From positions 1 through 64,000 of the forward strand of contig JAJYKL010000007.1 in the NCBI GenBank assembly GCA_021788625.1: a stretch of 64,000 nt of DNA. The letters run 5' to 3'. The notes below the pieces were generated by a model. The model saw only the letters and a list, made by a program, of their open reading frames with translations. It did not search any database and was not told the DNA's origin. Made by a program: the position numbers and the translations under genes. Each line of letters opens with the position of its first letter. The first letter of the stretch is position 1. Below are positions 1-64,000 of the stretch, one piece after another. This stretch comes from Chloroflexota bacterium (GTDB lineage: Bacteria; Chloroflexota; Anaerolineae; J036; Brachytrichaceae).

Positions 1-106
1 CAGCTTCGTGTTCGGCGAGGCGCAGATCCAGGTTTGTCGTGGAACCAATGTAGTAGGAACCGTCAGCACATTGGAGGATGTACAGCCAGCCGGATGCTGT
101 TGTCAT
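1..106 (-). CDS. GIY-YIG nuclease family protein, N-terminal part only (truncated by left window edge)
   Basis: Reverse strand from ATG at 106 reads MTTASGWLYILQCADGSYYIGSTTNLDLRLAEHEA, the canonical GIY-YIG N-terminus (W-x-Y-I-L-x-C-x-D-G-S-x-Y-x-G-x-T). Confidence 0.85.
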   Translation of the reverse strand, partial: MTTASGWLYILQCADGSYYIGSTTNLDLRLAEHEA

Positions 107-139
107 GGGTGTATTGCTCTTTAATTGCAACGATGCTCA

Positions 140-787
140 TTGTCTGCCTGTCGTCCTTCGGCAGGCTCAGGATGTACCCTTCGGCAGGCTCAGGATGATC
201 ATTCGGTCAATTCAGGACAATCATGGTGAGCGCTCATGGTGAGCCTGTCGTCCTTCGGCAGGCTCAGGATGTACCCTTCGACAAGCTCAGGATGATCATT
301 TGGTCAATTCAGGATGATCATTCGGTCAATTCAGGATGATCATGGTGAGCGCTCATGGTGAGCCAGTCGTCCTTCGACAAGCTCAGGATGATCATTTGGT
401 CAATTCAGGATGATCATTCGGTCAATTCAGGATGATCATGGTGAGCGCTCATGGTGAGCCTGTCGTCCTTCGGCAGGCTCAGGATGTACCCTTCGACAAG
501 CTCAGGATGATCATTCGGTCAATTCAGGACAATCATGGTGAGCCTGTCGTCCTTCGGCAGGCTCAGGATGTACCCTTCGACAAGCTCAGGATGATCCTTC
601 GGTCAATTCAGGACAATCATGGTGAGCCTGTCGTCCTTCGACAAGCTCAGGATGATCCTTCGACCAGCTCAGGATGATCCTTCGACCAGCTCAGGATGAT
701 CCTTCGACCAGCTCAGGATGATCCTTCGACCAGCTCAGGATGATCCTTCGACCAGCTCAGGATGATCCTTCGACCAGCTCAGGATGA
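140..787. repeat. Array of ~22-23 bp repeat units (CCTTCGRCARGCTCAGGATG family), interspersed with TGAGCGCTCA and ATGATCAT palindromic words
   Basis: Direct reading. Includes six consecutive perfect 22-bp copies of gatgatccttcgaccagctcag at 651-782, plus variant units gatgatcattcggtcaattcag and gatgtacccttcggcaggctcag. Confidence 0.95.
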
Positions 788-799
788 CAAGACCAGGGG

Positions 800-2005
800 T
801 CAGGTTGGGTAGCCGCCGCCGCCTTCAGCCGTGCCGCGCTCCTGGGCGATCTTCTTCTCATAGCCGCTCTCATGCAGTGCGGCGATGGGGTCGGTGGCCA
901 GGTCCAGCTCCGAGCGTACCTGCTCGACGAGGGGGCGTACATCGGTCTCGAAGGCATCGGCCAGCACGCGATACGCGCCTAACACGTCACAGGCGGTCTG
1001 GCGTTCCTTCAGCGCCTTGCGATCGACGACGAGCGCCTTCGCATAGGCAGACTGAATGTTGACCACGGACTGCAGCATGGCTTCGATCTTCGGTTCGATG
1101 GCATGGCTCTGGTCGATCATGTAGGCTACGTTTTTAGCTGCGTCGCCTGCGTCCACCAGCTCATTGAAGATGAGGAACAGCTCAAACGGGTTCGATGTGC
1201 CTACGATCAGGTCATCGTCGGCGTACTTGCGAGCATTGAAGTGGAACCCGCCCAGTTTGCCCTCATACAGCAGCGTGGCAACGATGTGTTCGATGTTGGT
1301 CCCCTGCGCATGGTGGCCCGTATCCACCAGCACCTGTGCCTTGGGCCCCAGTTTGAGCGCCACACTATAGGCCACTCCCCAGTCCGACAGGTCGGTATGG
1401 TAAAAGGCCGGCTCGAAGAACTTGTACTCGATCAGCATGCGCATGTTCTCTGGCAGGGCAGCGTAGACCTGGCCGAGTGAATCGATCAGGCGGGCGCGGC
1501 GCTCGCGGAATGAGTCCTGGCCAGCATAGTTGGTGCCATCGGCGTACCACAGGCTGAGCGCGTCCGATCCCGTCTGCTTCGCGATCTCGATACATTCCAG
1601 ATGATGATCGACGGCGATGCGCCGGATGGCCGGGTCGGGATGGCAGATGCTGCCGAACTTATAGATATCCGCCTGGAACGTATTGGTATTGATGGCGCCA
1701 ATCTGGATGCCCAAATCCTCGGCGTAGGTCTTGAGCGCCTTCCAATCGCTCACTTTGTCCCACGGGATGTGCAGGGCCACGCTGGGGCAGATGCCCGTCA
1801 GACGGTTGACCATGGCCGCATCGGCCAGTTTCTCAAACACGCTGTTCGCGGCGCCGGGGTAGGCGAATGTCTTGAAGCGTGTGCCCGAGTTGCCATATCC
1901 CCACGAAGGCGTCTCAACGCGCTGTTGCTTAAGCTTGGCTTTTACTGCTTCCACGTCGATGCCCCGTTGGCTCAGCTTATCAGCCAGCGACTGGTAATCA
2001 CTCAT
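800..2005 (-). CDS. rhaI: L-rhamnose isomerase (RhaI-type sugar isomerase)
   Basis: 401-aa ORF with rhamnose isomerase family features ([60 protein letters not shown]). Confidence 0.88.
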
Positions 2006-2053
2006 TTGTGTCCTCCGAAACGACAGTTTTACGCAGGCACCAGCCCGCGCCGG

Positions 2054-2374
2054 TCAATCCAGATGAAATACTTCCTCCAGCGGAACCATTCCCTCATCGG
2101 GGTGCAGCTCGCCGAGCTGTTCGAAGAATGGACCCATCGATGCCTGCCAGCGTGCGTTCACTTCGCGTAACGCCATGCCAGCGCGCGCCGCATCGAAATC
2201 AGGCGTCTCCAGGTAACCAAAGAGCGTGCCGTCGGCGCGCATAAAGATGGAGTAGTTGTGCCAACCCGTTTCGCGCAGTGCCTGCTTCATCTCGGGCCAC
2301 ACGTTTTGGTGCCGCTTTTTATACTCCTCTTTCATTTCCGGTTTGATTTTTAGAATAAACGCAATTCGCTGCAT
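2054..2374 (-). CDS. rhaM: L-rhamnose mutarotase
   Basis: 106-aa ORF: MQRIAFILKIKPEMKEEYKKRHQNVWPEM...GWHNYSIF...LFGYLE, typical RhaM; adjacent to rhaI. Confidence 0.92.
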   Translation of the reverse strand: MQRIAFILKIKPEMKEEYKKRHQNVWPEMKQALRETGWHNYSIFMRADGTLFGYLETPDFDAARAGMALREVNARWQASMGPFFEQLGELHPDEGMVPLEEVFHLD

Positions 2375-2447
2375 GTCATTTCACCTCTGTTATCTCAAGT
2401 GTGTCAGTCAACTAGGGTACAGTGATGGCCAGCATGGACCGCGCGCC

Positions 2448-4187
2448 CTACACTGGCGCAGCCAGAATGGGAGCGGTCAGGTGGGTTACCTGCGCCATGT
2501 CGTCGGGATACAGCTGTGCCATGTTGTCGGGTGTTACGAGTATGTGATCGGTATAAACGGCCGGCGGGGTGGGGCGCCCGTGCAAAATGGCCACGGCCAT
2601 CGAAATGACCTTGATGCCGTAGCTCTGCGGGAAGTAGTCCACCGCTCCGATGAGCATGGGGTCGCATTGCAACAGGCGACGCCGCACGCGTGCACTGGCA
2701 TTCTGGCTGACCACAGCCACATACGACCGGTAGTCCAGAATCTCAGCCGCCGCCAGTGCCCCCAGAGCGGAGTTGGCATTGATGCCCACGAACAGGCATG
2801 TTTTCCCACGCGGGATATCGTGCAACGCCTGGGTCGCCGCCAGTTGCGAACCTTCCAGATCTCCATGCGTGCTGAGATGGATAATCCGGTCGTCGGTCAG
2901 CGCGATAACTGGTCTCAAGGCATCAATCTGTCCTTGAATGCGCGCCGCGGGAATAGGTCCCGACTCGGGCTGTTCCAGGCAGACCACATAATCCAGTTTG
3001 CCATTCCATTGCTCATTCACCCAACTGGCTGCCGCTTCTCCGCCGATGCGACCGGCCCGGTAATTATCAGCGCCGAAGAAGGTAGCGCCGGGCAGGGGGA
3101 TATCGATCGCGATCACCGGAATATGGGCAGATCGATACATATGCATCATGACGTTGTTGGTCTGCTCGTGTTGTTGATACTCAATCGCCAGGTCCACGCC
3201 TGCTTCGATCAGCCCTTTCGCGTTCGTCAGTGCAACGGCCGGATCGGCTTCGTTGTCGGTCAGGACCAAATCTATCGTGCCATCGTCAAAGGCAGCCCGT
3301 TCGATGCTCTGCCGCACGCTGACGGAAAATTCCTGCTTCTCAGTGAGGTTGGCGAAGCCGATGCGCCAGCGCTTGCCGCGATGCCGGTCGGCATACAGTT
3401 CGGTGATGTGCTCGCCGCAGAGCGAGACCTGCACCCCTGCGACGCGCAGTGCATTTAGAGTAACTTCGGGCGCTTTGTCAGCCGTGACTAGATGGTGCGC
3501 TTCGCTAAGCTGGGCCACGCTGACCAGCGCCGAGTGACCCAGTTGTTCGGCCAGCGCGACAACGATCACTTTCCGCCCACTGTGAAAGACAGCCGATTTC
3601 ACTTCGCTACTGGCCAGATCGTCATCCGTGTAACCGCGTTCGGCGCTGATTCCGTCACACCCAATAAAAGCCTTTTGCACTCGCAATTCGCGCAGCAAGG
3701 CCACCGTGGAGTGTCCATCCAGGGTATCCCGTCCGCAACGTAACTGGCCGCCTGTCAGTATGACGGTCTGTGTGGGGTTGCGCGAGAGAGTGGCCGCAAT
3801 CAGTATGCTATTGGTGATGACGGTCAGCGATTTGTGAGAGACAAGCTCCCCGGCCATCTCATCAATGATGGGCCCCCCGGCGAGCACAATAATGTCACCC
3901 TCTTCCACTAGCTCCGCAGCTCGTTTGGCAATGGCGCGAATCTCTTTCTGGTGCCGATCATTTTGAGCTCTGTCAGTGTCCCCCGTCTCCTGTTGCGGCG
4001 TCGGGCGACTGCCCATAACTGCGCCGCCATGAGTACGGATCAGCTCCCCCTGTTTTTCGAGCGTCCGCAGGTCGTTGCGTATCGTGCCGGTAGATACCTG
4101 CAATAACTGCACCAGTTCTGGCAGATGCACTGAGCCACTCTGCAGCAGTAACTCCATGAGTTGTCTACGCCGGGCGTTTGGTTTCAT
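2448..4187 (-). CDS. DeoR-type transcriptional regulator fused to a periplasmic-binding-protein-like sugar-binding domain
   Basis: N-terminus RRRQLMELLLQSGSVHLPELVQLLQVSTGTIRNDLRTLEKQGELIRTHGGAV is a DeoR HTH, followed by a DeoRC-like domain and a C-terminal Peripla_BP-like region (FFGADNYRAGRIGGEAAASWV). Start at 4187 preferred over 4214, which lies almost on the -10 box. Confidence 0.8.
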   Translation of the reverse strand: MKPNARRRQLMELLLQSGSVHLPELVQLLQVSTGTIRNDLRTLEKQGELIRTHGGAVMGSRPTPQQETGDTDRAQNDRHQKEIRAIAKRAAELVEEGDIIVLAGGPIIDEMAGELVSHKSLTVITNSILIAATLSRNPTQTVILTGGQLRCGRDTLDGHSTVALLRELRVQKAFIGCDGISAERGYTDDDLASSEVKSAVFHSGRKVIVVALAEQLGHSALVSVAQLSEAHHLVTADKAPEVTLNALRVAGVQVSLCGEHITELYADRHRGKRWRIGFANLTEKQEFSVSVRQSIERAAFDDGTIDLVLTDNEADPAVALTNAKGLIEAGVDLAIEYQQHEQTNNVMMHMYRSAHIPVIAIDIPLPGATFFGADNYRAGRIGGEAAASWVNEQWNGKLDYVVCLEQPESGPIPAARIQGQIDALRPVIALTDDRIIHLSTHGDLEGSQLAATQALHDIPRGKTCLFVGINANSALGALAAAEILDYRSYVAVVSQNASARVRRRLLQCDPMLIGAVDYFPQSYGIKVISMAVAILHGRPTPPAVYTDHILVTPDNMAQLYPDDMAQVTHLTAPILAAPV

Positions 4188-4216
4188 TATTGCAGCTTTA
4201 CTATCTGTCTTCATTC

Positions 4217-4244
4217 ATTATAGAAACGGGATAAAAGTTGTCAA
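4217..4244 (-). promoter_or_regulatory. Near-consensus sigma70 promoter for the DeoR-type gene
   Basis: On the minus strand: TTGACA (4244-4239), 16-bp spacer, TATAAT (4222-4217), just upstream of start 4187. Confidence 0.7.
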
Positions 4245-4390
4245 TATGGCAGATTACGTGTAAATGGAGTAACAGTTCATGCACGTATAACAGAGCAATT
4301 TTGTTGAAACGTTAAGCGGGATGCAGGTGAGCGAGACCTATAGACAGGCAGCTATTTGCCATCACCCTCCGAACGCAGTATGCTCCCTAT

Positions 4391-6676
4391 ATGCAGCCTA
4401 ATTCGAAATCGCCCGTGCGCGATCTATTTTATGCTGAGCTTATTGACCTGAAAAGGGAAGTCATGGTGTGGGGTCTCATCCTCCCCATCATGGTTCTCGG
4501 TTATGTAGGACTATTAGTCTCCTACCAGGAACCATTCCTGGAACATCCCAATTATCGAGCGATTGTACTTTTCGCGGTCATCTTTTTCATTGGTCTGGGC
4601 TGCGCGCTGCTTAACCGCACCCATCGCCAGCTGGCCTTATGGCTGACCAGTTGGAGCACGTTGGTGATAGCGCTTGCCTTTTTTGTTTCCGGGCTGGACG
4701 GATACACCGCCCTCGGCGTGAGTGTGGCGTGCGGCGCCATCGCCTTGCTGCTGCATCCGTTGCTGGGCTGGCTGGCCGTTCTCCTCTCGGGGTGTGCCAT
4801 TTCAGCCTATGCAATGCTGTACCCTCAGTTGCACTTATGGCCTGGACGGGTCGCGGTGGTGGTGATCACATCCATCTTCGCCACCATCATCGCGCAGGCT
4901 GTTGCCCGAGTACTCTTCCGCGCACTGCGCTGGACGCAAACGAACTACGAGATGGCCCGCCAGCAAGCGGAGACGGTGACGGAAAAGAGCAGCCAGCTGG
5001 CGGCCGCCCTGAAGTCGCTCGAGCGGACCAGCTTCCAGCTGGCGCGCGCCAATGAGCAGATGGAAGTGGCGATGCGCTATGCTGAAGAGGCGCGCCTGTC
5101 GAAGCAGCAATTCGCTGCTTCGGTCAGCCACGAGCTGCGCGCCCCCCTGAATCTGATCATTGGTTTCAGCGACCTCGTCGTTAATGAACCCGAGCACTAC
5201 CATACAGACCTGGACCCCAAGCTGCTGGCCGACATCCGCGTCATCAACAATCATGCACAGCACCTGCTCAAGCTGGTGAATGACATCCTGGATCTGAGCC
5301 AGATGGATGTCAATTACCTGACCGTAGTCCAGGAACCGGTGCAGGTCAGTGAAATCGTGCAGGAGGCGATCGCGGACTTCAACTATCTGGTCACGCAGCA
5401 TGGGCTCAGGCTGGAGGTGGACATTGAACCGGGCCTGCCGACTGTGATGGCGGATGCCACCCGCATCCGCGAGGTGCTGACCAACCTGCTCAGCAACGCA
5501 TTGCGCGTGACGAGCCAGGGTGAAATCAGCGTCCAGGCGCGCCGGTGGGTTAATGACAACCAGCAGGCACCGTCAACCGGCGCGACACACGAGATACTGG
5601 TCAGCGTTCGTGATACGGGTATGGGCATTTCGGAGGCTGACCTGCGGCGCATTTTCGAGCCATTTGTCCAGATTGCCGGGTCCGACCCGCAGAAGCACTC
5701 AGGCTCCGGACTGGGTCTGACGATCAGCCGGAAATTCGTCGAGTTGCATGGCGGACGCATGTGGGTGGATAGCACGCTTGGCCAGGGTAGCACCTTCTAC
5801 TTCACCATCCCCGTGGCCGGCGCGGAACCGGCCTCCTCTCCGCAACGAACCATGCGGGAAATGAAACGGCGCGAAGTGGGTACGCTGACGGTTGTCGAGC
5901 GGTCCGCCGTACTGTCACGGCTGGTCGAGCGCCATATCACCGGCATGCAGGTGGAATCGGTGCCCTCGATCGACGACCTGTGCATCGATAGCGACCGATC
6001 GGTTGAAGTGATCCTTATCAATGAGCCTTTCACAGGCGGTGGGCAATTGCCTGAATTACCTGCAGCGCTCCATCGGGTGCCCGTCTTTCGCTGCTACGTG
6101 CACGAGGCGCTTTCGTCCCTGCGCCCAAACGAGAACCTTTCCGGGGGATTGCATGACTATCTGATCAAACCGGTGAACCGCGAGCAGCTCTATGCGGTGC
6201 TCAAGCGGTTGCTGTCTGCCGAACCGGGAAAACAGAACCGGCCTGCCCATGTGCTCATCGTTGAAGATGAGGAAGATGCCTCCTACATGCTAAACCGCAT
6301 GCTGCGCCTGGCGCCGCCGGAAGTATTTGCTGCTTTTGATGGCATCACCATCACGCGGGCACGCTCGGGCGAGCAAGCCTTGCAGATACTGGAAGGCTGC
6401 TCGGAGCCGGGCGGCGCATGGGTGGATGCTGTGCTCCTGGATCTGGTGCTGGGCAGCCTCAGCGGCTTTGCCGTGCTTTCAGAAATGGAGCTTCACCCGA
6501 GCTGGCGCAGTATACCGGTGTGCGTCATCACCGGTCAGGTTGCCACGGGCGACCTGCTGGTCACACCTTATCTATCCTTTTCACGTCAGGGCGGTTTGAC
6601 GGCGCGCGAGCTGGCACAGGCCGTAACGGCGCTTACGAAGATTGCACTGCCAGGGGTGGAGGTGGCGGCCCAATAA
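4391..6676 (+). CDS. Membrane hybrid sensor histidine kinase with two C-terminal receiver-like domains
   Basis: N-terminal TM segments, H-box FAASVSHELRAPLNLIIGF, N-box LLSNAL, G-box GSGLGLTISRKFVELHGG; C-terminal receiver VLIVEDEEDASYML...DAVLLDLVL. Confidence 0.88.
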   Translation: MQPNSKSPVRDLFYAELIDLKREVMVWGLILPIMVLGYVGLLVSYQEPFLEHPNYRAIVLFAVIFFIGLGCALLNRTHRQLALWLTSWSTLVIALAFFVSGLDGYTALGVSVACGAIALLLHPLLGWLAVLLSGCAISAYAMLYPQLHLWPGRVAVVVITSIFATIIAQAVARVLFRALRWTQTNYEMARQQAETVTEKSSQLAAALKSLERTSFQLARANEQMEVAMRYAEEARLSKQQFAASVSHELRAPLNLIIGFSDLVVNEPEHYHTDLDPKLLADIRVINNHAQHLLKLVNDILDLSQMDVNYLTVVQEPVQVSEIVQEAIADFNYLVTQHGLRLEVDIEPGLPTVMADATRIREVLTNLLSNALRVTSQGEISVQARRWVNDNQQAPSTGATHEILVSVRDTGMGISEADLRRIFEPFVQIAGSDPQKHSGSGLGLTISRKFVELHGGRMWVDSTLGQGSTFYFTIPVAGAEPASSPQRTMREMKRREVGTLTVVERSAVLSRLVERHITGMQVESVPSIDDLCIDSDRSVEVILINEPFTGGGQLPELPAALHRVPVFRCYVHEALSSLRPNENLSGGLHDYLIKPVNREQLYAVLKRLLSAEPGKQNRPAHVLIVEDEEDASYMLNRMLRLAPPEVFAAFDGITITRARSGEQALQILEGCSEPGGAWVDAVLLDLVLGSLSGFAVLSEMELHPSWRSIPVCVITGQVATGDLLVTPYLSFSRQGGLTARELAQAVTALTKIALPGVEVAAQ

Positions 6677-7829
6677 GATGCTCCAGCATTTCGCGCAGTT
6701 GGGCGGCCGTATGCGGACGCGGGAGTATCGCGCTCGCCCCCAGGGCATAAGCCAGGTCGGGGTTGCGTAACACCGAACACACCACCACTGGAATATGGAT
6801 GGTAGCCGGGTGCGACTTGAGCAGGGCCAAAACTTCCCAACCGTCGCGGCCTGGCATCATGACGTCGAGCAGGATGCAACTGGGTTGCAGGGTCTGCGCC
6901 TGCAAGAGCGCCTCTTCGGCGCGCGTGATGGCCACCAGGTCGAATTGCGTCCGGGCGAGGTAGCGCCGGGTAAGCTCGATTGCGTCGACGTTATCGTCAA
7001 TCATCATCACACGCTGCCGGGCATCGGCGGCGATCGAAAGCAGCACTTGCATGGAAGTCGGCCCGGCATCCGGAATGGTGACACGAAAACCCGCCTGTTG
7101 CGCCAGCTGGCGTAATTCCAAGAGGCTGTCTTCCGAGACAGCCGGCTCGCAAGGCTGCGATGTGTAATGAGTTAAAGAGAGACGTAACTCGTGATCCACC
7201 AAATCGCTCTGGATGGACAGCAGCCCGCCACAGTCCCCGTGTATGGCAAAGGTGATTGCTGCAATGAGCAGTTGCCGCACCAGCGTGCGGTTGGCCCACG
7301 CAACCGGCGCCTGCTGTGGTAAAGCGACCTGCACGTCCACATTTTTCCGGCTCAGCAATGGGTCGATGAGACCCAACACGGCCTGCAGCAGATCATCCAG
7401 CCGAAGGAACTCATAAGGCTCTGCCGAAGCCGATGCGGGCGCAGGGGAGCGCTCACCGGCCTCTGGAACCGCGCCTGGTTGACGCTCGGTGAGAAAGAGG
7501 AGCGTCGCCACGGCTTCGATGCCGCGGTCCTGTTCGCGACGTAACTGGCGCAGACTGATGTTCAGCTCAGTCGCCGCTTCTGCTTGCGTGAGGCCGCGCA
7601 GGTAGCGCTGCTCTAGTGCATTGTACAGACGCCAGGCCAGCGACCCGGGTGAAACATCGCTGGCTGGCTTCAATTGCTGCACCAGACCCAGGAGCTTGGC
7701 CTGCAGGTCGGCGGCGTTCCGCGCGAGGTTAAGATCGTGGATCGTGTCCAGGCTACGCTGGAGATAAGCCAGATCATAGACGCGTTCCAGCACGTCACGT
7801 GTCCAGGTAATCCGTTCTGGTGAAATCAT
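6633..7829 (-). CDS. HTH-like + HATPase-like region + C-terminal response regulator receiver domain
   Basis: LTQAEAATELNISLRQLRREQDRG (HTH-like); C-terminal receiver RVMMIDDNVDAIELTRRYL...CILLDVMMPGRDGWEVL. Confidence 0.75.
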   Translation of the reverse strand: MISPERITWTRDVLERVYDLAYLQRSLDTIHDLNLARNAADLQAKLLGLVQQLKPASDVSPGSLAWRLYNALEQRYLRGLTQAEAATELNISLRQLRREQDRGIEAVATLLFLTERQPGAVPEAGERSPAPASASAEPYEFLRLDDLLQAVLGLIDPLLSRKNVDVQVALPQQAPVAWANRTLVRQLLIAAITFAIHGDCGGLLSIQSDLVDHELRLSLTHYTSQPCEPAVSEDSLLELRQLAQQAGFRVTIPDAGPTSMQVLLSIAADARQRVMMIDDNVDAIELTRRYLARTQFDLVAITRAEEALLQAQTLQPSCILLDVMMPGRDGWEVLALLKSHPATIHIPVVVCSVLRNPDLAYALGASAILPRPHTAAQLREMLEHLIGPPPPPLAVQSS

Positions 7830-7939
7830 GAATCCAGGTACAAAACGGCCAGTTTTCGGCCAGCTACGTCCTTGCTATGGCGCTCCGATTTTGGTAGCTT
7901 TAGAACGGCTAGCGATTGATCGCAAGGTATTATGCATTT

Positions 7940-8016
7940 ATTCTGAGCTTGTCGAAGGGTACATCCTTGGCCTGCCGAAGGACGACAGGCTCATCATGAG
8001 CGCTCACCATGACGTT
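7940..8016. repeat. Copy of the CCTTCGACAAGCTCAGGATG repeat family, inverted relative to the array at 140-787
   Basis: Contains tgagcttgtcgaagggtacatcctt and gcctgccgaaggacgacaggctcatcatgagcgctcaccatgac, the reverse complement of the 5' array motifs. Confidence 0.9.
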
Positions 8017-8237
8017 CGGGAACCTTGTGTATATCTGCAAGCCGCTATCATTCGTAAGAGCCAGCCATGCTCTATTGTAATGTGGCTTATAGGCCTGCAT
8101 AGGAGGTGGAGTGAGGTTGAGAAGAAACAGAGTTTGATGCATCTCGATTGCCATCTGATCGCCGAGTGAGTTTTCCAAAGACAAGTTACTTACGTTATGG
8201 TTATCGGGCGTATGTGACGAACAGGAGAGGTTAAGCA

Positions 8238-9641
8238 ATGTCAAAATCAATCAGTCGCCGCAACTTTCTTAAAATGGCAGCTGTAACAGGTGCGGGTGCC
8301 GCCCTGGCAGCGTGTGCGCCGCAAGCAGCGCCAACCCCACAAACGATCGTCGTGACAGCAACGGGCGGTGCATCAAATGCTGCGCAAACCACCACAGCGC
8401 CGAAGACATTCACTGGTCAAATGCGCGTCCTGATCGGTGCAGGCGCTCCCGTCGAACCAGTCAACCAGCTCATCACTGCATCCTTCACCGGACAGTATCC
8501 AGGAATGCAGATTAAATTTGAATATACCCAGCCTAACTTTGAAGAGCAGGTCTATACCTCGGCAGCCGCCGGGACACTGGCAGACGTCTTCCTCTGCGCT
8601 GACCTGTGGGTAGTGCCCTTTGCGCTGCACGGGGTGACGCTCGACCTCAGACCGGCCGCTGAAGCCGATTCCGACGTAAAGCTGGACGACGTCTTCCCGA
8701 ACATGTTGGGGCTGAGCACCTACAATAACCGGATTGTTATGTTCCCATCCGGCCTCGATGTTGTCTCCCAGTACTATAACAAGACCCTGCTGACGAAAGC
8801 AGGAGCCGAGATTCCAACCGATAAATGGACCTGGGATGATTACGTCAACAATATGAAGAAGGTGACTGCTCTGCAGAAGGATGCTCAGGGTCAGCCGATG
8901 TATTGGGGCTTGGATAATGGCACCTGGAACTGGTGGGCCACCGTTTATCCATGGGTCAAGGGCTACGGCGGAGACATTGTCGCCAATAATGGTGCGAAAT
9001 CCACCTGGGCCGATCCCAAGACACTGGCCGGCCTCAAGGCGTATACCGATCTTTGGGTGACTGATAACATCGCCCAACCGTTGAGCGTGGACCTGGGCGG
9101 CTCGGCGTTCCAACTGGGCCGGGCAGCGACCTACTTCCATATCCAGGGCGTTCGACAGGGTCTGCGCGATGCAATCAAGAACAAGTTCGATTGGGACGTC
9201 CAGCTGGTACCCACCATGCCAGATGGCAAGCATCGCACAGGCATGGGCACCTGGGGCATGTCGGTCTACTCGAAGAGCAAGATGGTGGATGCCGGTTACC
9301 AATACGTGAAACGCCTCATCGAGCCATCTGTTCAACGCTTGATGGCCAAGCAAATGCTGGCCGTTCCTCTGCTCAAGTCGGTGGCGAATGATCCAACGTG
9401 GATGGACGGAGTTCCCACACCGCCGAAGAACCTGATGGCTTATGTGAAGGGTGCTGATGACGCCATCCTGCCGTACATGAACTATCCAGGCGCCTGCGGC
9501 AGCTTCTATGCCGGCCAGGTCAGCAAAGCTTATCAAGATGCTCTGGAAGCGGTCTTGCGCAAGAAGAGCACGCTCGAACAGGCATTCGGCGATGCAGACA
9601 AGACGATCCAGACCTGCCTGGACCAGAATAAGACTCAGTAA
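8238..9641 (+). CDS. Sugar ABC transporter substrate-binding lipoprotein
   Basis: Twin-arginine-like plus lipobox leader MSKSISRRNFLKMAAVTGAGAALAACAP; SBP_bac_1-like body; followed by two permeases. Confidence 0.88.
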   Translation: MSKSISRRNFLKMAAVTGAGAALAACAPQAAPTPQTIVVTATGGASNAAQTTTAPKTFTGQMRVLIGAGAPVEPVNQLITASFTGQYPGMQIKFEYTQPNFEEQVYTSAAAGTLADVFLCADLWVVPFALHGVTLDLRPAAEADSDVKLDDVFPNMLGLSTYNNRIVMFPSGLDVVSQYYNKTLLTKAGAEIPTDKWTWDDYVNNMKKVTALQKDAQGQPMYWGLDNGTWNWWATVYPWVKGYGGDIVANNGAKSTWADPKTLAGLKAYTDLWVTDNIAQPLSVDLGGSAFQLGRAATYFHIQGVRQGLRDAIKNKFDWDVQLVPTMPDGKHRTGMGTWGMSVYSKSKMVDAGYQYVKRLIEPSVQRLMAKQMLAVPLLKSVANDPTWMDGVPTPPKNLMAYVKGADDAILPYMNYPGACGSFYAGQVSKAYQDALEAVLRKKSTLEQAFGDADKTIQTCLDQNKTQ

Positions 9642-9782
9642 AATTCATCATTCATGGGGGGCGCGCCACTCTGTGAGCCAGCGCCCCCCAATCCGTGAGG
9701 CGCGTCCTCTTTCAGGTGGCCTGGTCTGAGGCAGAAAATACGGCTGCGGATTGTGAGCCACTTACAGTAGGTAGATAAAACC

Positions 9783-10742
9783 ATGACTTCAATCGCTGGT
9801 ACTGCATCATCACAAAACCGGGTGAAGTCGTTTGTGTCTGCGTTGACAGCAACCAAACACCGACGAGACACAATCGAGGGTTATCTATTCATTTTGCCAG
9901 TGGTGCTCGGCCTGTTGATTTTCACGCTGGGGCCCATGGTTGCCTCGTTGTATTTCAGTTTCACCAAGTTCGATATATTGAGCTCACCAATCTGGATCGG
10001 GCTGGGCAACTACATTACGATGTTCACCCAGGACCAGTACTTCTGGTTATCCTGCAAGGTGACGCTGATTTATGCGTTTACATCGGTGCCACTCGGAATT
10101 ATTGGCGGGTTCATGCTGGCATTGCTCCTGAATCAGAAGGTAAAAGGCATTGCCTTCTTCCGGACCTGCTTTTATATTCCGACGGTGGTGCCTGCCATCG
10201 CAAGTGCCGTCCTGTGGTCATGGTTGATGAACCCGGATTACGGCCTGATTAACGCGGCCCTCGCCATTCTGCACATCCCGCCCTACTCATTCCTTGGACA
10301 GCCTGAAACCGCCTTACCCTCACTCGTGCTCATGAGCTTGTGGGGCATCGGTGGAGGCATGGTCATTTACCTGGCCGGGCTGCAGGGCATCCCCGAGTCA
10401 TTGTACGAAGCCGCCAAGATCGACGGCGCCAATGAATGGGACCTATTCTGGCACATCACCATCCCGATGATGACACCTACCGTCTTCTTTAACCTGGTGA
10501 TGGGACTGATTGGCGCCTTCCAGGTCTTTATTCAGGCATTCGTCATGACGTCGGGAGGGCCACTCCATGCGACCTACTTTTACAACCTGATGCTCTATGA
10601 GCGGGCATTCGGTTTCCTGCAAATGGGCATGGCGTCGTCCATGGCGTGGTTCCTTTGTGTTTTCATCCTCGTAATGACACTGCTCGTCTTCCGCAGCTCC
10701 ACGTTTTGGGTCTTTTATGAGACCGGTGAGGAAAACCAATGA
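9783..10742 (+). CDS. Sugar ABC transporter permease (MalF/UgpA type)
   Basis: Six-TM permease with EAA loop YEAAKIDGANEWDLFWHITIPMM. Confidence 0.92.
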   Translation: MTSIAGTASSQNRVKSFVSALTATKHRRDTIEGYLFILPVVLGLLIFTLGPMVASLYFSFTKFDILSSPIWIGLGNYITMFTQDQYFWLSCKVTLIYAFTSVPLGIIGGFMLALLLNQKVKGIAFFRTCFYIPTVVPAIASAVLWSWLMNPDYGLINAALAILHIPPYSFLGQPETALPSLVLMSLWGIGGGMVIYLAGLQGIPESLYEAAKIDGANEWDLFWHITIPMMTPTVFFNLVMGLIGAFQVFIQAFVMTSGGPLHATYFYNLMLYERAFGFLQMGMASSMAWFLCVFILVMTLLVFRSSTFWVFYETGEENQ

Positions 10743-11626
10743 CCGAGGACAGAGAAGTTACGATTGGCTTCGGTGACATTAGCTGGCGACGCTCCGGCCA
10801 GGCGTTTCGTTTCATCTTTTCCTACATCTTAATGATTGCCGGTTCGTTGGTCTTCCTGATGCCCCTGTTCTGGATGTTCACCACATCGCTCAAAGACCAG
10901 TCCGAAGTGTATACGTTCCCGCCTGATTTTTTCCCCAAGACCTGGCTATGGTCGAACTTCCCCAATGGTTGGAACTATCCCAACATGTACTTCAACCAGT
11001 GGCTGGGCAATACGCTCTTCATCACGATCATGGTCATGGTCGGGGTGCTACTCAGCTCGTCACTCTGTGCGTATGGCTTCGCGCGCATCAAATTCCCAGG
11101 CCGTGATATATGGTTCATGGCGGTGCTGGCGTCGATCATGCTTCCGGGCACGGTCACGCTCATCCCCCTGTATGTCGCCTACGCCCGCATTGGCTGGCTC
11201 GATACGTTCAATCCGCTGATCATCCCAGTCTACTTTGGGGGTGGCGCTTTCAACATCTTCCTGCTCCGGCAATTCTTTAAAAACATCCCAGTCGAGCTGG
11301 AGGAAGCAGCCATCCTGGATGGGGCCGGCCGGTTGCGAATCTGGTGGGAGATCTTCCTGCCGCTCTCGAGACCGGTGCTGGCTGCCGTGGCCGTGTTTAC
11401 CTTCCAGGGAGTTTGGAATGACTTTTATGGGCCACTGATCTTTCTCACGACGCCTGAAAAGTACACCCTGGCCCTGGGCATCAACATGTTCAAGGGCATG
11501 TACTCCACACAGGTTCCGCTGATGATGGCCATGTCGTTCCTGATGGTCATCCCGATGATCTTCGTCTTCTTCATTGCACAGCGCCAGATGATCCGCGGAG
11601 TCATTTTGTCGGGCATCAAAGCCTGA
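10739..11626 (+). CDS. Sugar ABC transporter permease (MalG/UgpE type)
   Basis: Overlaps the previous ORF by ATGA; EAA loop ELEEAAILDGAGRLRIWWEIFLPLSRP. Confidence 0.92.
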   Translation: MTEDREVTIGFGDISWRRSGQAFRFIFSYILMIAGSLVFLMPLFWMFTTSLKDQSEVYTFPPDFFPKTWLWSNFPNGWNYPNMYFNQWLGNTLFITIMVMVGVLLSSSLCAYGFARIKFPGRDIWFMAVLASIMLPGTVTLIPLYVAYARIGWLDTFNPLIIPVYFGGGAFNIFLLRQFFKNIPVELEEAAILDGAGRLRIWWEIFLPLSRPVLAAVAVFTFQGVWNDFYGPLIFLTTPEKYTLALGINMFKGMYSTQVPLMMAMSFLMVIPMIFVFFIAQRQMIRGVILSGIKA

Positions 11627-11861
11627 GCACCGGCACAGCTCTGAATACGATGAGCGCTCCTGTTCGATTGGCGGCGCAATGCCAGGGGGGGCGCGGGATG
11701 ATGCAATCGGAGCGTTAGGCTGGCTGTTGCGCTGCCAGTACGGGAACCACGTCGCCTGCGTATACCACCGTCGCGGGTGGGCCAGACTTCACATCCTGGT
11801 GCGGGGGCATCCGGCTTACAGCTGTATAGCGGCTTGCAGGTAACTACAAGGTTCCTGGCTG

Positions 11862-12317
11862 ATCATGGTGAGCGCTCATGGTGAGCCCGTCGTCCTTCGA
11901 CAAGCTCAGGATGAGAATGGTGAGCCTGTCGAACCACCTTCGGCAGGCTCAGGATGATCATTCGGTTAATTCAGGATGATCATGGTGAGCTTGTCGAACC
12001 ATCCTTCGACAAGCTCAGGATGATCATTCGATTAATTCAGGATGATCATGGTGAGCCTGTCGAACCACCTTCGACCAGCTCAGGATGAAAGTAGTGAGCG
12101 GCTGATCATGGTGAGCCTGTCGAACCACCTTCGGCACGCTCAGGATGACCATCGTGGTCAACTGATCATGGTGAGCCTGTCGAACCACCTTCGACCAGCT
12201 CAGGATGAAAGTTGTGACCTGCTGATCATGGTGAGCGCTCATGGTGAGCCCGTCGTCCTTCGACAAGCTCAGGATGAGAATGGTGAGCCTGTCGAACCAC
12301 CTTCGACCAGCTCAGTG
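11862..12317. repeat. Second large array of the CCTTCGACAAGCTCAGGATG repeat family with hairpin-forming GTCGAACCACCTTCGAC modules
   Basis: Direct reading; perfect 12-bp inverted arms GAGCTTGTCGAA (11987-11998) / TTCGACAAGCTC (12005-12016), and a near-perfect pair at 11922-11933 / 11939-11950. Confidence 0.95.
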
Positions 12318-12387
12318 TAAATGCCCAATACCATGCGATCAAGCGCAAACAGCTCCAGTGCGCCTGGCTGTAACTGGAAGAGGCTTT

Positions 12388-12435
12388 TTGATGGGGAAGC
12401 GCTTTGCCGTTATACTTAGAACTACTAACGGTTAG
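12388..12435 (+). promoter_or_regulatory. Candidate sigma70 promoter with overlapping MarR operator-like inverted repeat
   Basis: TTGATG (12388-12393), 17-bp spacer, TATACT (12411-12416); CTAAC-G-GTTAG inverted repeat at 12425-12435, immediately before the ATG at 12438. Confidence 0.6.
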
Positions 12436-12437
12436 AA

Positions 12438-12920
12438 ATGGAAACTAAAAACACGCAGCTAGCAGAAGATTGCGCCTGCGAAATCCTTGCAGCGGTGCCG
12501 CGGGTGCAGCGGCATATCCGCTCCGAGATGCGACGCTCTCGGGGCCATGACCTGAGCGTGCCTCAATTCCGGACGCTGGCGTACCTGACCACCAAAGAGG
12601 GCGCCTCGCTTTCCGACCTGGCCGAGAATATTGGCTTGACCTTGCCTTCCAGCTCCAAACTGGTCGATGGTCTTGTGGCGCGCAAGTTCGTCCAGCGCAA
12701 AGTGTGCGCCAACGACCGGCGGCGTGTGACGCTGTCGCTGACAGGAAGCGGCCGGATTGCATGGCAGGTGGCTTATCAGGCAGCCCGGACTTCGCTGGCC
12801 ATGATCATGATGACCATTCCCCCGGCAGAACAGGAGACGATTCTGCGTGCCATGGTCATTTTGAATACTCTTTTCCAGGTCGAAAAATGCTCAACCAAAC
12901 CCATCACAGTACAGAGGTGA
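12438..12920 (+). CDS. MarR family transcriptional regulator
   Basis: LSVPQFRTLAYLTTKEGASLSDLAENIGLTLPSSSKLVDGLVARKFVQRKVCANDRRRVTLSLTGSG winged helix. Confidence 0.9.
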   Translation: METKNTQLAEDCACEILAAVPRVQRHIRSEMRRSRGHDLSVPQFRTLAYLTTKEGASLSDLAENIGLTLPSSSKLVDGLVARKFVQRKVCANDRRRVTLSLTGSGRIAWQVAYQAARTSLAMIMMTIPPAEQETILRAMVILNTLFQVEKCSTKPITVQR

Positions 12921-12923
12921 AGT

Positions 12924-14252
12924 GTGGAATCTGACGCCCCTGCGGACGCCAACCTGAATTCAACGATCAGTGTTGCGGCTGTGCAAGCCGTCAGCGCCCA
13001 AAGCGAGCCTCAGGTCAGCGAACCTGTGCCGGCGCGCCTGAGTCTGGATCAGACATTCGCTTCGCTTAAGTACCGCAATTACCGTCTGTGGTTTATCGGT
13101 CAACTGGCTTCACTCGTCGGCACCTGGATGCAGGTCACCGCGCAAGGGTATCTGGTCTATCAACTGACCAGTTCGCCGGCCTACCTGGGCTATGTGGGCT
13201 TCGCAGGAGGCATCCCGTCGTGGTTATTCATGCTCTTCGGCGGTGTCATCTCGGACCGCATGTCGCGCCGCACGCTGATGGTGATCACCCAGTCCCTGAT
13301 GATGATTCTGGCGTTTGTTCTGGCGTATCTGACGTTCACGAACGTGGTGCAGCCGTGGCATATCGTCATTTTGGCATTCCTGCTGGGGGTGGTCAATGCA
13401 TTCGACGCACCTGCGCGGCAGGCATTCATCCTGGAAATGGTGGAGCGCAAGGATATGACCAACGCCATCGCCCTGAACTCGACCATGTTCAACCTGGCAA
13501 CGGCGATCGGTCCGGCTGTTGCAGGCGCGGCCTACGCGCTGGTGGGACCAGGCTGGTGCTTCACCATTAATGGCATCTCGTTCCTGGCGGTCATCGTCGC
13601 ACTGGTGATGATGCAGCTCAGGCCTCTGCCCGTGCGCGAAGTGAGGACGTCGGCCGTACAGGATCTGGCGGAAGGCATGCGCTATGTGCTCAGGCACCAG
13701 ATGATTGGCATCATGATGGTGATCGCCATGGCATATGGGCTCTTCGCGATGGGCTATGGCACCTTGATCCCGGCCTGGGCCGTGGCGATATTGGGGGGCG
13801 ATGCCGGCACCACGGGGCTGCTGCAATCGTCGCGTGGCATTGGGTCGATGATTGCGGCGCTGTATATCGCATCGGTGGGGATGTACAACTTTAAGGGCAA
13901 GCTGCTCACGCTGGGCACGCTGGCTTTCCCCGCGCTGCTGCTCGTCTTTGCCGCCGTGACAACCATCCCGCTTTCGCTGGCCATCATGGTCGCTGTCGGA
14001 GCCGGCCAGATGTTGCTGTTCAACCTGCTGAATATGCTGATCCAAACCCTGGTCAGCGATGATTTGCGTGGGCGCGTGATGGGATTCTATTCGCTCACCT
14101 TCTTTGGCGTGGCGCCAATTGGCGCGCTGCTGGCAGGCGGGGCTGCCACGTTCATCGGCGAGCCGCTGACGATCGTTATCACCGCGTCGATCTCGCTGGC
14201 TTTCGGGCTGGTCATATTCTGGCGCGTGCCCCGCTTACGTAAACTGGCGTGA
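12924..14252 (+). CDS. MFS transporter (enterobactin exporter-like)
   Basis: Multi-TM protein: FASLKYRNYRLWFIGQLASLVGTWMQVTAQGYLVYQLT...GGVISDRMSRRTLM; GTG start. Confidence 0.88.
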   Translation: MESDAPADANLNSTISVAAVQAVSAQSEPQVSEPVPARLSLDQTFASLKYRNYRLWFIGQLASLVGTWMQVTAQGYLVYQLTSSPAYLGYVGFAGGIPSWLFMLFGGVISDRMSRRTLMVITQSLMMILAFVLAYLTFTNVVQPWHIVILAFLLGVVNAFDAPARQAFILEMVERKDMTNAIALNSTMFNLATAIGPAVAGAAYALVGPGWCFTINGISFLAVIVALVMMQLRPLPVREVRTSAVQDLAEGMRYVLRHQMIGIMMVIAMAYGLFAMGYGTLIPAWAVAILGGDAGTTGLLQSSRGIGSMIAALYIASVGMYNFKGKLLTLGTLAFPALLLVFAAVTTIPLSLAIMVAVGAGQMLLFNLLNMLIQTLVSDDLRGRVMGFYSLTFFGVAPIGALLAGGAATFIGEPLTIVITASISLAFGLVIFWRVPRLRKLA

Positions 14253-14330
14253 GGTTGGCTGAGGGTAGGGCAGCGTTGAATGGGGATGCTGATCTCAGCC
14301 AGATTTCACTTATCATGGCGTGATCGAATA

Positions 14331-14374
14331 GAGAAGGCATGGAGAAGGCATAGAGAAGGCATGGAGAAGGCATG
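14331..14374 (+). repeat. Four tandem copies of an 11-bp unit (GAGAAGGCATR) over the translation start of the next MFS gene
   Basis: Direct reading: gagaaggcatg gagaaggcata gagaaggcatg gagaaggcatg. Confidence 0.95.
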
Positions 14375-15853
14375 GAAATGGAGCCGAGCACCGATAAGCC
14401 ACCTGTGAATTCATCTGTGCGACAAACAGAACTCACCCTGCAGACGCCTAATGGGCTTACCGGCGACCGGTGGCTCATCATCGTGGCCGTCGGCCTGGGT
14501 TCGCTGATGTCATCGCTGGATTCGAGCGTCGTCAATATCATTCTGCCGGTGGTGAGTCAGGCATTCCGCACCGACGTTGCCACCATCGAATGGGTGGTGA
14601 CGGTCTACCTGCTGGTCGTCAGCGGCCTGCTGCTGTCCTTCGGCCGCCTGGGCGACATGCATGGCAACAAGCAGGTCTACATTTATGGGTTCGGTATCTT
14701 CGTGGTGGGTTCGATGCTATGCGGCCTGTCATCGACGGCGCTCATGCTCATCTCGTTCCGCGGGCTGCAGGCCATTGGCGCAGCCATCCTGTTCGCCAAC
14801 TCGCCAGCCCTCCTGACGAAAAACTTCCCGGCCAGCCTGCGCGGCCGCGTCCTGGGACTGCAATCAATGATGATTTACATTGGTCTGACCATTGGCCCCA
14901 TCCTGGGAGGATGGCTGACCGCTTTGCTGAGCTGGCGCGCGGTGTTTTATATCAATGTGCCAATCGGCCTGGCCGCGCTGTACCTGAGCGTACGCTACAT
15001 CCCGCACGACGCGCCGGCGGAACATGCTCCGCGCTTCGACCTGCCCGGCGCCGGCACCTTCCTGGCCGGATTGACCATGCTGCTGCTGGGTCTCAATCAG
15101 GGCGACGTGTGGGGCTGGACTTCATGGCCTGAACTGCTGCTCTTTGCTGTGTCGATTGTTCTGCTCGTCCTCTTCGTGGTCATCGAAATACATACGCCCA
15201 GCCCCATGCTCGACCTGCACCTGTTCAGTGTGCGCCAGTTCTCAGCCGCCACCGTCAGCGCCGTATGTAATTACATCAGTCTGAACGTGGCGACCTTTCT
15301 GCTGCCCTTTTACCTTATCGAAGGGCGCGGCCTCAACACCGCCACTACAGGTCTGATTCTCTCCGCTCAACCCATCATCATGGCGATCTCCGCACCGCTC
15401 AGTGGGGCACTCTCCGATCGCGTTGGTCCGCGCATTCTGGGCACCCTGGGCATGCTGGTTTTGGGCGCGGGCATGTTCCTGCTCTCGCGTCTGGGAGCAG
15501 ACGCCTCCATGGTCATGGTCGCGCTCGGGCTGGCCGTGGTCGGTCTGGGAACCGGTGTCTTCATTGCACCCAACTCCAGCGCCCTGATGGGCTCTGCGCC
15601 TCGCGTCCGGCAGGGCATCGCCTCCGGCATCCTGGCAACCGCCCGCAATATGGGCATGGTGCTGGGCGTCGGCCTGGCGGGAGCTGTGCTGGCGGCGAGC
15701 ACAGGCACAACGGTGTCCCAGCCGGGAAGTGGAGCCTTCGGGCAGGAATTATTCACAGCGGTTGGAATAGGGATGCTCATTGCCGCTGCCGTCGCTCTGT
15801 TTGGCGCGCTTACCTCGTCCGTGCGCGGCAGTGTGGATTCATTGGCGCAGTAA
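14372..15853 (+). CDS. MFS transporter, DHA2/EmrB-QacA type
   Basis: 14-TM-like; MSSLDSSVVNIILPVVSQAF...IEWVVTVYLLVVSGLLLSFGRLGD. Confidence 0.9.
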   Translation: MEMEPSTDKPPVNSSVRQTELTLQTPNGLTGDRWLIIVAVGLGSLMSSLDSSVVNIILPVVSQAFRTDVATIEWVVTVYLLVVSGLLLSFGRLGDMHGNKQVYIYGFGIFVVGSMLCGLSSTALMLISFRGLQAIGAAILFANSPALLTKNFPASLRGRVLGLQSMMIYIGLTIGPILGGWLTALLSWRAVFYINVPIGLAALYLSVRYIPHDAPAEHAPRFDLPGAGTFLAGLTMLLLGLNQGDVWGWTSWPELLLFAVSIVLLVLFVVIEIHTPSPMLDLHLFSVRQFSAATVSAVCNYISLNVATFLLPFYLIEGRGLNTATTGLILSAQPIIMAISAPLSGALSDRVGPRILGTLGMLVLGAGMFLLSRLGADASMVMVALGLAVVGLGTGVFIAPNSSALMGSAPRVRQGIASGILATARNMGMVLGVGLAGAVLAASTGTTVSQPGSGAFGQELFTAVGIGMLIAAAVALFGALTSSVRGSVDSLAQ

Positions 15854-15930
15854 GCCCTTCATGCAGGTGCGGCCAGACCTGGCGCGGCCCGCAAAACGGC
15901 GCTCGTTCGATGGTCGCGCTATGATCTCAT

Positions 15931-15975
15931 CGCAGTAGATGTCTGACTTCTCCGAGAAGTCAGACATCTACTGCG
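15931..15975. repeat. Dispersed palindromic element, copy 1 (22-bp perfect arms, 1-nt centre)
   Basis: CGCAGTAGATGTCTGACTTCTC-C-GAGAAGTCAGACATCTACTGCG. Confidence 0.95.
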
Positions 15976-16049
15976 AGAGGCACTAAGACATTTGACGCCG
16001 GGTTCCCATGCACCGACAATAGACAGCACTCTGGTTGGAGGTGTTGAGC

Positions 16050-17102
16050 ATGCCGGTCCGGAACCTAAGCCCGCACGTGATGTTCGAACAACTGGCCCTG
16101 GAGCATGTGCCGCTCCACCGCTTCCACGGCGAGAGTGTGGACGATTTCACGAGCTGGAAAAGTCAGACATTTCCCAAAGTGGTTGGGACGCTGGGCGACT
16201 TTCCTCCGCGCGTCGATCTCAACCCTGAGCTGGTGGCCGAATGGCAGCAGGATGGCTTGCGCAAGCAGCGTTGGCTGATCGACGTAGGTCCGCACATCTC
16301 CGCTTCCTTTGTCGTCAACATCCCGTCCGATCTGGCCCCGGGCGAGAAAAGAGCGGCTATCCTGTGCTGGCACGGACATGGACCGTTCGGCAAGGACTCG
16401 GTCATGGGCAATGACTCGACGCCGGAGCGCCGCCAATCCATCAGCGGGGCGAACTACGATTACGGCCGGCAAATGGCACAGGCTGGCTTTGTCACCTTCG
16501 GCATCGACTGGATTGGCATGGGCGAGCGCAACGATAGCGCCAAGCCGCATTACCGCACCCACCAGGGCGGTCGGGACTGGTGCAACCTCTACTATTTACA
16601 CGCAACCATGCTGGGGATGACCAGCCTGTCGATCAACGTGACCCACGGCCTGGCGGCCACCGACTTTGCCTGCTCTCTTCCATTCGTGGATGCAGATCAC
16701 CTGGGCGTGATGGGCTTGAGTGGCGGCGGCACGATGACGCTGTGGTCCAGCCTGTTGGATGGGCGGCTGAAGGCAGCCGAAATCATCTGCTATAGCGACC
16801 TGTGGGCCTATTTTGGCATGCGTGACCTGAACTACTGCGGCATGCAGGTGGCGCCGGGTCTGTATAAGCTCGTGGACCTGCCGGACTTGCAGGGCTTGCT
16901 GGCGCCGAAGCCGCTGCTGGTGGACATCGGCATTTACGATACCTGCTTCATGATCGATACCTCGCTGGACTGTTACCACCAGGTGGAAGCGATTTATCGC
17001 GCAGCCGGTGCGGCCGACAAACTGTCGCTCGATCTGTTCCCCGGAGAACACAGCTGGGGCGGTCACAAGTCGGTCGAGTTTTTCCGCACCTATCTGGGTT
17101 AA
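16050..17102 (+). CDS. Alpha/beta hydrolase (dienelactone hydrolase / acetyl-xylan esterase-like)
   Basis: Nucleophile elbow GVMGLSGGGTM; start at ATG 16050 preferred because of upstream ggaggt. Confidence 0.7.
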   Translation: MPVRNLSPHVMFEQLALEHVPLHRFHGESVDDFTSWKSQTFPKVVGTLGDFPPRVDLNPELVAEWQQDGLRKQRWLIDVGPHISASFVVNIPSDLAPGEKRAAILCWHGHGPFGKDSVMGNDSTPERRQSISGANYDYGRQMAQAGFVTFGIDWIGMGERNDSAKPHYRTHQGGRDWCNLYYLHATMLGMTSLSINVTHGLAATDFACSLPFVDADHLGVMGLSGGGTMTLWSSLLDGRLKAAEIICYSDLWAYFGMRDLNYCGMQVAPGLYKLVDLPDLQGLLAPKPLLVDIGIYDTCFMIDTSLDCYHQVEAIYRAAGAADKLSLDLFPGEHSWGGHKSVEFFRTYLG

Positions 17103-17118
17103 TCGAAGGAGCGAGCAT

Positions 17119-18276
17119 ATGAAGATCACCGATATCAAGACGTATCCCATCTGGGTGGGCAGTCGCAATCAGTTTATCGTGAAGGTGGAGACGGATGAGG
17201 GGTTGTATGGACTGGGCGAAGCTGGCGTCTCCGGACGTGAGCTGGCCGTGCAGGGCGCCGTTCAGCATTACCGTGCCTTCCTGATCGGGCGAGACCCGCT
17301 ACAAATTGGCGCCCTGTGGCAGGAGATGTATCGCAGCGCCTACTTTGAGGGCGGGCGCGTCCTGACAGGCGCGATCGCCGCGATCGATATTGCTCTATAC
17401 GACATCGCCGGTAAAGCGCTTAAGGTGCCCGTGTATCAGCTACTGGGCGGCCGGCAGCGCGATGCGGTACCGTGTTTTGCCACCACGGGTGCGCGGTCAG
17501 GCCCCCGCCTGGTAGAGGATATAAAACTGCTCAGGCAAAAAGGCTGGAACGTCATTCGAACCGTGCCCGACCAGCCCGATTCGGCCAATCCGGGACTGTT
17601 CGAGCCGCGCGAGTCCATTCCGCTCACGGCTCAATGGCTGGTCAAAGTGCGCGAAGAGGCGGGCAGCGACTTCGTGCTGGGCATCGATTATCACCACCGT
17701 TTGAGCGTCGCCGAGGCGGCTTCGTTTTGCCAACGCATGCCCGCCGGCACATTGGATTTCCTCGAAGAGCCGATCCGTGATGAGACGCCCGAAGCCTATG
17801 AAGCTTTGCGCAAGATGACGGGTGTGCCCTTTGCCATCGGCGAAGAGTTCTCCAGCAAGTGGGCGTTCCTGCCGTACATCGAGCGTGGTATCACGAACTT
17901 CGCCCGCCTGGACGTATGCAATGTGGGCGGTCTCACTGAGGCCATGAAGGTTGCGGGGTGGGCTGAAGCACACTACATCGACCTGATGCCACACAACCCG
18001 CTCGGCCCCGTGTGCACGGCAGCCACCGTTCACCTGGCGGCCGCGGTGGCGAACTTTGCCTGGCTGGAAGTGCGTGTTTCGCCGACTGAACGCCTGGGGT
18101 TCGATGACTCGGATATGTTTCCCGCACAACTGAAGCTGGAAGGAAATCATTTTCCCGTTCCCACTGCGCCCGGGTTGGGCGTCGAGCTGAATGAGGAACT
18201 GGCGCGCACACAAACATTGAAGCTGTGGGAAGCGCCCCACCTGCATCGTCGCGACGGATCGTATACGAACTGGTAG
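17119..18276 (+). CDS. Mandelate racemase/muconate-lactonizing enzyme family (enolase superfamily) sugar-acid dehydratase
   Basis: MKITDIKTYPIWVGSRNQFIVKVETDEGLYGLGEAGVSGRE...AIDIALYDIAGKALKVPVYQLLGG. Confidence 0.85.
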   Translation: MKITDIKTYPIWVGSRNQFIVKVETDEGLYGLGEAGVSGRELAVQGAVQHYRAFLIGRDPLQIGALWQEMYRSAYFEGGRVLTGAIAAIDIALYDIAGKALKVPVYQLLGGRQRDAVPCFATTGARSGPRLVEDIKLLRQKGWNVIRTVPDQPDSANPGLFEPRESIPLTAQWLVKVREEAGSDFVLGIDYHHRLSVAEAASFCQRMPAGTLDFLEEPIRDETPEAYEALRKMTGVPFAIGEEFSSKWAFLPYIERGITNFARLDVCNVGGLTEAMKVAGWAEAHYIDLMPHNPLGPVCTAATVHLAAAVANFAWLEVRVSPTERLGFDDSDMFPAQLKLEGNHFPVPTAPGLGVELNEELARTQTLKLWEAPHLHRRDGSYTNW

Positions 18277-18392
18277 TCCCCGCCTGCCACTCACATCCGC
18301 TCTATAGGCACCGGATGGCGCGGTATTCTGCGCGGTGAGCACCTGCACCGCACCGTGTAGACCAGGCATTCCCTGCGCTGTGTGCCATACCC

Positions 18393-18421
18393 TTGACAGC
18401 GGCGCACCTTTGTCCTATATT
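18393..18421 (+). promoter_or_regulatory. Candidate sigma70 promoter for the marR-ABC exporter operon
   Basis: TTGACA (18393-18398), 17-bp spacer, TATATT (18416-18421). Confidence 0.7.
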
Positions 18422-18471
18422 ATTACGAAACCGAAATATTCGTTACCGAAGTATCCGATGGAGGATGCCAG

Positions 18472-18924
18472 GTGAAGATTAAAGAAGTGGAAAAGACTGA
18501 CAGCCAGTATGTGGAGGCCATGCGCCGTTTCCTCAGCATTTACCGTTATCTGCGCCAATACGGCCGCAAGATGCAAAGCGAGAACCTGAGCGGGCGAGAA
18601 GTGTCCATTCTGCGTTACCTGATGGAGAGCGAGCCTCTGACCATCGGCCAGTGCCGCGACTACCTGTTCCTGAGTGATAGCAGTACCTCGGAGCTGATGA
18701 CGCACATGGAGCAGAACGGTCAGGTGATCCGCGCGCGCTCGCAGTCTGACAACCGCTCCGTCATGGTGACGCTCACGGCGGCCGGACGCAAGCTGGCGCG
18801 CTCCTTGACACTGGGAGGGATGCCGCTTTTGCGCGAGAAATTGAAAACACTGTCGCCAGACCAGTTGTCCCGGCTTTGTGATGCCCTGGGCGATATTGAG
18901 CAACTTCTGGAGATTGCGGAATGA
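18472..18924 (+). CDS. MarR family transcriptional regulator
   Basis: LSGREVSILRYLMESEPLTIGQCRDYLFLSDSSTSELMTHMEQNGQVIRARSQSDNRSVMVTLTAAGRKLA. Confidence 0.85.
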   Translation: MKIKEVEKTDSQYVEAMRRFLSIYRYLRQYGRKMQSENLSGREVSILRYLMESEPLTIGQCRDYLFLSDSSTSELMTHMEQNGQVIRARSQSDNRSVMVTLTAAGRKLARSLTLGGMPLLREKLKTLSPDQLSRLCDALGDIEQLLEIAE

Positions 18925-20792
18925 GCGAACGACCCGTTACTTCCCGAGAGCAGCGCCCCACACCTGCGCTACATGTTTTGCTGCGTTGCATGGGCTACCT
19001 GAAGCCCTACTGGCACTATGCGTTGGGCGCCTATCTGTTACTGCTGATCAACGATGGCATCACCATCAGCATGCCGCTCATCATCGAACACATCATCGAT
19101 AACGGCGTGCGCAAGACCAACCTGTACATCATCGTTCAGGGAGCCGGAGCCCTGATGCTGGTGGCTGTGATCAGCGGAATCTTCACGTTCCTGAATGGTC
19201 GCTGGACCGAGATTGCCTCGCAGAACGTAGCCTACGACCTGCGCAATGCCATCAATAACAAGCTGCAGTCGCTGTCGTTCAGTTATCACGATCGCGCAGA
19301 AGCCGGACAGTTGCTTACCCGCGCCATCAGCGATGTGGACCGCATCCGTTTCCTCACCGGCCGGGCGGTCCAGCGCGTGGTGGAAGTCATCATGCTGGTG
19401 ACCGGCATTAGCATATCCATGTTCATTCTGAACCCCCAGCTGGCGCTGCTGATTTTGCTGGTTGTGCCGCCCCTGGCCTACACCGCCATCAACTTTGGCA
19501 TGAAGTACCGGCCGATCTCCCGTTCCGTCCAGCGCAGAGTGGACGTCCTCACCTCGCGTCTGGAACAGAACCTGCGCGGTGCGCGGATTGTGAAAGGCTT
19601 CGCCCAGGAACAGCCCGAAATCAAGCGCTTTGAGGTTGACAACACCAGTCTGCTTAATCTCAACATGATGGCAGCCCGTCTGCAAGCCAGCAACCTGCCA
19701 CTGCTGCAGCTCTTCGCCGGCGCCGGCACCGTACTGGTCCTGCTTTACGGGGGGCATCTGGTCATCGCGAAGGTGCTCACAATCGGAGAGCTGGTAGCCT
19801 TCACCACCTATGCCGGGCAATTGACCGCCCCCATCCGGCGCCTGGGCATGGTGCTTGGGGCGATTTCGCAGGCGGCTGCGTCGGGCGAGCGCATCTTCGA
19901 AATCCTGGATGCGCAATCGGAAGTGAACGATGCACCGGATGCCCAGCCCATCGGCCGGATATCCGGGCGTGTGAGTTTCGAGCATGTTTCGTTTACCTAC
20001 TTCGGGACGCATCAGGTTTTACGCGACATCAACCTGGAGGTGCCGGCAGGCCAGATTGTTGCCTTACTGGGCGCAACCGGATCGGGCAAGAGCTCAGTCA
20101 TCAACTTGATACCACGCTTCTATGACCCCACCGAAGGGCGCGTTCTCGTCGATGGTCGGGATATCCGCCAGGTGACGCTCAACTCGCTGCGCGAACAGGT
20201 GGGGATTGTGTTGCAAGACACCACGCTGTTCGCTGCCACTGTGCGCGAGAATATTGCCTTTGGAAGGCCTGAGGCAACCGATGAACAGGTCATCGCCGCC
20301 GCCACTGCTGCATCGGCGCACGACTTCATCATGCAACTGCCCAAGCAGTATGACACCCATGTGGGCGAACGCGGTGTCACGTTGTCGGGCGGCCAGAAGC
20401 AGCGTGTGGCCATTGCGCGGGCCATCCTCAAGGACCCGCGAGTGTTGATCCTGGACGACGCCATGTCGAGTGTGGATACAGAAACCGAGGCATTGATCCA
20501 GGCCGCCCTGTTGCGACTGATGAAGGGACGCACCTCATTTGTCATCGCCCAGCGTTTGAGCACGGTGCGCCAGGCAGACCAGGTGCTGGTGCTGGACAAA
20601 GGCAGCATCGTGGCTATCGGCGTGCGCACAGCGGAACACACCGCTCACGACGAGCTCCTGCGCACGAGCGGCCTGTACGCCGAAATTTATCAGCGCCAGT
20701 TGCGTCCCCAGGAGCTGATGGCGGCCGCACCCGTTGCCAGACCGCCAACCCGATTGTCCTATCAGGTGGCGGGCAGTGGAGGTGCGCAATGA
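18921..20792 (+). CDS. ABC exporter, fused permease/ATPase (subunit 1)
   Basis: Walker A GATGSGKSS, signature LSGGQKQRVAIARAIL; overlaps marR stop by 4 bp. Confidence 0.95.
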   Translation: MSERPVTSREQRPTPALHVLLRCMGYLKPYWHYALGAYLLLLINDGITISMPLIIEHIIDNGVRKTNLYIIVQGAGALMLVAVISGIFTFLNGRWTEIASQNVAYDLRNAINNKLQSLSFSYHDRAEAGQLLTRAISDVDRIRFLTGRAVQRVVEVIMLVTGISISMFILNPQLALLILLVVPPLAYTAINFGMKYRPISRSVQRRVDVLTSRLEQNLRGARIVKGFAQEQPEIKRFEVDNTSLLNLNMMAARLQASNLPLLQLFAGAGTVLVLLYGGHLVIAKVLTIGELVAFTTYAGQLTAPIRRLGMVLGAISQAAASGERIFEILDAQSEVNDAPDAQPIGRISGRVSFEHVSFTYFGTHQVLRDINLEVPAGQIVALLGATGSGKSSVINLIPRFYDPTEGRVLVDGRDIRQVTLNSLREQVGIVLQDTTLFAATVRENIAFGRPEATDEQVIAAATAASAHDFIMQLPKQYDTHVGERGVTLSGGQKQRVAIARAILKDPRVLILDDAMSSVDTETEALIQAALLRLMKGRTSFVIAQRLSTVRQADQVLVLDKGSIVAIGVRTAEHTAHDELLRTSGLYAEIYQRQLRPQELMAAAPVARPPTRLSYQVAGSGGAQ

Positions 20793-22609
20793 CCATCAGT
20801 ATCGGAAGCGCCGGCAACATTGGACCGGGCGGAGCGCTGGAGCGCTATGGTGGGACTGATACACGTGGTCGTATCAGCGGGCGGGTTTTGTGGCGTCTGG
20901 CCGGTTTTCTCAAACCCTACCTGCACTATCTGGGTCTGGCGGCCGTGTTGATGTTCATCTCTTCGGCGACCGGCCTGCTGACGCCGTACCTGGCCAAGGT
21001 GGCGGTCGACAACAACATCGCCACAGGCGACATGCCCGGACTCATCCGCACCAGTGTTATTTTCGTGATCACCCTGGTGATCGCCTACGTGACGTCGGCC
21101 ATCCTCAGTTATCTGCTGGCCTGGGTGGGCCAGCGCGTTTTATTCAGCATGCGCAGCCGCCTGTTTTTGCATCTGCAGGACCTTTCGGTGGCCTATCAAG
21201 ATCGGAACATTGTGGGCGTCATTATCTCGCGTGTGGTGAATGACACAGGTGTGATCAACGACCTGTTGACGCAGGGCGGGATCACGGTGCTGGGAAACAG
21301 TGTCCTGCTGATCGGAACGATCGTGGCGATGTCGGCCATGGATTTACGCCTGGCGTTGCTCACTTTCAGCGTGATCCCGCTGATGGCCCTGGCGACCTGG
21401 CTGTTCAGCCGGCGAGCGCGCATTGCATACCTGAAAACGCGCCAGAAACTGGGCGAGGTCGTCGGCGATCTGGCCGAGAACATTTCGGGCATGCGGGTCA
21501 TCCAGGCGTTCGCCCAGGAGGAGACCACTCAGCGAAGCTTCGAGGTGATCAACCGGGCTAACCGCGATGTCAATGTCAGCGCCGTTTCGCTGTCATACAC
21601 TTTTCTGCCTTCGGTGAACATCCTGAGTATCGCAGCCATGTGCATTGTGTTGGGGGTGGGCGGCATCATGGTGGTGCAGGGAGATCTCACCATCGGAGTC
21701 ATCGTGGCGTTCATGGCCTATGTCAACCGGTTTTTCAACCCCATCCAGGATCTGAGCCAGCTCTATACCACCCTGCAAACGGCGACCGCAGGTGGCGAGC
21801 GCGTCCTGGAGCTGCTAGACGAGCAACCGGTTGTTCAAGACCACGAGCATGCGACTGAGATGCCGCCGATTCAGGGACGCATCGACCTGGACGATGTGTC
21901 GTTTGGTTATACCTCCGAGCGCGAAGTGCTCCACGATATCAACCTGCATATCGAACCAGGCGAAATGGTGGCACTGGTTGGCCCAACCGGAGCGGGAAAG
22001 ACATCCATTGCCAACCTCATCGCGCGCTTTTACGAGGTCAAGGAAGGGGCGGTTCTGATTGATGGCCATGACGTGCGCGACGTGACGCAGGAGAGCCTGC
22101 ATCGGCAGATGGGCCTGGTGTCGCAAGATCCACTGGTATTCGCTGGCACCATCACCGACAACATCCGCTTTGGCAAACCGGATGCCACAGACGAGCAGAT
22201 TGTCGCGGCGGCGCAGCTAGCCAATGCGGATGACTTCATCCGCAACCTACCCGATGGTTATGACACACGCATTCTGGAAAGTGGAGCCAACCTGTCGGTG
22301 GGCCAGCGCCAGCTTATCTGCATCGCGCGAGCCGTGCTGGTGGACCCGCGCATCCTCATCATGGACGAAGCGACGTCAAGTGTGGACACGTTGACCGAGG
22401 CGCTCATTCAGGAAGCGCTGGGCCGCCTGATGAGTGGGCGCACGTCGATCGTCATTGCGCACCGCCTCAGCACGATCCGGAATGCCAGTTGCATCTATGT
22501 CATCGACGATGGCATCATCGCGCAGCAGGGCACGCACGAAGAGCTGCTTCGCCAGGGCGGTCTGTATCGCGACCTCTATGAAAAACAGTTCATCACCCAG
22601 CTGGACTAG
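20789..22609 (+). CDS. ABC exporter, fused permease/ATPase (subunit 2)
   Basis: Walker A GPTGAGKTS, signature-like LSVGQRQLICIARAVL; overlaps subunit 1 by 4 bp. Confidence 0.95.
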   Translation: MTISIGSAGNIGPGGALERYGGTDTRGRISGRVLWRLAGFLKPYLHYLGLAAVLMFISSATGLLTPYLAKVAVDNNIATGDMPGLIRTSVIFVITLVIAYVTSAILSYLLAWVGQRVLFSMRSRLFLHLQDLSVAYQDRNIVGVIISRVVNDTGVINDLLTQGGITVLGNSVLLIGTIVAMSAMDLRLALLTFSVIPLMALATWLFSRRARIAYLKTRQKLGEVVGDLAENISGMRVIQAFAQEETTQRSFEVINRANRDVNVSAVSLSYTFLPSVNILSIAAMCIVLGVGGIMVVQGDLTIGVIVAFMAYVNRFFNPIQDLSQLYTTLQTATAGGERVLELLDEQPVVQDHEHATEMPPIQGRIDLDDVSFGYTSEREVLHDINLHIEPGEMVALVGPTGAGKTSIANLIARFYEVKEGAVLIDGHDVRDVTQESLHRQMGLVSQDPLVFAGTITDNIRFGKPDATDEQIVAAAQLANADDFIRNLPDGYDTRILESGANLSVGQRQLICIARAVLVDPRILIMDEATSSVDTLTEALIQEALGRLMSGRTSIVIAHRLSTIRNASCIYVIDDGIIAQQGTHEELLRQGGLYRDLYEKQFITQLD

Positions 22610-23445
22610 CCCGTATCGCGAGTCAGGTCTTCTGCACCATTGGGCTGGCTGCTGTCGTTGCGGCTGATCAGCGAGAAGCTGAGCGGCAGGCGCACCTGCA
22701 TCTGGCTGTAGCGCGTATATACATTAGTGATGTCGTGGTCGTATTCCTGAAACGAGCGAATGGACAGACCAGCCGCCAGGCAGGCGTCAAAGATGTCGGA
22801 CAGCTTGTGGTGAAACCAGTAGCTGGGCGATGTTTTGTAGGGCGTCTGGCCACGATAATCCAATCCGTTATCTTCCACGAACGGTTTGGCTCGAAAATAG
22901 GAATAGTGCAATACAGGTGGATCGCTGGTCTCAACGCTATCGAACATGTCGAGGATGGGGTGCATTTCATAAACGACCACCCATCCGTCCTTTCGAAGCA
23001 GCCGGGCGGCGACCCGGAAGAACTCCTTGATGTCGGGCATCCAGCCTAGCGTTCCCACAGAGATATAAACAATGTCAAATTGCCCGTCATAACGATGCGG
23101 AATCTCGTAGACATCGGTGCGGACGAACTCGCAATCGATGCCACTGCTCCTGGCCAGCTGGCGCGCCTGATCGACAAAATTGTCGGCGATATCAAATCCA
23201 ACGCAGTGCCCGGCACCGCTGTTCCTGATCGACAGCAACTCTCGCCCGTTATTACAGCATAAATGCGCGACTGCTTTCCCTTCAAACCCCACCTGCTTCA
23301 ATATTTCCGCAGCTGCGGCACTCAGGTAGTGATACCCGGATTGGTGCGTTACCGTCAGCACTTGCGTGAGTCGATTATCGTCGCGAACGGGTGCGGCTTC
23401 GTTCCAGGCCTTGCGGTTCGCTGACGTATATTCGGCCCGTTGCAT
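22606..23445 (-). CDS. SAM-dependent class I methyltransferase
   Basis: VAHLCCNNGRELLSIRNSGAGHCVGFDIADNFVDQARQLA methyltransferase motifs I-II. Confidence 0.85.
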   Translation of the reverse strand: MQRAEYTSANRKAWNEAAPVRDDNRLTQVLTVTHQSGYHYLSAAAAEILKQVGFEGKAVAHLCCNNGRELLSIRNSGAGHCVGFDIADNFVDQARQLARSSGIDCEFVRTDVYEIPHRYDGQFDIVYISVGTLGWMPDIKEFFRVAARLLRKDGWVVVYEMHPILDMFDSVETSDPPVLHYSYFRAKPFVEDNGLDYRGQTPYKTSPSYWFHHKLSDIFDACLAAGLSIRSFQEYDHDITNVYTRYSQMQVRLPLSFSLISRNDSSQPNGAEDLTRDTG

Positions 23446-23695
23446 TAAAACACCTCCTCAATAGCAGACGAATCGACATTCACTCCATTCGACCGTCTGG
23501 CCCCCACGGCCAGCGGCGATAGGTCGAAGCGAGAAAGCCATATGATAACTACCTAATGTGAGCACCAGATGAAAGGCATCGTAGCATCAGGCAAGACGCG
23601 GAATGGGGGTGAGGCGAGGGACCGATCTCCTATAATGGAACCATGCACTCGTAGATCCTCTGAGCAGACGGCATGCCCAACGACAATTCAGTTCC

Positions 23696-24814
23696 ATGAT
23701 AACCATCGTACCGTTTAGTGGTCGTGACCGGGCGCGTGTCAGACAGTTCCTGCAACTGCCATTCCGGCTGTACGCTCAAGCACCGCAATGGGTGCCACCG
23801 CTGGCCATGGACGCCGGGCAGTATCTGGACCCGAATAACCCGTTCTATCTACATTCAGAGGCACAATTCATTCTTGCGCTCGAAGGCTCTGAAGTGCAAG
23901 GACGGATCGCCGTATTGAACAATCGACGGTACAACGAATACAACACCGAGCGGACCGCCTTCTTTCACTACTTCGAATGTGCCAATCGTCCTGAGGTGGC
24001 GCAGGCGCTGTTCGATGCCGCGTTTGAGTGGTCCCGGTCACGCGGGTTGGACAAGATCGTCGGGCCAAAGGGGTTTACAGCTCTGGATGGCATGGGAGTG
24101 CTGGTCAGGGGGTTCGAGCATCGGCCGGCATTTGGCATTGCCTATAACCCGCCGTTCTACGCGAGGTTGATCGAAGCAGCCGGGTTTAATCCGCAGGGCG
24201 AGCTGGTGTCGGGTTACCTGGACGCCACAGCACCCGTGCCAGAGCGCATCGATAACCTGGCGGAGGCTGTGAAACGCCGCCGCGGGTTGCGCGTTTTGCG
24301 CTTCCGGACCAGCCGCGAGCTGCGCCGAATTGTGCCGTACCTGCACACGCTGTACAACGGCAGCCTGGCTGGCACGACTGGCACGCTGCCCTTGACGGAC
24401 GATGACGTCAACGCCATGGCAAGCCAGCTGGAATGGTTCGCCGATCCGCGCCTGGTTAAGATCGTCATGAAAGGTGATGACGTCGTGGGATTCCTGCTGG
24501 CCTATCCCGACATATCCGCCGCACTACAGCGTACCCGTGGGAAATTGCTCCCTCTGGGTTGGGCTGACCTGTGGCTGGAGCTTAAGCGTACCCGGTGGGT
24601 GAATATAAACGGAGCGGGCATCGTCGAGCGCTACCGCGGATTGGGAGGGACCGCGCTACTTTTTAGTGAGATGCACCGCAGCATAGTCGAGGCTGGTTAT
24701 CGCCACGCCGATATTGTCCAGATTGGAGTTGAGAATGATCGCATGCAGCGCGAAATGCGCGATCTGGGTATTGAATTTTACAAGGCGCATCGTGTCTATG
24801 TTCGTGCTTTGTAA
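23696..24814 (+). CDS. GNAT-like N-acetyltransferase family protein
   Basis: 372-aa ORF with FVQ..RVRQFLQLPFRLY...WVPPLAMDAGQYLDPNNPFY; C-terminal YRGLGGTALLFSEM acetyl-CoA-binding-like motif. Confidence 0.6.
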   Translation: MITIVPFSGRDRARVRQFLQLPFRLYAQAPQWVPPLAMDAGQYLDPNNPFYLHSEAQFILALEGSEVQGRIAVLNNRRYNEYNTERTAFFHYFECANRPEVAQALFDAAFEWSRSRGLDKIVGPKGFTALDGMGVLVRGFEHRPAFGIAYNPPFYARLIEAAGFNPQGELVSGYLDATAPVPERIDNLAEAVKRRRGLRVLRFRTSRELRRIVPYLHTLYNGSLAGTTGTLPLTDDDVNAMASQLEWFADPRLVKIVMKGDDVVGFLLAYPDISAALQRTRGKLLPLGWADLWLELKRTRWVNINGAGIVERYRGLGGTALLFSEMHRSIVEAGYRHADIVQIGVENDRMQREMRDLGIEFYKAHRVYVRAL

Positions 24815-24863
24815 GCGCATCGCTTGCGGACAGATGATCGCTCCAGCGCCCAGAGGCATATCC

Positions 24864-26381
24864 TCACGGCGTTTTGTTCTGGCTGGGGGCGGACTGGAAT
24901 GAAGGTACGAATACGCGGTTGACGAATACTTCGTATACGTAGCTGAGCGCCAAACGCTCACTGCCACTATACCCGCCGAAAACGTAAAACTCCGTTGGCA
25001 GCCCCGCGACGGCTACACTCTGCCAGTTATTGGTAATTGGTGTGTCGAATGCGGTCCAGCGATTGGTGGAGGGATCATACCGCTCATTGAAACCCAGAAA
25101 GCCACTCATCCCTCCACCGATGGCGAACAAATTCGAACCCACGCGCACCAGGCCCAGTGCACTGCGCGGTAGGGTCATTGGCTGGCATGCAGACCACACA
25201 TTCTGGCTGGGCGTATACACTTCGCAGGTATTCAGTTCGTGCCCGGCGTTATAGCCACCGATGACGTAAATGCGGTTGTCGAAGGTGGCGGCGGCTGAAA
25301 GGGTGCGGGCGGTGGGCATGGGCGCGATGGGCTGCCATGTCTGGGCGACTGTGTCGAAGCGCAGACTGGCGTTGGTGATGCCTTGATCCGTCGCGCCGCC
25401 AAATACAAAAATCTGCTTGCCAAATGTCGCACTGGACTGACCGGCGATGGGGTAGGGGAGCGGCGCCAGGCTTCGCCACTGCTGCGTGCGGGTGTCGAAT
25501 GCTTCCATGACCGCGCTGGGCTGCCCATCACGAGTGGTTCCCCCCGCCACATAGATTGTGCTGCCTAGCACGGCAGCCGGAGCGTTCGCTACGGGTGTGG
25601 GCTTAGGAGCGTTGAGCAGCAACCAGGTGTTTGTCACGGGTACATAGACCAGCACATCACCCGACACGGCCTGATTCACTTCCCCTCCGATGATATAGAT
25701 GCGGTCGCCGACTGTCGCCGCGGCGCTGCGTGCGCGTGCGATGGGCAGCGATGCTCGCAGGCTCCAACGAGACACTTCACCACGCAACAGCAATCCGCTG
25801 CGTGGCTGCGTCGGTCCGATGCGTAAAGGGTCAAGGGCCAGGGCGGTGTTATCCTGCGAGGCAGTACCTGTCACGATCAGGAGCAGGCTGAGCAGCACCC
25901 CCGCCAGCAACGCCAGGCGCTTCCAGACGGCCAGCCGGGGAAGCGCTTCCGGATTCGGCGCAACCGGCACAGCGGCGATCGCCGGCGTCATCCTGAGTGA
26001 CGAAACGGAGCCATCTTGTGGTTGTCTGGCAGGTTGAGCGATTTCAGCGCCTGATGGGGCGATGGCGCCTGCAGGGGCGATGGCGCCTGCAGGGGCGCGG
26101 GATATGCGGCCGGATGACGCCACTGGAACACCGGAAGTTGCCTGCTGGTCCATCGGTAAGGGAGAATCGAGCAGGGTGATCCAGCCATTGCGTACTGCAA
26201 TCATCGTGACTTCGGTACGCGAACTGGCCTCCAGTTTCGTGAAGATATTACGCAGGTGCACCTTGACGGTGTTTGGGCTGACGTACAGTTTGGTGGCGAT
26301 TTCCTTGTTCCCGGCACCGGTGCTCACCAGCCGTACAATCTCCAGCTCTCGCTCGGTCAGGGGCTCTCTGGGTTCGGCCAT
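24864..26381 (-). CDS. LuxR-type HTH + single TM + extracytoplasmic Kelch-repeat protein
   Basis: LTERELEIVRLVSTGAGNKEIATKLYVSPNTVKVHLRNIFTKL (LuxR HTH); TM LALLAGVLLSLLLIVTG; several Kelch repeats (IYIIGGEVNQ, IYVAGGTTRDG, IFVFGGATDQG, IYVIGGYNAG). Start at 26381 preferred over 26525. Confidence 0.8.
   Translation of the reverse strand: MAEPREPLTERELEIVRLVSTGAGNKEIATKLYVSPNTVKVHLRNIFTKLEASSRTEVTMIAVRNGWITLLDSPLPMDQQATSGVPVASSGRISRAPAGAIAPAGAIAPSGAEIAQPARQPQDGSVSSLRMTPAIAAVPVAPNPEALPRLAVWKRLALLAGVLLSLLLIVTGTASQDNTALALDPLRIGPTQPRSGLLLRGEVSRWSLRASLPIARARSAAATVGDRIYIIGGEVNQAVSGDVLVYVPVTNTWLLLNAPKPTPVANAPAAVLGSTIYVAGGTTRDGQPSAVMEAFDTRTQQWRSLAPLPYPIAGQSSATFGKQIFVFGGATDQGITNASLRFDTVAQTWQPIAPMPTARTLSAAATFDNRIYVIGGYNAGHELNTCEVYTPSQNVWSACQPMTLPRSALGLVRVGSNLFAIGGGMSGFLGFNERYDPSTNRWTAFDTPITNNWQSVAVAGLPTEFYVFGGYSGSERLALSYVYEVFVNRVFVPSFQSAPSQNKTP
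26056..26097. repeat. 18-bp in-frame tandem repeat (GGGGCGATGGCGCCTGCA x 2.3) in the linker of the LuxR-Kelch protein
   Basis: Direct reading; encodes (PAGAIA)n on the minus strand. Confidence 0.9.
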
Positions 26382-26391
26382 GTGAAGATCA

Positions 26392-27582
26392 TTATAGGTT
26401 GGCTGGCGCCAGCGTAATGGTGAACGAGTGCGCATGGACGATGATGCGCACATCCTGCAGAATGGCGATGTCGCCGCTGCGGGCATCGCTATTGAGCACA
26501 GCCCGCGCTTCTTCAACTCCGGCATATTTCACGTCCGTGAGCGTTTGCTTGAGCCGCCTCACTCCTTCACGCAGCACAGCCCGTTGCAGGCCTATGGACA
26601 GATGGCGCCAGTCCGTGCGGTTCAGTGTAAAGGCAGGCTGCGCGGGTTGGCCCTGGATGTCTGGCGAGGGCATGGTCTCATCGATGAGCAGGCTGTCAAA
26701 GGTTTGCTGCGTAGCGTGGTCGATGATCTCCCAATCGGAGGCTGCGGTTTCTGCCAGACGCAGCAGCACCCGGCGAATGCCCGGGTTGTAGTGCTCAAGC
26801 AGCGGCAGAAGCTCATGCCGGATACGGTTGCGTGTGGGATGCCACTGGTCATTGGTGGTGTCGTGGCGGGGTGAGAGGCTGCGCGCGCGGCAATACGCCT
26901 CGATGTCCTGGCGCTTGGTGTTCAGGAGAGGCCGCAACAGGATCACACTGGAAAGATCGCCAGAAGGCACCGTCCATGTACTGAGCGGGCGCATGCCTTG
27001 CAAGCCTTGCACGCCTGTACCGCGCACCAGCCGCAACAAGACTGTTTCGACCTGGTCGTCGGCATTATGGGCGAGTGCAATATAACGCGCGCCGATCGCA
27101 CGCGCGGCCGATGCCAGAAAACGGTAGCGCAACTGACGCGCAGCCACTTCGATGGATAGGTGTCTCTCGCGTGCCAAGGCCTTTACATCGACCTGCTCCA
27201 CAATGCAGTGCACATTCCGCGCCACAGCAAACTGGCGTACGAATTTAGCATCGGCCAGTGACTCCTCGCCGCGTAACTGGTGATCCAGGTGGGCTATGAC
27301 CGGGGCGAGGCTCAGCTCATGGGCAAGTGTTAGGATCGCGTCCGCCATGCACAGCGAATCCGGTCCGCCGGAGACGGCCATGAGTAGCGGTGTGGGCAGG
27401 GTGGCGCCGAGGCTCAGCGAAACGAAGAACGACCTGACCGTGTCCTGAATGATTCGGATACGCGCAGTATCCTCATCCGCTTTTCTCACCGGCGATCCGT
27501 CCACGTAACCAGTCAGGTCTTTGGCTTCCACGGCTGGTCTCCCTGGCGACGCCAGAAAGAAGTTCGCCACAGCCTCCAGCAC
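26392..27582 (-). CDS. tilS: tRNA(Ile)-lysidine synthase
   Basis: PP-loop AVSGGPDSLCMA; HLDHQLRGEES; ALAHNADDQVETVLLRLVRGTG. Confidence 0.92.
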   Translation of the reverse strand: MLEAVANFFLASPGRPAVEAKDLTGYVDGSPVRKADEDTARIRIIQDTVRSFFVSLSLGATLPTPLLMAVSGGPDSLCMADAILTLAHELSLAPVIAHLDHQLRGEESLADAKFVRQFAVARNVHCIVEQVDVKALARERHLSIEVAARQLRYRFLASAARAIGARYIALAHNADDQVETVLLRLVRGTGVQGLQGMRPLSTWTVPSGDLSSVILLRPLLNTKRQDIEAYCRARSLSPRHDTTNDQWHPTRNRIRHELLPLLEHYNPGIRRVLLRLAETAASDWEIIDHATQQTFDSLLIDETMPSPDIQGQPAQPAFTLNRTDWRHLSIGLQRAVLREGVRRLKQTLTDVKYAGVEEARAVLNSDARSGDIAILQDVRIIVHAHSFTITLAPANL

Positions 27583-27608
27583 GATGTGGCGGGCATATCG
27601 GGGTCACC

Positions 27609-28565
27609 TCAACGGGCCGGGACCGCATCGGGCGCTCGACGGCGCCGGCCAAACAGGCTGCGCTCTTGCCAGGCTACCACCAGGGGCACCGCGTTAAAGA
27701 TCGACGAGTAGGTGCCGCTGACCAGGCCGATGAGCAGCACGGCGACGAACTGCTTGATGCTCTCGCCTCCAAACAGGAGCAGGGCTGTCATGACAAAGAT
27801 ATTGGTCAACGAGATGGCCAGTGACCGATGCAGTGTTTCGACCAGACTGCGTGAGACGATCTGTTCAAACTCTTCACCCCGGTGGCGCGAAAGGTTTTCC
27901 CGGATGCGGTCGTATACCACAATCGTATCCTGCACGGAGAAACCGATCACGGTGAGCATCGCCGTCAGGAACAGCGAGTCGATCTCCCAGCCAAAGAGCG
28001 TGCTGAAGATGGCGGTCAGGCCGCCGGCCACCAACACGTCGTGGATCATGGCGGTGATGGCACACACACTGTAGCGCAATGCGTTGGGCGCCTTACGGAA
28101 GCTGTACCAGACGAAGAGCAGTATGCCGATCGTGGCGGCAATCACTGCGTAAATCGCGGCTCGCGTCACCTCTGAAGCAATCTTCTCACTCACCGATGAA
28201 ACGCTGGAGCGGTTTTGATCGACCGGCGCCACCTGTTTGGACAGCGCGTTAATGAGGTTCTGGGTCTGGGCGCCCTGGAGGAAGTCAGTGCGCACTTGCC
28301 ACGTATTGTCGCTGGGCGTGCCCACTTGCGAGACGGTCGGGTTGTTTAGCCCAAATTGTGAGAAGACTGCGCGTATTTTTTCTTCGGTGGCTGGCTGGGT
28401 GAAGTGAAGCTCGAACAGGCTGCCACGACGGAAGTCCACGCCCAGGCGCCAGGGAGTATGCGTGGGCAAGGTCACCGTGTTATACACCATGAAGATGATC
28501 CCTGGGATGATCACCATCAATGAGAGGGCAAAGTAGATGGCGCGGTTGCGTACGATTGTGAACAT
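27609..28565 (-). CDS. secF: Protein translocase subunit SecF
   Basis: GVDFRRGSLFELHF; DTIVVYDRIRENL; downstream of secD. Confidence 0.94.
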   Translation of the reverse strand: MFTIVRNRAIYFALSLMVIIPGIIFMVYNTVTLPTHTPWRLGVDFRRGSLFELHFTQPATEEKIRAVFSQFGLNNPTVSQVGTPSDNTWQVRTDFLQGAQTQNLINALSKQVAPVDQNRSSVSSVSEKIASEVTRAAIYAVIAATIGILLFVWYSFRKAPNALRYSVCAITAMIHDVLVAGGLTAIFSTLFGWEIDSLFLTAMLTVIGFSVQDTIVVYDRIRENLSRHRGEEFEQIVSRSLVETLHRSLAISLTNIFVMTALLLFGGESIKQFVAVLLIGLVSGTYSSIFNAVPLVVAWQERSLFGRRRRAPDAVPAR

Positions 28566-28570
28566 AAGCT

Positions 28571-29980
28571 CTAGACCCCTAACAAAGCCTTATTATCTTG
28601 CAGCGCCTCATTGGGTTGCGCCAGGACCAGACGCATGAGCGTGCGTGTGACAACCATGGCCGAGAACAGGCTGACCATGATACCCAATGCCAGCGTGATC
28701 GCGAAGCCTTTCACAGCGCTGGCACCAAAGGTATTGCCGAAGATGAAGAGGATGAAGCACGTGATGAGCGTGCTCAGGTTTGAGTCGCGAATGGAGGGCC
28801 AGGCGCGCTGGAACGCCGCCTCCACGGCGCCGCGTATGGTGCGCCCGGCACGCAGTTCCTCCTTAAAACGTTCGAATACCAGGATGTTGGCATCCACGGC
28901 AGTCGCCACGGAAATCAGGAATCCGGCAATGCCGGGCAGCGTAATCGTCACAGGAATCAATACAAAGATGGCGAGGGTGGTGATGGCGAAGAAGAACAGG
29001 GCGAACCCAGACAGTAATCCGGGCAGGCGGTAATACAGCAGCATGAAGATGACCAGCACGCTCAATCCGATAATGCCGGCGATGATGCTGCGGCGCACTG
29101 AATCAGTTCCCAGCGTTGCTCCCACATCGCGCACCGTCTCGATCTTCAATGGAATGGGCAGCGAGCCATAATTCAAGGTGATGGCCAGGTTGCGCGCTTC
29201 GTCGATGGTGAATCCACCGCTGATCTGGCCACCGGTGGTGAGGACGTCGCGGATGGTTGGGCAGGACAGCACCTGTGAGTCCAGCACGATACACATGGGT
29301 TGCCCGATGTGGCTACCCGTATATTCCTTAAAGTAGGGCTGGGCGGCTGGCTTAACCGAAAACACCACGACAATCTGCCCCGATTGTGCTTCCGAACGGG
29401 CGTTGTTTTGCAGGATTTCGCCAGTGAATGCAGTTTTATAGATGGTGCCTGCATTGGTGATGGTCTGCGTGCCTGTCAGGATGGGCTTGCCCACCGCAGC
29501 CGTTTGTGGATACATCAAGCGCTGTTGCAAGCTGAAGGTGGTCGAGATAGTCGCGCCAGCCGCTGGCGGATTATATCCACCGTCCACAAACTCCAACAAA
29601 CCTTTACGTTGTATCAAGTCGATGGCTTGCTGGCGATTGGTCACGCCTGGAAGTTCCACCAGAATGCGGTCCGAACCTTGCAGCTGAACGCTGGCTTCCG
29701 TCAGGCCTGCTCCATTGACACGGCTTTCAATGATGGCGCGGGCAGAGTCCAGCGTGCCGGTGATGACGTTGCTGCCTTGCGCCAGGTCGGGGGCCAGCAA
29801 CACTTGCAGACCGCCTTTCAGGTCCAGACCCAGCTTCATTTGTAGATCTCTTCCTCGCGGGTCCTGCCAAAAGGCAACACTTTCAATGATGGGAGGCTTC
29901 TGGAAAGGAGCTACGATCACTGCTGCGAAGATAGCGATAGCGATGATGATGACGAGTGTAATAAGGTTACGTTCGCGCAT
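28571..29980 (-). CDS. secD: Protein translocase subunit SecD
   Basis: LGLDLKGGLQVLL; VDANILVFERFKEELRAGRTIRGAVEAAFQRAWPSIRDSNLSTL. Confidence 0.95.
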   Translation of the reverse strand: MRERNLITLVIIIAIAIFAAVIVAPFQKPPIIESVAFWQDPRGRDLQMKLGLDLKGGLQVLLAPDLAQGSNVITGTLDSARAIIESRVNGAGLTEASVQLQGSDRILVELPGVTNRQQAIDLIQRKGLLEFVDGGYNPPAAGATISTTFSLQQRLMYPQTAAVGKPILTGTQTITNAGTIYKTAFTGEILQNNARSEAQSGQIVVVFSVKPAAQPYFKEYTGSHIGQPMCIVLDSQVLSCPTIRDVLTTGGQISGGFTIDEARNLAITLNYGSLPIPLKIETVRDVGATLGTDSVRRSIIAGIIGLSVLVIFMLLYYRLPGLLSGFALFFFAITTLAIFVLIPVTITLPGIAGFLISVATAVDANILVFERFKEELRAGRTIRGAVEAAFQRAWPSIRDSNLSTLITCFILFIFGNTFGASAVKGFAITLALGIMVSLFSAMVVTRTLMRLVLAQPNEALQDNKALLGV

Positions 29981-30066
29981 TAAAGAAAAACCTGACTTGA
30001 TAGGAAATCCGCGTGATTATAGCAGAACAGGTCATTCTGACCTGGAACCTGTCCCGATAGGCGCCC

Positions 30067-30099
30067 AGATGTCTGACTTCTCAGAAAAGTCAGACATCT
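30067..30099. repeat. Dispersed palindromic element, copy 2
   Basis: AGATGTCTGACTT-ctcagaa-AAGTCAGACATCT; preceded by GAACCTGTCCCGATAGGCGCCC. Confidence 0.93.
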
Positions 30100-30311
30100 A
30101 CTGGCATAGGCTCTTAACAGCGGCGAGCGTTGCGGAGCATACCGGTATCAGCCAGTGCTCAAAGTATAATAATCAAAACAAACCGTAATCGATACAGTGC
30201 GTGCTATTAATTCAGCCATAGAGCTGTGAGCCTTGCAAATAGGGCATGGGTTGTTTGGATGCGGAGGCGATCGCGTGAACGATTGCACGGTACACGATGT
30301 GGAGGTGTTTG

Positions 30312-30719
30312 ATGGTTGATACGAATCTGACGAAACAACCGAAGGATCATAAGGAGCCAGCACCAAAGCCGGCAGAGACGACAACGCCGGAGAAGTCCGC
30401 GAGCGAGAGTGAGCTGGCTCTGATGGATTTGGAGGACCAGACTCGCAACGCCTTGCGTGAGGTATATGACCCGGAACTCGGCTTGAATGTAGTCGAGCTC
30501 GGGTTGGTGCGTAAACTGGACTGGTCGCCTGGTAAAGTGGAAATTACCATGATCCTGACGACTCCTTTCTGTCCCTATGGACCGGCGCTGATAGACCAGG
30601 TACGGGAGAAAGTGCAAGAGGTGACCAGCAGGACGGCTCAGGTATCGATGGGCCTGGAAATGTGGGATCCATCGATGATGGAAGACCAGGCAGCGGCGAA
30701 CTGGGGACTGTACTATTAG
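30312..30719 (+). CDS. MIP18/DUF59 family metal-sulfur cluster assembly protein
   Basis: LRNALREVYDPELGLNVVELGLVRKLD...TMILTTPFCPYGPALIDQV; ATG at 30312 with upstream ggaggt. Confidence 0.85.
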   Translation: MVDTNLTKQPKDHKEPAPKPAETTTPEKSASESELALMDLEDQTRNALREVYDPELGLNVVELGLVRKLDWSPGKVEITMILTTPFCPYGPALIDQVREKVQEVTSRTAQVSMGLEMWDPSMMEDQAAANWGLYY

Positions 30720-32008
30720 TTTTCCACCAGCCCGGCAGGCTCACGCGCATCGATGGCAGCGACGTTGAGCCTGCTGGGGCCTGCAAAGGTAATATAGGAT
30801 AAGGCTCCGGCAATGGCTCGTGCGGCCGCACACAACAGTATGGTTGGGCCAATGGGCAGGCCAATACTCAACAGGCCGGAAGTGATGAGCGGCGCGGCAA
30901 AAATGGCGAAATTGCCCACACTGGCTTGAATTCCAACGAATCCTTCATAACAATCGGGGGGTGAGCTTTCTGCGATCAGGCTGAAGGCAGTGACCTGAAA
31001 GAGACCCGTCGACACGCCGCCGATGGCCCCGGCGACCCAGGTAAAAGGAAGACTCTGGGCCAGGCCAAGCGTGAGTGCCTCCATCGCCAGCCCAATTCCC
31101 GACGCCGCGAAGAGCAGCTTATTGCCGTAGCGCCGGATGAGTTGCGGCCTCACGAGGCCAGTGAGCGCGATCGCCAGCCATGACATGGTGGCATACCAGC
31201 CATATTGGACGTTGTTTGCCTGGAGGTATCGCACCAGCTTCAGAGGCAGCAAGGGACTGATCGAGCTGAGACCGAAGTTTAACAGCAGTATCAGCAATAA
31301 GAACTGGCGCGCAGGGGGATGCCGGAGAATCTGTTTCAAGTCGCTGGCTGGTGAGCGCTGCATTCGCTGCGAAGCCAGCACCGGTCTGGGACGCCAGCGT
31401 AGAAATGTAAAGAACTCGACCACCGACGTAATCGTGGCAAGCGTGCAGACGGCCACGTAGTTCCACGGCAACGGTAGATTATCCAATACGATGGCGATGA
31501 GTGGAATGCCGATGGCGTTGCCAATGCCCAACATGGTCCAACGGGTGCTGATGAGTACCGGCACCCGATCGGAAAATGTCAAACGAGACAGGGCGGACGT
31601 GAATGGCACCTGCATGATGCCGATGAAAAGGTTGCAAACAAGTGTCCCAATAACAAGCCAGTCCGCCTGATGGCTCCCAATAAACAATGCCAGCGGCACC
31701 CACATGACGATCGCCCGCGCGCCAAGTCCTGGCAAAGCCACGGCGCGCATATCAGCCGGAGCGCGTTGTATCCAATAGCGTGCCAGAGCCGTTCCGACTG
31801 TGAGCATGAGCGCGGCGCCCGAACTCAACAATCCCAGCAGCAGAGCTGAGGCTCCCAATCGCGTGGCGAGCTCGGGAATGTATTGTTGCAACACCACCAG
31901 GTAGGGTGTCGCCCAGATGAGCTGCACGACACTCAGGTGTTCATTTTGGCGTGCCTGGCGCGGCGTTACATCACTGGATGCTATAGCGGAGACGACGTTC
32001 ATAGCCAT
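30716..32008 (-). CDS. MFS transporter
   Basis: 430-aa multi-TM ORF with MFS-like organisation. Confidence 0.7.
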   Translation of the reverse strand: MAMNVVSAIASSDVTPRQARQNEHLSVVQLIWATPYLVVLQQYIPELATRLGASALLLGLLSSGAALMLTVGTALARYWIQRAPADMRAVALPGLGARAIVMWVPLALFIGSHQADWLVIGTLVCNLFIGIMQVPFTSALSRLTFSDRVPVLISTRWTMLGIGNAIGIPLIAIVLDNLPLPWNYVAVCTLATITSVVEFFTFLRWRPRPVLASQRMQRSPASDLKQILRHPPARQFLLLILLLNFGLSSISPLLPLKLVRYLQANNVQYGWYATMSWLAIALTGLVRPQLIRRYGNKLLFAASGIGLAMEALTLGLAQSLPFTWVAGAIGGVSTGLFQVTAFSLIAESSPPDCYEGFVGIQASVGNFAIFAAPLITSGLLSIGLPIGPTILLCAAARAIAGALSYITFAGPSRLNVAAIDAREPAGLVEN

Positions 32009-32034
32009 GCGCCGTACAGTCTATCACCAGCAGG

Positions 32035-32790
32035 CTAGTCCAATTGCGTTCCTGGCGCGAACAGATATTGCTCTGCCGCCTCAGCCGTCCATGGTAAAGC
32101 CGGCTTGAAGAAGTGCCTGTAGATTGCCCTGGCGTATGCGCGAATCTCATATTGTGCATCGGGAGACATGCGCAAGGTGAGGAAATGCAGCAGGTTGTGT
32201 GCGTCCACCTTGCATACCCAGGTGTAATAGACGGCAAAGCCTGGCAGGAAGACGCGAGCTTGCTCCCGCGCGACGCCCGCAGCCAGAGCCTGGCGGTACA
32301 GATCGTAGCAGCGCTGGTAATGTTGTTCCAGCGCTTGAGTGAGGGGTTGTCCTTCTTCCAGCGTCAGCTCGCCGAAGCTAGCCTGTTTATTCGAGGCTGA
32401 CTGTTTGCGCCAGGTTTCCGGTACATAAAAGTCGTTCTCTTCAAAAGTAACGTAGCGGCCAGATTGTGCGTTGAAAGACCATGTCCGATGTCGCACCCAC
32501 TGCCACCACGTCATAACAGGTGCACGGACACGAAACTTGAATTCCACCTGCTCAAACGGAGTGGTGTGATGGTGTTGCATCAGGTAAATGAGCAATTTGT
32601 GATCCCTCTCATCGCCCTTGCTTTCGCCCAGGAACGAGGCGCGCGCAGCATTCACAATTGCCAGATCATCGCCCATCAGGTCTTGGAGCTCGATCCACCC
32701 TTTGTCAAGGACGTCCACTCGTTTGCCAATCAGGTGGGCTGCAGGCATTACACCACGATCAGTTGGACTTACACTGGGTTCCACAGTCAT
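32035..32790 (-). CDS. thyX: FAD-dependent thymidylate synthase
   Basis: ThyX motif RHRTWSFNAQSGRY; QHHHTTPFEQVEFKF. Confidence 0.95.
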   Translation of the reverse strand: MTVEPSVSPTDRGVMPAAHLIGKRVDVLDKGWIELQDLMGDDLAIVNAARASFLGESKGDERDHKLLIYLMQHHHTTPFEQVEFKFRVRAPVMTWWQWVRHRTWSFNAQSGRYVTFEENDFYVPETWRKQSASNKQASFGELTLEEGQPLTQALEQHYQRCYDLYRQALAAGVAREQARVFLPGFAVYYTWVCKVDAHNLLHFLTLRMSPDAQYEIRAYARAIYRHFFKPALPWTAEAAEQYLFAPGTQLD

Positions 32791-32819
32791 GCAGGTAACA
32801 TTAGGCGATTGGACGCATA

Positions 32820-33710
32820 ATGTCAACCCGCATGAAAGACTGGTATCATTATGCACAAGGGGAGTGCAGTGTAAGGATGCTGGTCGATACAGCGCTGGAA
32901 GAGTTTGTGCGCGAGGTCAGTCGGCCCGACCCCGAAATAAATCTGTCCCGAGCCGTTTTTGTGATGGGTATGTTTGAATACCCAGACCTGGATGTAGCCG
33001 GATATGAATCGAAACTCGACGATCTGGCTGAATCGGCTGCGCGGGCTGCCCCTGAGGACACTGCGCTGGCTCTGGCCCAATATCTCTTCAACCAACTGGG
33101 TTTCCAGGGCAACGCAGAGCACTATATGGACCCTCGCAACAGCTACCTGAACGAGGTGCTGGAGCGCCGGTTGGGGATTCCCATCAGCCTGTCGGTGCTG
33201 TATATCGAGGTGGCCCGCCGGCTGGGGCTGCGGGCATATGGCGTCGGACTGCCAGGTCACTTCATCGTCCGTGTGACCGAATCGCATGGTGACCTGAGCG
33301 AGCCCGTATTCCTCGATCCGTTCCACGGTGGTGAGCCGATGACTGAGGAGGACTGCCGTGCGCGCGTAGAAGCCATCACGCAGGGCAGCCTGCCATTCGA
33401 TCCGGTTTTCCTGAATCCAGTCGGAGCGCGCTTTATATTGACGCGCATGCTCAATAACCTGAAGAACGTGTATGCCAGCGCACAGGACTTTAATCACGCG
33501 CGTCATGTGGTGGAACGCCTGCTGGTGGTGAATCCGGATAACCCCGAAGAGATTCGTAATCTGGGCCTCATTTATAGTGCTCTGGGGCAGTCGCGCAAGG
33601 CGATCATGCTGCTAAACGACTACCTGGCTGTGAGACCCAACAGCCCCGATGCGCAGACCATCAGGCAACACATCGCTGATCTTTCCGACAGGCTGGCACG
33701 TTGGAATTAA
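32820..33710 (+). CDS. SirB1/transglutaminase-like family protein with TPR-like C-terminus
   Basis: YMDPRNSYLNEVLERRLGIPISLSVLYIEVARRLGLRAYGVGLPGHFIVRV. Confidence 0.85.
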   Translation: MSTRMKDWYHYAQGECSVRMLVDTALEEFVREVSRPDPEINLSRAVFVMGMFEYPDLDVAGYESKLDDLAESAARAAPEDTALALAQYLFNQLGFQGNAEHYMDPRNSYLNEVLERRLGIPISLSVLYIEVARRLGLRAYGVGLPGHFIVRVTESHGDLSEPVFLDPFHGGEPMTEEDCRARVEAITQGSLPFDPVFLNPVGARFILTRMLNNLKNVYASAQDFNHARHVVERLLVVNPDNPEEIRNLGLIYSALGQSRKAIMLLNDYLAVRPNSPDAQTIRQHIADLSDRLARWN

Positions 33711-33748
33711 GGCGGCAGACAGCGAACAAAAAAGTTCGCCGCCTGCAT

Positions 33749-33865
33749 GGTGAGCGCTCATGGTGAGCCAGTCGTCCTTCGACAGGCTCAGGATGTACCC
33801 TTCGACAGGCTCAGGATGTACCCTTCGACAGGCTCAGGATGTACCCTTCGGCAGGCTCACGATAA
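33749..33865. repeat. Small array of the CCTTCGACAAGCTCAGGATG repeat family
   Basis: catggtgagcgctcatggtgagccagtcgtccttcgacaggctcaggatgtaccc followed by three further CTTCGRCAGGCTC units. Confidence 0.93.
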
Positions 33866-33940
33866 ATGCTCTATATCGTGTGTTCATTTACAGGCTGCTC
33901 CAGATCGCGACGATGCTGACCGCTGAGCAAACGGGTCCGG

Positions 33941-34876
33941 CTAGTCGTTGGGATTGGGACGGGAGAGATGGCGAACGGTGAGCCAGAGCAACAGGATACC
34001 TGTGGTCAGATACAGCAGTGTGGTGATCAAAAAAGGCGCAGGAATATTAAAAGGTGTCGTCATACCGGGAATGGGATCGACCGTCATTGAGAGCAGATGA
34101 CCACTTTGCAGCAGGCTGGTCTCGCTCACTGCGAGCGTTGAGATCGGGCTGCAGCTCATCAACACATATTGGACCAGCTGGATGAGCTCAGCCAGAAAGG
34201 GGCGTGTCCGCACAACCGTGCTCGATCTATATAAAACCCCATTTAGCATCGGCAGTGCAATTAAGGTCAACACTGACACACCGATGACGATACCCAATAC
34301 GGTCGTATAGGTGAGGATCATCGCATCGGTTGTACTGCGCTGGCAACAAGATATGTACAGCGCCAGGCACGAAAAGAGGAAACCGGTGGCGAGAATGACG
34401 GCCAATGCTGCAGCGAGTTGACCCACATCCACTCCGCCCAGCAGCAGGGCAAGACTGAGTAGTGGCAGGGAGGCGAAGACGAGCAAGCCGGTAAATCCAT
34501 AACCTGATAGAAACTTACTGGTCACGAGTTGTCTGGGGGTGATGAGCGTCAGGCGCAGCAGGTCGTAAGTGTGACCTTCCCGCTCGCTGCTTAGTGCACC
34601 CGCCGAAAACCATGGCGTGACAAAGCTGACCAGCAGAGTCTGCATTGCGACCACGATATAGAAGAGCGCGCTTCCCACTCGGCTGCTATCATCGATACCG
34701 CTGCTACCCATGGCCGATGCGGTAATGTACACTAACAGCGTAACGCCACCAGCCACCAGCATATAAAGCGTCAGCACACTATAAGACTGCTGGTTGCGCA
34801 TGCGAGAACGCAATTCATGAACGGTCATGGGTCCGAGCGGCAGGCGCAGAGTGGATCGAAGTCTCTCAAGCATCAC
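33941..34876 (-). CDS. ABC-2 type transporter permease
   Basis: SAGALSSEREGHTYDLLRLTLITPRQLVTSKFLSGYGFTGLLV; downstream of an ABC ATPase. Confidence 0.85.
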   Translation of the reverse strand: MMLERLRSTLRLPLGPMTVHELRSRMRNQQSYSVLTLYMLVAGGVTLLVYITASAMGSSGIDDSSRVGSALFYIVVAMQTLLVSFVTPWFSAGALSSEREGHTYDLLRLTLITPRQLVTSKFLSGYGFTGLLVFASLPLLSLALLLGGVDVGQLAAALAVILATGFLFSCLALYISCCQRSTTDAMILTYTTVLGIVIGVSVLTLIALPMLNGVLYRSSTVVRTRPFLAELIQLVQYVLMSCSPISTLAVSETSLLQSGHLLSMTVDPIPGMTTPFNIPAPFLITTLLYLTTGILLLWLTVRHLSRPNPND

Positions 34877-35903
34877 TCCCCTTCACCCCAGCCTCCCCCG
34901 TTTGAGGCTCGATCACTGTAGATTGGACAACGAGCGCCTGGGCTGGATCGTTTTGTTCACCAAACGACACAACCTGTACTCCGCTACGCATCAACATGCG
35001 AAGCAGGTCAGAGGCTTCCTGATAGTTACCATCAAAAGCCACCGATACTTCTTTCAGAACGGTCACCAGGATGGGAGCCTGTTCACGCTCGCCCGCGGCG
35101 GTCAAAGGCCGCTCGCTCTGACCTGAAGATAACAGGTGTGCTTCGCGCACCCCACGGAAGCTGCGCAATATAGATAGGGTCAACGAGGCATTGCCGAAAA
35201 ACCGGATGGTGATGGTGCGCTCATGGTGCAGCAGCGGGTAAATCGTTGCATAGTCGCCGGACAGCACCACCCGACCACGATCCATGACAGCCAAATGGGT
35301 GCACAGGTTCGTGATGTCCGCGATGGAGGATGTCGTCACGACAATGGTTTTACCCATGCTGCGCAGCTCCTTGATGAGCTCCCGCAGCTCCACGTGAGCG
35401 CGTGGGTCGGAGCCTGAAATGGGTTCGTCGAGACACAGGATCTGAGGGTCGTATGTGAGAGCGCGAGCCAGACCCAAACGCTGTCGCATCCCGCGTGTCA
35501 GTCGGGTTAGGGGTGCGTCACGGTGGTGAGTCAGATCGACCAGTGCCAGGAGGTCCCGTACCAGTGCCGGCTGATCAGCGTTGGAGACGCCATAGCTGGC
35601 GGCGAAAAACTGCAGATATTCGCTCACACACATATCGGGATACATGCCGAAGACCTGTGGCATATATCCGACAATGCGCCGGACGCGCGCGGGACTTCGC
35701 CTGAGTGTCGCATCGGCTATTACCGCATCACCTGCCGTAGGCGCCGCCAAAGTGGCCAGCAGACGCAATAGAGTGGTCTTACCTGCCCCGGTCGCGCCGA
35801 TAACGCCGAAGATCGATCCGGCGGGTATAACCAGGTTGACCTGATCCACGGCAGTGTGTCTGCCGTAGCTCTTGGTGAGGTCAAACGTCTCAACTAGATT
35901 CAT
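34866..35903 (-). CDS. ABC transporter ATP-binding protein
   Basis: Walker A GATGAGKTTLL; signature-like LTRGMRQRLGLARAL; Walker B ILCLDEPISGSD. Confidence 0.92.
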   Translation of the reverse strand: MNLVETFDLTKSYGRHTAVDQVNLVIPAGSIFGVIGATGAGKTTLLRLLATLAAPTAGDAVIADATLRRSPARVRRIVGYMPQVFGMYPDMCVSEYLQFFAASYGVSNADQPALVRDLLALVDLTHHRDAPLTRLTRGMRQRLGLARALTYDPQILCLDEPISGSDPRAHVELRELIKELRSMGKTIVVTTSSIADITNLCTHLAVMDRGRVVLSGDYATIYPLLHHERTITIRFFGNASLTLSILRSFRGVREAHLLSSGQSERPLTAAGEREQAPILVTVLKEVSVAFDGNYQEASDLLRMLMRSGVQVVSFGEQNDPAQALVVQSTVIEPQTGEAGVKGSDA

Positions 35904-35946
35904 AGGTATGCCCCGTTTGGCTAGAACCTATCCTGATAAGCGCCCA

Positions 35947-35977
35947 GATGTCTGACTTCTTTGAGAAGTCAGACATC
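35947..35977. repeat. Dispersed palindromic element, copy 3 (14-bp perfect arms, 3-nt loop)
   Basis: GATGTCTGACTTCT-TTG-AGAAGTCAGACATC; preceded by GAACCTATCCTGATAAGCGCCCA. Confidence 0.95.
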
Positions 35978-36000
35978 GCACCTCCATGGTACCGCACGTG

Positions 36001-36936
36001 TCAGGCCGGAGTGTGCGTGGCTATCAACTGGGTGTGGATGTATTGGCGAAGGCCCTGTTCCAATGTGACGCGCGTCTCATATCCCAGTCGTTCATGAGCC
36101 CGGCTCAACTCCGCGCACATACGCGACACCCCGCCCGAATCCGCGGTGACATGAAGAGGCACCAATTCCTTGCCCAGCACCCGGCTGATGCTGGCGACCA
36201 GGTCGTTAATACTACAGGCAACACCACTGCCGACGTTGATGGTCAGGCGGCTCACATGGGGCGCACTCGCAGCACTCACCAGAGCGTTGACCACATCGTC
36301 AATATAGACAAAGTCTCGCATCTGCTTGCCATTGCCATGCACGATGATGGATCCGCCGGTGAGCGCCTGCCGGACGATGGCGGGGATGACAGGCGGGTGC
36401 GACACCCGTGCCTGTTGGCCGGGTCCATAAGCATTGAAGATGCGCAGCGCCACAGTCTCCATGCCCCACAGGGCACCAATTGTATGCAGGTAATATTCGG
36501 CCGCCAGTTTGCTGACGGCGTAGGGCGAGCTGGGGTTGGGAATGCTGTCTTCCTTTAGCGGTTGTACCAGTTGCTCACCGTACACTGCACCGGATGAACC
36601 CAGGACTACACGGCGAACTCCGGCATCACGCATAGCCTGCATCAGAGCAACCGTACCTCCCACATTGGTAGCGTTGTAGTCGAGCGGGTAGAGCACCGAC
36701 TCCGGCACCGATACGCGCGCGGCCAGATGATAGACGCAATCGATGCCCTGCAATAGTGACCACAGCTTGGGCACGTCCGCTACATCGCCACGCGTCAGGT
36801 GCACCGCCTGATCCAAACGCGCAGGCTCGCCGGAGCTCAGGTCGTCGATGACACGCACCACATGCCCGGCGCGCACGAGCGTATTGCACAGCGCTGCGCC
36901 GATAAAACCCGCGCCACCTGTAACAAGATATTTCAT
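36001..36936 (-). CDS. NAD-dependent epimerase/dehydratase (UDP-glucose 4-epimerase-like)
   Basis: YLVTGGAGFIGAALCNTLVRAGHVVRVIDDLSSG; SSPYAVSKLAAEYYL (YxxxK). Confidence 0.9.
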   Translation of the reverse strand: MKYLVTGGAGFIGAALCNTLVRAGHVVRVIDDLSSGEPARLDQAVHLTRGDVADVPKLWSLLQGIDCVYHLAARVSVPESVLYPLDYNATNVGGTVALMQAMRDAGVRRVVLGSSGAVYGEQLVQPLKEDSIPNPSSPYAVSKLAAEYYLHTIGALWGMETVALRIFNAYGPGQQARVSHPPVIPAIVRQALTGGSIIVHGNGKQMRDFVYIDDVVNALVSAASAPHVSRLTINVGSGVACSINDLVASISRVLGKELVPLHVTADSGGVSRMCAELSRAHERLGYETRVTLEQGLRQYIHTQLIATHTPA

Positions 36937-36942
36937 ATTGGT

Positions 36943-37302
36943 TTAACCGGGCGGCCAGGTCATCCGGCGTCCGCCGAGCAGATGGAGGTGAAGGTGATAG
37001 ACGGTCTGGCCACCATGTTGATTACAGTTCACTACGATGCGATACCCACTTTGATCGATGCCAAGCTGCCCAGCCAGTCGTTGGGCGGTTAATATCATTT
37101 TCCCAAGTAAACATGCATCCTCTGGTGTCGCATCGTTCAAGGTACGCAGTGGCTTATTGGGCACAACCAAAACATGGGTAGGCGCAACGGGGTTGGCATC
37201 CTGAAATGCAGTCACCTCTTCATCCTGATACAGAATTCGTGCAGGCACTTCGCGCTGTACGATTTTCAGGAAAACGTTATCGTCTGCAAAGCTGTCTGGC
37301 AT
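36943..37302 (-). CDS. HIT family protein
   Basis: HVLVVPNKP...; HIT motif QTVYHLHLHLLGGRRM. Confidence 0.93.
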   Translation of the reverse strand: MPDSFADDNVFLKIVQREVPARILYQDEEVTAFQDANPVAPTHVLVVPNKPLRTLNDATPEDACLLGKMILTAQRLAGQLGIDQSGYRIVVNCNQHGGQTVYHLHLHLLGGRRMTWPPG

Positions 37303-37320
37303 GCCGCAAAGTGTACCAGT

Positions 37321-38001
37321 TCATTGTTTGAGTGCCGTCACACTGACGTTGTCGAATGAGATGTCCGTTCCAGGCTTGTCGAGCAGGGTAAGCGCGAACA
37401 ACCCAATGTCTCCTTCCGAGAAGGTTTTATCAACCCGTTGAGCGACCTGCTGATCATTAATAAAGAAGGTGAAGGCATCTCCCTTCATGATGACTTTGAG
37501 TTTATTGATGGCATTGCCTGTGTGGATGGTCGGACTGGCCGTCCAGTCAGCCCAGTTACTCCAGATGCCATTTTGCATGATACCGGCTCGCCAATAACCA
37601 TCCGACGAGATCTCGAAGTGGTAGAAGTTCTTGCGGTCCCTCACCCGAAAGAGAACCCCAAAGCCGTTATCTATCGGCCCGCCATTTGGCTGCGTCTCCA
37701 CTTCAAATACGCCATCGCCAAACTTCTTGCCAGCCAGGCTCCATTGGGTCAGGTTTTCCTGTTTGATTACGAAACGCAGTTTGCCGGAGTCGTACTTCAC
37801 ATCAGCGGAAATATCGGAAAGTGTCTGCCAGCCGCTGCTGGGGCTGCTGAAGTCATCGCTATAGGGAAGGGGAGTGGTATTGGATGGCTTCGCGCAGGAG
37901 GTGACCAGAAGTAACACGCAACAGAGGCATGAAACCGTGATTGCCTTAAGGCGTAAGGAGCGTTGAACCTCATTAGCCGTGCGATTTGCTGTTATAGCCA
38001 C
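37321..38001 (-). CDS. Lipoprotein with concanavalin-like/DUF1080-type domain
   Basis: Lipobox LLVTSC; DDFSSPSSGWQT...GFGVLFRVRDRKNFYHFEIS. Start uncertain; GTG at 38001 proposed. Confidence 0.55.
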   Translation of the reverse strand: MAITANRTANEVQRSLRLKAITVSCLCCVLLLVTSCAKPSNTTPLPYSDDFSSPSSGWQTLSDISADVKYDSGKLRFVIKQENLTQWSLAGKKFGDGVFEVETQPNGGPIDNGFGVLFRVRDRKNFYHFEISSDGYWRAGIMQNGIWSNWADWTASPTIHTGNAINKLKVIMKGDAFTFFINDQQVAQRVDKTFSEGDIGLFALTLLDKPGTDISFDNVSVTALKQ

Positions 38002-38022
38002 GCCTAAAATTATAATAACTAA

Positions 38023-39171
38023 ATGGGGCGAATTCAAACGGGTCTTATTGTGGTATTGGTGGTAGGAGTAATGGGAGCGGGATGCGCGAATAACTCGTTT
38101 ATTCAACCGACCAGTGTGCCAACAGCTGCACTGCGGCAGGTTACCCGGACCGCCACTCCCACCATGCTGCCGACTGCGACCCGCACAGTATTGGTGGTGA
38201 CGAAACCTGCCATGGCCACCAGCACATTAACCCCAACCCTCAACCTGGCACCGTCGGCCACTCCCTGGTCTACCTCCACAGTGATACCTACCATAACGGC
38301 AGGGCCCATTATTACGCCCGCGCCGACTTATACCGCAGGCACAAACGTGCTGCAGGCTCTATCGCGTACATACGGGATTTCCATAGCTGTCACTCCAGAA
38401 GTTAATGTGGCGGCGCAGGCAAGCTGGTTCGTGTCCAAGCCGGAAAGTGACCAGAAACCTCAGGCTGACACGCTGGCTATGACCCGCAAGGCAGTAGTGC
38501 CCATACTGATGTATCACTACATCTCGGTGCCGCCAAAGGACGCGGACCGCATCCGGCTTGACCTGTCGGTTACACCGGACAACTTTGAGAAGCAACTGCA
38601 ATATCTGACAACTTATAGCTACACCACAGTCAGCCTGTATGATGTATACAACTATCTGGCAACCGGAACAGCCCTGCCACCACGACCGGTGGTCCTTACT
38701 TTTGACGATGGATACCGGGATGCCTACGTTAATGCCTTCGCCCTGCTTAAGAAGTACCACATGACCGGCACCTTTTTCATCATTACGGACCTCGTGAACA
38801 GCAATAATCCCAGTTATCTAACCTGGGACATGGTCAAGGAGATGTCAGCGGCAGGCATGAGTATCGAGTCGCACACAATGTCGCACCCGGATATGCGCAA
38901 TCGCTCATTTGCATTCCTGGTGTACCAGATACTGGGCCCGATTGAGGCGATTACAGCCTATACGGGGCATCGGCCGCACTTCTTTTGCTACCCTTATGGG
39001 CGTTATGATAATGCTGTGATCCGCGTTCTTGCATCAGCCGACACATGGGGAGCTCTGACCACTCAGTACGGCACCGTTCATACCCTGGCTGGCGCGATGG
39101 TCTGGCCACGCGTGCGCGTGCATGGTTCGACGACCCTCACTGAGTTCGGTTACCTGGTGAAAACCAGTTAA
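38023..39171 (+). CDS. Polysaccharide deacetylase (NodB) lipoprotein with Thr/Pro-rich linker
   Basis: VVLTFDDGYRDAYVNAFALLKKYHMTGTFFI; ESHTMSHPDMR; HFFCYPYGRYDN. Confidence 0.9.
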   Translation: MGRIQTGLIVVLVVGVMGAGCANNSFIQPTSVPTAALRQVTRTATPTMLPTATRTVLVVTKPAMATSTLTPTLNLAPSATPWSTSTVIPTITAGPIITPAPTYTAGTNVLQALSRTYGISIAVTPEVNVAAQASWFVSKPESDQKPQADTLAMTRKAVVPILMYHYISVPPKDADRIRLDLSVTPDNFEKQLQYLTTYSYTTVSLYDVYNYLATGTALPPRPVVLTFDDGYRDAYVNAFALLKKYHMTGTFFIITDLVNSNNPSYLTWDMVKEMSAAGMSIESHTMSHPDMRNRSFAFLVYQILGPIEAITAYTGHRPHFFCYPYGRYDNAVIRVLASADTWGALTTQYGTVHTLAGAMVWPRVRVHGSTTLTEFGYLVKTS

Positions 39172-39203
39172 CCATTCGATACCTGGTACCTGCGGGGAGA
39201 GTA

Positions 39204-41792
39204 GTGATCTATAAGACTGGATTGCGTTATCTGTTGCGCCGGCCGCTCCAGTCCATTTTGTGCATACTGGGAATCGCTTTGGGCGTGGCCGTCACGGTCG
39301 CGATCGACCTGGCCAACTCCAGCGCAGCCAGAGCATTCAACCTGAGCACCGAGGCGGTCGCGGGTCGAGCCAACTATCAGATAGCAGGCACTGGGGGCAG
39401 TCTGAACGAAGATGTATATCGAAAGCTCAAAGTGAACCTGGGCATCCAGGATGCTGCACCCGTGGTGGACGGCTATGCCACGGCGATCGAGCTGGACCAG
39501 CAGCCATTGCATATTCTGGGAGTGGACGTCTTTGCTGAAGCGCCCTTTCGTGACTATTTTGGCCAGCGTATTACGCAGCTGGATATGCTGGCCCTCACCA
39601 ATTTCCTGACGCATCCTGACGCGATCCTGATCGGTCAGGCGTTGGCTCAACATTACGGACTAAAAGTCGGCTCGGCATTTACCTTGCGTATCGGCGATCG
39701 GCAGCAAGTGGTGCATGTTGTGGGCATCCTGGTAACCGCTGACAATGCCAGCCGTGCCGCACTAAATAACCTGGGCATCATGGACATCAGTGCCGCGCAG
39801 GAACTATTCGCGCTAAATGGCCGGCTTACTCACATTGACCTCATAATTGATGACCACACCCCTGAGGGGCGCCTTGAATTAAGCCGTATCCAATCCATAC
39901 TGCCACCGGATACCAGTATCGTAAAACCTCAGGCACGTAATGCCAGCGTCGAAAGCCTGTCCGACTCTTTCGAGCTGAACCTAACGGCGCTCAGCTTGCT
40001 GGCGATGGTGGTAGGCATGTTCCTGATCTACAACACGATCACGTTTTCGGTCGTTCAGCGAAGGCCAATCTTTGGCATCTTGCGTTGTCTGGGCGTTACG
40101 CGGGGCGAGGTGTTTCGACTCGTGATTGCAGAATCCATACTGCTTGGCCTGATCGGCTCGCTGATCGGTCTTGGCCTGGGGATCGTGTTGGGTCGCGCTG
40201 CAGTGGCACTGGTCACGCGCACAATCAATGATTTGTATTACGTCGTTGCAGTTAGCTCGGTGACTGTCGATCCCGGTTCGCTGATTAAGGGCATCGGCAT
40301 GGGATTGGGTGCAGCTGTGCTGGCAGCCCTGCCGCCGGCTTACGAGGCGACGAGCATCCCGCCCATCGGCGCCCTGGCTCGATCGAACATCGAGCGTCGG
40401 GTCCGCCGCCTGTTACCCTGGGTGGCTGCGCTGGGGTTGGTGCTGCTGGCCATAGGAGCCATGCTGCTGCTGGCAACGAAGTCGCTGGGGGTGAATCTGG
40501 CGGGCATCTTCGGCGTGGTGGTCGGCCTGGCACTTGTGTCGCCCTGGATAACTGTTGTTTTGATGCAGGTGCTCACTCCACTGGCTGGGCATCTGGCGGG
40601 TATCATCGGACGCCTCGCGACCCGTAGCGTTGTGAACTCTCTATCGCGCACGTCCATTGCCATCGCTGCGTTGATGATCACCGTCTCGGTCATCATTGGC
40701 CTGCAAACGATGATAGGTAGTTTTCGCACCACCGTGCAGAACTGGCTCGACGTGACGCTATTGGCTGATATCTATGTATCGCCTCCTTCCAGCGGAGTAA
40801 ACAATCCGGATAATGTGATGGACCCTGCGCTGGCTCAGGAGTTTAAAGCCGTGCCGGGAGTGCGCGCTGTCACCACACTGCTGCGCCTGCCCGCCTCTTT
40901 TATAGAGGGCTCGACGAAGCAGCCTGACCCGCAGTGGCAAAAAGCTGAGATGCTGGTAGTCCATGCAGAGACCAATCGCCAGGCGGCCAGCTTCGTCTGG
41001 TCAGATGGGCCACCCGGCGACGTATGGCGCGCGATGCTCGCAAACGACGAGGTGCAGGTATCAGAGCCATTTGCCAACCGGTATGGCATCACACCAGCAC
41101 ACAACTTATTGACGCTCCAGACTCAGCAAGGCCCGAGAGTGTTCCGGGTGGCAGGGGTGTACTACGACTATTCCGCCGATCAGGGCATCGTATTGATGCG
41201 CCGTGAGGAATTTGATCGTTACTGGCATGACACGCGAATCTCATCGTTGGCAATCTATCTGGATCACAGCGCCAAAACTCACGCTGGATTGCTGGTGAAT
41301 CAAATGCGCCAGCACTTTGCCGGGCATGATCTGGTGATACAGGCCAACAGCAACCTGCGTGCCAATGCGCTGGTTGTGTTTGATCAAACATTCGCCATCA
41401 CCAGGGCCTTGAATCTGCTGGCGACGGTCGTTGCCTTCATCGGGGTATTGAGCGCTTTGATGGCTCTCCAGCTTGAGCGCACGCGAGAACTGGGGGTGCT
41501 GCGTGCGAATGGAATGACGTTAGGACAAATGTGGCGGATGATTTTGCTCGAAACGAGTCTGATGGGCGGCACAGCAGGATTGCTGGCCATGCCAACCGGT
41601 TTTTTGCTGGCTGTGATCCTGATATATATCATCAATCTGCGTGCGTTTGGATGGACGATACAGATGGACTTGCAGTGGACCACCTTTGCACAAGCCATGT
41701 TGATAGCGGTTATCTCTGCATTGCTGGCCGCGATCTATCCCATGCTGCGACTGCGAAAGATGCAGATTGCCGTTGCCATCCACCATGAGTGA
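39204..41792 (+). CDS. FtsX-like ABC transporter permease (two FtsX domains)
   Basis: 862-aa ORF; TM clusters typical of MacB/FtsX permeases (LGIALGVAVTVAIDLANSSAARAF; ERTRELGVLRANGMTLGQMWRMILLE). Confidence 0.88.
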   Translation: MIYKTGLRYLLRRPLQSILCILGIALGVAVTVAIDLANSSAARAFNLSTEAVAGRANYQIAGTGGSLNEDVYRKLKVNLGIQDAAPVVDGYATAIELDQQPLHILGVDVFAEAPFRDYFGQRITQLDMLALTNFLTHPDAILIGQALAQHYGLKVGSAFTLRIGDRQQVVHVVGILVTADNASRAALNNLGIMDISAAQELFALNGRLTHIDLIIDDHTPEGRLELSRIQSILPPDTSIVKPQARNASVESLSDSFELNLTALSLLAMVVGMFLIYNTITFSVVQRRPIFGILRCLGVTRGEVFRLVIAESILLGLIGSLIGLGLGIVLGRAAVALVTRTINDLYYVVAVSSVTVDPGSLIKGIGMGLGAAVLAALPPAYEATSIPPIGALARSNIERRVRRLLPWVAALGLVLLAIGAMLLLATKSLGVNLAGIFGVVVGLALVSPWITVVLMQVLTPLAGHLAGIIGRLATRSVVNSLSRTSIAIAALMITVSVIIGLQTMIGSFRTTVQNWLDVTLLADIYVSPPSSGVNNPDNVMDPALAQEFKAVPGVRAVTTLLRLPASFIEGSTKQPDPQWQKAEMLVVHAETNRQAASFVWSDGPPGDVWRAMLANDEVQVSEPFANRYGITPAHNLLTLQTQQGPRVFRVAGVYYDYSADQGIVLMRREEFDRYWHDTRISSLAIYLDHSAKTHAGLLVNQMRQHFAGHDLVIQANSNLRANALVVFDQTFAITRALNLLATVVAFIGVLSALMALQLERTRELGVLRANGMTLGQMWRMILLETSLMGGTAGLLAMPTGFLLAVILIYIINLRAFGWTIQMDLQWTTFAQAMLIAVISALLAAIYPMLRLRKMQIAVAIHHE

Positions 41793-41890
41793 ACCCTTTG
41801 CTCAGCAGGCCGGGCCGCATGTCTATTGAGCAGCGCTGATGCGGCGCCAGGCTGACTCCAGTGCGGCGCTGATGAGCACCCACCCGTCGA

Positions 41891-43069
41891 TTATTTATTG
41901 GGGGACTGCCCGCTGTATAGCGCGGCTACCAGACCTGCGATGTGGCGGGTATGGCGGGCGAGTGCGAGAGTTCTAATCCTCGTCATCGTAACCCACAGCA
42001 TTTTCACATAAGTCGAGTCGCTCTGTATGGCTGGCGCACTCCGTCTGAGATGCACCACCACTACATGGCTGACCATCTGGAAATGGCTAAAACGGTGCGT
42101 CACTGTATCGACGACATTACCCTGCCGCACCTGTACCCGCAGCCGGGTTCGTTGATAAATGATCTGCCTTGCCCGCTGAGTGATGGACTGTGCGGGATTG
42201 CTCAACGAAGCGGCGGATGGCTCAATCGAACCAGCGGGGAATTCCCACAGGCCACCCAGGAGTCCGCGCGGTGGGCGCTGAGCCAGGAGCAAACGGTCAT
42301 GCTGGTCAAAAAGGACTATGGAAACAATATTTTTCACAGGGATGACCGCTGATGGCGAAGTAACAGGCCATGCTTGAGGATTGCCATTCGCATAGGCAGA
42401 GCAATGTCGAGACAGCGGACAGATGTGGCACTTTGGCTCAAGAGGGATGCAAATCAGAGCACCCAGATCCATGAGTGCCTCGTTGAATGCCCCCGCCTGA
42501 CCTTGCGGAATGAGTGACTTGCTCAAAAACCATAATAGCTCAACCGTCGTTCTTTTCCTAACATCTCCTTGGATTGTAAAGAAGCGAGCTAACACTCTCG
42601 CGACATTGCCATCCACTGCCGGTTCGTCCTGGTTAAAAGCCAGACTGGCTATGGCTCCAGCCGTATAGCGGCCTATGCCAGGCAAGTTGCGTAAAAGTTC
42701 GACATTGGTAGGTATATGCCCACCGTATTCGCGCATGACAACCCGTGCGGCTCGATGCAGGTTACGCGCGCGGGCATAATAACCAAGTCCTTCCCACTTC
42801 TTGAGGACGGCGCTCGCAGGGGCGCTTGCCAGAGATGACAGGGTGGGGAAGCGCCTGAGCCATCGCTCGTAGTAGGGTATGACGGTGTTGACCTGCGTCT
42901 GCTGTAACATGACCTCGGATAACCAGACGCGGTATGGATCGCGCGGCTCGCTGCGCCATGGCAGGTTGCGTCGATGCTGGCTGAACCACCGCAATAGGGC
43001 CGCGCTAAATCGTTTTGCGTTAGAGGGCGAAGGCGTAAGAGGCAACGACTGGCGCATCATCGAGCGCAA
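41891..43069 (-). CDS. mutY: A/G-specific adenine glycosylase
   Basis: LPWR...MLQQTQVNTVIPYYERW; LPGIGRYTAGAIASLAF; FeS ligands C-x6-C-x2-C-x5-C (CIPLEPKCHICPLSRHC); NUDIX-like C-terminus. Confidence 0.94.
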   Translation of the reverse strand: MRSMMRQSLPLTPSPSNAKRFSAALLRWFSQHRRNLPWRSEPRDPYRVWLSEVMLQQTQVNTVIPYYERWLRRFPTLSSLASAPASAVLKKWEGLGYYARARNLHRAARVVMREYGGHIPTNVELLRNLPGIGRYTAGAIASLAFNQDEPAVDGNVARVLARFFTIQGDVRKRTTVELLWFLSKSLIPQGQAGAFNEALMDLGALICIPLEPKCHICPLSRHCSAYANGNPQAWPVTSPSAVIPVKNIVSIVLFDQHDRLLLAQRPPRGLLGGLWEFPAGSIEPSAASLSNPAQSITQRARQIIYQRTRLRVQVRQGNVVDTVTHRFSHFQMVSHVVVVHLRRSAPAIQSDSTYVKMLWVTMTRIRTLALARHTRHIAGLVAALYSGQSPNK

Positions 43070-43084
43070 AGAGCACAGGTCAAG

Positions 43085-43357
43085 TCAGTGACGAATTGTG
43101 AACTCAGTGAATTCCCCCGTTGCCTGTCCCCAGTTCAGGTGAACGTTACGGACTTCAGAAGCCGCCGGCCCGCGATTCAGCGCCAGGACCAGCGTGTCCA
43201 GTTTTTCGCGCGGGCCCTCGGCGATTACTTCAACCTTACGATCCCAGCGGTTCTTTACCCAGCCGTGCAGGTCGAGCCGCTGCGCCTGGTATAGCGTAAA
43301 CTGCCTGAAGCCAACACCCTGGACAACTCCCTCGACCACCGCATGCAGCCGTTCCAT
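43085..43357 (-). CDS. acyP: Acylphosphatase
   Basis: MERLHAVVEGVVQGVGFRQFTLYQAQRLDLHGWVKNRWDRKVEVIAEG. Confidence 0.93.
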   Translation of the reverse strand: MERLHAVVEGVVQGVGFRQFTLYQAQRLDLHGWVKNRWDRKVEVIAEGPREKLDTLVLALNRGPAASEVRNVHLNWGQATGEFTEFTIRH

Positions 43358-43363
43358 CGTTGA

Positions 43364-44107
43364 TCACTGCGGATGCTCACCACTGGGTAATTCCGGTGCA
43401 TCCAGGGCGGCGCGCACCTGACGCTGGATGGATTTGGGCAGGTCGTCGAGTTTGCCCTGCCCACGCAGGTAGTCTTTCAGTTCGTCTGACCGTAAAACCG
43501 GTATGGGAGAGGGCTCGATTTCAAGGACTGCCTTGGGATTGCTAAAGATAATGACCGCACGCAGCGTGATGCGCAGGTTGGGTATCTTTTCCTTAAAGAT
43601 GGCCGTCAGTTTGCCCATGGCGAGGTTTGCTTCTTCCGTCGGATTCCCCAGGGGTTCGTCACGTCCCAACCAGTAGCTCAACACACCCTGGCGTGACTTC
43701 CACTTGCCTTCCTTAAAGGCGATCTTTCCCTGCTGCCCCTTTACGATCAATACGGTGACTCCACCTGGCTCGATGAGCACATAGTCCACCGGCAATTTGA
43801 AGATCATGAGCGCATATTTACGATCCAGCCCTTTCAGGTTGTCACGCAAAATCAGCTCCGGCCGTCCGGCAGACAGATAGCGATTGCCATAGTACATGCC
43901 GATACGCGATACGCCGAACCCCACAACCAGAATGATGGTGTAAATAAGGTAGAACAAGCCCAGGTTGTTCAGGTTAAAAATGCCCAGCTGCTGGCCGAAA
44001 AGTGTCAGGAGCAGTCCGCCGACCAAAATGGCAAGCGATCCAAACAGTGTGATGCGACCAATGAGCGCCTGGCGCTTGACTTTCTTTTCGTCAACAACAA
44101 TTCGCAT
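43364..44107 (-). CDS. Membrane protein with NERD-like domain (uncertain)
   Basis: Two TM segments then a soluble region (DYVLIEPGGVTVLIVKGQQGKI); start at 44107 MRIVVDEKK. Confidence 0.45.
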   Translation of the reverse strand: MRIVVDEKKVKRQALIGRITLFGSLAILVGGLLLTLFGQQLGIFNLNNLGLFYLIYTIILVVGFGVSRIGMYYGNRYLSAGRPELILRDNLKGLDRKYALMIFKLPVDYVLIEPGGVTVLIVKGQQGKIAFKEGKWKSRQGVLSYWLGRDEPLGNPTEEANLAMGKLTAIFKEKIPNLRITLRAVIIFSNPKAVLEIEPSPIPVLRSDELKDYLRGQGKLDDLPKSIQRQVRAALDAPELPSGEHPQ

Positions 44108-44154
44108 GGTACCTACTGATGTTATGCTGGAATGCAGGCGATTATCGCCCTGTG

Positions 44155-45411
44155 CTACTCGTCGTATTTGCTGAAGATAATGCAGGCGTTTTGGCCACCC
44201 AGGCCGAAAGAGTTGGACATCGCAATGTTCACTTCCTTCTGGCGTGCCACATTGGGCACATAATCCAGGTCGCATACCGGATCGGGCGTATGGAGGTTGA
44301 TCGTAGGCGGGATGACGCTGTTTTCGATCGTCAGTACGGTGCTGAGTGCCTCGATGGCGCCAGAGGCGCCCATGGCATGGCCGATCATGGATTTCGTGCT
44401 GCTGACGGGGATGGTATAGGCGTGTTGCCCAAATACTAACTTGATGGCCATTGTCTCCAGGGGGTCATTCGTCTGCGTCCCAGACCCGTGGGCGTTAATG
44501 TAATCCACATGGCTGGGATTCACTCCGGCATCCTGGAGCGCCCACTGCATGGCTCTGACAGGGCCTCCGGCAGTGGGGTCTGGAATGGCAATGTGATAGG
44601 CATCAGACGATACCCCCATGCCCAGAATCTCGGCATAGATATGAGCACCGCGTGCCAGAGCGTGTTCCAATTCTTCAACGATCAAAACCACGCAGCCTTC
44701 GCTATAGACGAAGCCGTCGCGACTGGCGTCAAATGGGCGACCGGCTTTTTGGGGCTGGTCGTTATAGTGCGAACTCAGCACGCGCATGAGGGAGAAGGCT
44801 ACGATGGCTCCCTCAATGACTGTGGCTTCAACGCCGCCAGCGAATACCACATCTGACTTGCCGTGGCGGATCAACTCCGCCGCATCGCCAATCGCCTGCG
44901 TGCCTGAGGCACAGGCTGCCACCGGCGTGGAGAGGGGACCTTTGGCACCCATATGCGTGCTGACATGATGACCAGCGGCATTGGGCAGGCCGGATGGCAA
45001 TGCAAAGGGGTTGCTGCGCTTCAAACCTAGATGGCGATATTCCTGCAGCCCGTTGTCGATCATGTCATAGCCACCCAGAGCGGTGCCGATGACTACACCG
45101 GCGCGTTCGGGCTGCACATCCTTGCCCACGGAAAGGTGGGCATCCTGAGCCGCTTCCTGAGCGGCCGCTACCGCGAAGTGCGAGCAGCGTGCCATGCGGC
45201 GAGCATCCTTGGGCTCCAGGTATTTCAATGGGTCGAACCCTTTCACTTCGCCGGCAATCCGGACGGGCAGGCTGGACGCATCGAACAATGTGATGGGTCC
45301 TATGCCGCTACGCCCGTCGACGAGGCCGCGCCACGTGGTGGGCGTGTCCAGCCCCAGGACAGTGATGGCCCCAATTCCGGTGATGACAGCCCGGTGTTCA
45401 CATTCCACCAT
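44155..45411 (-). CDS. fabF: Beta-ketoacyl-ACP synthase II (KAS II)
   Basis: AVITGIGAITVLGLDTPTTWRGLVDGRSGIGPI; PVAACASGTQAIGDA; NAHGSGTQTNDPLE; KSMIGHAMGASGAIE. ORF extends upstream to 45540; ATG 45411 preferred. Confidence 0.92.
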   Translation of the reverse strand: MVECEHRAVITGIGAITVLGLDTPTTWRGLVDGRSGIGPITLFDASSLPVRIAGEVKGFDPLKYLEPKDARRMARCSHFAVAAAQEAAQDAHLSVGKDVQPERAGVVIGTALGGYDMIDNGLQEYRHLGLKRSNPFALPSGLPNAAGHHVSTHMGAKGPLSTPVAACASGTQAIGDAAELIRHGKSDVVFAGGVEATVIEGAIVAFSLMRVLSSHYNDQPQKAGRPFDASRDGFVYSEGCVVLIVEELEHALARGAHIYAEILGMGVSSDAYHIAIPDPTAGGPVRAMQWALQDAGVNPSHVDYINAHGSGTQTNDPLETMAIKLVFGQHAYTIPVSSTKSMIGHAMGASGAIEALSTVLTIENSVIPPTINLHTPDPVCDLDYVPNVARQKEVNIAMSNSFGLGGQNACIIFSKYDE

Positions 45412-45599
45412 GTCACCATCGCGCGAGCGGTTACGCCAACCCCGGTAGCTGGTCCGTGCATGCTTCATTTTCTCCGAGGCGTAGGTCGTGAAGCGACGGA
45501 ACCCGCGCTTAATTCCGGAAAATCGTTTTGCTCGTGCCATATAAGGAAACTTCCAATACCGCCAGACTGCAATTCAAATGAAAGGATCAAGCAATCCTA

Positions 45600-46625
45600 T
45601 CATGCACTTTCGATTGCGCTCACCTTTTTAATCTGCGGTAGTCGAGCCAACCCCTGTTCGATGGCGTCTACTACACGCTTATCCACGGTATTGGCGGCGA
45701 CACGTAAAGCCGAACGAACGGCGCGCGCGTTGCTGCGACCATGGCCAATAATGACAACACCGTCGACACCCAAAAGTGGCGCACCGCCAATTTCCTCGTA
45801 ATCGGTGCGTTTCCCCATGCGACGGATGGCATCCTGGATGAGCAGTCCGCCGACCTTGCCTGGCGCGGTACGCATCACCTCTTCGCGCAGCATCTGCTTG
45901 ACCATGCTGGACATGCCCTCGGAGAGCTTTATGATCACGTTGCCAGTGAACCCGTCCGTCACATAAACGTCGGCAAAGCCGGTGGGGATATGCCGGCCTT
46001 CTGCGTTGCCGATGAAGTTTATGGGAGCCTGCTTGAGGAGCTGGTGCACCTCCTGAACCAGAACGCTGCCTTTTGTTTCCTCCTCGCCATTAGAGACGAG
46101 CGCCACGCGAGGCTTGGCGATGCCCAATACCTTTTCGCTATACAGGCTTCCCATCAAAGCGAACTGCAGCAGGTATTCCGGTTTGCAATCGGAATTGGCG
46201 CCGATATCCAGGATCAGGCACCAGCCTGTGGTGGTGGGGTAGAGGGTTGAGAGGGCAGGCCGGTGAATGCCGGGGATGCGACCCAGGTGAAAAAGCGCGG
46301 TAGCCAGTGCTCCACCGGTATTACCCATGGTGACAAAGGCATCGGCATCGCCACGCTTGAGGATTTCCATCCCGACCACCATGGAGCTGTTCTTCTTGGT
46401 CTTCACAGCCGTAGCCGGGTGGTCGCTCATTTCGATGACTTCAGGAGCATGGACAATGGGCAACGTCAGATTCGCCGTGTTGTACTGCACGAGCAGAGGG
46501 CGAATCACTTCCTGACGGCCTACCATGACGATTTCATAACCAAACTCCCGGGCGGTCCGCACGGCTGCCTCAACATTTACCGCTGGGGCGAAGTCGCCCC
46601 CCATTGCGTCAAGGACAATTTTCAT
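45600..46625 (-). CDS. plsX: Phosphate acyltransferase PlsX
   Basis: MKIVLDAMGGDFAPAVNVEAAVRTA...; FIGNAEGRHIPTGFADVYVTDGFTGNVIIKLSEG. Confidence 0.95.
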   Translation of the reverse strand: MKIVLDAMGGDFAPAVNVEAAVRTAREFGYEIVMVGRQEVIRPLLVQYNTANLTLPIVHAPEVIEMSDHPATAVKTKKNSSMVVGMEILKRGDADAFVTMGNTGGALATALFHLGRIPGIHRPALSTLYPTTTGWCLILDIGANSDCKPEYLLQFALMGSLYSEKVLGIAKPRVALVSNGEEETKGSVLVQEVHQLLKQAPINFIGNAEGRHIPTGFADVYVTDGFTGNVIIKLSEGMSSMVKQMLREEVMRTAPGKVGGLLIQDAIRRMGKRTDYEEIGGAPLLGVDGVVIIGHGRSNARAVRSALRVAANTVDKRVVDAIEQGLARLPQIKKVSAIESA

Positions 46626-46723
46626 CTGTGCTACTCGTTGGTGTTAATGCCGTACGCCAGCAATGTATTGCGTGCGCCTCAGCTCTGCAGGCACACACAC
46701 TGCCTAGACCAGCGTCAAGCCAA

Positions 46724-47401
46724 TCAGTTCTTTGAAAAGACCTGCGATTCGTCGTCACCCGATGGGCGGATTGATGAAGCGACTATTGTCAGTGCCAGAA
46801 CTTCCGACTTGAGCAATTCGGCCTCCTTCGCCAAGAGCTCACGCACACTCTCGATGGCGAGCAACTCCTGTTTTTGTTCCAGCGGCACTTGCAAGGCAAT
46901 GGCTGTGAGTACGGCGATGGCTGTGGGAGTGGCGGATTGGGCATCCAGCTCGCTTACAGAAGGCCGGCGCGTTTCGACACCACTGACATCGGCCAGCAAC
47001 GATAAATACTTTTGCAGGAGCCGTCGTATGTATTCCGGTCTCAGATAAGCCTGACTGGTATCCTCCTTATAAGGGTAAAAAACCGCATCGCCGATCAGAT
47101 ACTCGTCTTCTCCTTCGTGAACATTCTGAAGCACAAAACGCTCCATGCCAATGGTTACAATATTCATACGGCCATCGGGGAGCCGCTCGACCTGGGTGAT
47201 TCGTGCTGCCGTACCGATGATGTGTGGGACGCCTTCATCCTCATCCTGCGCCAGGACGACACCGAAGGGCTGACCCTGATCGATACAACGCTGAATCATG
47301 ATCCGGTAACGTGGTTCAAAGATGTGCAGGGGTAATGTCTGCCCTGGGAACAGGACGACGTTCAGCGGGAAAATAGGCAGCTCCATTACATCGGCTCTCA
47401 T
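46724..47401 (-). CDS. LON peptidase substrate-binding domain protein
   Basis: MELPIFPLNVVLFPGQTLPLHIFEPRYRIMIQRCIDQGQPFGVVL. Confidence 0.92.
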   Translation of the reverse strand: MRADVMELPIFPLNVVLFPGQTLPLHIFEPRYRIMIQRCIDQGQPFGVVLAQDEDEGVPHIIGTAARITQVERLPDGRMNIVTIGMERFVLQNVHEGEDEYLIGDAVFYPYKEDTSQAYLRPEYIRRLLQKYLSLLADVSGVETRRPSVSELDAQSATPTAIAVLTAIALQVPLEQKQELLAIESVRELLAKEAELLKSEVLALTIVASSIRPSGDDESQVFSKN

Positions 47402-47550
47402 AAAATCTCCTTATTCGCGACAATTCTATCATCGAGGCCAGCGTGCAAACTACTGTTGAATTGCTACAATAACGCCAGAACATGGCATGAATGTTCGCGC
47501 GGGCACGTATATGTGACCGTTAGGCTGCAACGGAATATGAGGAGGATTGC

Positions 47551-49224
47551 ATGGCTTCACCTCGCTATACCTTGGGAATAGATTTCGGAACGCTTTCAGG
47601 GCGTGCGGTGCTGGTAAGAATTTCTGACGGTGCGGAGATTGCCACGGCTGTCAGCGAGTACACCCACGGCGTCATCGACGAGCGCTTACCTGAAGCGAAC
47701 ATCGCACTGGACCCCGACTGGGCACTGCAAGACCCAGAAGACTATTTACGCGTGTTGTCCGAAGCCGTGCCAGGTGTGCTCAAACAGGCAGGTGTGACAG
47801 CGGAGGATGTGGTCGGTGTGGGGATCGATTTCACCGCCTGCACCATGATGCCCACCTTGAAAGATGGCACGCCGCTGTGCAACCTGCCCAGATTTCGGAC
47901 CAATCCGCATGCCTGGGTGAAACTATGGAAACACCATGCGGCGCAGCCCGAGGCGGACGCGATTAACGCCACAGCGCGCGACATGAATGAGTCGTGGCTG
48001 CCGCGCTACGGCGGTAAGATATCGTCGGAGTGGTTTTTCCCTAAAGCATTGCAGATTCTGCATGATGCGCCTGATGTATATGAGGCTGCGGACCGCCTGC
48101 TGGAGGCAGCGGACTGGCTGGTGTGGCAGCTCACAGGCGTCGAGACCCGCAACACCTGTACCGCCGGATACAAAGCCATCTGGTCCAAGCGTGAAGGATT
48201 TCCCAAGCATGAGTTTTTCCGAGCTCTGGATCCACGATTTGAGCGTGTGGTGGATGAGAAAATGAGCCGAAACCTTATGCCAATCGGCGCGCGGGCTGGC
48301 GTGCTCACGCCCAAGGCGGCACACATGACGGGCCTGCGACCCGGTACGCCGGTTGCCGTCGCGAACGTGGACGCGCATGTAGCCGTGCCAGCCTGCGGGG
48401 TCACCAAACCGGGCAGTCTGGTCTCGATCATGGGTACCAGCACGTGCGACATGTTGCTGGCCGGGCAGGAATCCATGATCGAGGGGATGTGCGGCTTTAC
48501 CGAAGACGGCATTGTGCAGGGTTATCTGGGCTATGAAGCCGGTCAGTCATGTGTGGGCGATGGATTTGCCTGGTTCGTGGACAATTGTGTGCCATCCCAA
48601 TACTTCGAAGAAGCAAAATCCTCAGGACGCAGCATCCATCAGGTTCTTGAAGCCTACGCCGCTCAGTTGAAGCCTGGCGAGACGGGCCTGCTGGCATTGG
48701 ACTGGTGGAACGGCAACCGGTCGATCCTGGTCGACGCCGATTTGAGTGCTGTCATGGTTGGCATGACCCTGGCGACCACGGCACCGGAGATGTACCGGGC
48801 ATGGTTGGAGGCAACTGCCTTTGGACGTCGTTTGATTATTGAATCGTTCATCAAAGATGGGTTTAAAGTGAATGAGACCATCGCATGCGGCGGTCTGCCG
48901 GATCGCAATAAGCTGCTGATGCAAATCTACGCTGATGTAACCGGGCTGCCCATTCGGATTGCGGCATCAAATTATGCCTCTGCCCTGGGCAGCGCCATGT
49001 TTGGGGCTGTTGCTGCGGGTGCGGCAGCAGGCGGGTACGACACCATCCAGGATGCTGCTGACCATATGGCGCACATAAAGGACGAGCAGTATATTCCAAA
49101 TCCGGCGAACAAAGACGTATATGATAGGTTATACGCGGAATATGTTCGGCTGCACGACTACTTCGGGCGTGATATGCACAGCACGGTGAAGAATCTGCGC
49201 CAATTGAAGCGTGACGTCAGTTGA
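47551..49224 (+). CDS. araB: Ribulokinase (FGGY carbohydrate kinase)
   Basis: YTLGIDFGTLSGRAVLVRISDG; GIDFTACTMMPTLKDGTPLC; IMGTSTCDMLLA. Confidence 0.9.
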   Translation: MASPRYTLGIDFGTLSGRAVLVRISDGAEIATAVSEYTHGVIDERLPEANIALDPDWALQDPEDYLRVLSEAVPGVLKQAGVTAEDVVGVGIDFTACTMMPTLKDGTPLCNLPRFRTNPHAWVKLWKHHAAQPEADAINATARDMNESWLPRYGGKISSEWFFPKALQILHDAPDVYEAADRLLEAADWLVWQLTGVETRNTCTAGYKAIWSKREGFPKHEFFRALDPRFERVVDEKMSRNLMPIGARAGVLTPKAAHMTGLRPGTPVAVANVDAHVAVPACGVTKPGSLVSIMGTSTCDMLLAGQESMIEGMCGFTEDGIVQGYLGYEAGQSCVGDGFAWFVDNCVPSQYFEEAKSSGRSIHQVLEAYAAQLKPGETGLLALDWWNGNRSILVDADLSAVMVGMTLATTAPEMYRAWLEATAFGRRLIIESFIKDGFKVNETIACGGLPDRNKLLMQIYADVTGLPIRIAASNYASALGSAMFGAVAAGAAAGGYDTIQDAADHMAHIKDEQYIPNPANKDVYDRLYAEYVRLHDYFGRDMHSTVKNLRQLKRDVS

Positions 49225-49261
49225 TCCGGTCGAGTGTTCCAGGCTTGAAGGAGAACGCACC

Positions 49262-50026
49262 ATGCGCAAAATCGCATTACAACTATTTACAGTACGAGAG
49301 GCAGCACAGAAGGATTTCATCGGCACGCTGAAGCACGTCGCTGCAATGGGATATCAGGGTATCGAAGCTGGGGGAAGCCTGGGCGGTCTGCCTGTCAAGG
49401 AGCTTCATAACATCCTTGATGACCTTGGTATGGCTTTCGTTGGTGGGCACATTGGGGTGAGCACTATTCATAGCGGTTTGGAAGCCATGCTGAACGATTA
49501 TGCGGCTCTGGGAGCGCATTACATCGGTACGGCGTATTTACCTGACGAATATCGCAAGGACACGGCAGCCTGGCAACGCGCTGGCCGGCTTTTGGAAAAA
49601 GCGGCCACGATGTGCATCAAACACGACCTGGTCTTCTTCCATCATAACCACAATATGGAGTTCGTTAAGATGGAGGATGGCAGGTATGGCTTTGACGTGC
49701 TGCTGGACTCGACCGATTCGTTCCTCGTCAAGGCAGAACTGGACGTGTACTGGGCTCAGTATGCAGGGGTGGACCCAGTAACCTATCTGAAGCATCTGGG
49801 CAGCCGGGCTCCGCTAGTTCATATCAAGGATATGACATCCGACGAATCTCGCACCTTTGAGATTATCGGTAATGGCACACTGAACTTCCCTGCCATCTTC
49901 GAAGCTGGCGATGCAGCCGGTGTGGATTGGTACATTGTGGAGCAAGACCAGTGCCCGAAAGGCGAATTGGAGAGCGCACGCGAGAGTTATAGCAACATCG
50001 TCGCACGAGGCTGGTTGAGTAAGTGA
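49262..50026 (+). CDS. Sugar phosphate isomerase/epimerase (AP-endonuclease family 2 TIM barrel)
   Basis: MRKIALQLFTVREAAQKDFIGTLKHVAAMGYQGIEAGG; FFHHNHNMEFVK; KAELDVYWAQYAGVDP. Confidence 0.88.
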   Translation: MRKIALQLFTVREAAQKDFIGTLKHVAAMGYQGIEAGGSLGGLPVKELHNILDDLGMAFVGGHIGVSTIHSGLEAMLNDYAALGAHYIGTAYLPDEYRKDTAAWQRAGRLLEKAATMCIKHDLVFFHHNHNMEFVKMEDGRYGFDVLLDSTDSFLVKAELDVYWAQYAGVDPVTYLKHLGSRAPLVHIKDMTSDESRTFEIIGNGTLNFPAIFEAGDAAGVDWYIVEQDQCPKGELESARESYSNIVARGWLSK

Positions 50027-50082
50027 AGTCCTGAATTGGTCACAACATGGCCTGACTTTACTGGTCAGGCTTTGATCCACTT

Positions 50083-50694
50083 GTGAGACAATTCGCAGCT
50101 ATGCAAGTGGATACTGATGTAACGTCAGGCACCTCGGCGGAACCTGATCAAACCTCTCCGCAACAGCGAGGCAAGGCCGTTTTGCGGGATATCGTAGAGA
50201 CGATAGCCCTTTTTATTGTCGTCTTTACGCTGTCCCAGGTGCTGCTGGGTAATTTCATGATCGAGCAGCGCAGCGCCTACCCCCACTTCATCCCTGGTGA
50301 CCGCATTCTGGTGGACAAAGTGCTCTATCACCTGACCGGATTGCAGCGCGGCGACATGATTGTTGGGCGCTGGCAGGACGACCCGACTGACGTGTTTAAG
50401 CGGGTCATCGGCCTGCCTGGCGAAACGGTGCAGATTGAAAACAACCGTGTAGTGATTGACGGAAAAGTATTGCCCGAGCCCTATCTGGAGCCGGGGGTTT
50501 ATACCCAACCAGACGGGGTGGGTAAGTGGGTACTCGGTCCAAATGAGTACTTCGTAATGGGAGATAACCGCCTGGATAGCGGTGATTCCCGGCAACATGG
50601 ACCGATGATGGCATCCGACATCGTTGGCCGTGCCTGGCTGCGGTACTGGCCCATCAGTAAGTTCATGTTAATCACCAACCCGGATGGAGGGTGA
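50083..50694 (+). CDS. lepB: Signal peptidase I
   Basis: EQRSAYPHFIPGDRILVDKVLY; RGDMIVGRW; FKRVIGLPGETV; YFVMGDNRLDSGDSR. Confidence 0.92.
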   Translation: MRQFAAMQVDTDVTSGTSAEPDQTSPQQRGKAVLRDIVETIALFIVVFTLSQVLLGNFMIEQRSAYPHFIPGDRILVDKVLYHLTGLQRGDMIVGRWQDDPTDVFKRVIGLPGETVQIENNRVVIDGKVLPEPYLEPGVYTQPDGVGKWVLGPNEYFVMGDNRLDSGDSRQHGPMMASDIVGRAWLRYWPISKFMLITNPDGG

Positions 50695-51344
50695 TCGGGA
50701 TGCTGGATGAACTGCGCCGTCAGGTTTGCTCGCTGCACATGGAATTGACCCGTTACAACCTGGTGGTGTGGACCATGGGGAATGTCAGCGCGCGAGACCC
50801 GCAATCCAACCTTGTCGTCATCAAGCCCAGCGGCGTGCGGTACGAGTCAATGAAGCCCGCAGATATGGTGATCGTCGACCTGGATGGCAACGTGGTGGAA
50901 GGAGCCTACAAGTACTCCAGCGACACCCTCACCCACCTGTACATTTACCGGCACCGCCCCGACGTGAATGGAGTCGTTCACACTCATTCAACATTTGCCA
51001 CGGCCTTCGCTGCTGTGGGTAAGCCCATCCCCTGTTTCCTGACAGGCATGGCTGACGAGTTTGGAGGGGAGATTCCATTAGGCGGGTTTTGCCTGATCGG
51101 CGGAATTGAGATTGGAAAAGTCATCATCGAGCGCATCGGCGCAAGCAAAGCGATCCTGATGCAGAACCATGGCCTTTTCACCATCGGCAAGACCGGCGAA
51201 GAAGCTGTGAAGGCGGCAGTCATGGCCGAAGATGCCGCTCGTACCTCATTCTATGCGCTCCAACTGGGCACACCAATCCTTATTGAACCGCAGAATATTG
51301 CACGGCTTTACGAGCGCTATACGAATGTATATGGTCAGCAGTGA
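50691..51344 (+). CDS. Class II aldolase / L-ribulose-5-phosphate 4-epimerase-like
   Basis: WTMGNVSARD; VIKPSGVRYESMKPADMVIVDLDG; VVHTHSTFATAFA; ILMQNHGLFTIGKTGEEAVKAA. Confidence 0.88.
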   Translation: MIGMLDELRRQVCSLHMELTRYNLVVWTMGNVSARDPQSNLVVIKPSGVRYESMKPADMVIVDLDGNVVEGAYKYSSDTLTHLYIYRHRPDVNGVVHTHSTFATAFAAVGKPIPCFLTGMADEFGGEIPLGGFCLIGGIEIGKVIIERIGASKAILMQNHGLFTIGKTGEEAVKAAVMAEDAARTSFYALQLGTPILIEPQNIARLYERYTNVYGQQ

Positions 51345-51410
51345 GCCTCCGGTTATGGAGCCCTGCTGGAAGCGTAATTGAGATTTATGTCGCGATCGGG
51401 AAGAGCGTAT

Positions 51411-53450
51411 TCAGCCTGCTGCACGCTGGTTTAGTAAGCCCAGGATATTCACGGCGATCACATCAGGCATGATGCCGGCGCCTCCATAGTTCCCGGTTGT
51501 GGTGTTGTGCGTGTCGGCGAACAGGTCGTCCATCAATCCGGCCTGGTAGGCAGGTAGAGTGTCCGGCAGGTTGTGCGGTCGCCAGTTGTCTTCCGTATGG
51601 TCAATCATCCAGCGCAGTGCAGCCGTGGTCACACCCTCCTGCACTCGACGCCAGTCGATATCCGGATCGATGGTGGACCAGTCGATGCCAAAGTGCAGCG
51701 ACTGCGCGAAGGTCTCCAACACCTCCCACTGTACGTGATCGCGTACCCAGTTGGCGAAATACCAGTCGCTGGCACATAGGCAGGGCTTGGTGTTGTAAAG
51801 CATCGGCAGGTTCCTGGGTTGCCACAGGTGTGTAAACGGCAGTAATGACCGGATCCAATGTATGGCCTGTGCACGGTAACGCTCATCGTTGAAGGCGCGA
51901 TATCCCAGCTCGTATGCGACGGCTGCATGCCCGGCCGCCAGCAGGTTGGGGCTGTGCAGCGGTGTTTCCCAGAAATCGCCTCCCTCTGGCCGTTTCAGCG
52001 GCAGGCAGTAGTCGAGCGCCCGATGCGCTGCCTGGCGGAAGGCGTCTTCACCGGTCGCCTCAGCTAACGTAAGCAGCTCGATGACCGGCGTAATCGAGAT
52101 GTCGAGAGCCGTATCGTGAGCCTTGCCCATCGGCTCGAGGTATTCGCGCGCCACGACAAAATCATCTTTCACCCAATGGCGGCCGTCGGGATCGAATGGA
52201 AACGAGCCGTCTTCACGCTGGTAGCCTGCCAGTTGACGCCCCTGTTTGAGCAGCTCGTCACGATTGCCCCTCAGCCTGTTACTGCGAGGCGCTTCACGGA
52301 AGCCCGGTTGCGTTCGACACCAATCCAGCTTTCGACGCAAGGAAAGCGCCAGCGGACTCTCCGGATCGCGTTTCAGATAGTCGTCTAGGAAACGCGGCGC
52401 ACTGGGGTGAAAACCGTTGGACCGCTGAGCGTTACCGAAACCTTCGCCATCACGCCAGAAGCGCGTATCGTATGCTCGAGCGATGCGATCCAGTGCGTCA
52501 GGAAGCGGCCAGCGAGCCTGTGGCTGCGGCAGGCCATGCCGCTGGATCCAGTTCACAACAACGGACAGGCTGTCACCGCCAGTCAGAAAGACTTCTGCAT
52601 CAAAATCTATTCTTTGTTCCGGGTGCAACTCGAGCGGTGGATCCGCCCAGATGGCATTTTCGTGGCTCTCCACATCCACGCTGGGGATCATCAGACCAAA
52701 CAGATGGTTATTACGGCGGTCGACAAAGTTTGGCGAAGCAAAGACCGGTTGTGGGTTCTGCTGGCGTGTATTGAACCATTGCGAGACGACGGTATTCGGA
52801 TCCCATGCCAGGCCGATTCCTGTTTGCTGGTAGCTGAGTGCCATAAGAGGGATGGCAACTTTATTGGGGTGCGGAATAACACGTAACGCCCAGGGGTCTT
52901 TAAACCAGTCCGTCCCGCTCGACCACTCATCGCTCAGCAGCCACTCAACGCCAGGGAATATGGCATCGTCTTTTTGGGTTCCGAAAGCATCCTGACCGAT
53001 TTTCAACCATGGCCCGCGCACATAACGGGCATACTGATTTGCCTGCGAAATGAGCCGGTATGAGAGCCGCAGGATGGGAACGTCTGCATCGAGGGTGATG
53101 GTTACGACCCCTCGCATGGCATGCTCTGTCAGTGGGTAGTTTATCCAATTCTCAAATGAGGTCCCACGCAATTTCTCTTTGATGAGCAGAGATTCGACGT
53201 GAAAAATCAGTTGCTGACCGCTGGGCACACTACGCTGCTCATAACTTTGAGCCTCGAGCCGCATTGGAATTTCCTGGTCTCGTAATAGCAACTCACCAAG
53301 GTGGTCCAGTACAGCAATGAAGCGTCCAGACTGGTCGGAGAGTTCACCCCAACCCCAGCCAGTCAATCGTTTATAGACATCCAGGCGTAGATGGTTATTT
53401 TGCAGCGTAACCGACTCGCCGCCGTAACTGGCATGCTGATAGCGCGGCAT
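51411..53450 (-). CDS. Uncharacterised 679-aa protein, glycoside-hydrolase/alpha-alpha-toroid-like
   Basis: Long ORF with a clear start; C-terminal repeats of helical aromatic-rich segments. No family recognised with confidence. Confidence 0.6.
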   Translation of the reverse strand: MPRYQHASYGGESVTLQNNHLRLDVYKRLTGWGWGELSDQSGRFIAVLDHLGELLLRDQEIPMRLEAQSYEQRSVPSGQQLIFHVESLLIKEKLRGTSFENWINYPLTEHAMRGVVTITLDADVPILRLSYRLISQANQYARYVRGPWLKIGQDAFGTQKDDAIFPGVEWLLSDEWSSGTDWFKDPWALRVIPHPNKVAIPLMALSYQQTGIGLAWDPNTVVSQWFNTRQQNPQPVFASPNFVDRRNNHLFGLMIPSVDVESHENAIWADPPLELHPEQRIDFDAEVFLTGGDSLSVVVNWIQRHGLPQPQARWPLPDALDRIARAYDTRFWRDGEGFGNAQRSNGFHPSAPRFLDDYLKRDPESPLALSLRRKLDWCRTQPGFREAPRSNRLRGNRDELLKQGRQLAGYQREDGSFPFDPDGRHWVKDDFVVAREYLEPMGKAHDTALDISITPVIELLTLAEATGEDAFRQAAHRALDYCLPLKRPEGGDFWETPLHSPNLLAAGHAAVAYELGYRAFNDERYRAQAIHWIRSLLPFTHLWQPRNLPMLYNTKPCLCASDWYFANWVRDHVQWEVLETFAQSLHFGIDWSTIDPDIDWRRVQEGVTTAALRWMIDHTEDNWRPHNLPDTLPAYQAGLMDDLFADTHNTTTGNYGGAGIMPDVIAVNILGLLNQRAAG

Positions 53451-53468
53451 ATATGCTCCTTAGGTGCT

Positions 53469-54266
53469 TCAGGCCTGTTCAACCTGATGAACGCGGTTAA
53501 AAAACTCCTGCTGTAATGCAGGAGCCACCTGGTCGGCTTTGACTTTGGCGATGAACTCCGCGAAAGCATCCACCAGCAGCCGCTGCAGAGCACGACCTTT
53601 CTCAGCCGTAGCAGGGCGTGCGTCGCCGGCGTAATGATCTGGATGGTTCGCGTACCAGCTCACTCCGCTAAAGTTGCCTGGCACGCCAGCCAGACGACCT
53701 AATGGCTCAGCCGGTTGTTCGGGCACGCGCTCCATCTTCACCAGGTGGGGATGATTGGCCAGCGAGATACTCGTCTCGCACTCGCAGGCGTGGCCATGGT
53801 ATTTCGTCTCCAGCAGGGCAGCCCACTCCGCATGGCGATTGCCCGATAACGAGTCAACATAATAATAGAGCACGTATGGTTTTTGCTCCCAAAGGCTGGA
53901 CTGTGCCAGGAACGGCAGTAGATGAGAATTCCCGCCATGTGCATTGTGCAGGATGATCTTGTGGAACCCGTTGCGCCCAATTTCATCTAAAACACCCTGC
54001 AGCAACTCAAGCAGCAGGATGGGACGGAGTGTCAGCGCGCCTGGAAAACAGCGCGCCTCGTAAATCTGACCAAAGTAAAAGGGCGGGAACACTACAGCGG
54101 GTTCTTTTTCAGCCGCCAGACATGCCAGGCGGTGTCCATTTAGAAAGTCGGTGCCCAGAGGCAGGTGTTCACTATGTTTCTCCAGGACACCGAAAGAAAG
54201 AATACATACGCCCGTGCTGCGCACGGCGACGGCGAAGTCGGTGGAGGTCAAGTTTTCCCACTGCAT
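53469..54266 (-). CDS. Creatininase family protein
   Basis: FGVLEKHSEHLPLGTDFLNG and IILHNAHGGNSHLLP metal-binding motifs. Confidence 0.9.
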   Translation of the reverse strand: MQWENLTSTDFAVAVRSTGVCILSFGVLEKHSEHLPLGTDFLNGHRLACLAAEKEPAVVFPPFYFGQIYEARCFPGALTLRPILLLELLQGVLDEIGRNGFHKIILHNAHGGNSHLLPFLAQSSLWEQKPYVLYYYVDSLSGNRHAEWAALLETKYHGHACECETSISLANHPHLVKMERVPEQPAEPLGRLAGVPGNFSGVSWYANHPDHYAGDARPATAEKGRALQRLLVDAFAEFIAKVKADQVAPALQQEFFNRVHQVEQA

Positions 54267-54314
54267 ACTATCTCCTTATATCCACTCCGTAACAGTTACC
54301 CGGTCGGGGATGGA

Positions 54315-56894
54315 TTAACGCGACGGTGGAATATGATGGCTGGGATGGTCAGTGGCTGGGGAGTGCGGGTGAAGGTATCCCAGCTCGTGCATGCGGTTAT
54401 GCAGACTGCGATGTGCAGAAATCAGCTCCAACCGCATGCGCTTGTAAATCAGATCTTCGGCACGCGTGCCGACCGTGTCGAGGTACGCCAGCGCCCCCTC
54501 GATTTGCTCCAGAATCGTGACAGCATCGGCAGCTGCGAGAAGGGGCGATCCCTCCATTTTCACCAACACGGGCGACGAGTGGGCAGCAATGATCTCAGTC
54601 TGATGCGAGTACTTGCCACGAACCAGCAAAGCCAACCAGGAGCTTCGCTCAAGGGGAATCGACCAGTGACCGGAAGCTTCGCCGAGTGTCACGCTAACAC
54701 TCTCGCGGATTTCTCCATTTATGACCAATTCCACACGTGTGAGGGGGATGGTCACACTGGCAACCTGCCATGTCACGTCGAACGTTCCACCACCCCGAGG
54801 CACCGGGATGCGACTGCCCATCGGTCTGCCATTCACCATGAAGTCCAGCAATGGCCCATAAGTAACAAACGTTTCAGCGCGGCGTATGGCCTGCATCCAT
54901 GATTGATAGTTAAAGATCGTTCCGGGGTCGATGCGCGCATAGGTACGCACGGTGCCAACGGCCGTGTCGGAAGACATTTTATCTGTTCCACCACATGCTG
55001 CGACCATATAGCCGCAGTTCAGGTAGCGATACCAGTCGGAGACGGAATACGGGTCAATGCCGCGATAGAGATCACCCCATGAAGTCATCTCCAACGCGTC
55101 CACATTACCAGAAACGATGGTGGCGGCGTGCTCGGCGCGTGGATTGGGAAAGTGCGGCAGTACGACCAGCCCGCCTTGATGTTTGCACTGGCGAGCCCAC
55201 TCGGTCAACAAGGACTCGATCGGATCGCCCATGGCAGATTCGTCGGGGCCGCCTGTCGTCATGGGGGCGATGATCCGGCCTCCATATCCCAGCAGCGAGA
55301 TGTGTCCCAGCACATGTTGACGATTCTCAGTGCCAACCCGCACCAGGTACTCACCGTCACCGCCGCTCTCGCTCGAGCCCCAGGTTGTGTGACCGTCGAA
55401 GTCACCCACATTGGTCATCAGCTCGCCCCACTGGCTGGCCAGCAGGTTCACCACATTCACCCCCTCGGCAGAACCTTCCAGTAATGCCGAGATGGGTGAG
55501 AGGAAATGCACGTGCGTATCAGCCGTGACCCAGCCTTTTTCGCGCCAATGAAGCGCCTTTTCCAGCTCTATGACGATCTCGGTTGTAGTGGGCGTCACAT
55601 CGAAGATAAGCCGTTGCGGGCGTATCTCAAATCCCTTTGACACCTCGATATAAACCTTCCCCAGCGGCAGGTCCAGGGTCGTCTCGCCTGCGATGTAGGT
55701 ACAGGCATGCAAGGCCTGATGATAAAAATCGACGCTGTAGTCTTCGAACCAGGCAGGATTCGGGATGCGGTGGCGATCGACCGGCGCCAGGTACTCACCC
55801 GCCTGACCGTGCACGTGCAGCTTTACTGGAACAGGTTGAGTGGAACCCTGGACCACAACACGCAACGTGACGCGTTGTGACTGTGGAGCGACAGGCTCCA
55901 GAAACGTCCCAACCTGTCCGGCCTCTACTTCGGCGACCGGAACCGTCTTGCCGCCTGGCAGATGGAAGCGCGCATCGGGATGGCAGGCATACTCGACGAT
56001 CACCTGGCGCTCTGAGCGGGTGGGCAACTGGTTGTTATCACTGTGTTCCCATTGCTCAAGCGGGTACATCAACCTCGGTTGAGCCGAGATGACCTGACCC
56101 ATGTCGATCTGAATCTGACTCAATTGGCCATCCGCATCCAGGGTGGGATCGAAAGTCATCCCTTCGGGCAGCGTGAAAATGAGCTTGCGCCGATTGCGCC
56201 AACGCAGGGGCTGCGAGCTGACATCGCCTGCCGTAAGGGCAGAGATCACCAGTACACCGCTAACCGGCTCGAAACTGACGCTGCTGATGGATAAATCAGG
56301 ATGGGGATTTTCCCACGCATAAAGCCAGCTTACGAAAGCCGAAGAATCTCGCGGATCGACGCGTGTCTGCGACACTCCCCAAAAGCCTACCGTCTGCTCG
56401 TGCGAGGCTCGCAGGGACATGGGTTTATGGATGGCCACGGCTTCAAAGCAGTTTTCGCCCCAATTGCGCTGGAAGGTACCCAGATGGTGACGCCGGCGGA
56501 TGGCGATGCGTTCCTGAGTCCCATCACTGTAGGACACAACATAGGTCGCGGCAAGCTCTCCCAATTGCCCATGCCCGCGCGATGCCATGATGAAGCCCTG
56601 GTCATTGTATGGATCGGGTCGCATGTCTGACGTGTGAAGAAACACCAGTTGCCGCGCCTGGAACGGAGCGAACTCGATACGCACAGGCTTATCCGCCAGG
56701 ATGATCGGAGTGCGTACCGTAAAGGGAATCCCCCAGCCTGTCACATCACCGCGAGCGGCTTGAGGTATGGCGGCGATCAGAGACGCGGAAACCCCGAAAG
56801 CGCCTAGATTGTCGAAGGTCGCGTTGCCCTCAAACGGGACAGGCACAAAGCAAGGTGACGTGGCACCATCGCGATACGCGTTCAGCGTGGACAT
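54315..56894 (-). CDS. CehA/McbA-type (PHP-like) metallohydrolase
   Basis: GWVTADTHVHFLSPISALLEGSAEGVNVVNLL; long beta-rich N-terminus; start at ATG 56894. Confidence 0.8.
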   Translation of the reverse strand: MSTLNAYRDGATSPCFVPVPFEGNATFDNLGAFGVSASLIAAIPQAARGDVTGWGIPFTVRTPIILADKPVRIEFAPFQARQLVFLHTSDMRPDPYNDQGFIMASRGHGQLGELAATYVVSYSDGTQERIAIRRRHHLGTFQRNWGENCFEAVAIHKPMSLRASHEQTVGFWGVSQTRVDPRDSSAFVSWLYAWENPHPDLSISSVSFEPVSGVLVISALTAGDVSSQPLRWRNRRKLIFTLPEGMTFDPTLDADGQLSQIQIDMGQVISAQPRLMYPLEQWEHSDNNQLPTRSERQVIVEYACHPDARFHLPGGKTVPVAEVEAGQVGTFLEPVAPQSQRVTLRVVVQGSTQPVPVKLHVHGQAGEYLAPVDRHRIPNPAWFEDYSVDFYHQALHACTYIAGETTLDLPLGKVYIEVSKGFEIRPQRLIFDVTPTTTEIVIELEKALHWREKGWVTADTHVHFLSPISALLEGSAEGVNVVNLLASQWGELMTNVGDFDGHTTWGSSESGGDGEYLVRVGTENRQHVLGHISLLGYGGRIIAPMTTGGPDESAMGDPIESLLTEWARQCKHQGGLVVLPHFPNPRAEHAATIVSGNVDALEMTSWGDLYRGIDPYSVSDWYRYLNCGYMVAACGGTDKMSSDTAVGTVRTYARIDPGTIFNYQSWMQAIRRAETFVTYGPLLDFMVNGRPMGSRIPVPRGGGTFDVTWQVASVTIPLTRVELVINGEIRESVSVTLGEASGHWSIPLERSSWLALLVRGKYSHQTEIIAAHSSPVLVKMEGSPLLAAADAVTILEQIEGALAYLDTVGTRAEDLIYKRMRLELISAHRSLHNRMHELGYLHPHSPATDHPSHHIPPSR

Positions 56895-56916
56895 GGTCAA
56901 ACTCCTTGACGGTTCC

Positions 56917-57369
56917 CTAAATGTTAAGACGATAACGGCATTTTTGGCGTTCACCATCCCGATACATTTCGGTGCTGGGAGGTAGATCGACGACCTCAAC
57001 CAGTTGCGCCCCAACGATCTCACACGTACGCCGCGATGCGTAGTTGTCGGGGTTGCAGGTGATCCATAGCGTATGTAAATTGTGCTGCCGGGCCAGTGGG
57101 ATGAGCAACCGACACGAACGGGCCGCGTAGCGATGGCCACGGTATGGCGCGTGTACACGGTAGCCGATATGCCCAGCATACATCACGATGTGCTCGATGT
57201 TTCCGACCCGTAACTCGATATTTCCGATTTCCTGGTACTGGCCTACCAGGGTCATGCTGAACCGATAGGTTGGGACATAGCCATGCGATTCGTCTCCAGG
57301 ATATTTGAAGGCGAGCACTAACTCCAGCTCGCCATCCACCAACCTGCCGGGGTTCAGAAATCTGAACAT
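56917..57369 (-). CDS. GNAT family N-acetyltransferase
   Basis: GHIGYRVHAPYRGHRYAARSCRLLIPLARQHNLHTLWITCNPDNYASRRTCEIVGAQLVE. Confidence 0.88.
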   Translation of the reverse strand: MFRFLNPGRLVDGELELVLAFKYPGDESHGYVPTYRFSMTLVGQYQEIGNIELRVGNIEHIVMYAGHIGYRVHAPYRGHRYAARSCRLLIPLARQHNLHTLWITCNPDNYASRRTCEIVGAQLVEVVDLPPSTEMYRDGERQKCRYRLNI

Positions 57370-57451
57370 GTATTTGTATGGTACAGCGTTAGCAAATATC
57401 GGCAAGCAAGTTTACCAGCACCCCAATGGGTATTGGCGACTGGAATCGATC

Positions 57452-60400
57452 TTAAGGCAGCTGGAACTGTTGAATTGGCCCTCCCGCCGCGTTCGTCACA
57501 TAGAGGGTTTTTCCACTTACAGCCAGACCGGTTGGCAGCGCGTCAGCGTTAAAACTCACACCTGGCAGCGTGACAGGCTGGCCGGTGAACGTGTAGCCAA
57601 GGACCTGATGAGTCATTGGACTACTCACCAGCAATATGTTGCCGCTGATAGCCAGGAAGGGCTTGTGATCTACTGACTGGAGATCGTTCGGATCCATCTC
57701 TTGCCAGGCATCCACAACCCAGGCGCGCAGGAACTTATAGCTCGAATCGAATACCTCGATCCGCTTGTTCCACGTATCCGCCACATAGATGTTGCCCTGG
57801 CTATCGACAGCCAGACCAACCGGTTCGTTGAACTGGCCATCGCCGCTGCCCGCCGAGCCAAATTGAGTCAGGAAATCGCCATTGCGGTCGAACACCTGTA
57901 CCCGTTTGTTCCCTGTATCGGTGACCAGCAGGTGGCCCTGATGATCGAAGACAATGGCACGCGGACCGAAGAAGATGGTGGATCGGCCCGAACCCGGTGC
58001 CGTGCTCACACCTGGAGAGCCCCAGGCAAACTGGAAGTTACCCTGCGCGTCGAATTTCTGTATGCGATGGTTGAATGTGTCAGCCACGTAAATACTGCCG
58101 TCGCTATCGACTGCGATGCCCCAGGCATCATTGAATTTGCCATTAGCCGACCCGTATGAACCAAAAGTGCTCACGATGGTGCCATCCGGAGCGATGCGCA
58201 CTACGCAGTTTGCCTTGTGATCAATGACCAGGCGATCTCCGTTAGGCGCCAGCGCGATGCCGGTAGGCCCCACCAGCTTAATGGTCTGAGTGACACCTCC
58301 TGCAGGTGCGGCACCAGCCTGATAATCCCAAACTTTGTTCACCACATCGTTGCGGATGTACAGAGTGAAACGATGTCCGGGTGACCATTTGTCCGGCGTG
58401 AGGGTCGTTTTGTTAAAGACCTGCGAATACTTTGTGAAGTCACGGTTGAAAATGATGTCCCAAAGGGCTGCCCGCGCTGGCGGGTTGACCAGCGAGTAGT
58501 AGATGCGCTGCCAGGTCAGGTCGAAGTAGTCTTGCATCGGCCACCACACCAGCATGTAATTGAACTTGGTGTAGTTTCCTGAAAGCAACTGGTCATCCTC
58601 AGTTCGTTTGGGATCCACGTCGCCAATCATGATGGCATCCAGGTTTGAATAGTCATCGGGCAGCGAATCGACGAAGAAGCGTGCATTGGGGAACTTCCGC
58701 ATATACCAGGTCATAGGCCAGCTGACATCGCTGTCGTAACCGACCTTCAACGACATGTCGCCATAAACACGCTTGGACAGGTCTGTCAACTGCTCCACGG
58801 CTATCTTCGTACCCGGCGCACCATGAGCGTAAAACAGGAACTCTTTGGTGTAGTCGTAGTTGATGTAGGTCACCATGAATGCGGTGCGGATGGTGAGCAC
58901 GCTCAGGAAGGCAAATGACGCCACGATGAGCGAGCGTCCCGCATAAGGCTTGGCGATCCGGCGAAGAAAATAGGCCAGCACCGCGATGAAGATCAGGGTT
59001 ATGGCCACGGCTCCCACCCAGCGCAAGATACCGATGGCATCGCCCGGCTGAAGATCCAGATTGCCGACCAGGGAAAGGATGCGCACTACCATCAGGACAA
59101 CCAATATGGCCAAACCAGCCATAGCGAGAAGGCGACCCGGCGTGAACAGCCCAGTCTGCCGGGTTGCACCGGGTTCGCGGGAGGTTTCAGTCTGTGGTCC
59201 GTTGAGTGGGTCGCGGACTGGCGGTGGGCTCAGGACGGCATTCAAAAACCACCCGGTCAGTAGAGCCATGGGTAGTGCAAAGTGAACGGTGAGCCAGGGC
59301 ATCTTCTCACCAGCGATGGTAAACATGACCCATACGGCGAAGGTCCACCAAAGCATGAAAACCGGGAACAACTGATCGGGGCTCAGCAAAGCACGCCCAA
59401 GTGGTGTATCGAAAAAAGAGTTCGACTGTTGTAACGAATCACCGGAAGACACACCGATGGAGGTGCTGTCACCTGCCTGCGCCTGAGTACGGTCAGTCGG
59501 AGCGGGCTTGCTTACCGTTAGTCGTCCGGTATGGTACACGGCATAAACCAGCGCACACATGGCGCCGATGACGAGCGTGTACTCATACAGAGGGACAAGC
59601 AAAAAGTAGTAGTAGGGAGGCTGGCTGCCACGTTGTACATTCTGTTGAGCCATCCAATAGCCCAACATGCCGACATAGCCCGTACCGAAACCAGCTGCGT
59701 TTGAGAAGACCGTGGTGAACAAGGTGGCCGTGATGCCCGCAAAGAGGCCTGCTACAGGCAGCCATACGCGCCAGCGCCATGACACGCCAATGGCTACGCT
59801 CAATGCAATCATCATGACGGCCAGCCCAAACATCGTGGCGATCACCGGCATGTTATTTGCCAGATTGCTCATATCGCCCAGTAGACTAACCGTCACCAGA
59901 TCCGCACCTGTGGTTACCCGCCAGATGGGGTTGAGCACCAACAGCATGGCCGGCGAAGCCATGAACATGGTCATGGTGATCATCACGACCACCACGTTAA
60001 AGGCTGCGGAGGCGTGGAATGCCAGCCGGAGCCAGGTGCCGAATAGACGCCGCAACAGAACGAACGTGAGCAGACCAAACAGAACAGCCAGAACCAGGAT
60101 GGACAGCGCAAAAATCAAAGCGCGGTAATCAAACGTCAAAGTCAACGGGTTGAGCTGGGCGACCAGACTGGTCAGGTTCAGGATGCCCATCATATAACGA
60201 CTGACGAGTACGAACACAATGCCGGCCAGAACCATCAGAACCGCCAGGAGGGCGGTCAGTGCCAGTGCAGTCAGGGCATCTGAACGTTTTCTACGCGCGT
60301 CATAAAGCTGGAGCACCGCCAGCGGGGCCAGGAACGCCAGGAACAAGGCGACGATGAGGAAAGCCGTGGATTTGTCAGTAAAGTGCAGAGCCAGAGCGGC

Positions 60401-60991
60401 AGTCAGGCCGATAAGCCAGCCGGTGTGACGGGTGGTCAGATAGCGCCAGGTGCACAACGCTGTGAGTAATGTCCAAACGAGGATGAACTCTTCCTGCCGG
60501 ATGTATCGTGCGTGGAACAGAATGGACGGTGAGATGAGCAGCATAAAGGACGTCACCAGGGCTCCCCGACGCCCCAGCCAACGCCGAAACAGATAAGGCA
60601 GAGCTACCAAAATCACGCCCGCAACAGCCGGTGCAATACGGGCGGTGTAATCGGTAGCGCCGAAGAGATAAAAGACCAGCGCTGTGATGTGAAAAAGCAG
60701 CGGGCCATGCATGAGAGGGGTGTGGGCGTAACCCCGGCCGGTTGCCAGGTTGTAGGAAAAGTAGGAGTGCAAACTCTCGTCGTGGCTCATGACGCGAGCG
60801 CCCAGGTCCCAGAAGCGCGAGATGATAGCTATGACGAGGAAGATGATATAGAGCAGCTTCTCCCAGTTCAGCCCGGCCAGGAGTGACCTGTCCAGCCATG
60901 TGAGGGGTGTCGAAGCTGCAGCCTGCCACGCTGAGTGGCTCGCCGGTTGGTAATCCGATTCGCGGTCTATCATGGTGCCTTGTGGTTCCAT
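57452..60991 (-). CDS. Agl23-like (TIGR03663-type) GT39-like membrane protein fused to C-terminal NHL-repeat propeller
   Basis: N-terminus FWDLGARVMSHDESLHSYFSYNLATGRGYAHTPLMHGPLLFH; multi-TM; C-terminal NHL repeats (GIAVDSDGSIYVADTFNHRIQKFDAQGNF; GLAVDSQGNIYVADTWNKRIEVFD). Confidence 0.85.
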   Translation of the reverse strand: MEPQGTMIDRESDYQPASHSAWQAAASTPLTWLDRSLLAGLNWEKLLYIIFLVIAIISRFWDLGARVMSHDESLHSYFSYNLATGRGYAHTPLMHGPLLFHITALVFYLFGATDYTARIAPAVAGVILVALPYLFRRWLGRRGALVTSFMLLISPSILFHARYIRQEEFILVWTLLTALCTWRYLTTRHTGWLIGLTAALALHFTDKSTAFLIVALFLAFLAPLAVLQLYDARRKRSDALTALALTALLAVLMVLAGIVFVLVSRYMMGILNLTSLVAQLNPLTLTFDYRALIFALSILVLAVLFGLLTFVLLRRLFGTWLRLAFHASAAFNVVVVMITMTMFMASPAMLLVLNPIWRVTTGADLVTVSLLGDMSNLANNMPVIATMFGLAVMMIALSVAIGVSWRWRVWLPVAGLFAGITATLFTTVFSNAAGFGTGYVGMLGYWMAQQNVQRGSQPPYYYFLLVPLYEYTLVIGAMCALVYAVYHTGRLTVSKPAPTDRTQAQAGDSTSIGVSSGDSLQQSNSFFDTPLGRALLSPDQLFPVFMLWWTFAVWVMFTIAGEKMPWLTVHFALPMALLTGWFLNAVLSPPPVRDPLNGPQTETSREPGATRQTGLFTPGRLLAMAGLAILVVLMVVRILSLVGNLDLQPGDAIGILRWVGAVAITLIFIAVLAYFLRRIAKPYAGRSLIVASFAFLSVLTIRTAFMVTYINYDYTKEFLFYAHGAPGTKIAVEQLTDLSKRVYGDMSLKVGYDSDVSWPMTWYMRKFPNARFFVDSLPDDYSNLDAIMIGDVDPKRTEDDQLLSGNYTKFNYMLVWWPMQDYFDLTWQRIYYSLVNPPARAALWDIIFNRDFTKYSQVFNKTTLTPDKWSPGHRFTLYIRNDVVNKVWDYQAGAAPAGGVTQTIKLVGPTGIALAPNGDRLVIDHKANCVVRIAPDGTIVSTFGSYGSANGKFNDAWGIAVDSDGSIYVADTFNHRIQKFDAQGNFQFAWGSPGVSTAPGSGRSTIFFGPRAIVFDHQGHLLVTDTGNKRVQVFDRNGDFLTQFGSAGSGDGQFNEPVGLAVDSQGNIYVADTWNKRIEVFDSSYKFLRAWVVDAWQEMDPNDLQSVDHKPFLAISGNILLVSSPMTHQVLGYTFTGQPVTLPGVSFNADALPTGLAVSGKTLYVTNAAGGPIQQFQLP

Positions 60992-61049
60992 TTCTATTGA
61001 TCAATCCTTCTCATCTCACTATCATTCGGATTCATAGCGGGTTTATCAA

Positions 61050-62891
61050 TCAGGGCTGCCCATCAGACTTTTGAGCGATGTCCCGTCGCAACCAAAACAC
61101 CCAGCTCGAGATGGACTGTTCGTCGATCTCGCGCAGCGTAAACCAGCGAGCTAATGGCGTGCAATCGAGTTGGCTGGTGGTGCCAACTGAGATGCAACGC
61201 AAGTTGGACAGAGAGGTGCTGGAAGTTACCCGGAAGGCGCTACCGATATAGGAAGCATTGTCAGCCGGCTTTTGGCCGACTGGAGTAAGCGCCGAGGCCG
61301 TGTTTGCGATGTGCGCCACATAGGTGACGCCTCGCTGATTGCGCAAGACCCAGCGCAGCGCCGGAGGAGCGCCATTGCTTACCTGCAAGGGGATTGTGTT
61401 CGGATCGCCATAGGCGCGCGTGCTGATGGTCTGTACGGTTTGCAACAGTATGCGCAGACCGGGATCACCCGCCTCACCGATGTATGGCTCAGCCGCGTCG
61501 GCTGCACGAGTCTGGGTGAGCTGGTAGCCACAGGAGACGGTATAAATGAAAAGGCACAGGCAGGCAGCCATACCTACGCCCCGAATGGCCACCTGTGTGT
61601 TGTACGTGAGCGTGGCTACGACCACAATGCCTGCTACCATCAACAGGCCCAGGAGGACCGTAAACAGCCAGGTGTCCATACGCTGCGCGCCGTACATATC
61701 CAGACCCATAAAAGCGTAGATCAGCATAACCGTCGCCAAACCGAATACGACCAGCTCGGCAACCCGCGGGTACGCCAGTATCTCGTCGGGCGGTGTTACT
61801 GGCACCTGGAGCATGCGCTGCAACGCTACGCTGGCGATGGCTGCAGCGCTAATGGATACGGGCACCAAACCCGTCGCATCACGGGCCGGGTTCAACGCCA
61901 CCACCACCAGACCTATCACTCCCCAGATCAACCAATCCACCTCGCGCCTATTCAATCGATGATTAACAATCAGCCACACTAATGCCGCCGCTGCTCCCAA
62001 GTACAGCAGAGGTTCATAGAGCAGCCAACCGGCGACCAGACGCAGAACACTGATGGGTTGCTGAAAGGGAATAAAACCCGTCCACAGGGCGATTCCATTT
62101 ACGGCATCGCCAACGCCCGACAAGCGCCAAAAGGCTGCGGTGCTGGCGATCGCAAAAGCAAGCACCCCCAGGAGAATATCCCATTCTTGGATGGAGGTGC
62201 GATGGATGCGTGTCTCCATGACATGCGAGGGACCTGTCGATGAAATAGGTGCATGCGGGTTGCGGGACTGTGGATCTCTGGTGAAGTATTCAAAAATCAA
62301 TAAGGCAGCCAGCGTGATGAGGGGCGGAACGGCATCCTGCCCGCAGGCTAGCAGGAGTCCCAGGGCAATGAACGCACCGCGCCGGGCATCGCGAGTGCCG
62401 CGTAACCACAAGCTCCACGCCACAATGCCCAGAGCCCAGCTTAATGATGCTCCGCCGGCCTGGCGTGAGGCGAACAGGAGCGTCGGCGAGAAAGCCATGA
62501 GCAGGGCGAACGACAGCGAACGCGTGCGACCTAATGCAGGGCGCAGTAGCAATGGTGATACGCACAGAATCGCACCCGCGCAGGCGGCAACAAGCCGGGC
62601 ACTGAACGCATCCGCACCGAACAGCGACATGACAATCGATTGCAAATTGCTAAAGAACGGATCCAGACTGGGAACGCCCGAGCCAGCCGACAGAGCCAGC
62701 GCGTTCAATGCGCCTGTTGCTTCGACGTTATTCAGTGGCGCTGCGTCCAGGTACCATATGCGCAGCATCAAGGCACCCAGGCCGAGTGCCATCCACAGCC
62801 CCATCTCGACGTTAATATCCGCCAGGTTGAAAGCACGGCGCGTGTAATCCATACTCTGTGACACCGGTGCGGGTGATGCTTCGCTACTCAT
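61050..62891 (-). CDS. Glycosyltransferase family 39-like membrane protein
   Basis: WYLDAAPLNNVEATGALNALAL; multi-TM GT-C fold-like; neighbours 57452-60991 and 62918-64000. Confidence 0.7.
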   Translation of the reverse strand: MSSEASPAPVSQSMDYTRRAFNLADINVEMGLWMALGLGALMLRIWYLDAAPLNNVEATGALNALALSAGSGVPSLDPFFSNLQSIVMSLFGADAFSARLVAACAGAILCVSPLLLRPALGRTRSLSFALLMAFSPTLLFASRQAGGASLSWALGIVAWSLWLRGTRDARRGAFIALGLLLACGQDAVPPLITLAALLIFEYFTRDPQSRNPHAPISSTGPSHVMETRIHRTSIQEWDILLGVLAFAIASTAAFWRLSGVGDAVNGIALWTGFIPFQQPISVLRLVAGWLLYEPLLYLGAAAALVWLIVNHRLNRREVDWLIWGVIGLVVVALNPARDATGLVPVSISAAAIASVALQRMLQVPVTPPDEILAYPRVAELVVFGLATVMLIYAFMGLDMYGAQRMDTWLFTVLLGLLMVAGIVVVATLTYNTQVAIRGVGMAACLCLFIYTVSCGYQLTQTRAADAAEPYIGEAGDPGLRILLQTVQTISTRAYGDPNTIPLQVSNGAPPALRWVLRNQRGVTYVAHIANTASALTPVGQKPADNASYIGSAFRVTSSTSLSNLRCISVGTTSQLDCTPLARWFTLREIDEQSISSWVFWLRRDIAQKSDGQP

Positions 62892-62917
62892 TGGCTTATC
62901 CTGCCTGCATCCATGGC

Positions 62918-64000
62918 TCAGGGGTTGCATTCATAAATCAGACTCCTGCCCGTTTGATAGTCAATCCGGCACATCTGCCTAAACTTTGCCAGGCCGTCCG
63001 AACTGTACGTTGTCCGTTCCAGCTGGCCTACAATGACGTAACGGATATGAAACTGCTGGATCAGAGCTTCGGCTTGCTGTACATCGGTAGTGTTGTACAA
63101 CGTCTTGATTAATGGCTCACGCTGGGCTGGCACGTCGTAATTGCCACGCCACTGATTCTCATGCCCAGCCCAGCCCAGCAGAGTGGGGAGCCCCGTGAAG
63201 ACTGAAATACGGCCGTTATAGACATAGGAGCCATAATGGTCGGCAGGCGTCTCAAGGATCACCGGCGCGCCCTGGACATTTCGGTTCAACCAGGCAATGA
63301 TACGGGCGTCTTCGGGATGCGCGCTCTGAAGGTAAGCTGATCCATCAAGGGTGGGTGGCCCGCTGAAGTCGTCTGTCTTCGAAATGGCCGCGTAAAGGGG
63401 ATAGAGTAAACCGGCCAGCAGCAACAGGACCACCGTAAACGAACCGACCGTGGCGAGTAGATGACGTTGCTCCAGGAAGGTCATGAGGGCGAATGAACTG
63501 GCAATCGCCCATACCGTCCAAGCCTGGTAGTAGAACTTGAACACGGTGTTCATGCGCGTCCCAAACAGGTCCTGCAAGAAAATGAATTCCACGGCGACGG
63601 TGAGCAATGCTCCGCCTAGAAAAAGCAAAAGGACAAATGATTTTATCAACCGCTCGTTGGTTCCTATCGCTGGTGGCGTACTCTCAGCATACCCAAGGTC
63701 CACACCCTGTTCTGCATGTGGCCGCGTCAAGACGAGCACGGCGCAGGAGGCGGCCACCAGCAGCAGGAAGATGGGTGTCCATGGATCGGTCAGACGTCCG
63801 ATCAGGCGTTGCATGATGACTTCACGGGAGACGCCCATGACGCTTCCGCTGGCATTCAGCTCAGCCAGATACGCGCGCCCCTGTGCAGACGACACACCCA
63901 ATACGACCACGGCAAAAAGTGCAAAGACTAACGCAGCCAGGGCAAGACTGATTACCTGCAGGACGATTCGCCGGGGGGGCAGACGAAGCTCCTGGAAAGT
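62918..64000 (-). CDS. DUF2298 / Chlor_Arch_YYY-type (TIGR03662) membrane protein, 5' end beyond right window edge
   Basis: LFGTRMNTVFKFYYQAWTVWAIASSFAL; HIRYVIVGQLERTTY. The frame stays open upstream of the listed start at 63910 to the edge (TFQELRLPPRRIVLQVISLALAALVFALFAVVVLGVSSAQG). Confidence 0.8.
   Translation of the reverse strand, partial: TFQELRLPPRRIVLQVISLALAALVFALFAVVVLGVSSAQGRAYLAELNASGSVMGVSREVIMQRLIGRLTDPWTPIFLLLVAASCAVLVLTRPHAEQGVDLGYAESTPPAIGTNERLIKSFVLLLFLGGALLTVAVEFIFLQDLFGTRMNTVFKFYYQAWTVWAIASSFALMTFLEQRHLLATVGSFTVVLLLLAGLLYPLYAAISKTDDFSGPPTLDGSAYLQSAHPEDARIIAWLNRNVQGAPVILETPADHYGSYVYNGRISVFTGLPTLLGWAGHENQWRGNYDVPAQREPLIKTLYNTTDVQQAEALIQQFHIRYVIVGQLERTTYSSDGLAKFRQMCRIDYQTGRSLIYECNP

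Follow-up and report, generated by a model that had tools for sequence, protein, structure and literature searches.

Small GIY-YIG nucleases of one subfamily adjoin tagged hairpin repeats whose sequence follows that of the enzyme

A nuclease gene cut at the start of a Chloroflexota contig and the array of hairpin units beside it probably belong together as the two components of one REP-like system, in which a GIY-YIG nuclease of one particular subfamily (hereafter subfamily A) recognises tagged hairpins and in which cutting and repair multiply these units. The link between enzyme and repeat is strongly supported for subfamily A: in about a dozen phyla these genes adjoin hairpins with covarying stems, whose tag and inner sequence correspond to the nuclease.

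The nuclease gene and its hairpin units

The window, i.e. the whole stretch of 64,000 nucleotides analysed, comes from a draft genome of 4.5 Mb (G000), which is 92% complete and consists of 204 contigs. From an ATG at position 106, the reverse strand (106 to 1) translates as MTTASGWLYILQCADGSYYIGSTTNLDLRLAEHEA, the first 35 codons of a GIY-YIG gene. This translation matched the Pfam family PF01541 above the cut-off (E 5.9e-8), confirming the GIY-YIG N-terminus that an earlier note on this DNA had recognised here. Since the window starts at base 1 of its contig (C155), the truncation is an effect of the assembly and not of biology; the first 35 residues of the protein are readable and its C-terminal tail lies beyond the contig end. 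The only other PF01541 protein found in the same genome is a 683-aa frame, UvrC-like by length. A rhamnose catabolism block (isomerase, mutarotase and DeoR regulator) adjoins the array. Next to its L-rhamnose isomerase and mutarotase genes, a single ORF (2448–4214, reverse strand) combines a DeoR HTH, a sensor domain and a periplasmic-binding-protein domain.

Searching the window for CCTTCGRCARGCTCAGGATG with up to three mismatches retrieved 29 matches, against 0.02 expected from dinucleotide shuffles. More than half of them (16/29) lie at 155–786 and the rest at 7939–7981, 11894–12276 and 33776–33864 (Table 1). The earlier note had described an array of more than 600 bp flanking the nuclease gene and units that recur at 7.9, 11.9–12.3 and 33.8 kb, always between genes; the array measures 630 bp and all four sites indeed fall between ORFs. 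The array contains head-to-head pairs of units (~234–271, 449–486, 534–570 and 618–655) and a 22-bp tandem at 635–786, the tandem periods near the nuclease being 22–23 bp and ~84–119 bp. Another head-to-head pair, at ~11978–12025, reads GATCATGG-TGAGCTTGTCGAA-CCATCC-TTCGACAAGCTCA-GGATGATC; units often occur in such pairs, which were seen in this window and in many genomes. The genome-wide count that the same note had put forward as a check turned up the 15-nt core 108 times without mismatch (reversed control, 0) and TGAGCYTGTCGAA 152 times (control, 0). Four relatives of the same genus (G001–G004) hold 0–2 copies, as compared with these 152, and none of them showed an A gene. An Rfam search of the window gave no family match. 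The word CCTTCGACAAGCTCAGG, which encodes HPELVEG/LSLSKD, and its relatives are, we presume, among the commonest intergenic repeats of environmental bacteria.

Table 1 Positions of the nuclease gene and of the hairpin units in the window
Feature	Positions	Strand	Basis or context
Subfamily A small single-domain GIY-YIG nuclease, 5' part	1–106	-	Translation, PF01541, A-family alignment, contig start
Hairpin-unit array, stem-TGAGCYTGTCGAA-stem', with degenerate copies CGGTCAATTCAGGA	155–787		
Two degenerate units	7939–7981	-	Between response-regulator gene (6633–7829) and TAT-signal protein (8238–9641)
Unit cluster including head-to-head pairs	11894–12303		Between ABC permease and MarR-type regulator
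Four tandem units, 23-bp period	33776–33864	-	Between transglutaminase-like/TPR gene and ABC-2 membrane protein

Read on the other strand, the repeat word is a hairpin, CATCC-TGAGCTTGTCGAA-GGATG, that is, a core between two stem arms. Identical cores carry other stems elsewhere (GTTGCC..GGCAAC and CGGCGGC..GCCGCCG in G024), and the generalised unit consists of a 5' tag, a covarying stem of 4–5 bp, the core [T/C]GAG-inner-[T/C]CGA[A/G] and the second stem arm. The inner sequence is of several types: CYTG, GGNNC, CGNAG and TAG-hairpin-GTA. We measured stem pairing on 348 typed cores near 96 nuclease genes, demanding no stem beyond the core. At stem positions 1–5 the paired fractions were 0.97, 0.95, 0.94, 0.74 and 0.61, against 0.52, 0.46, 0.53, 0.48 and 0.35 with shuffled 3' sides. 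Each position shows several pair types, and the closing T-A pair of the core is also swapped for C-G.

Subfamily A and its repeats across bacteria

The small GIY-YIG genes of relatives sort into subfamilies, among which A is marked by the motifs GSYYxGST/GHT and E-K/R-Q-V/I-Q/K-G-W-S-R. At first, the exact core was found nearby only for the gene of our window and for one in G024, both of subfamily A, other A genes having variant units on their flanks. The exact CYTG core was rejected as sole search word, as it made most relatives appear negative. Because unit types vary by lineage, the link became visible only after the GIY-YIG proteins had been split into subfamilies and the core generalised.

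Scanning 85,000 species genomes with the A alignment yielded 80 loci spread over about a dozen phyla, among them Chloroflexota, Bacteroidota, Cyanobacteria, Actinomycetota, Pseudomonadota, Spirochaetota and Cloacimonadota. The density of strict units around these genes was 4.49 per kb within 250 bp, 0.47 per kb at 250–500 bp and 0.015–0.056 per kb beyond 1 kb, a near/far enrichment of ~100-fold. A strict unit occurs within 600 bp in 56 of the 80 loci, and most of the other 24 have relaxed forms. Within a set of 33 genomes, units were present at 19 of 22 A paralogs and at 0 of 40 non-A GIY-YIG genes, a control valid only for TGAG..TCGAA units because genes of another subfamily (C) carry other repeats; among UPF0213-type (subfamily B) genes, none of 13 had units. 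The earlier note had asked whether GIY-YIG genes of this subfamily lie near arrays more often than other genes do, and these counts show that they do. An assumption-free comparison of the 5' and 3' flanks found a 13-mer common to both at 54/102 A, 17/28 C, 14/19 D and 1/20 B loci, and at 12/424 random ones.

The catalytic positions Y5, Y15, G17, R25, H29 and E62 are invariant or nearly so in the A family, which has the conserved catalytic Tyr, Tyr, Arg, His and Glu of PF01541. The AlphaFold2 model displays the usual GIY-YIG domain (mean pLDDT 81), with the coding tail from residue ~90 as a low-confidence helix. By sequence, the nearest solved relatives are the UPF0213 proteins 1zg2 and 1ywl; Foldseek likewise matched 1zg2, the UvrC and I-TevI domains scoring far weaker. 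At several A genes (e.g., L112, L148, L194 and L200) the 3' end extends into the flanking unit, so that the protein tails include translated repeat (SELVEG, FDYAQ, LRLRSG). This offers a ready explanation for the odd tails of GIY-YIG database entries.

From the unit type next to the nuclease one can also predict which type is abundant in the whole genome; this holds for GGNNC (median 10.5 vs 1, p 7e-6) and for CGNAG (12.5 vs 3, p 0.005), but not for CYTG (p 0.18). In a set of 400 genomes from the phylum, 20 or more CYTG copies were present in 9/18 genomes with and in 29/382 without an A gene (p 6e-6, not corrected for phylogeny). Such a comparison of copy number with and without the nuclease had been suggested in the earlier note. 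But the A gene was not detected in the CYTG-rich G150 (637 copies), G388 (228) and G056 (57, single contig). Abundant repeats in genomes without the nuclease, which that note had named as a refuting case, hence do occur in part. Together with G134, these Chloroflexota genomes range from 57 to 637 CYTG units with no A nuclease found. They may have lost the enzyme, use another GIY-YIG subfamily, or have assembly gaps at repeats; REPs without RAYTs occur likewise.

Correspondence of nuclease and unit, and inheritance of the locus

The tree of 109 A proteins contains two clades, A1 and A2, and along it the tag, G at -6 versus pyrimidine-C at -6,-5, switches once (82 vs 11 genes). The tag is one-sided: in clade A1, 98% of 160 short units have G at -6, with C as 3' partner in 63%. 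Clade A2 units and those of our own genome have TC at -6,-5; the tags observed are GATC/GGTC-AT in our units and TGTC/CCTC followed by A in those of A2. Five genomes (G451, G462, G469, G478 and G479) have one A1 and one A2 paralog, each surrounded by its own tag. When the tag was called from the nearest-neighbour clade in a new sample of Bacteroidota, 49 of 53 calls were right.

Independently, the C-terminal tail of the protein corresponds to the inner sequence: AYRD goes with GGNNC, ECxNETH with CGNAG, KNYTQ with CYTG and AKKIF with TAG-hairpin-GTA. Agreement was complete over the typed tails, 'other' tails being left out (81/81 genes, as against a mean of 22 and a maximum of 42 in 20,000 permutations). 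As this rule had been spotted by eye in the first data, it was frozen and then tried on 247 additional Bacteroidota genomes, all but one of them new to the analysis, where it held in 39/39 cases (permutation mean 14.7, maximum 27). Genes share kinship, so that neither the 81 nor the 39 agreements are independent events; on a tree built without the tail, the well-supported branches gave 7 contrasts, all concordant and too few pairs for significance. Members of clade A2 follow the tail rule although it was derived mainly from A1. Agreement is also found on both flanks (5'-side units, 85/89; 3'-side units, 107/108), and the 5' side alone makes it clear that the match is not just linkage to the 3' end of the gene. 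At the level of sequence, the A nuclease and its unit type are cognate partners, domain clade being paired with tag and tail with inner sequence.

The nuclease locus and its flanks are common to Olleya, Aestuariivivens and Pontimicrobium, and syntenic loci were also found among three Anaerolineae and in two cyanobacteria. Within the Olleya, Aestuariivivens and Pontimicrobium trio, tail and unit type vary (ECxNE/CGNAG vs AYRD/GGNNC). A genes are scarce in plasmids, phages and viral contigs, the latter having given 4 weak relatives only. Judged by synteny, the nuclease locus is inherited vertically at a fixed chromosomal site. Unit number varies at orthologous sites, by gains as well as losses (L215/L218 and L182/L253). 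In L142 (~9780–9900) a unit is nested in the loop of a second one, whose counterpart in the related genome (L143, 9862) is uninterrupted, which suggests that unit loops may serve as insertion or copying targets. A search for empty sites of dispersed units compared a single site (L182 vs L253), which was not clean.

Related systems and explanations

The closest known parallel is that of REP/REPIN sequences and their RAYT (TnpAREP) transposases. On both sides there are small, tagged, imperfect palindromes that form hairpins, dispersed between genes in tens to hundreds of copies and often head-to-head, with a single-copy chromosomal gene between repeats and an enzyme sequence matched to that of the repeat. 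The tail residues at the C-terminus of RAYTs touch the tag (PMC8266576). By contrast, the enzyme here is a GIY-YIG hydrolytic nuclease (PF01541) and not an HUH tyrosine transposase, and the tags are [C/T]G or TC/TGTC instead of GTAG. We consider the system RAYT-like but not a member of that class, because it has neither an HUH transposase nor a GTAG tag. The earlier note had envisaged a system of the REP/RAYT kind built on a GIY-YIG nuclease: adjacency and the tag and inner code speak for it, and spread or maintenance of the repeats by the enzyme is our interpretation of them. UPF0213/YhbQ-like proteins (1zg2, 1ywl), the nearest solved relatives by sequence and fold, differ in lacking repeat flanks (0/13 and 1/20 in the above counts for subfamily B). 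GIY-YIG homing endonucleases (I-TevI and free-standing phage enzymes) share the catalytic fold and the cutting followed by repair-driven copying proposed here; unlike them, the A genes are chromosomal and rare in phages, have no intron or intein, and would target dispersed hairpins. In the open-access literature that we searched, we found no paper joining GIY-YIG to REP or to the repeat words.

Other GIY-YIG genes have repeats of their own. Subfamily C (GTLYxGVT) adjoins hairpins tagged CGTC, TGTC or CCTC (e.g., CGTCATTCCCGCGAAAGCGGGAATCC, TGTCATTCTGAGTGAAACGAAGAATCTC and CGTCATCCTCGGGCTTGACCCGAGGATCC), at loci L416, L418–L421, L423 and L424 as well as L092, L095, L099, L103–L106, L272–L273 and L286. 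Its plasmid hosts are Shinella, Sphingobium, Novosphingobium aromaticivorans, Sinorhizobium meliloti, Planktothrix and Spirosoma, and around the C-type genes present on many chromosomes hairpin density is 2.02 per kb near and 0.17 per kb far. The loci of subfamily D (..STK/IPWKLVY..) whose flanks have 13-mers in common are L279, L280, L282, L294, L296–L298, L300, L302, L303, L306 and L308–L310. According to Di Nocera et al. 2013 (PMC3733652), there is a second super-family of REPs, comprising four families, tagged CGTC (TGTC, CCTC) with AT first stem pairs, which 'apparently lack[s] a dedicated transposase'; GIY-YIG goes unmentioned in that paper. These CGTC REPs appear to resemble our units in the one-sided CGTC/TGTC/CCTC tag, the AT first pairs, the head-to-head dimers and the occurrence in many phyla, and clade A2 and C-type genes adjoin repeats with such tags; the [C/T]G tag of clade A1 units sets these apart. 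Given the TGTC/CCTC-A tags of A2 and the CGTC-type hairpins beside C genes, GIY-YIG nucleases make good candidates for the enzyme that CGTC REPs have so far lacked.

In the mechanism that we favour, the A nuclease would recognise the tagged imperfect hairpin through its domain, matched by clade to the 5' tag, and through its C-terminal tail, matched to the loop. It would nick or cut the hairpin when extruded or single-stranded, e.g., on the lagging strand, and repair of the cut would copy units locally (as tandem and nested gains) and now and then elsewhere. Small non-autonomous hairpins would multiply in this way, with the nuclease gene remaining at its fixed chromosomal site. GIY-YIG enzymes cleave DNA by hydrolysis and are not known to transfer strands, so that copying would have to be left to host repair, as it is in homing. 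Binding, DNA cleavage, movement, cleavage-driven copying and the direction of cause are what we infer from the sequence patterns.

The main competitor, which we judge unlikely, is host-side maintenance: the nuclease would be a domesticated enzyme of repair or structure resolution, cutting extruded hairpins against replication trouble and so limiting or processing the repeats, with the flanking units autoregulating its gene and something else spreading them. Such a role would suit the vertical inheritance at a fixed locus, the near-absence from mobile DNA, the conserved catalytic positions and the existence of orphan repeat-rich genomes. However, no other spreader was found, our own genome having no match to Y1 transposases, and tail and tag track the adjoining unit type and, for two types, genome-wide abundance, a pattern no less in keeping with a driver. 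In a second alternative, RAYT (Y1/HUH) transposases would spread the units, which would then be ordinary REPs, and the GIY-YIG gene would be a passenger: the units are REP-like in their hairpin, one-sided tag and head-to-head pairs, and many repeat-rich genomes do have Y1 genes. Nevertheless, PF01797 (Y1) had 0 matches in our own genome and likewise in the unit-rich G472, G473, G479, G480 and G482, which largely refutes RAYTs as drivers; with tags other than GTAG and a clade and tail code that binds the units to GIY-YIG, this explanation is hardly credible. It is also very improbable that the units serve the nuclease gene only by terminating or regulating its transcription, or that they are hot spots of insertion that received it. 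Intergenic hairpins can terminate transcription, and no more than tens of bases separate units from the gene, but they are found on both sides of it and dispersed genome-wide far from it, and in hosts that are not related their type still goes with the tail of the protein.

A broader reading, which in our opinion is as likely as not, takes single-domain GIY-YIG nucleases of subfamilies A and C, and perhaps also of D, as the enzymes dedicated to a very large group of bacterial hairpin repeats, CGTC REPs included; these repeats would multiply by hairpin cleavage and host repair under a modular clade and tail code. A cognate enzyme would explain the origin of the word CCTTCGACAAGCTCAGG and its relatives. 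The tail-to-loop code provides ready predictions for biochemistry and may be a source of small sequence- and structure-specific nucleases.
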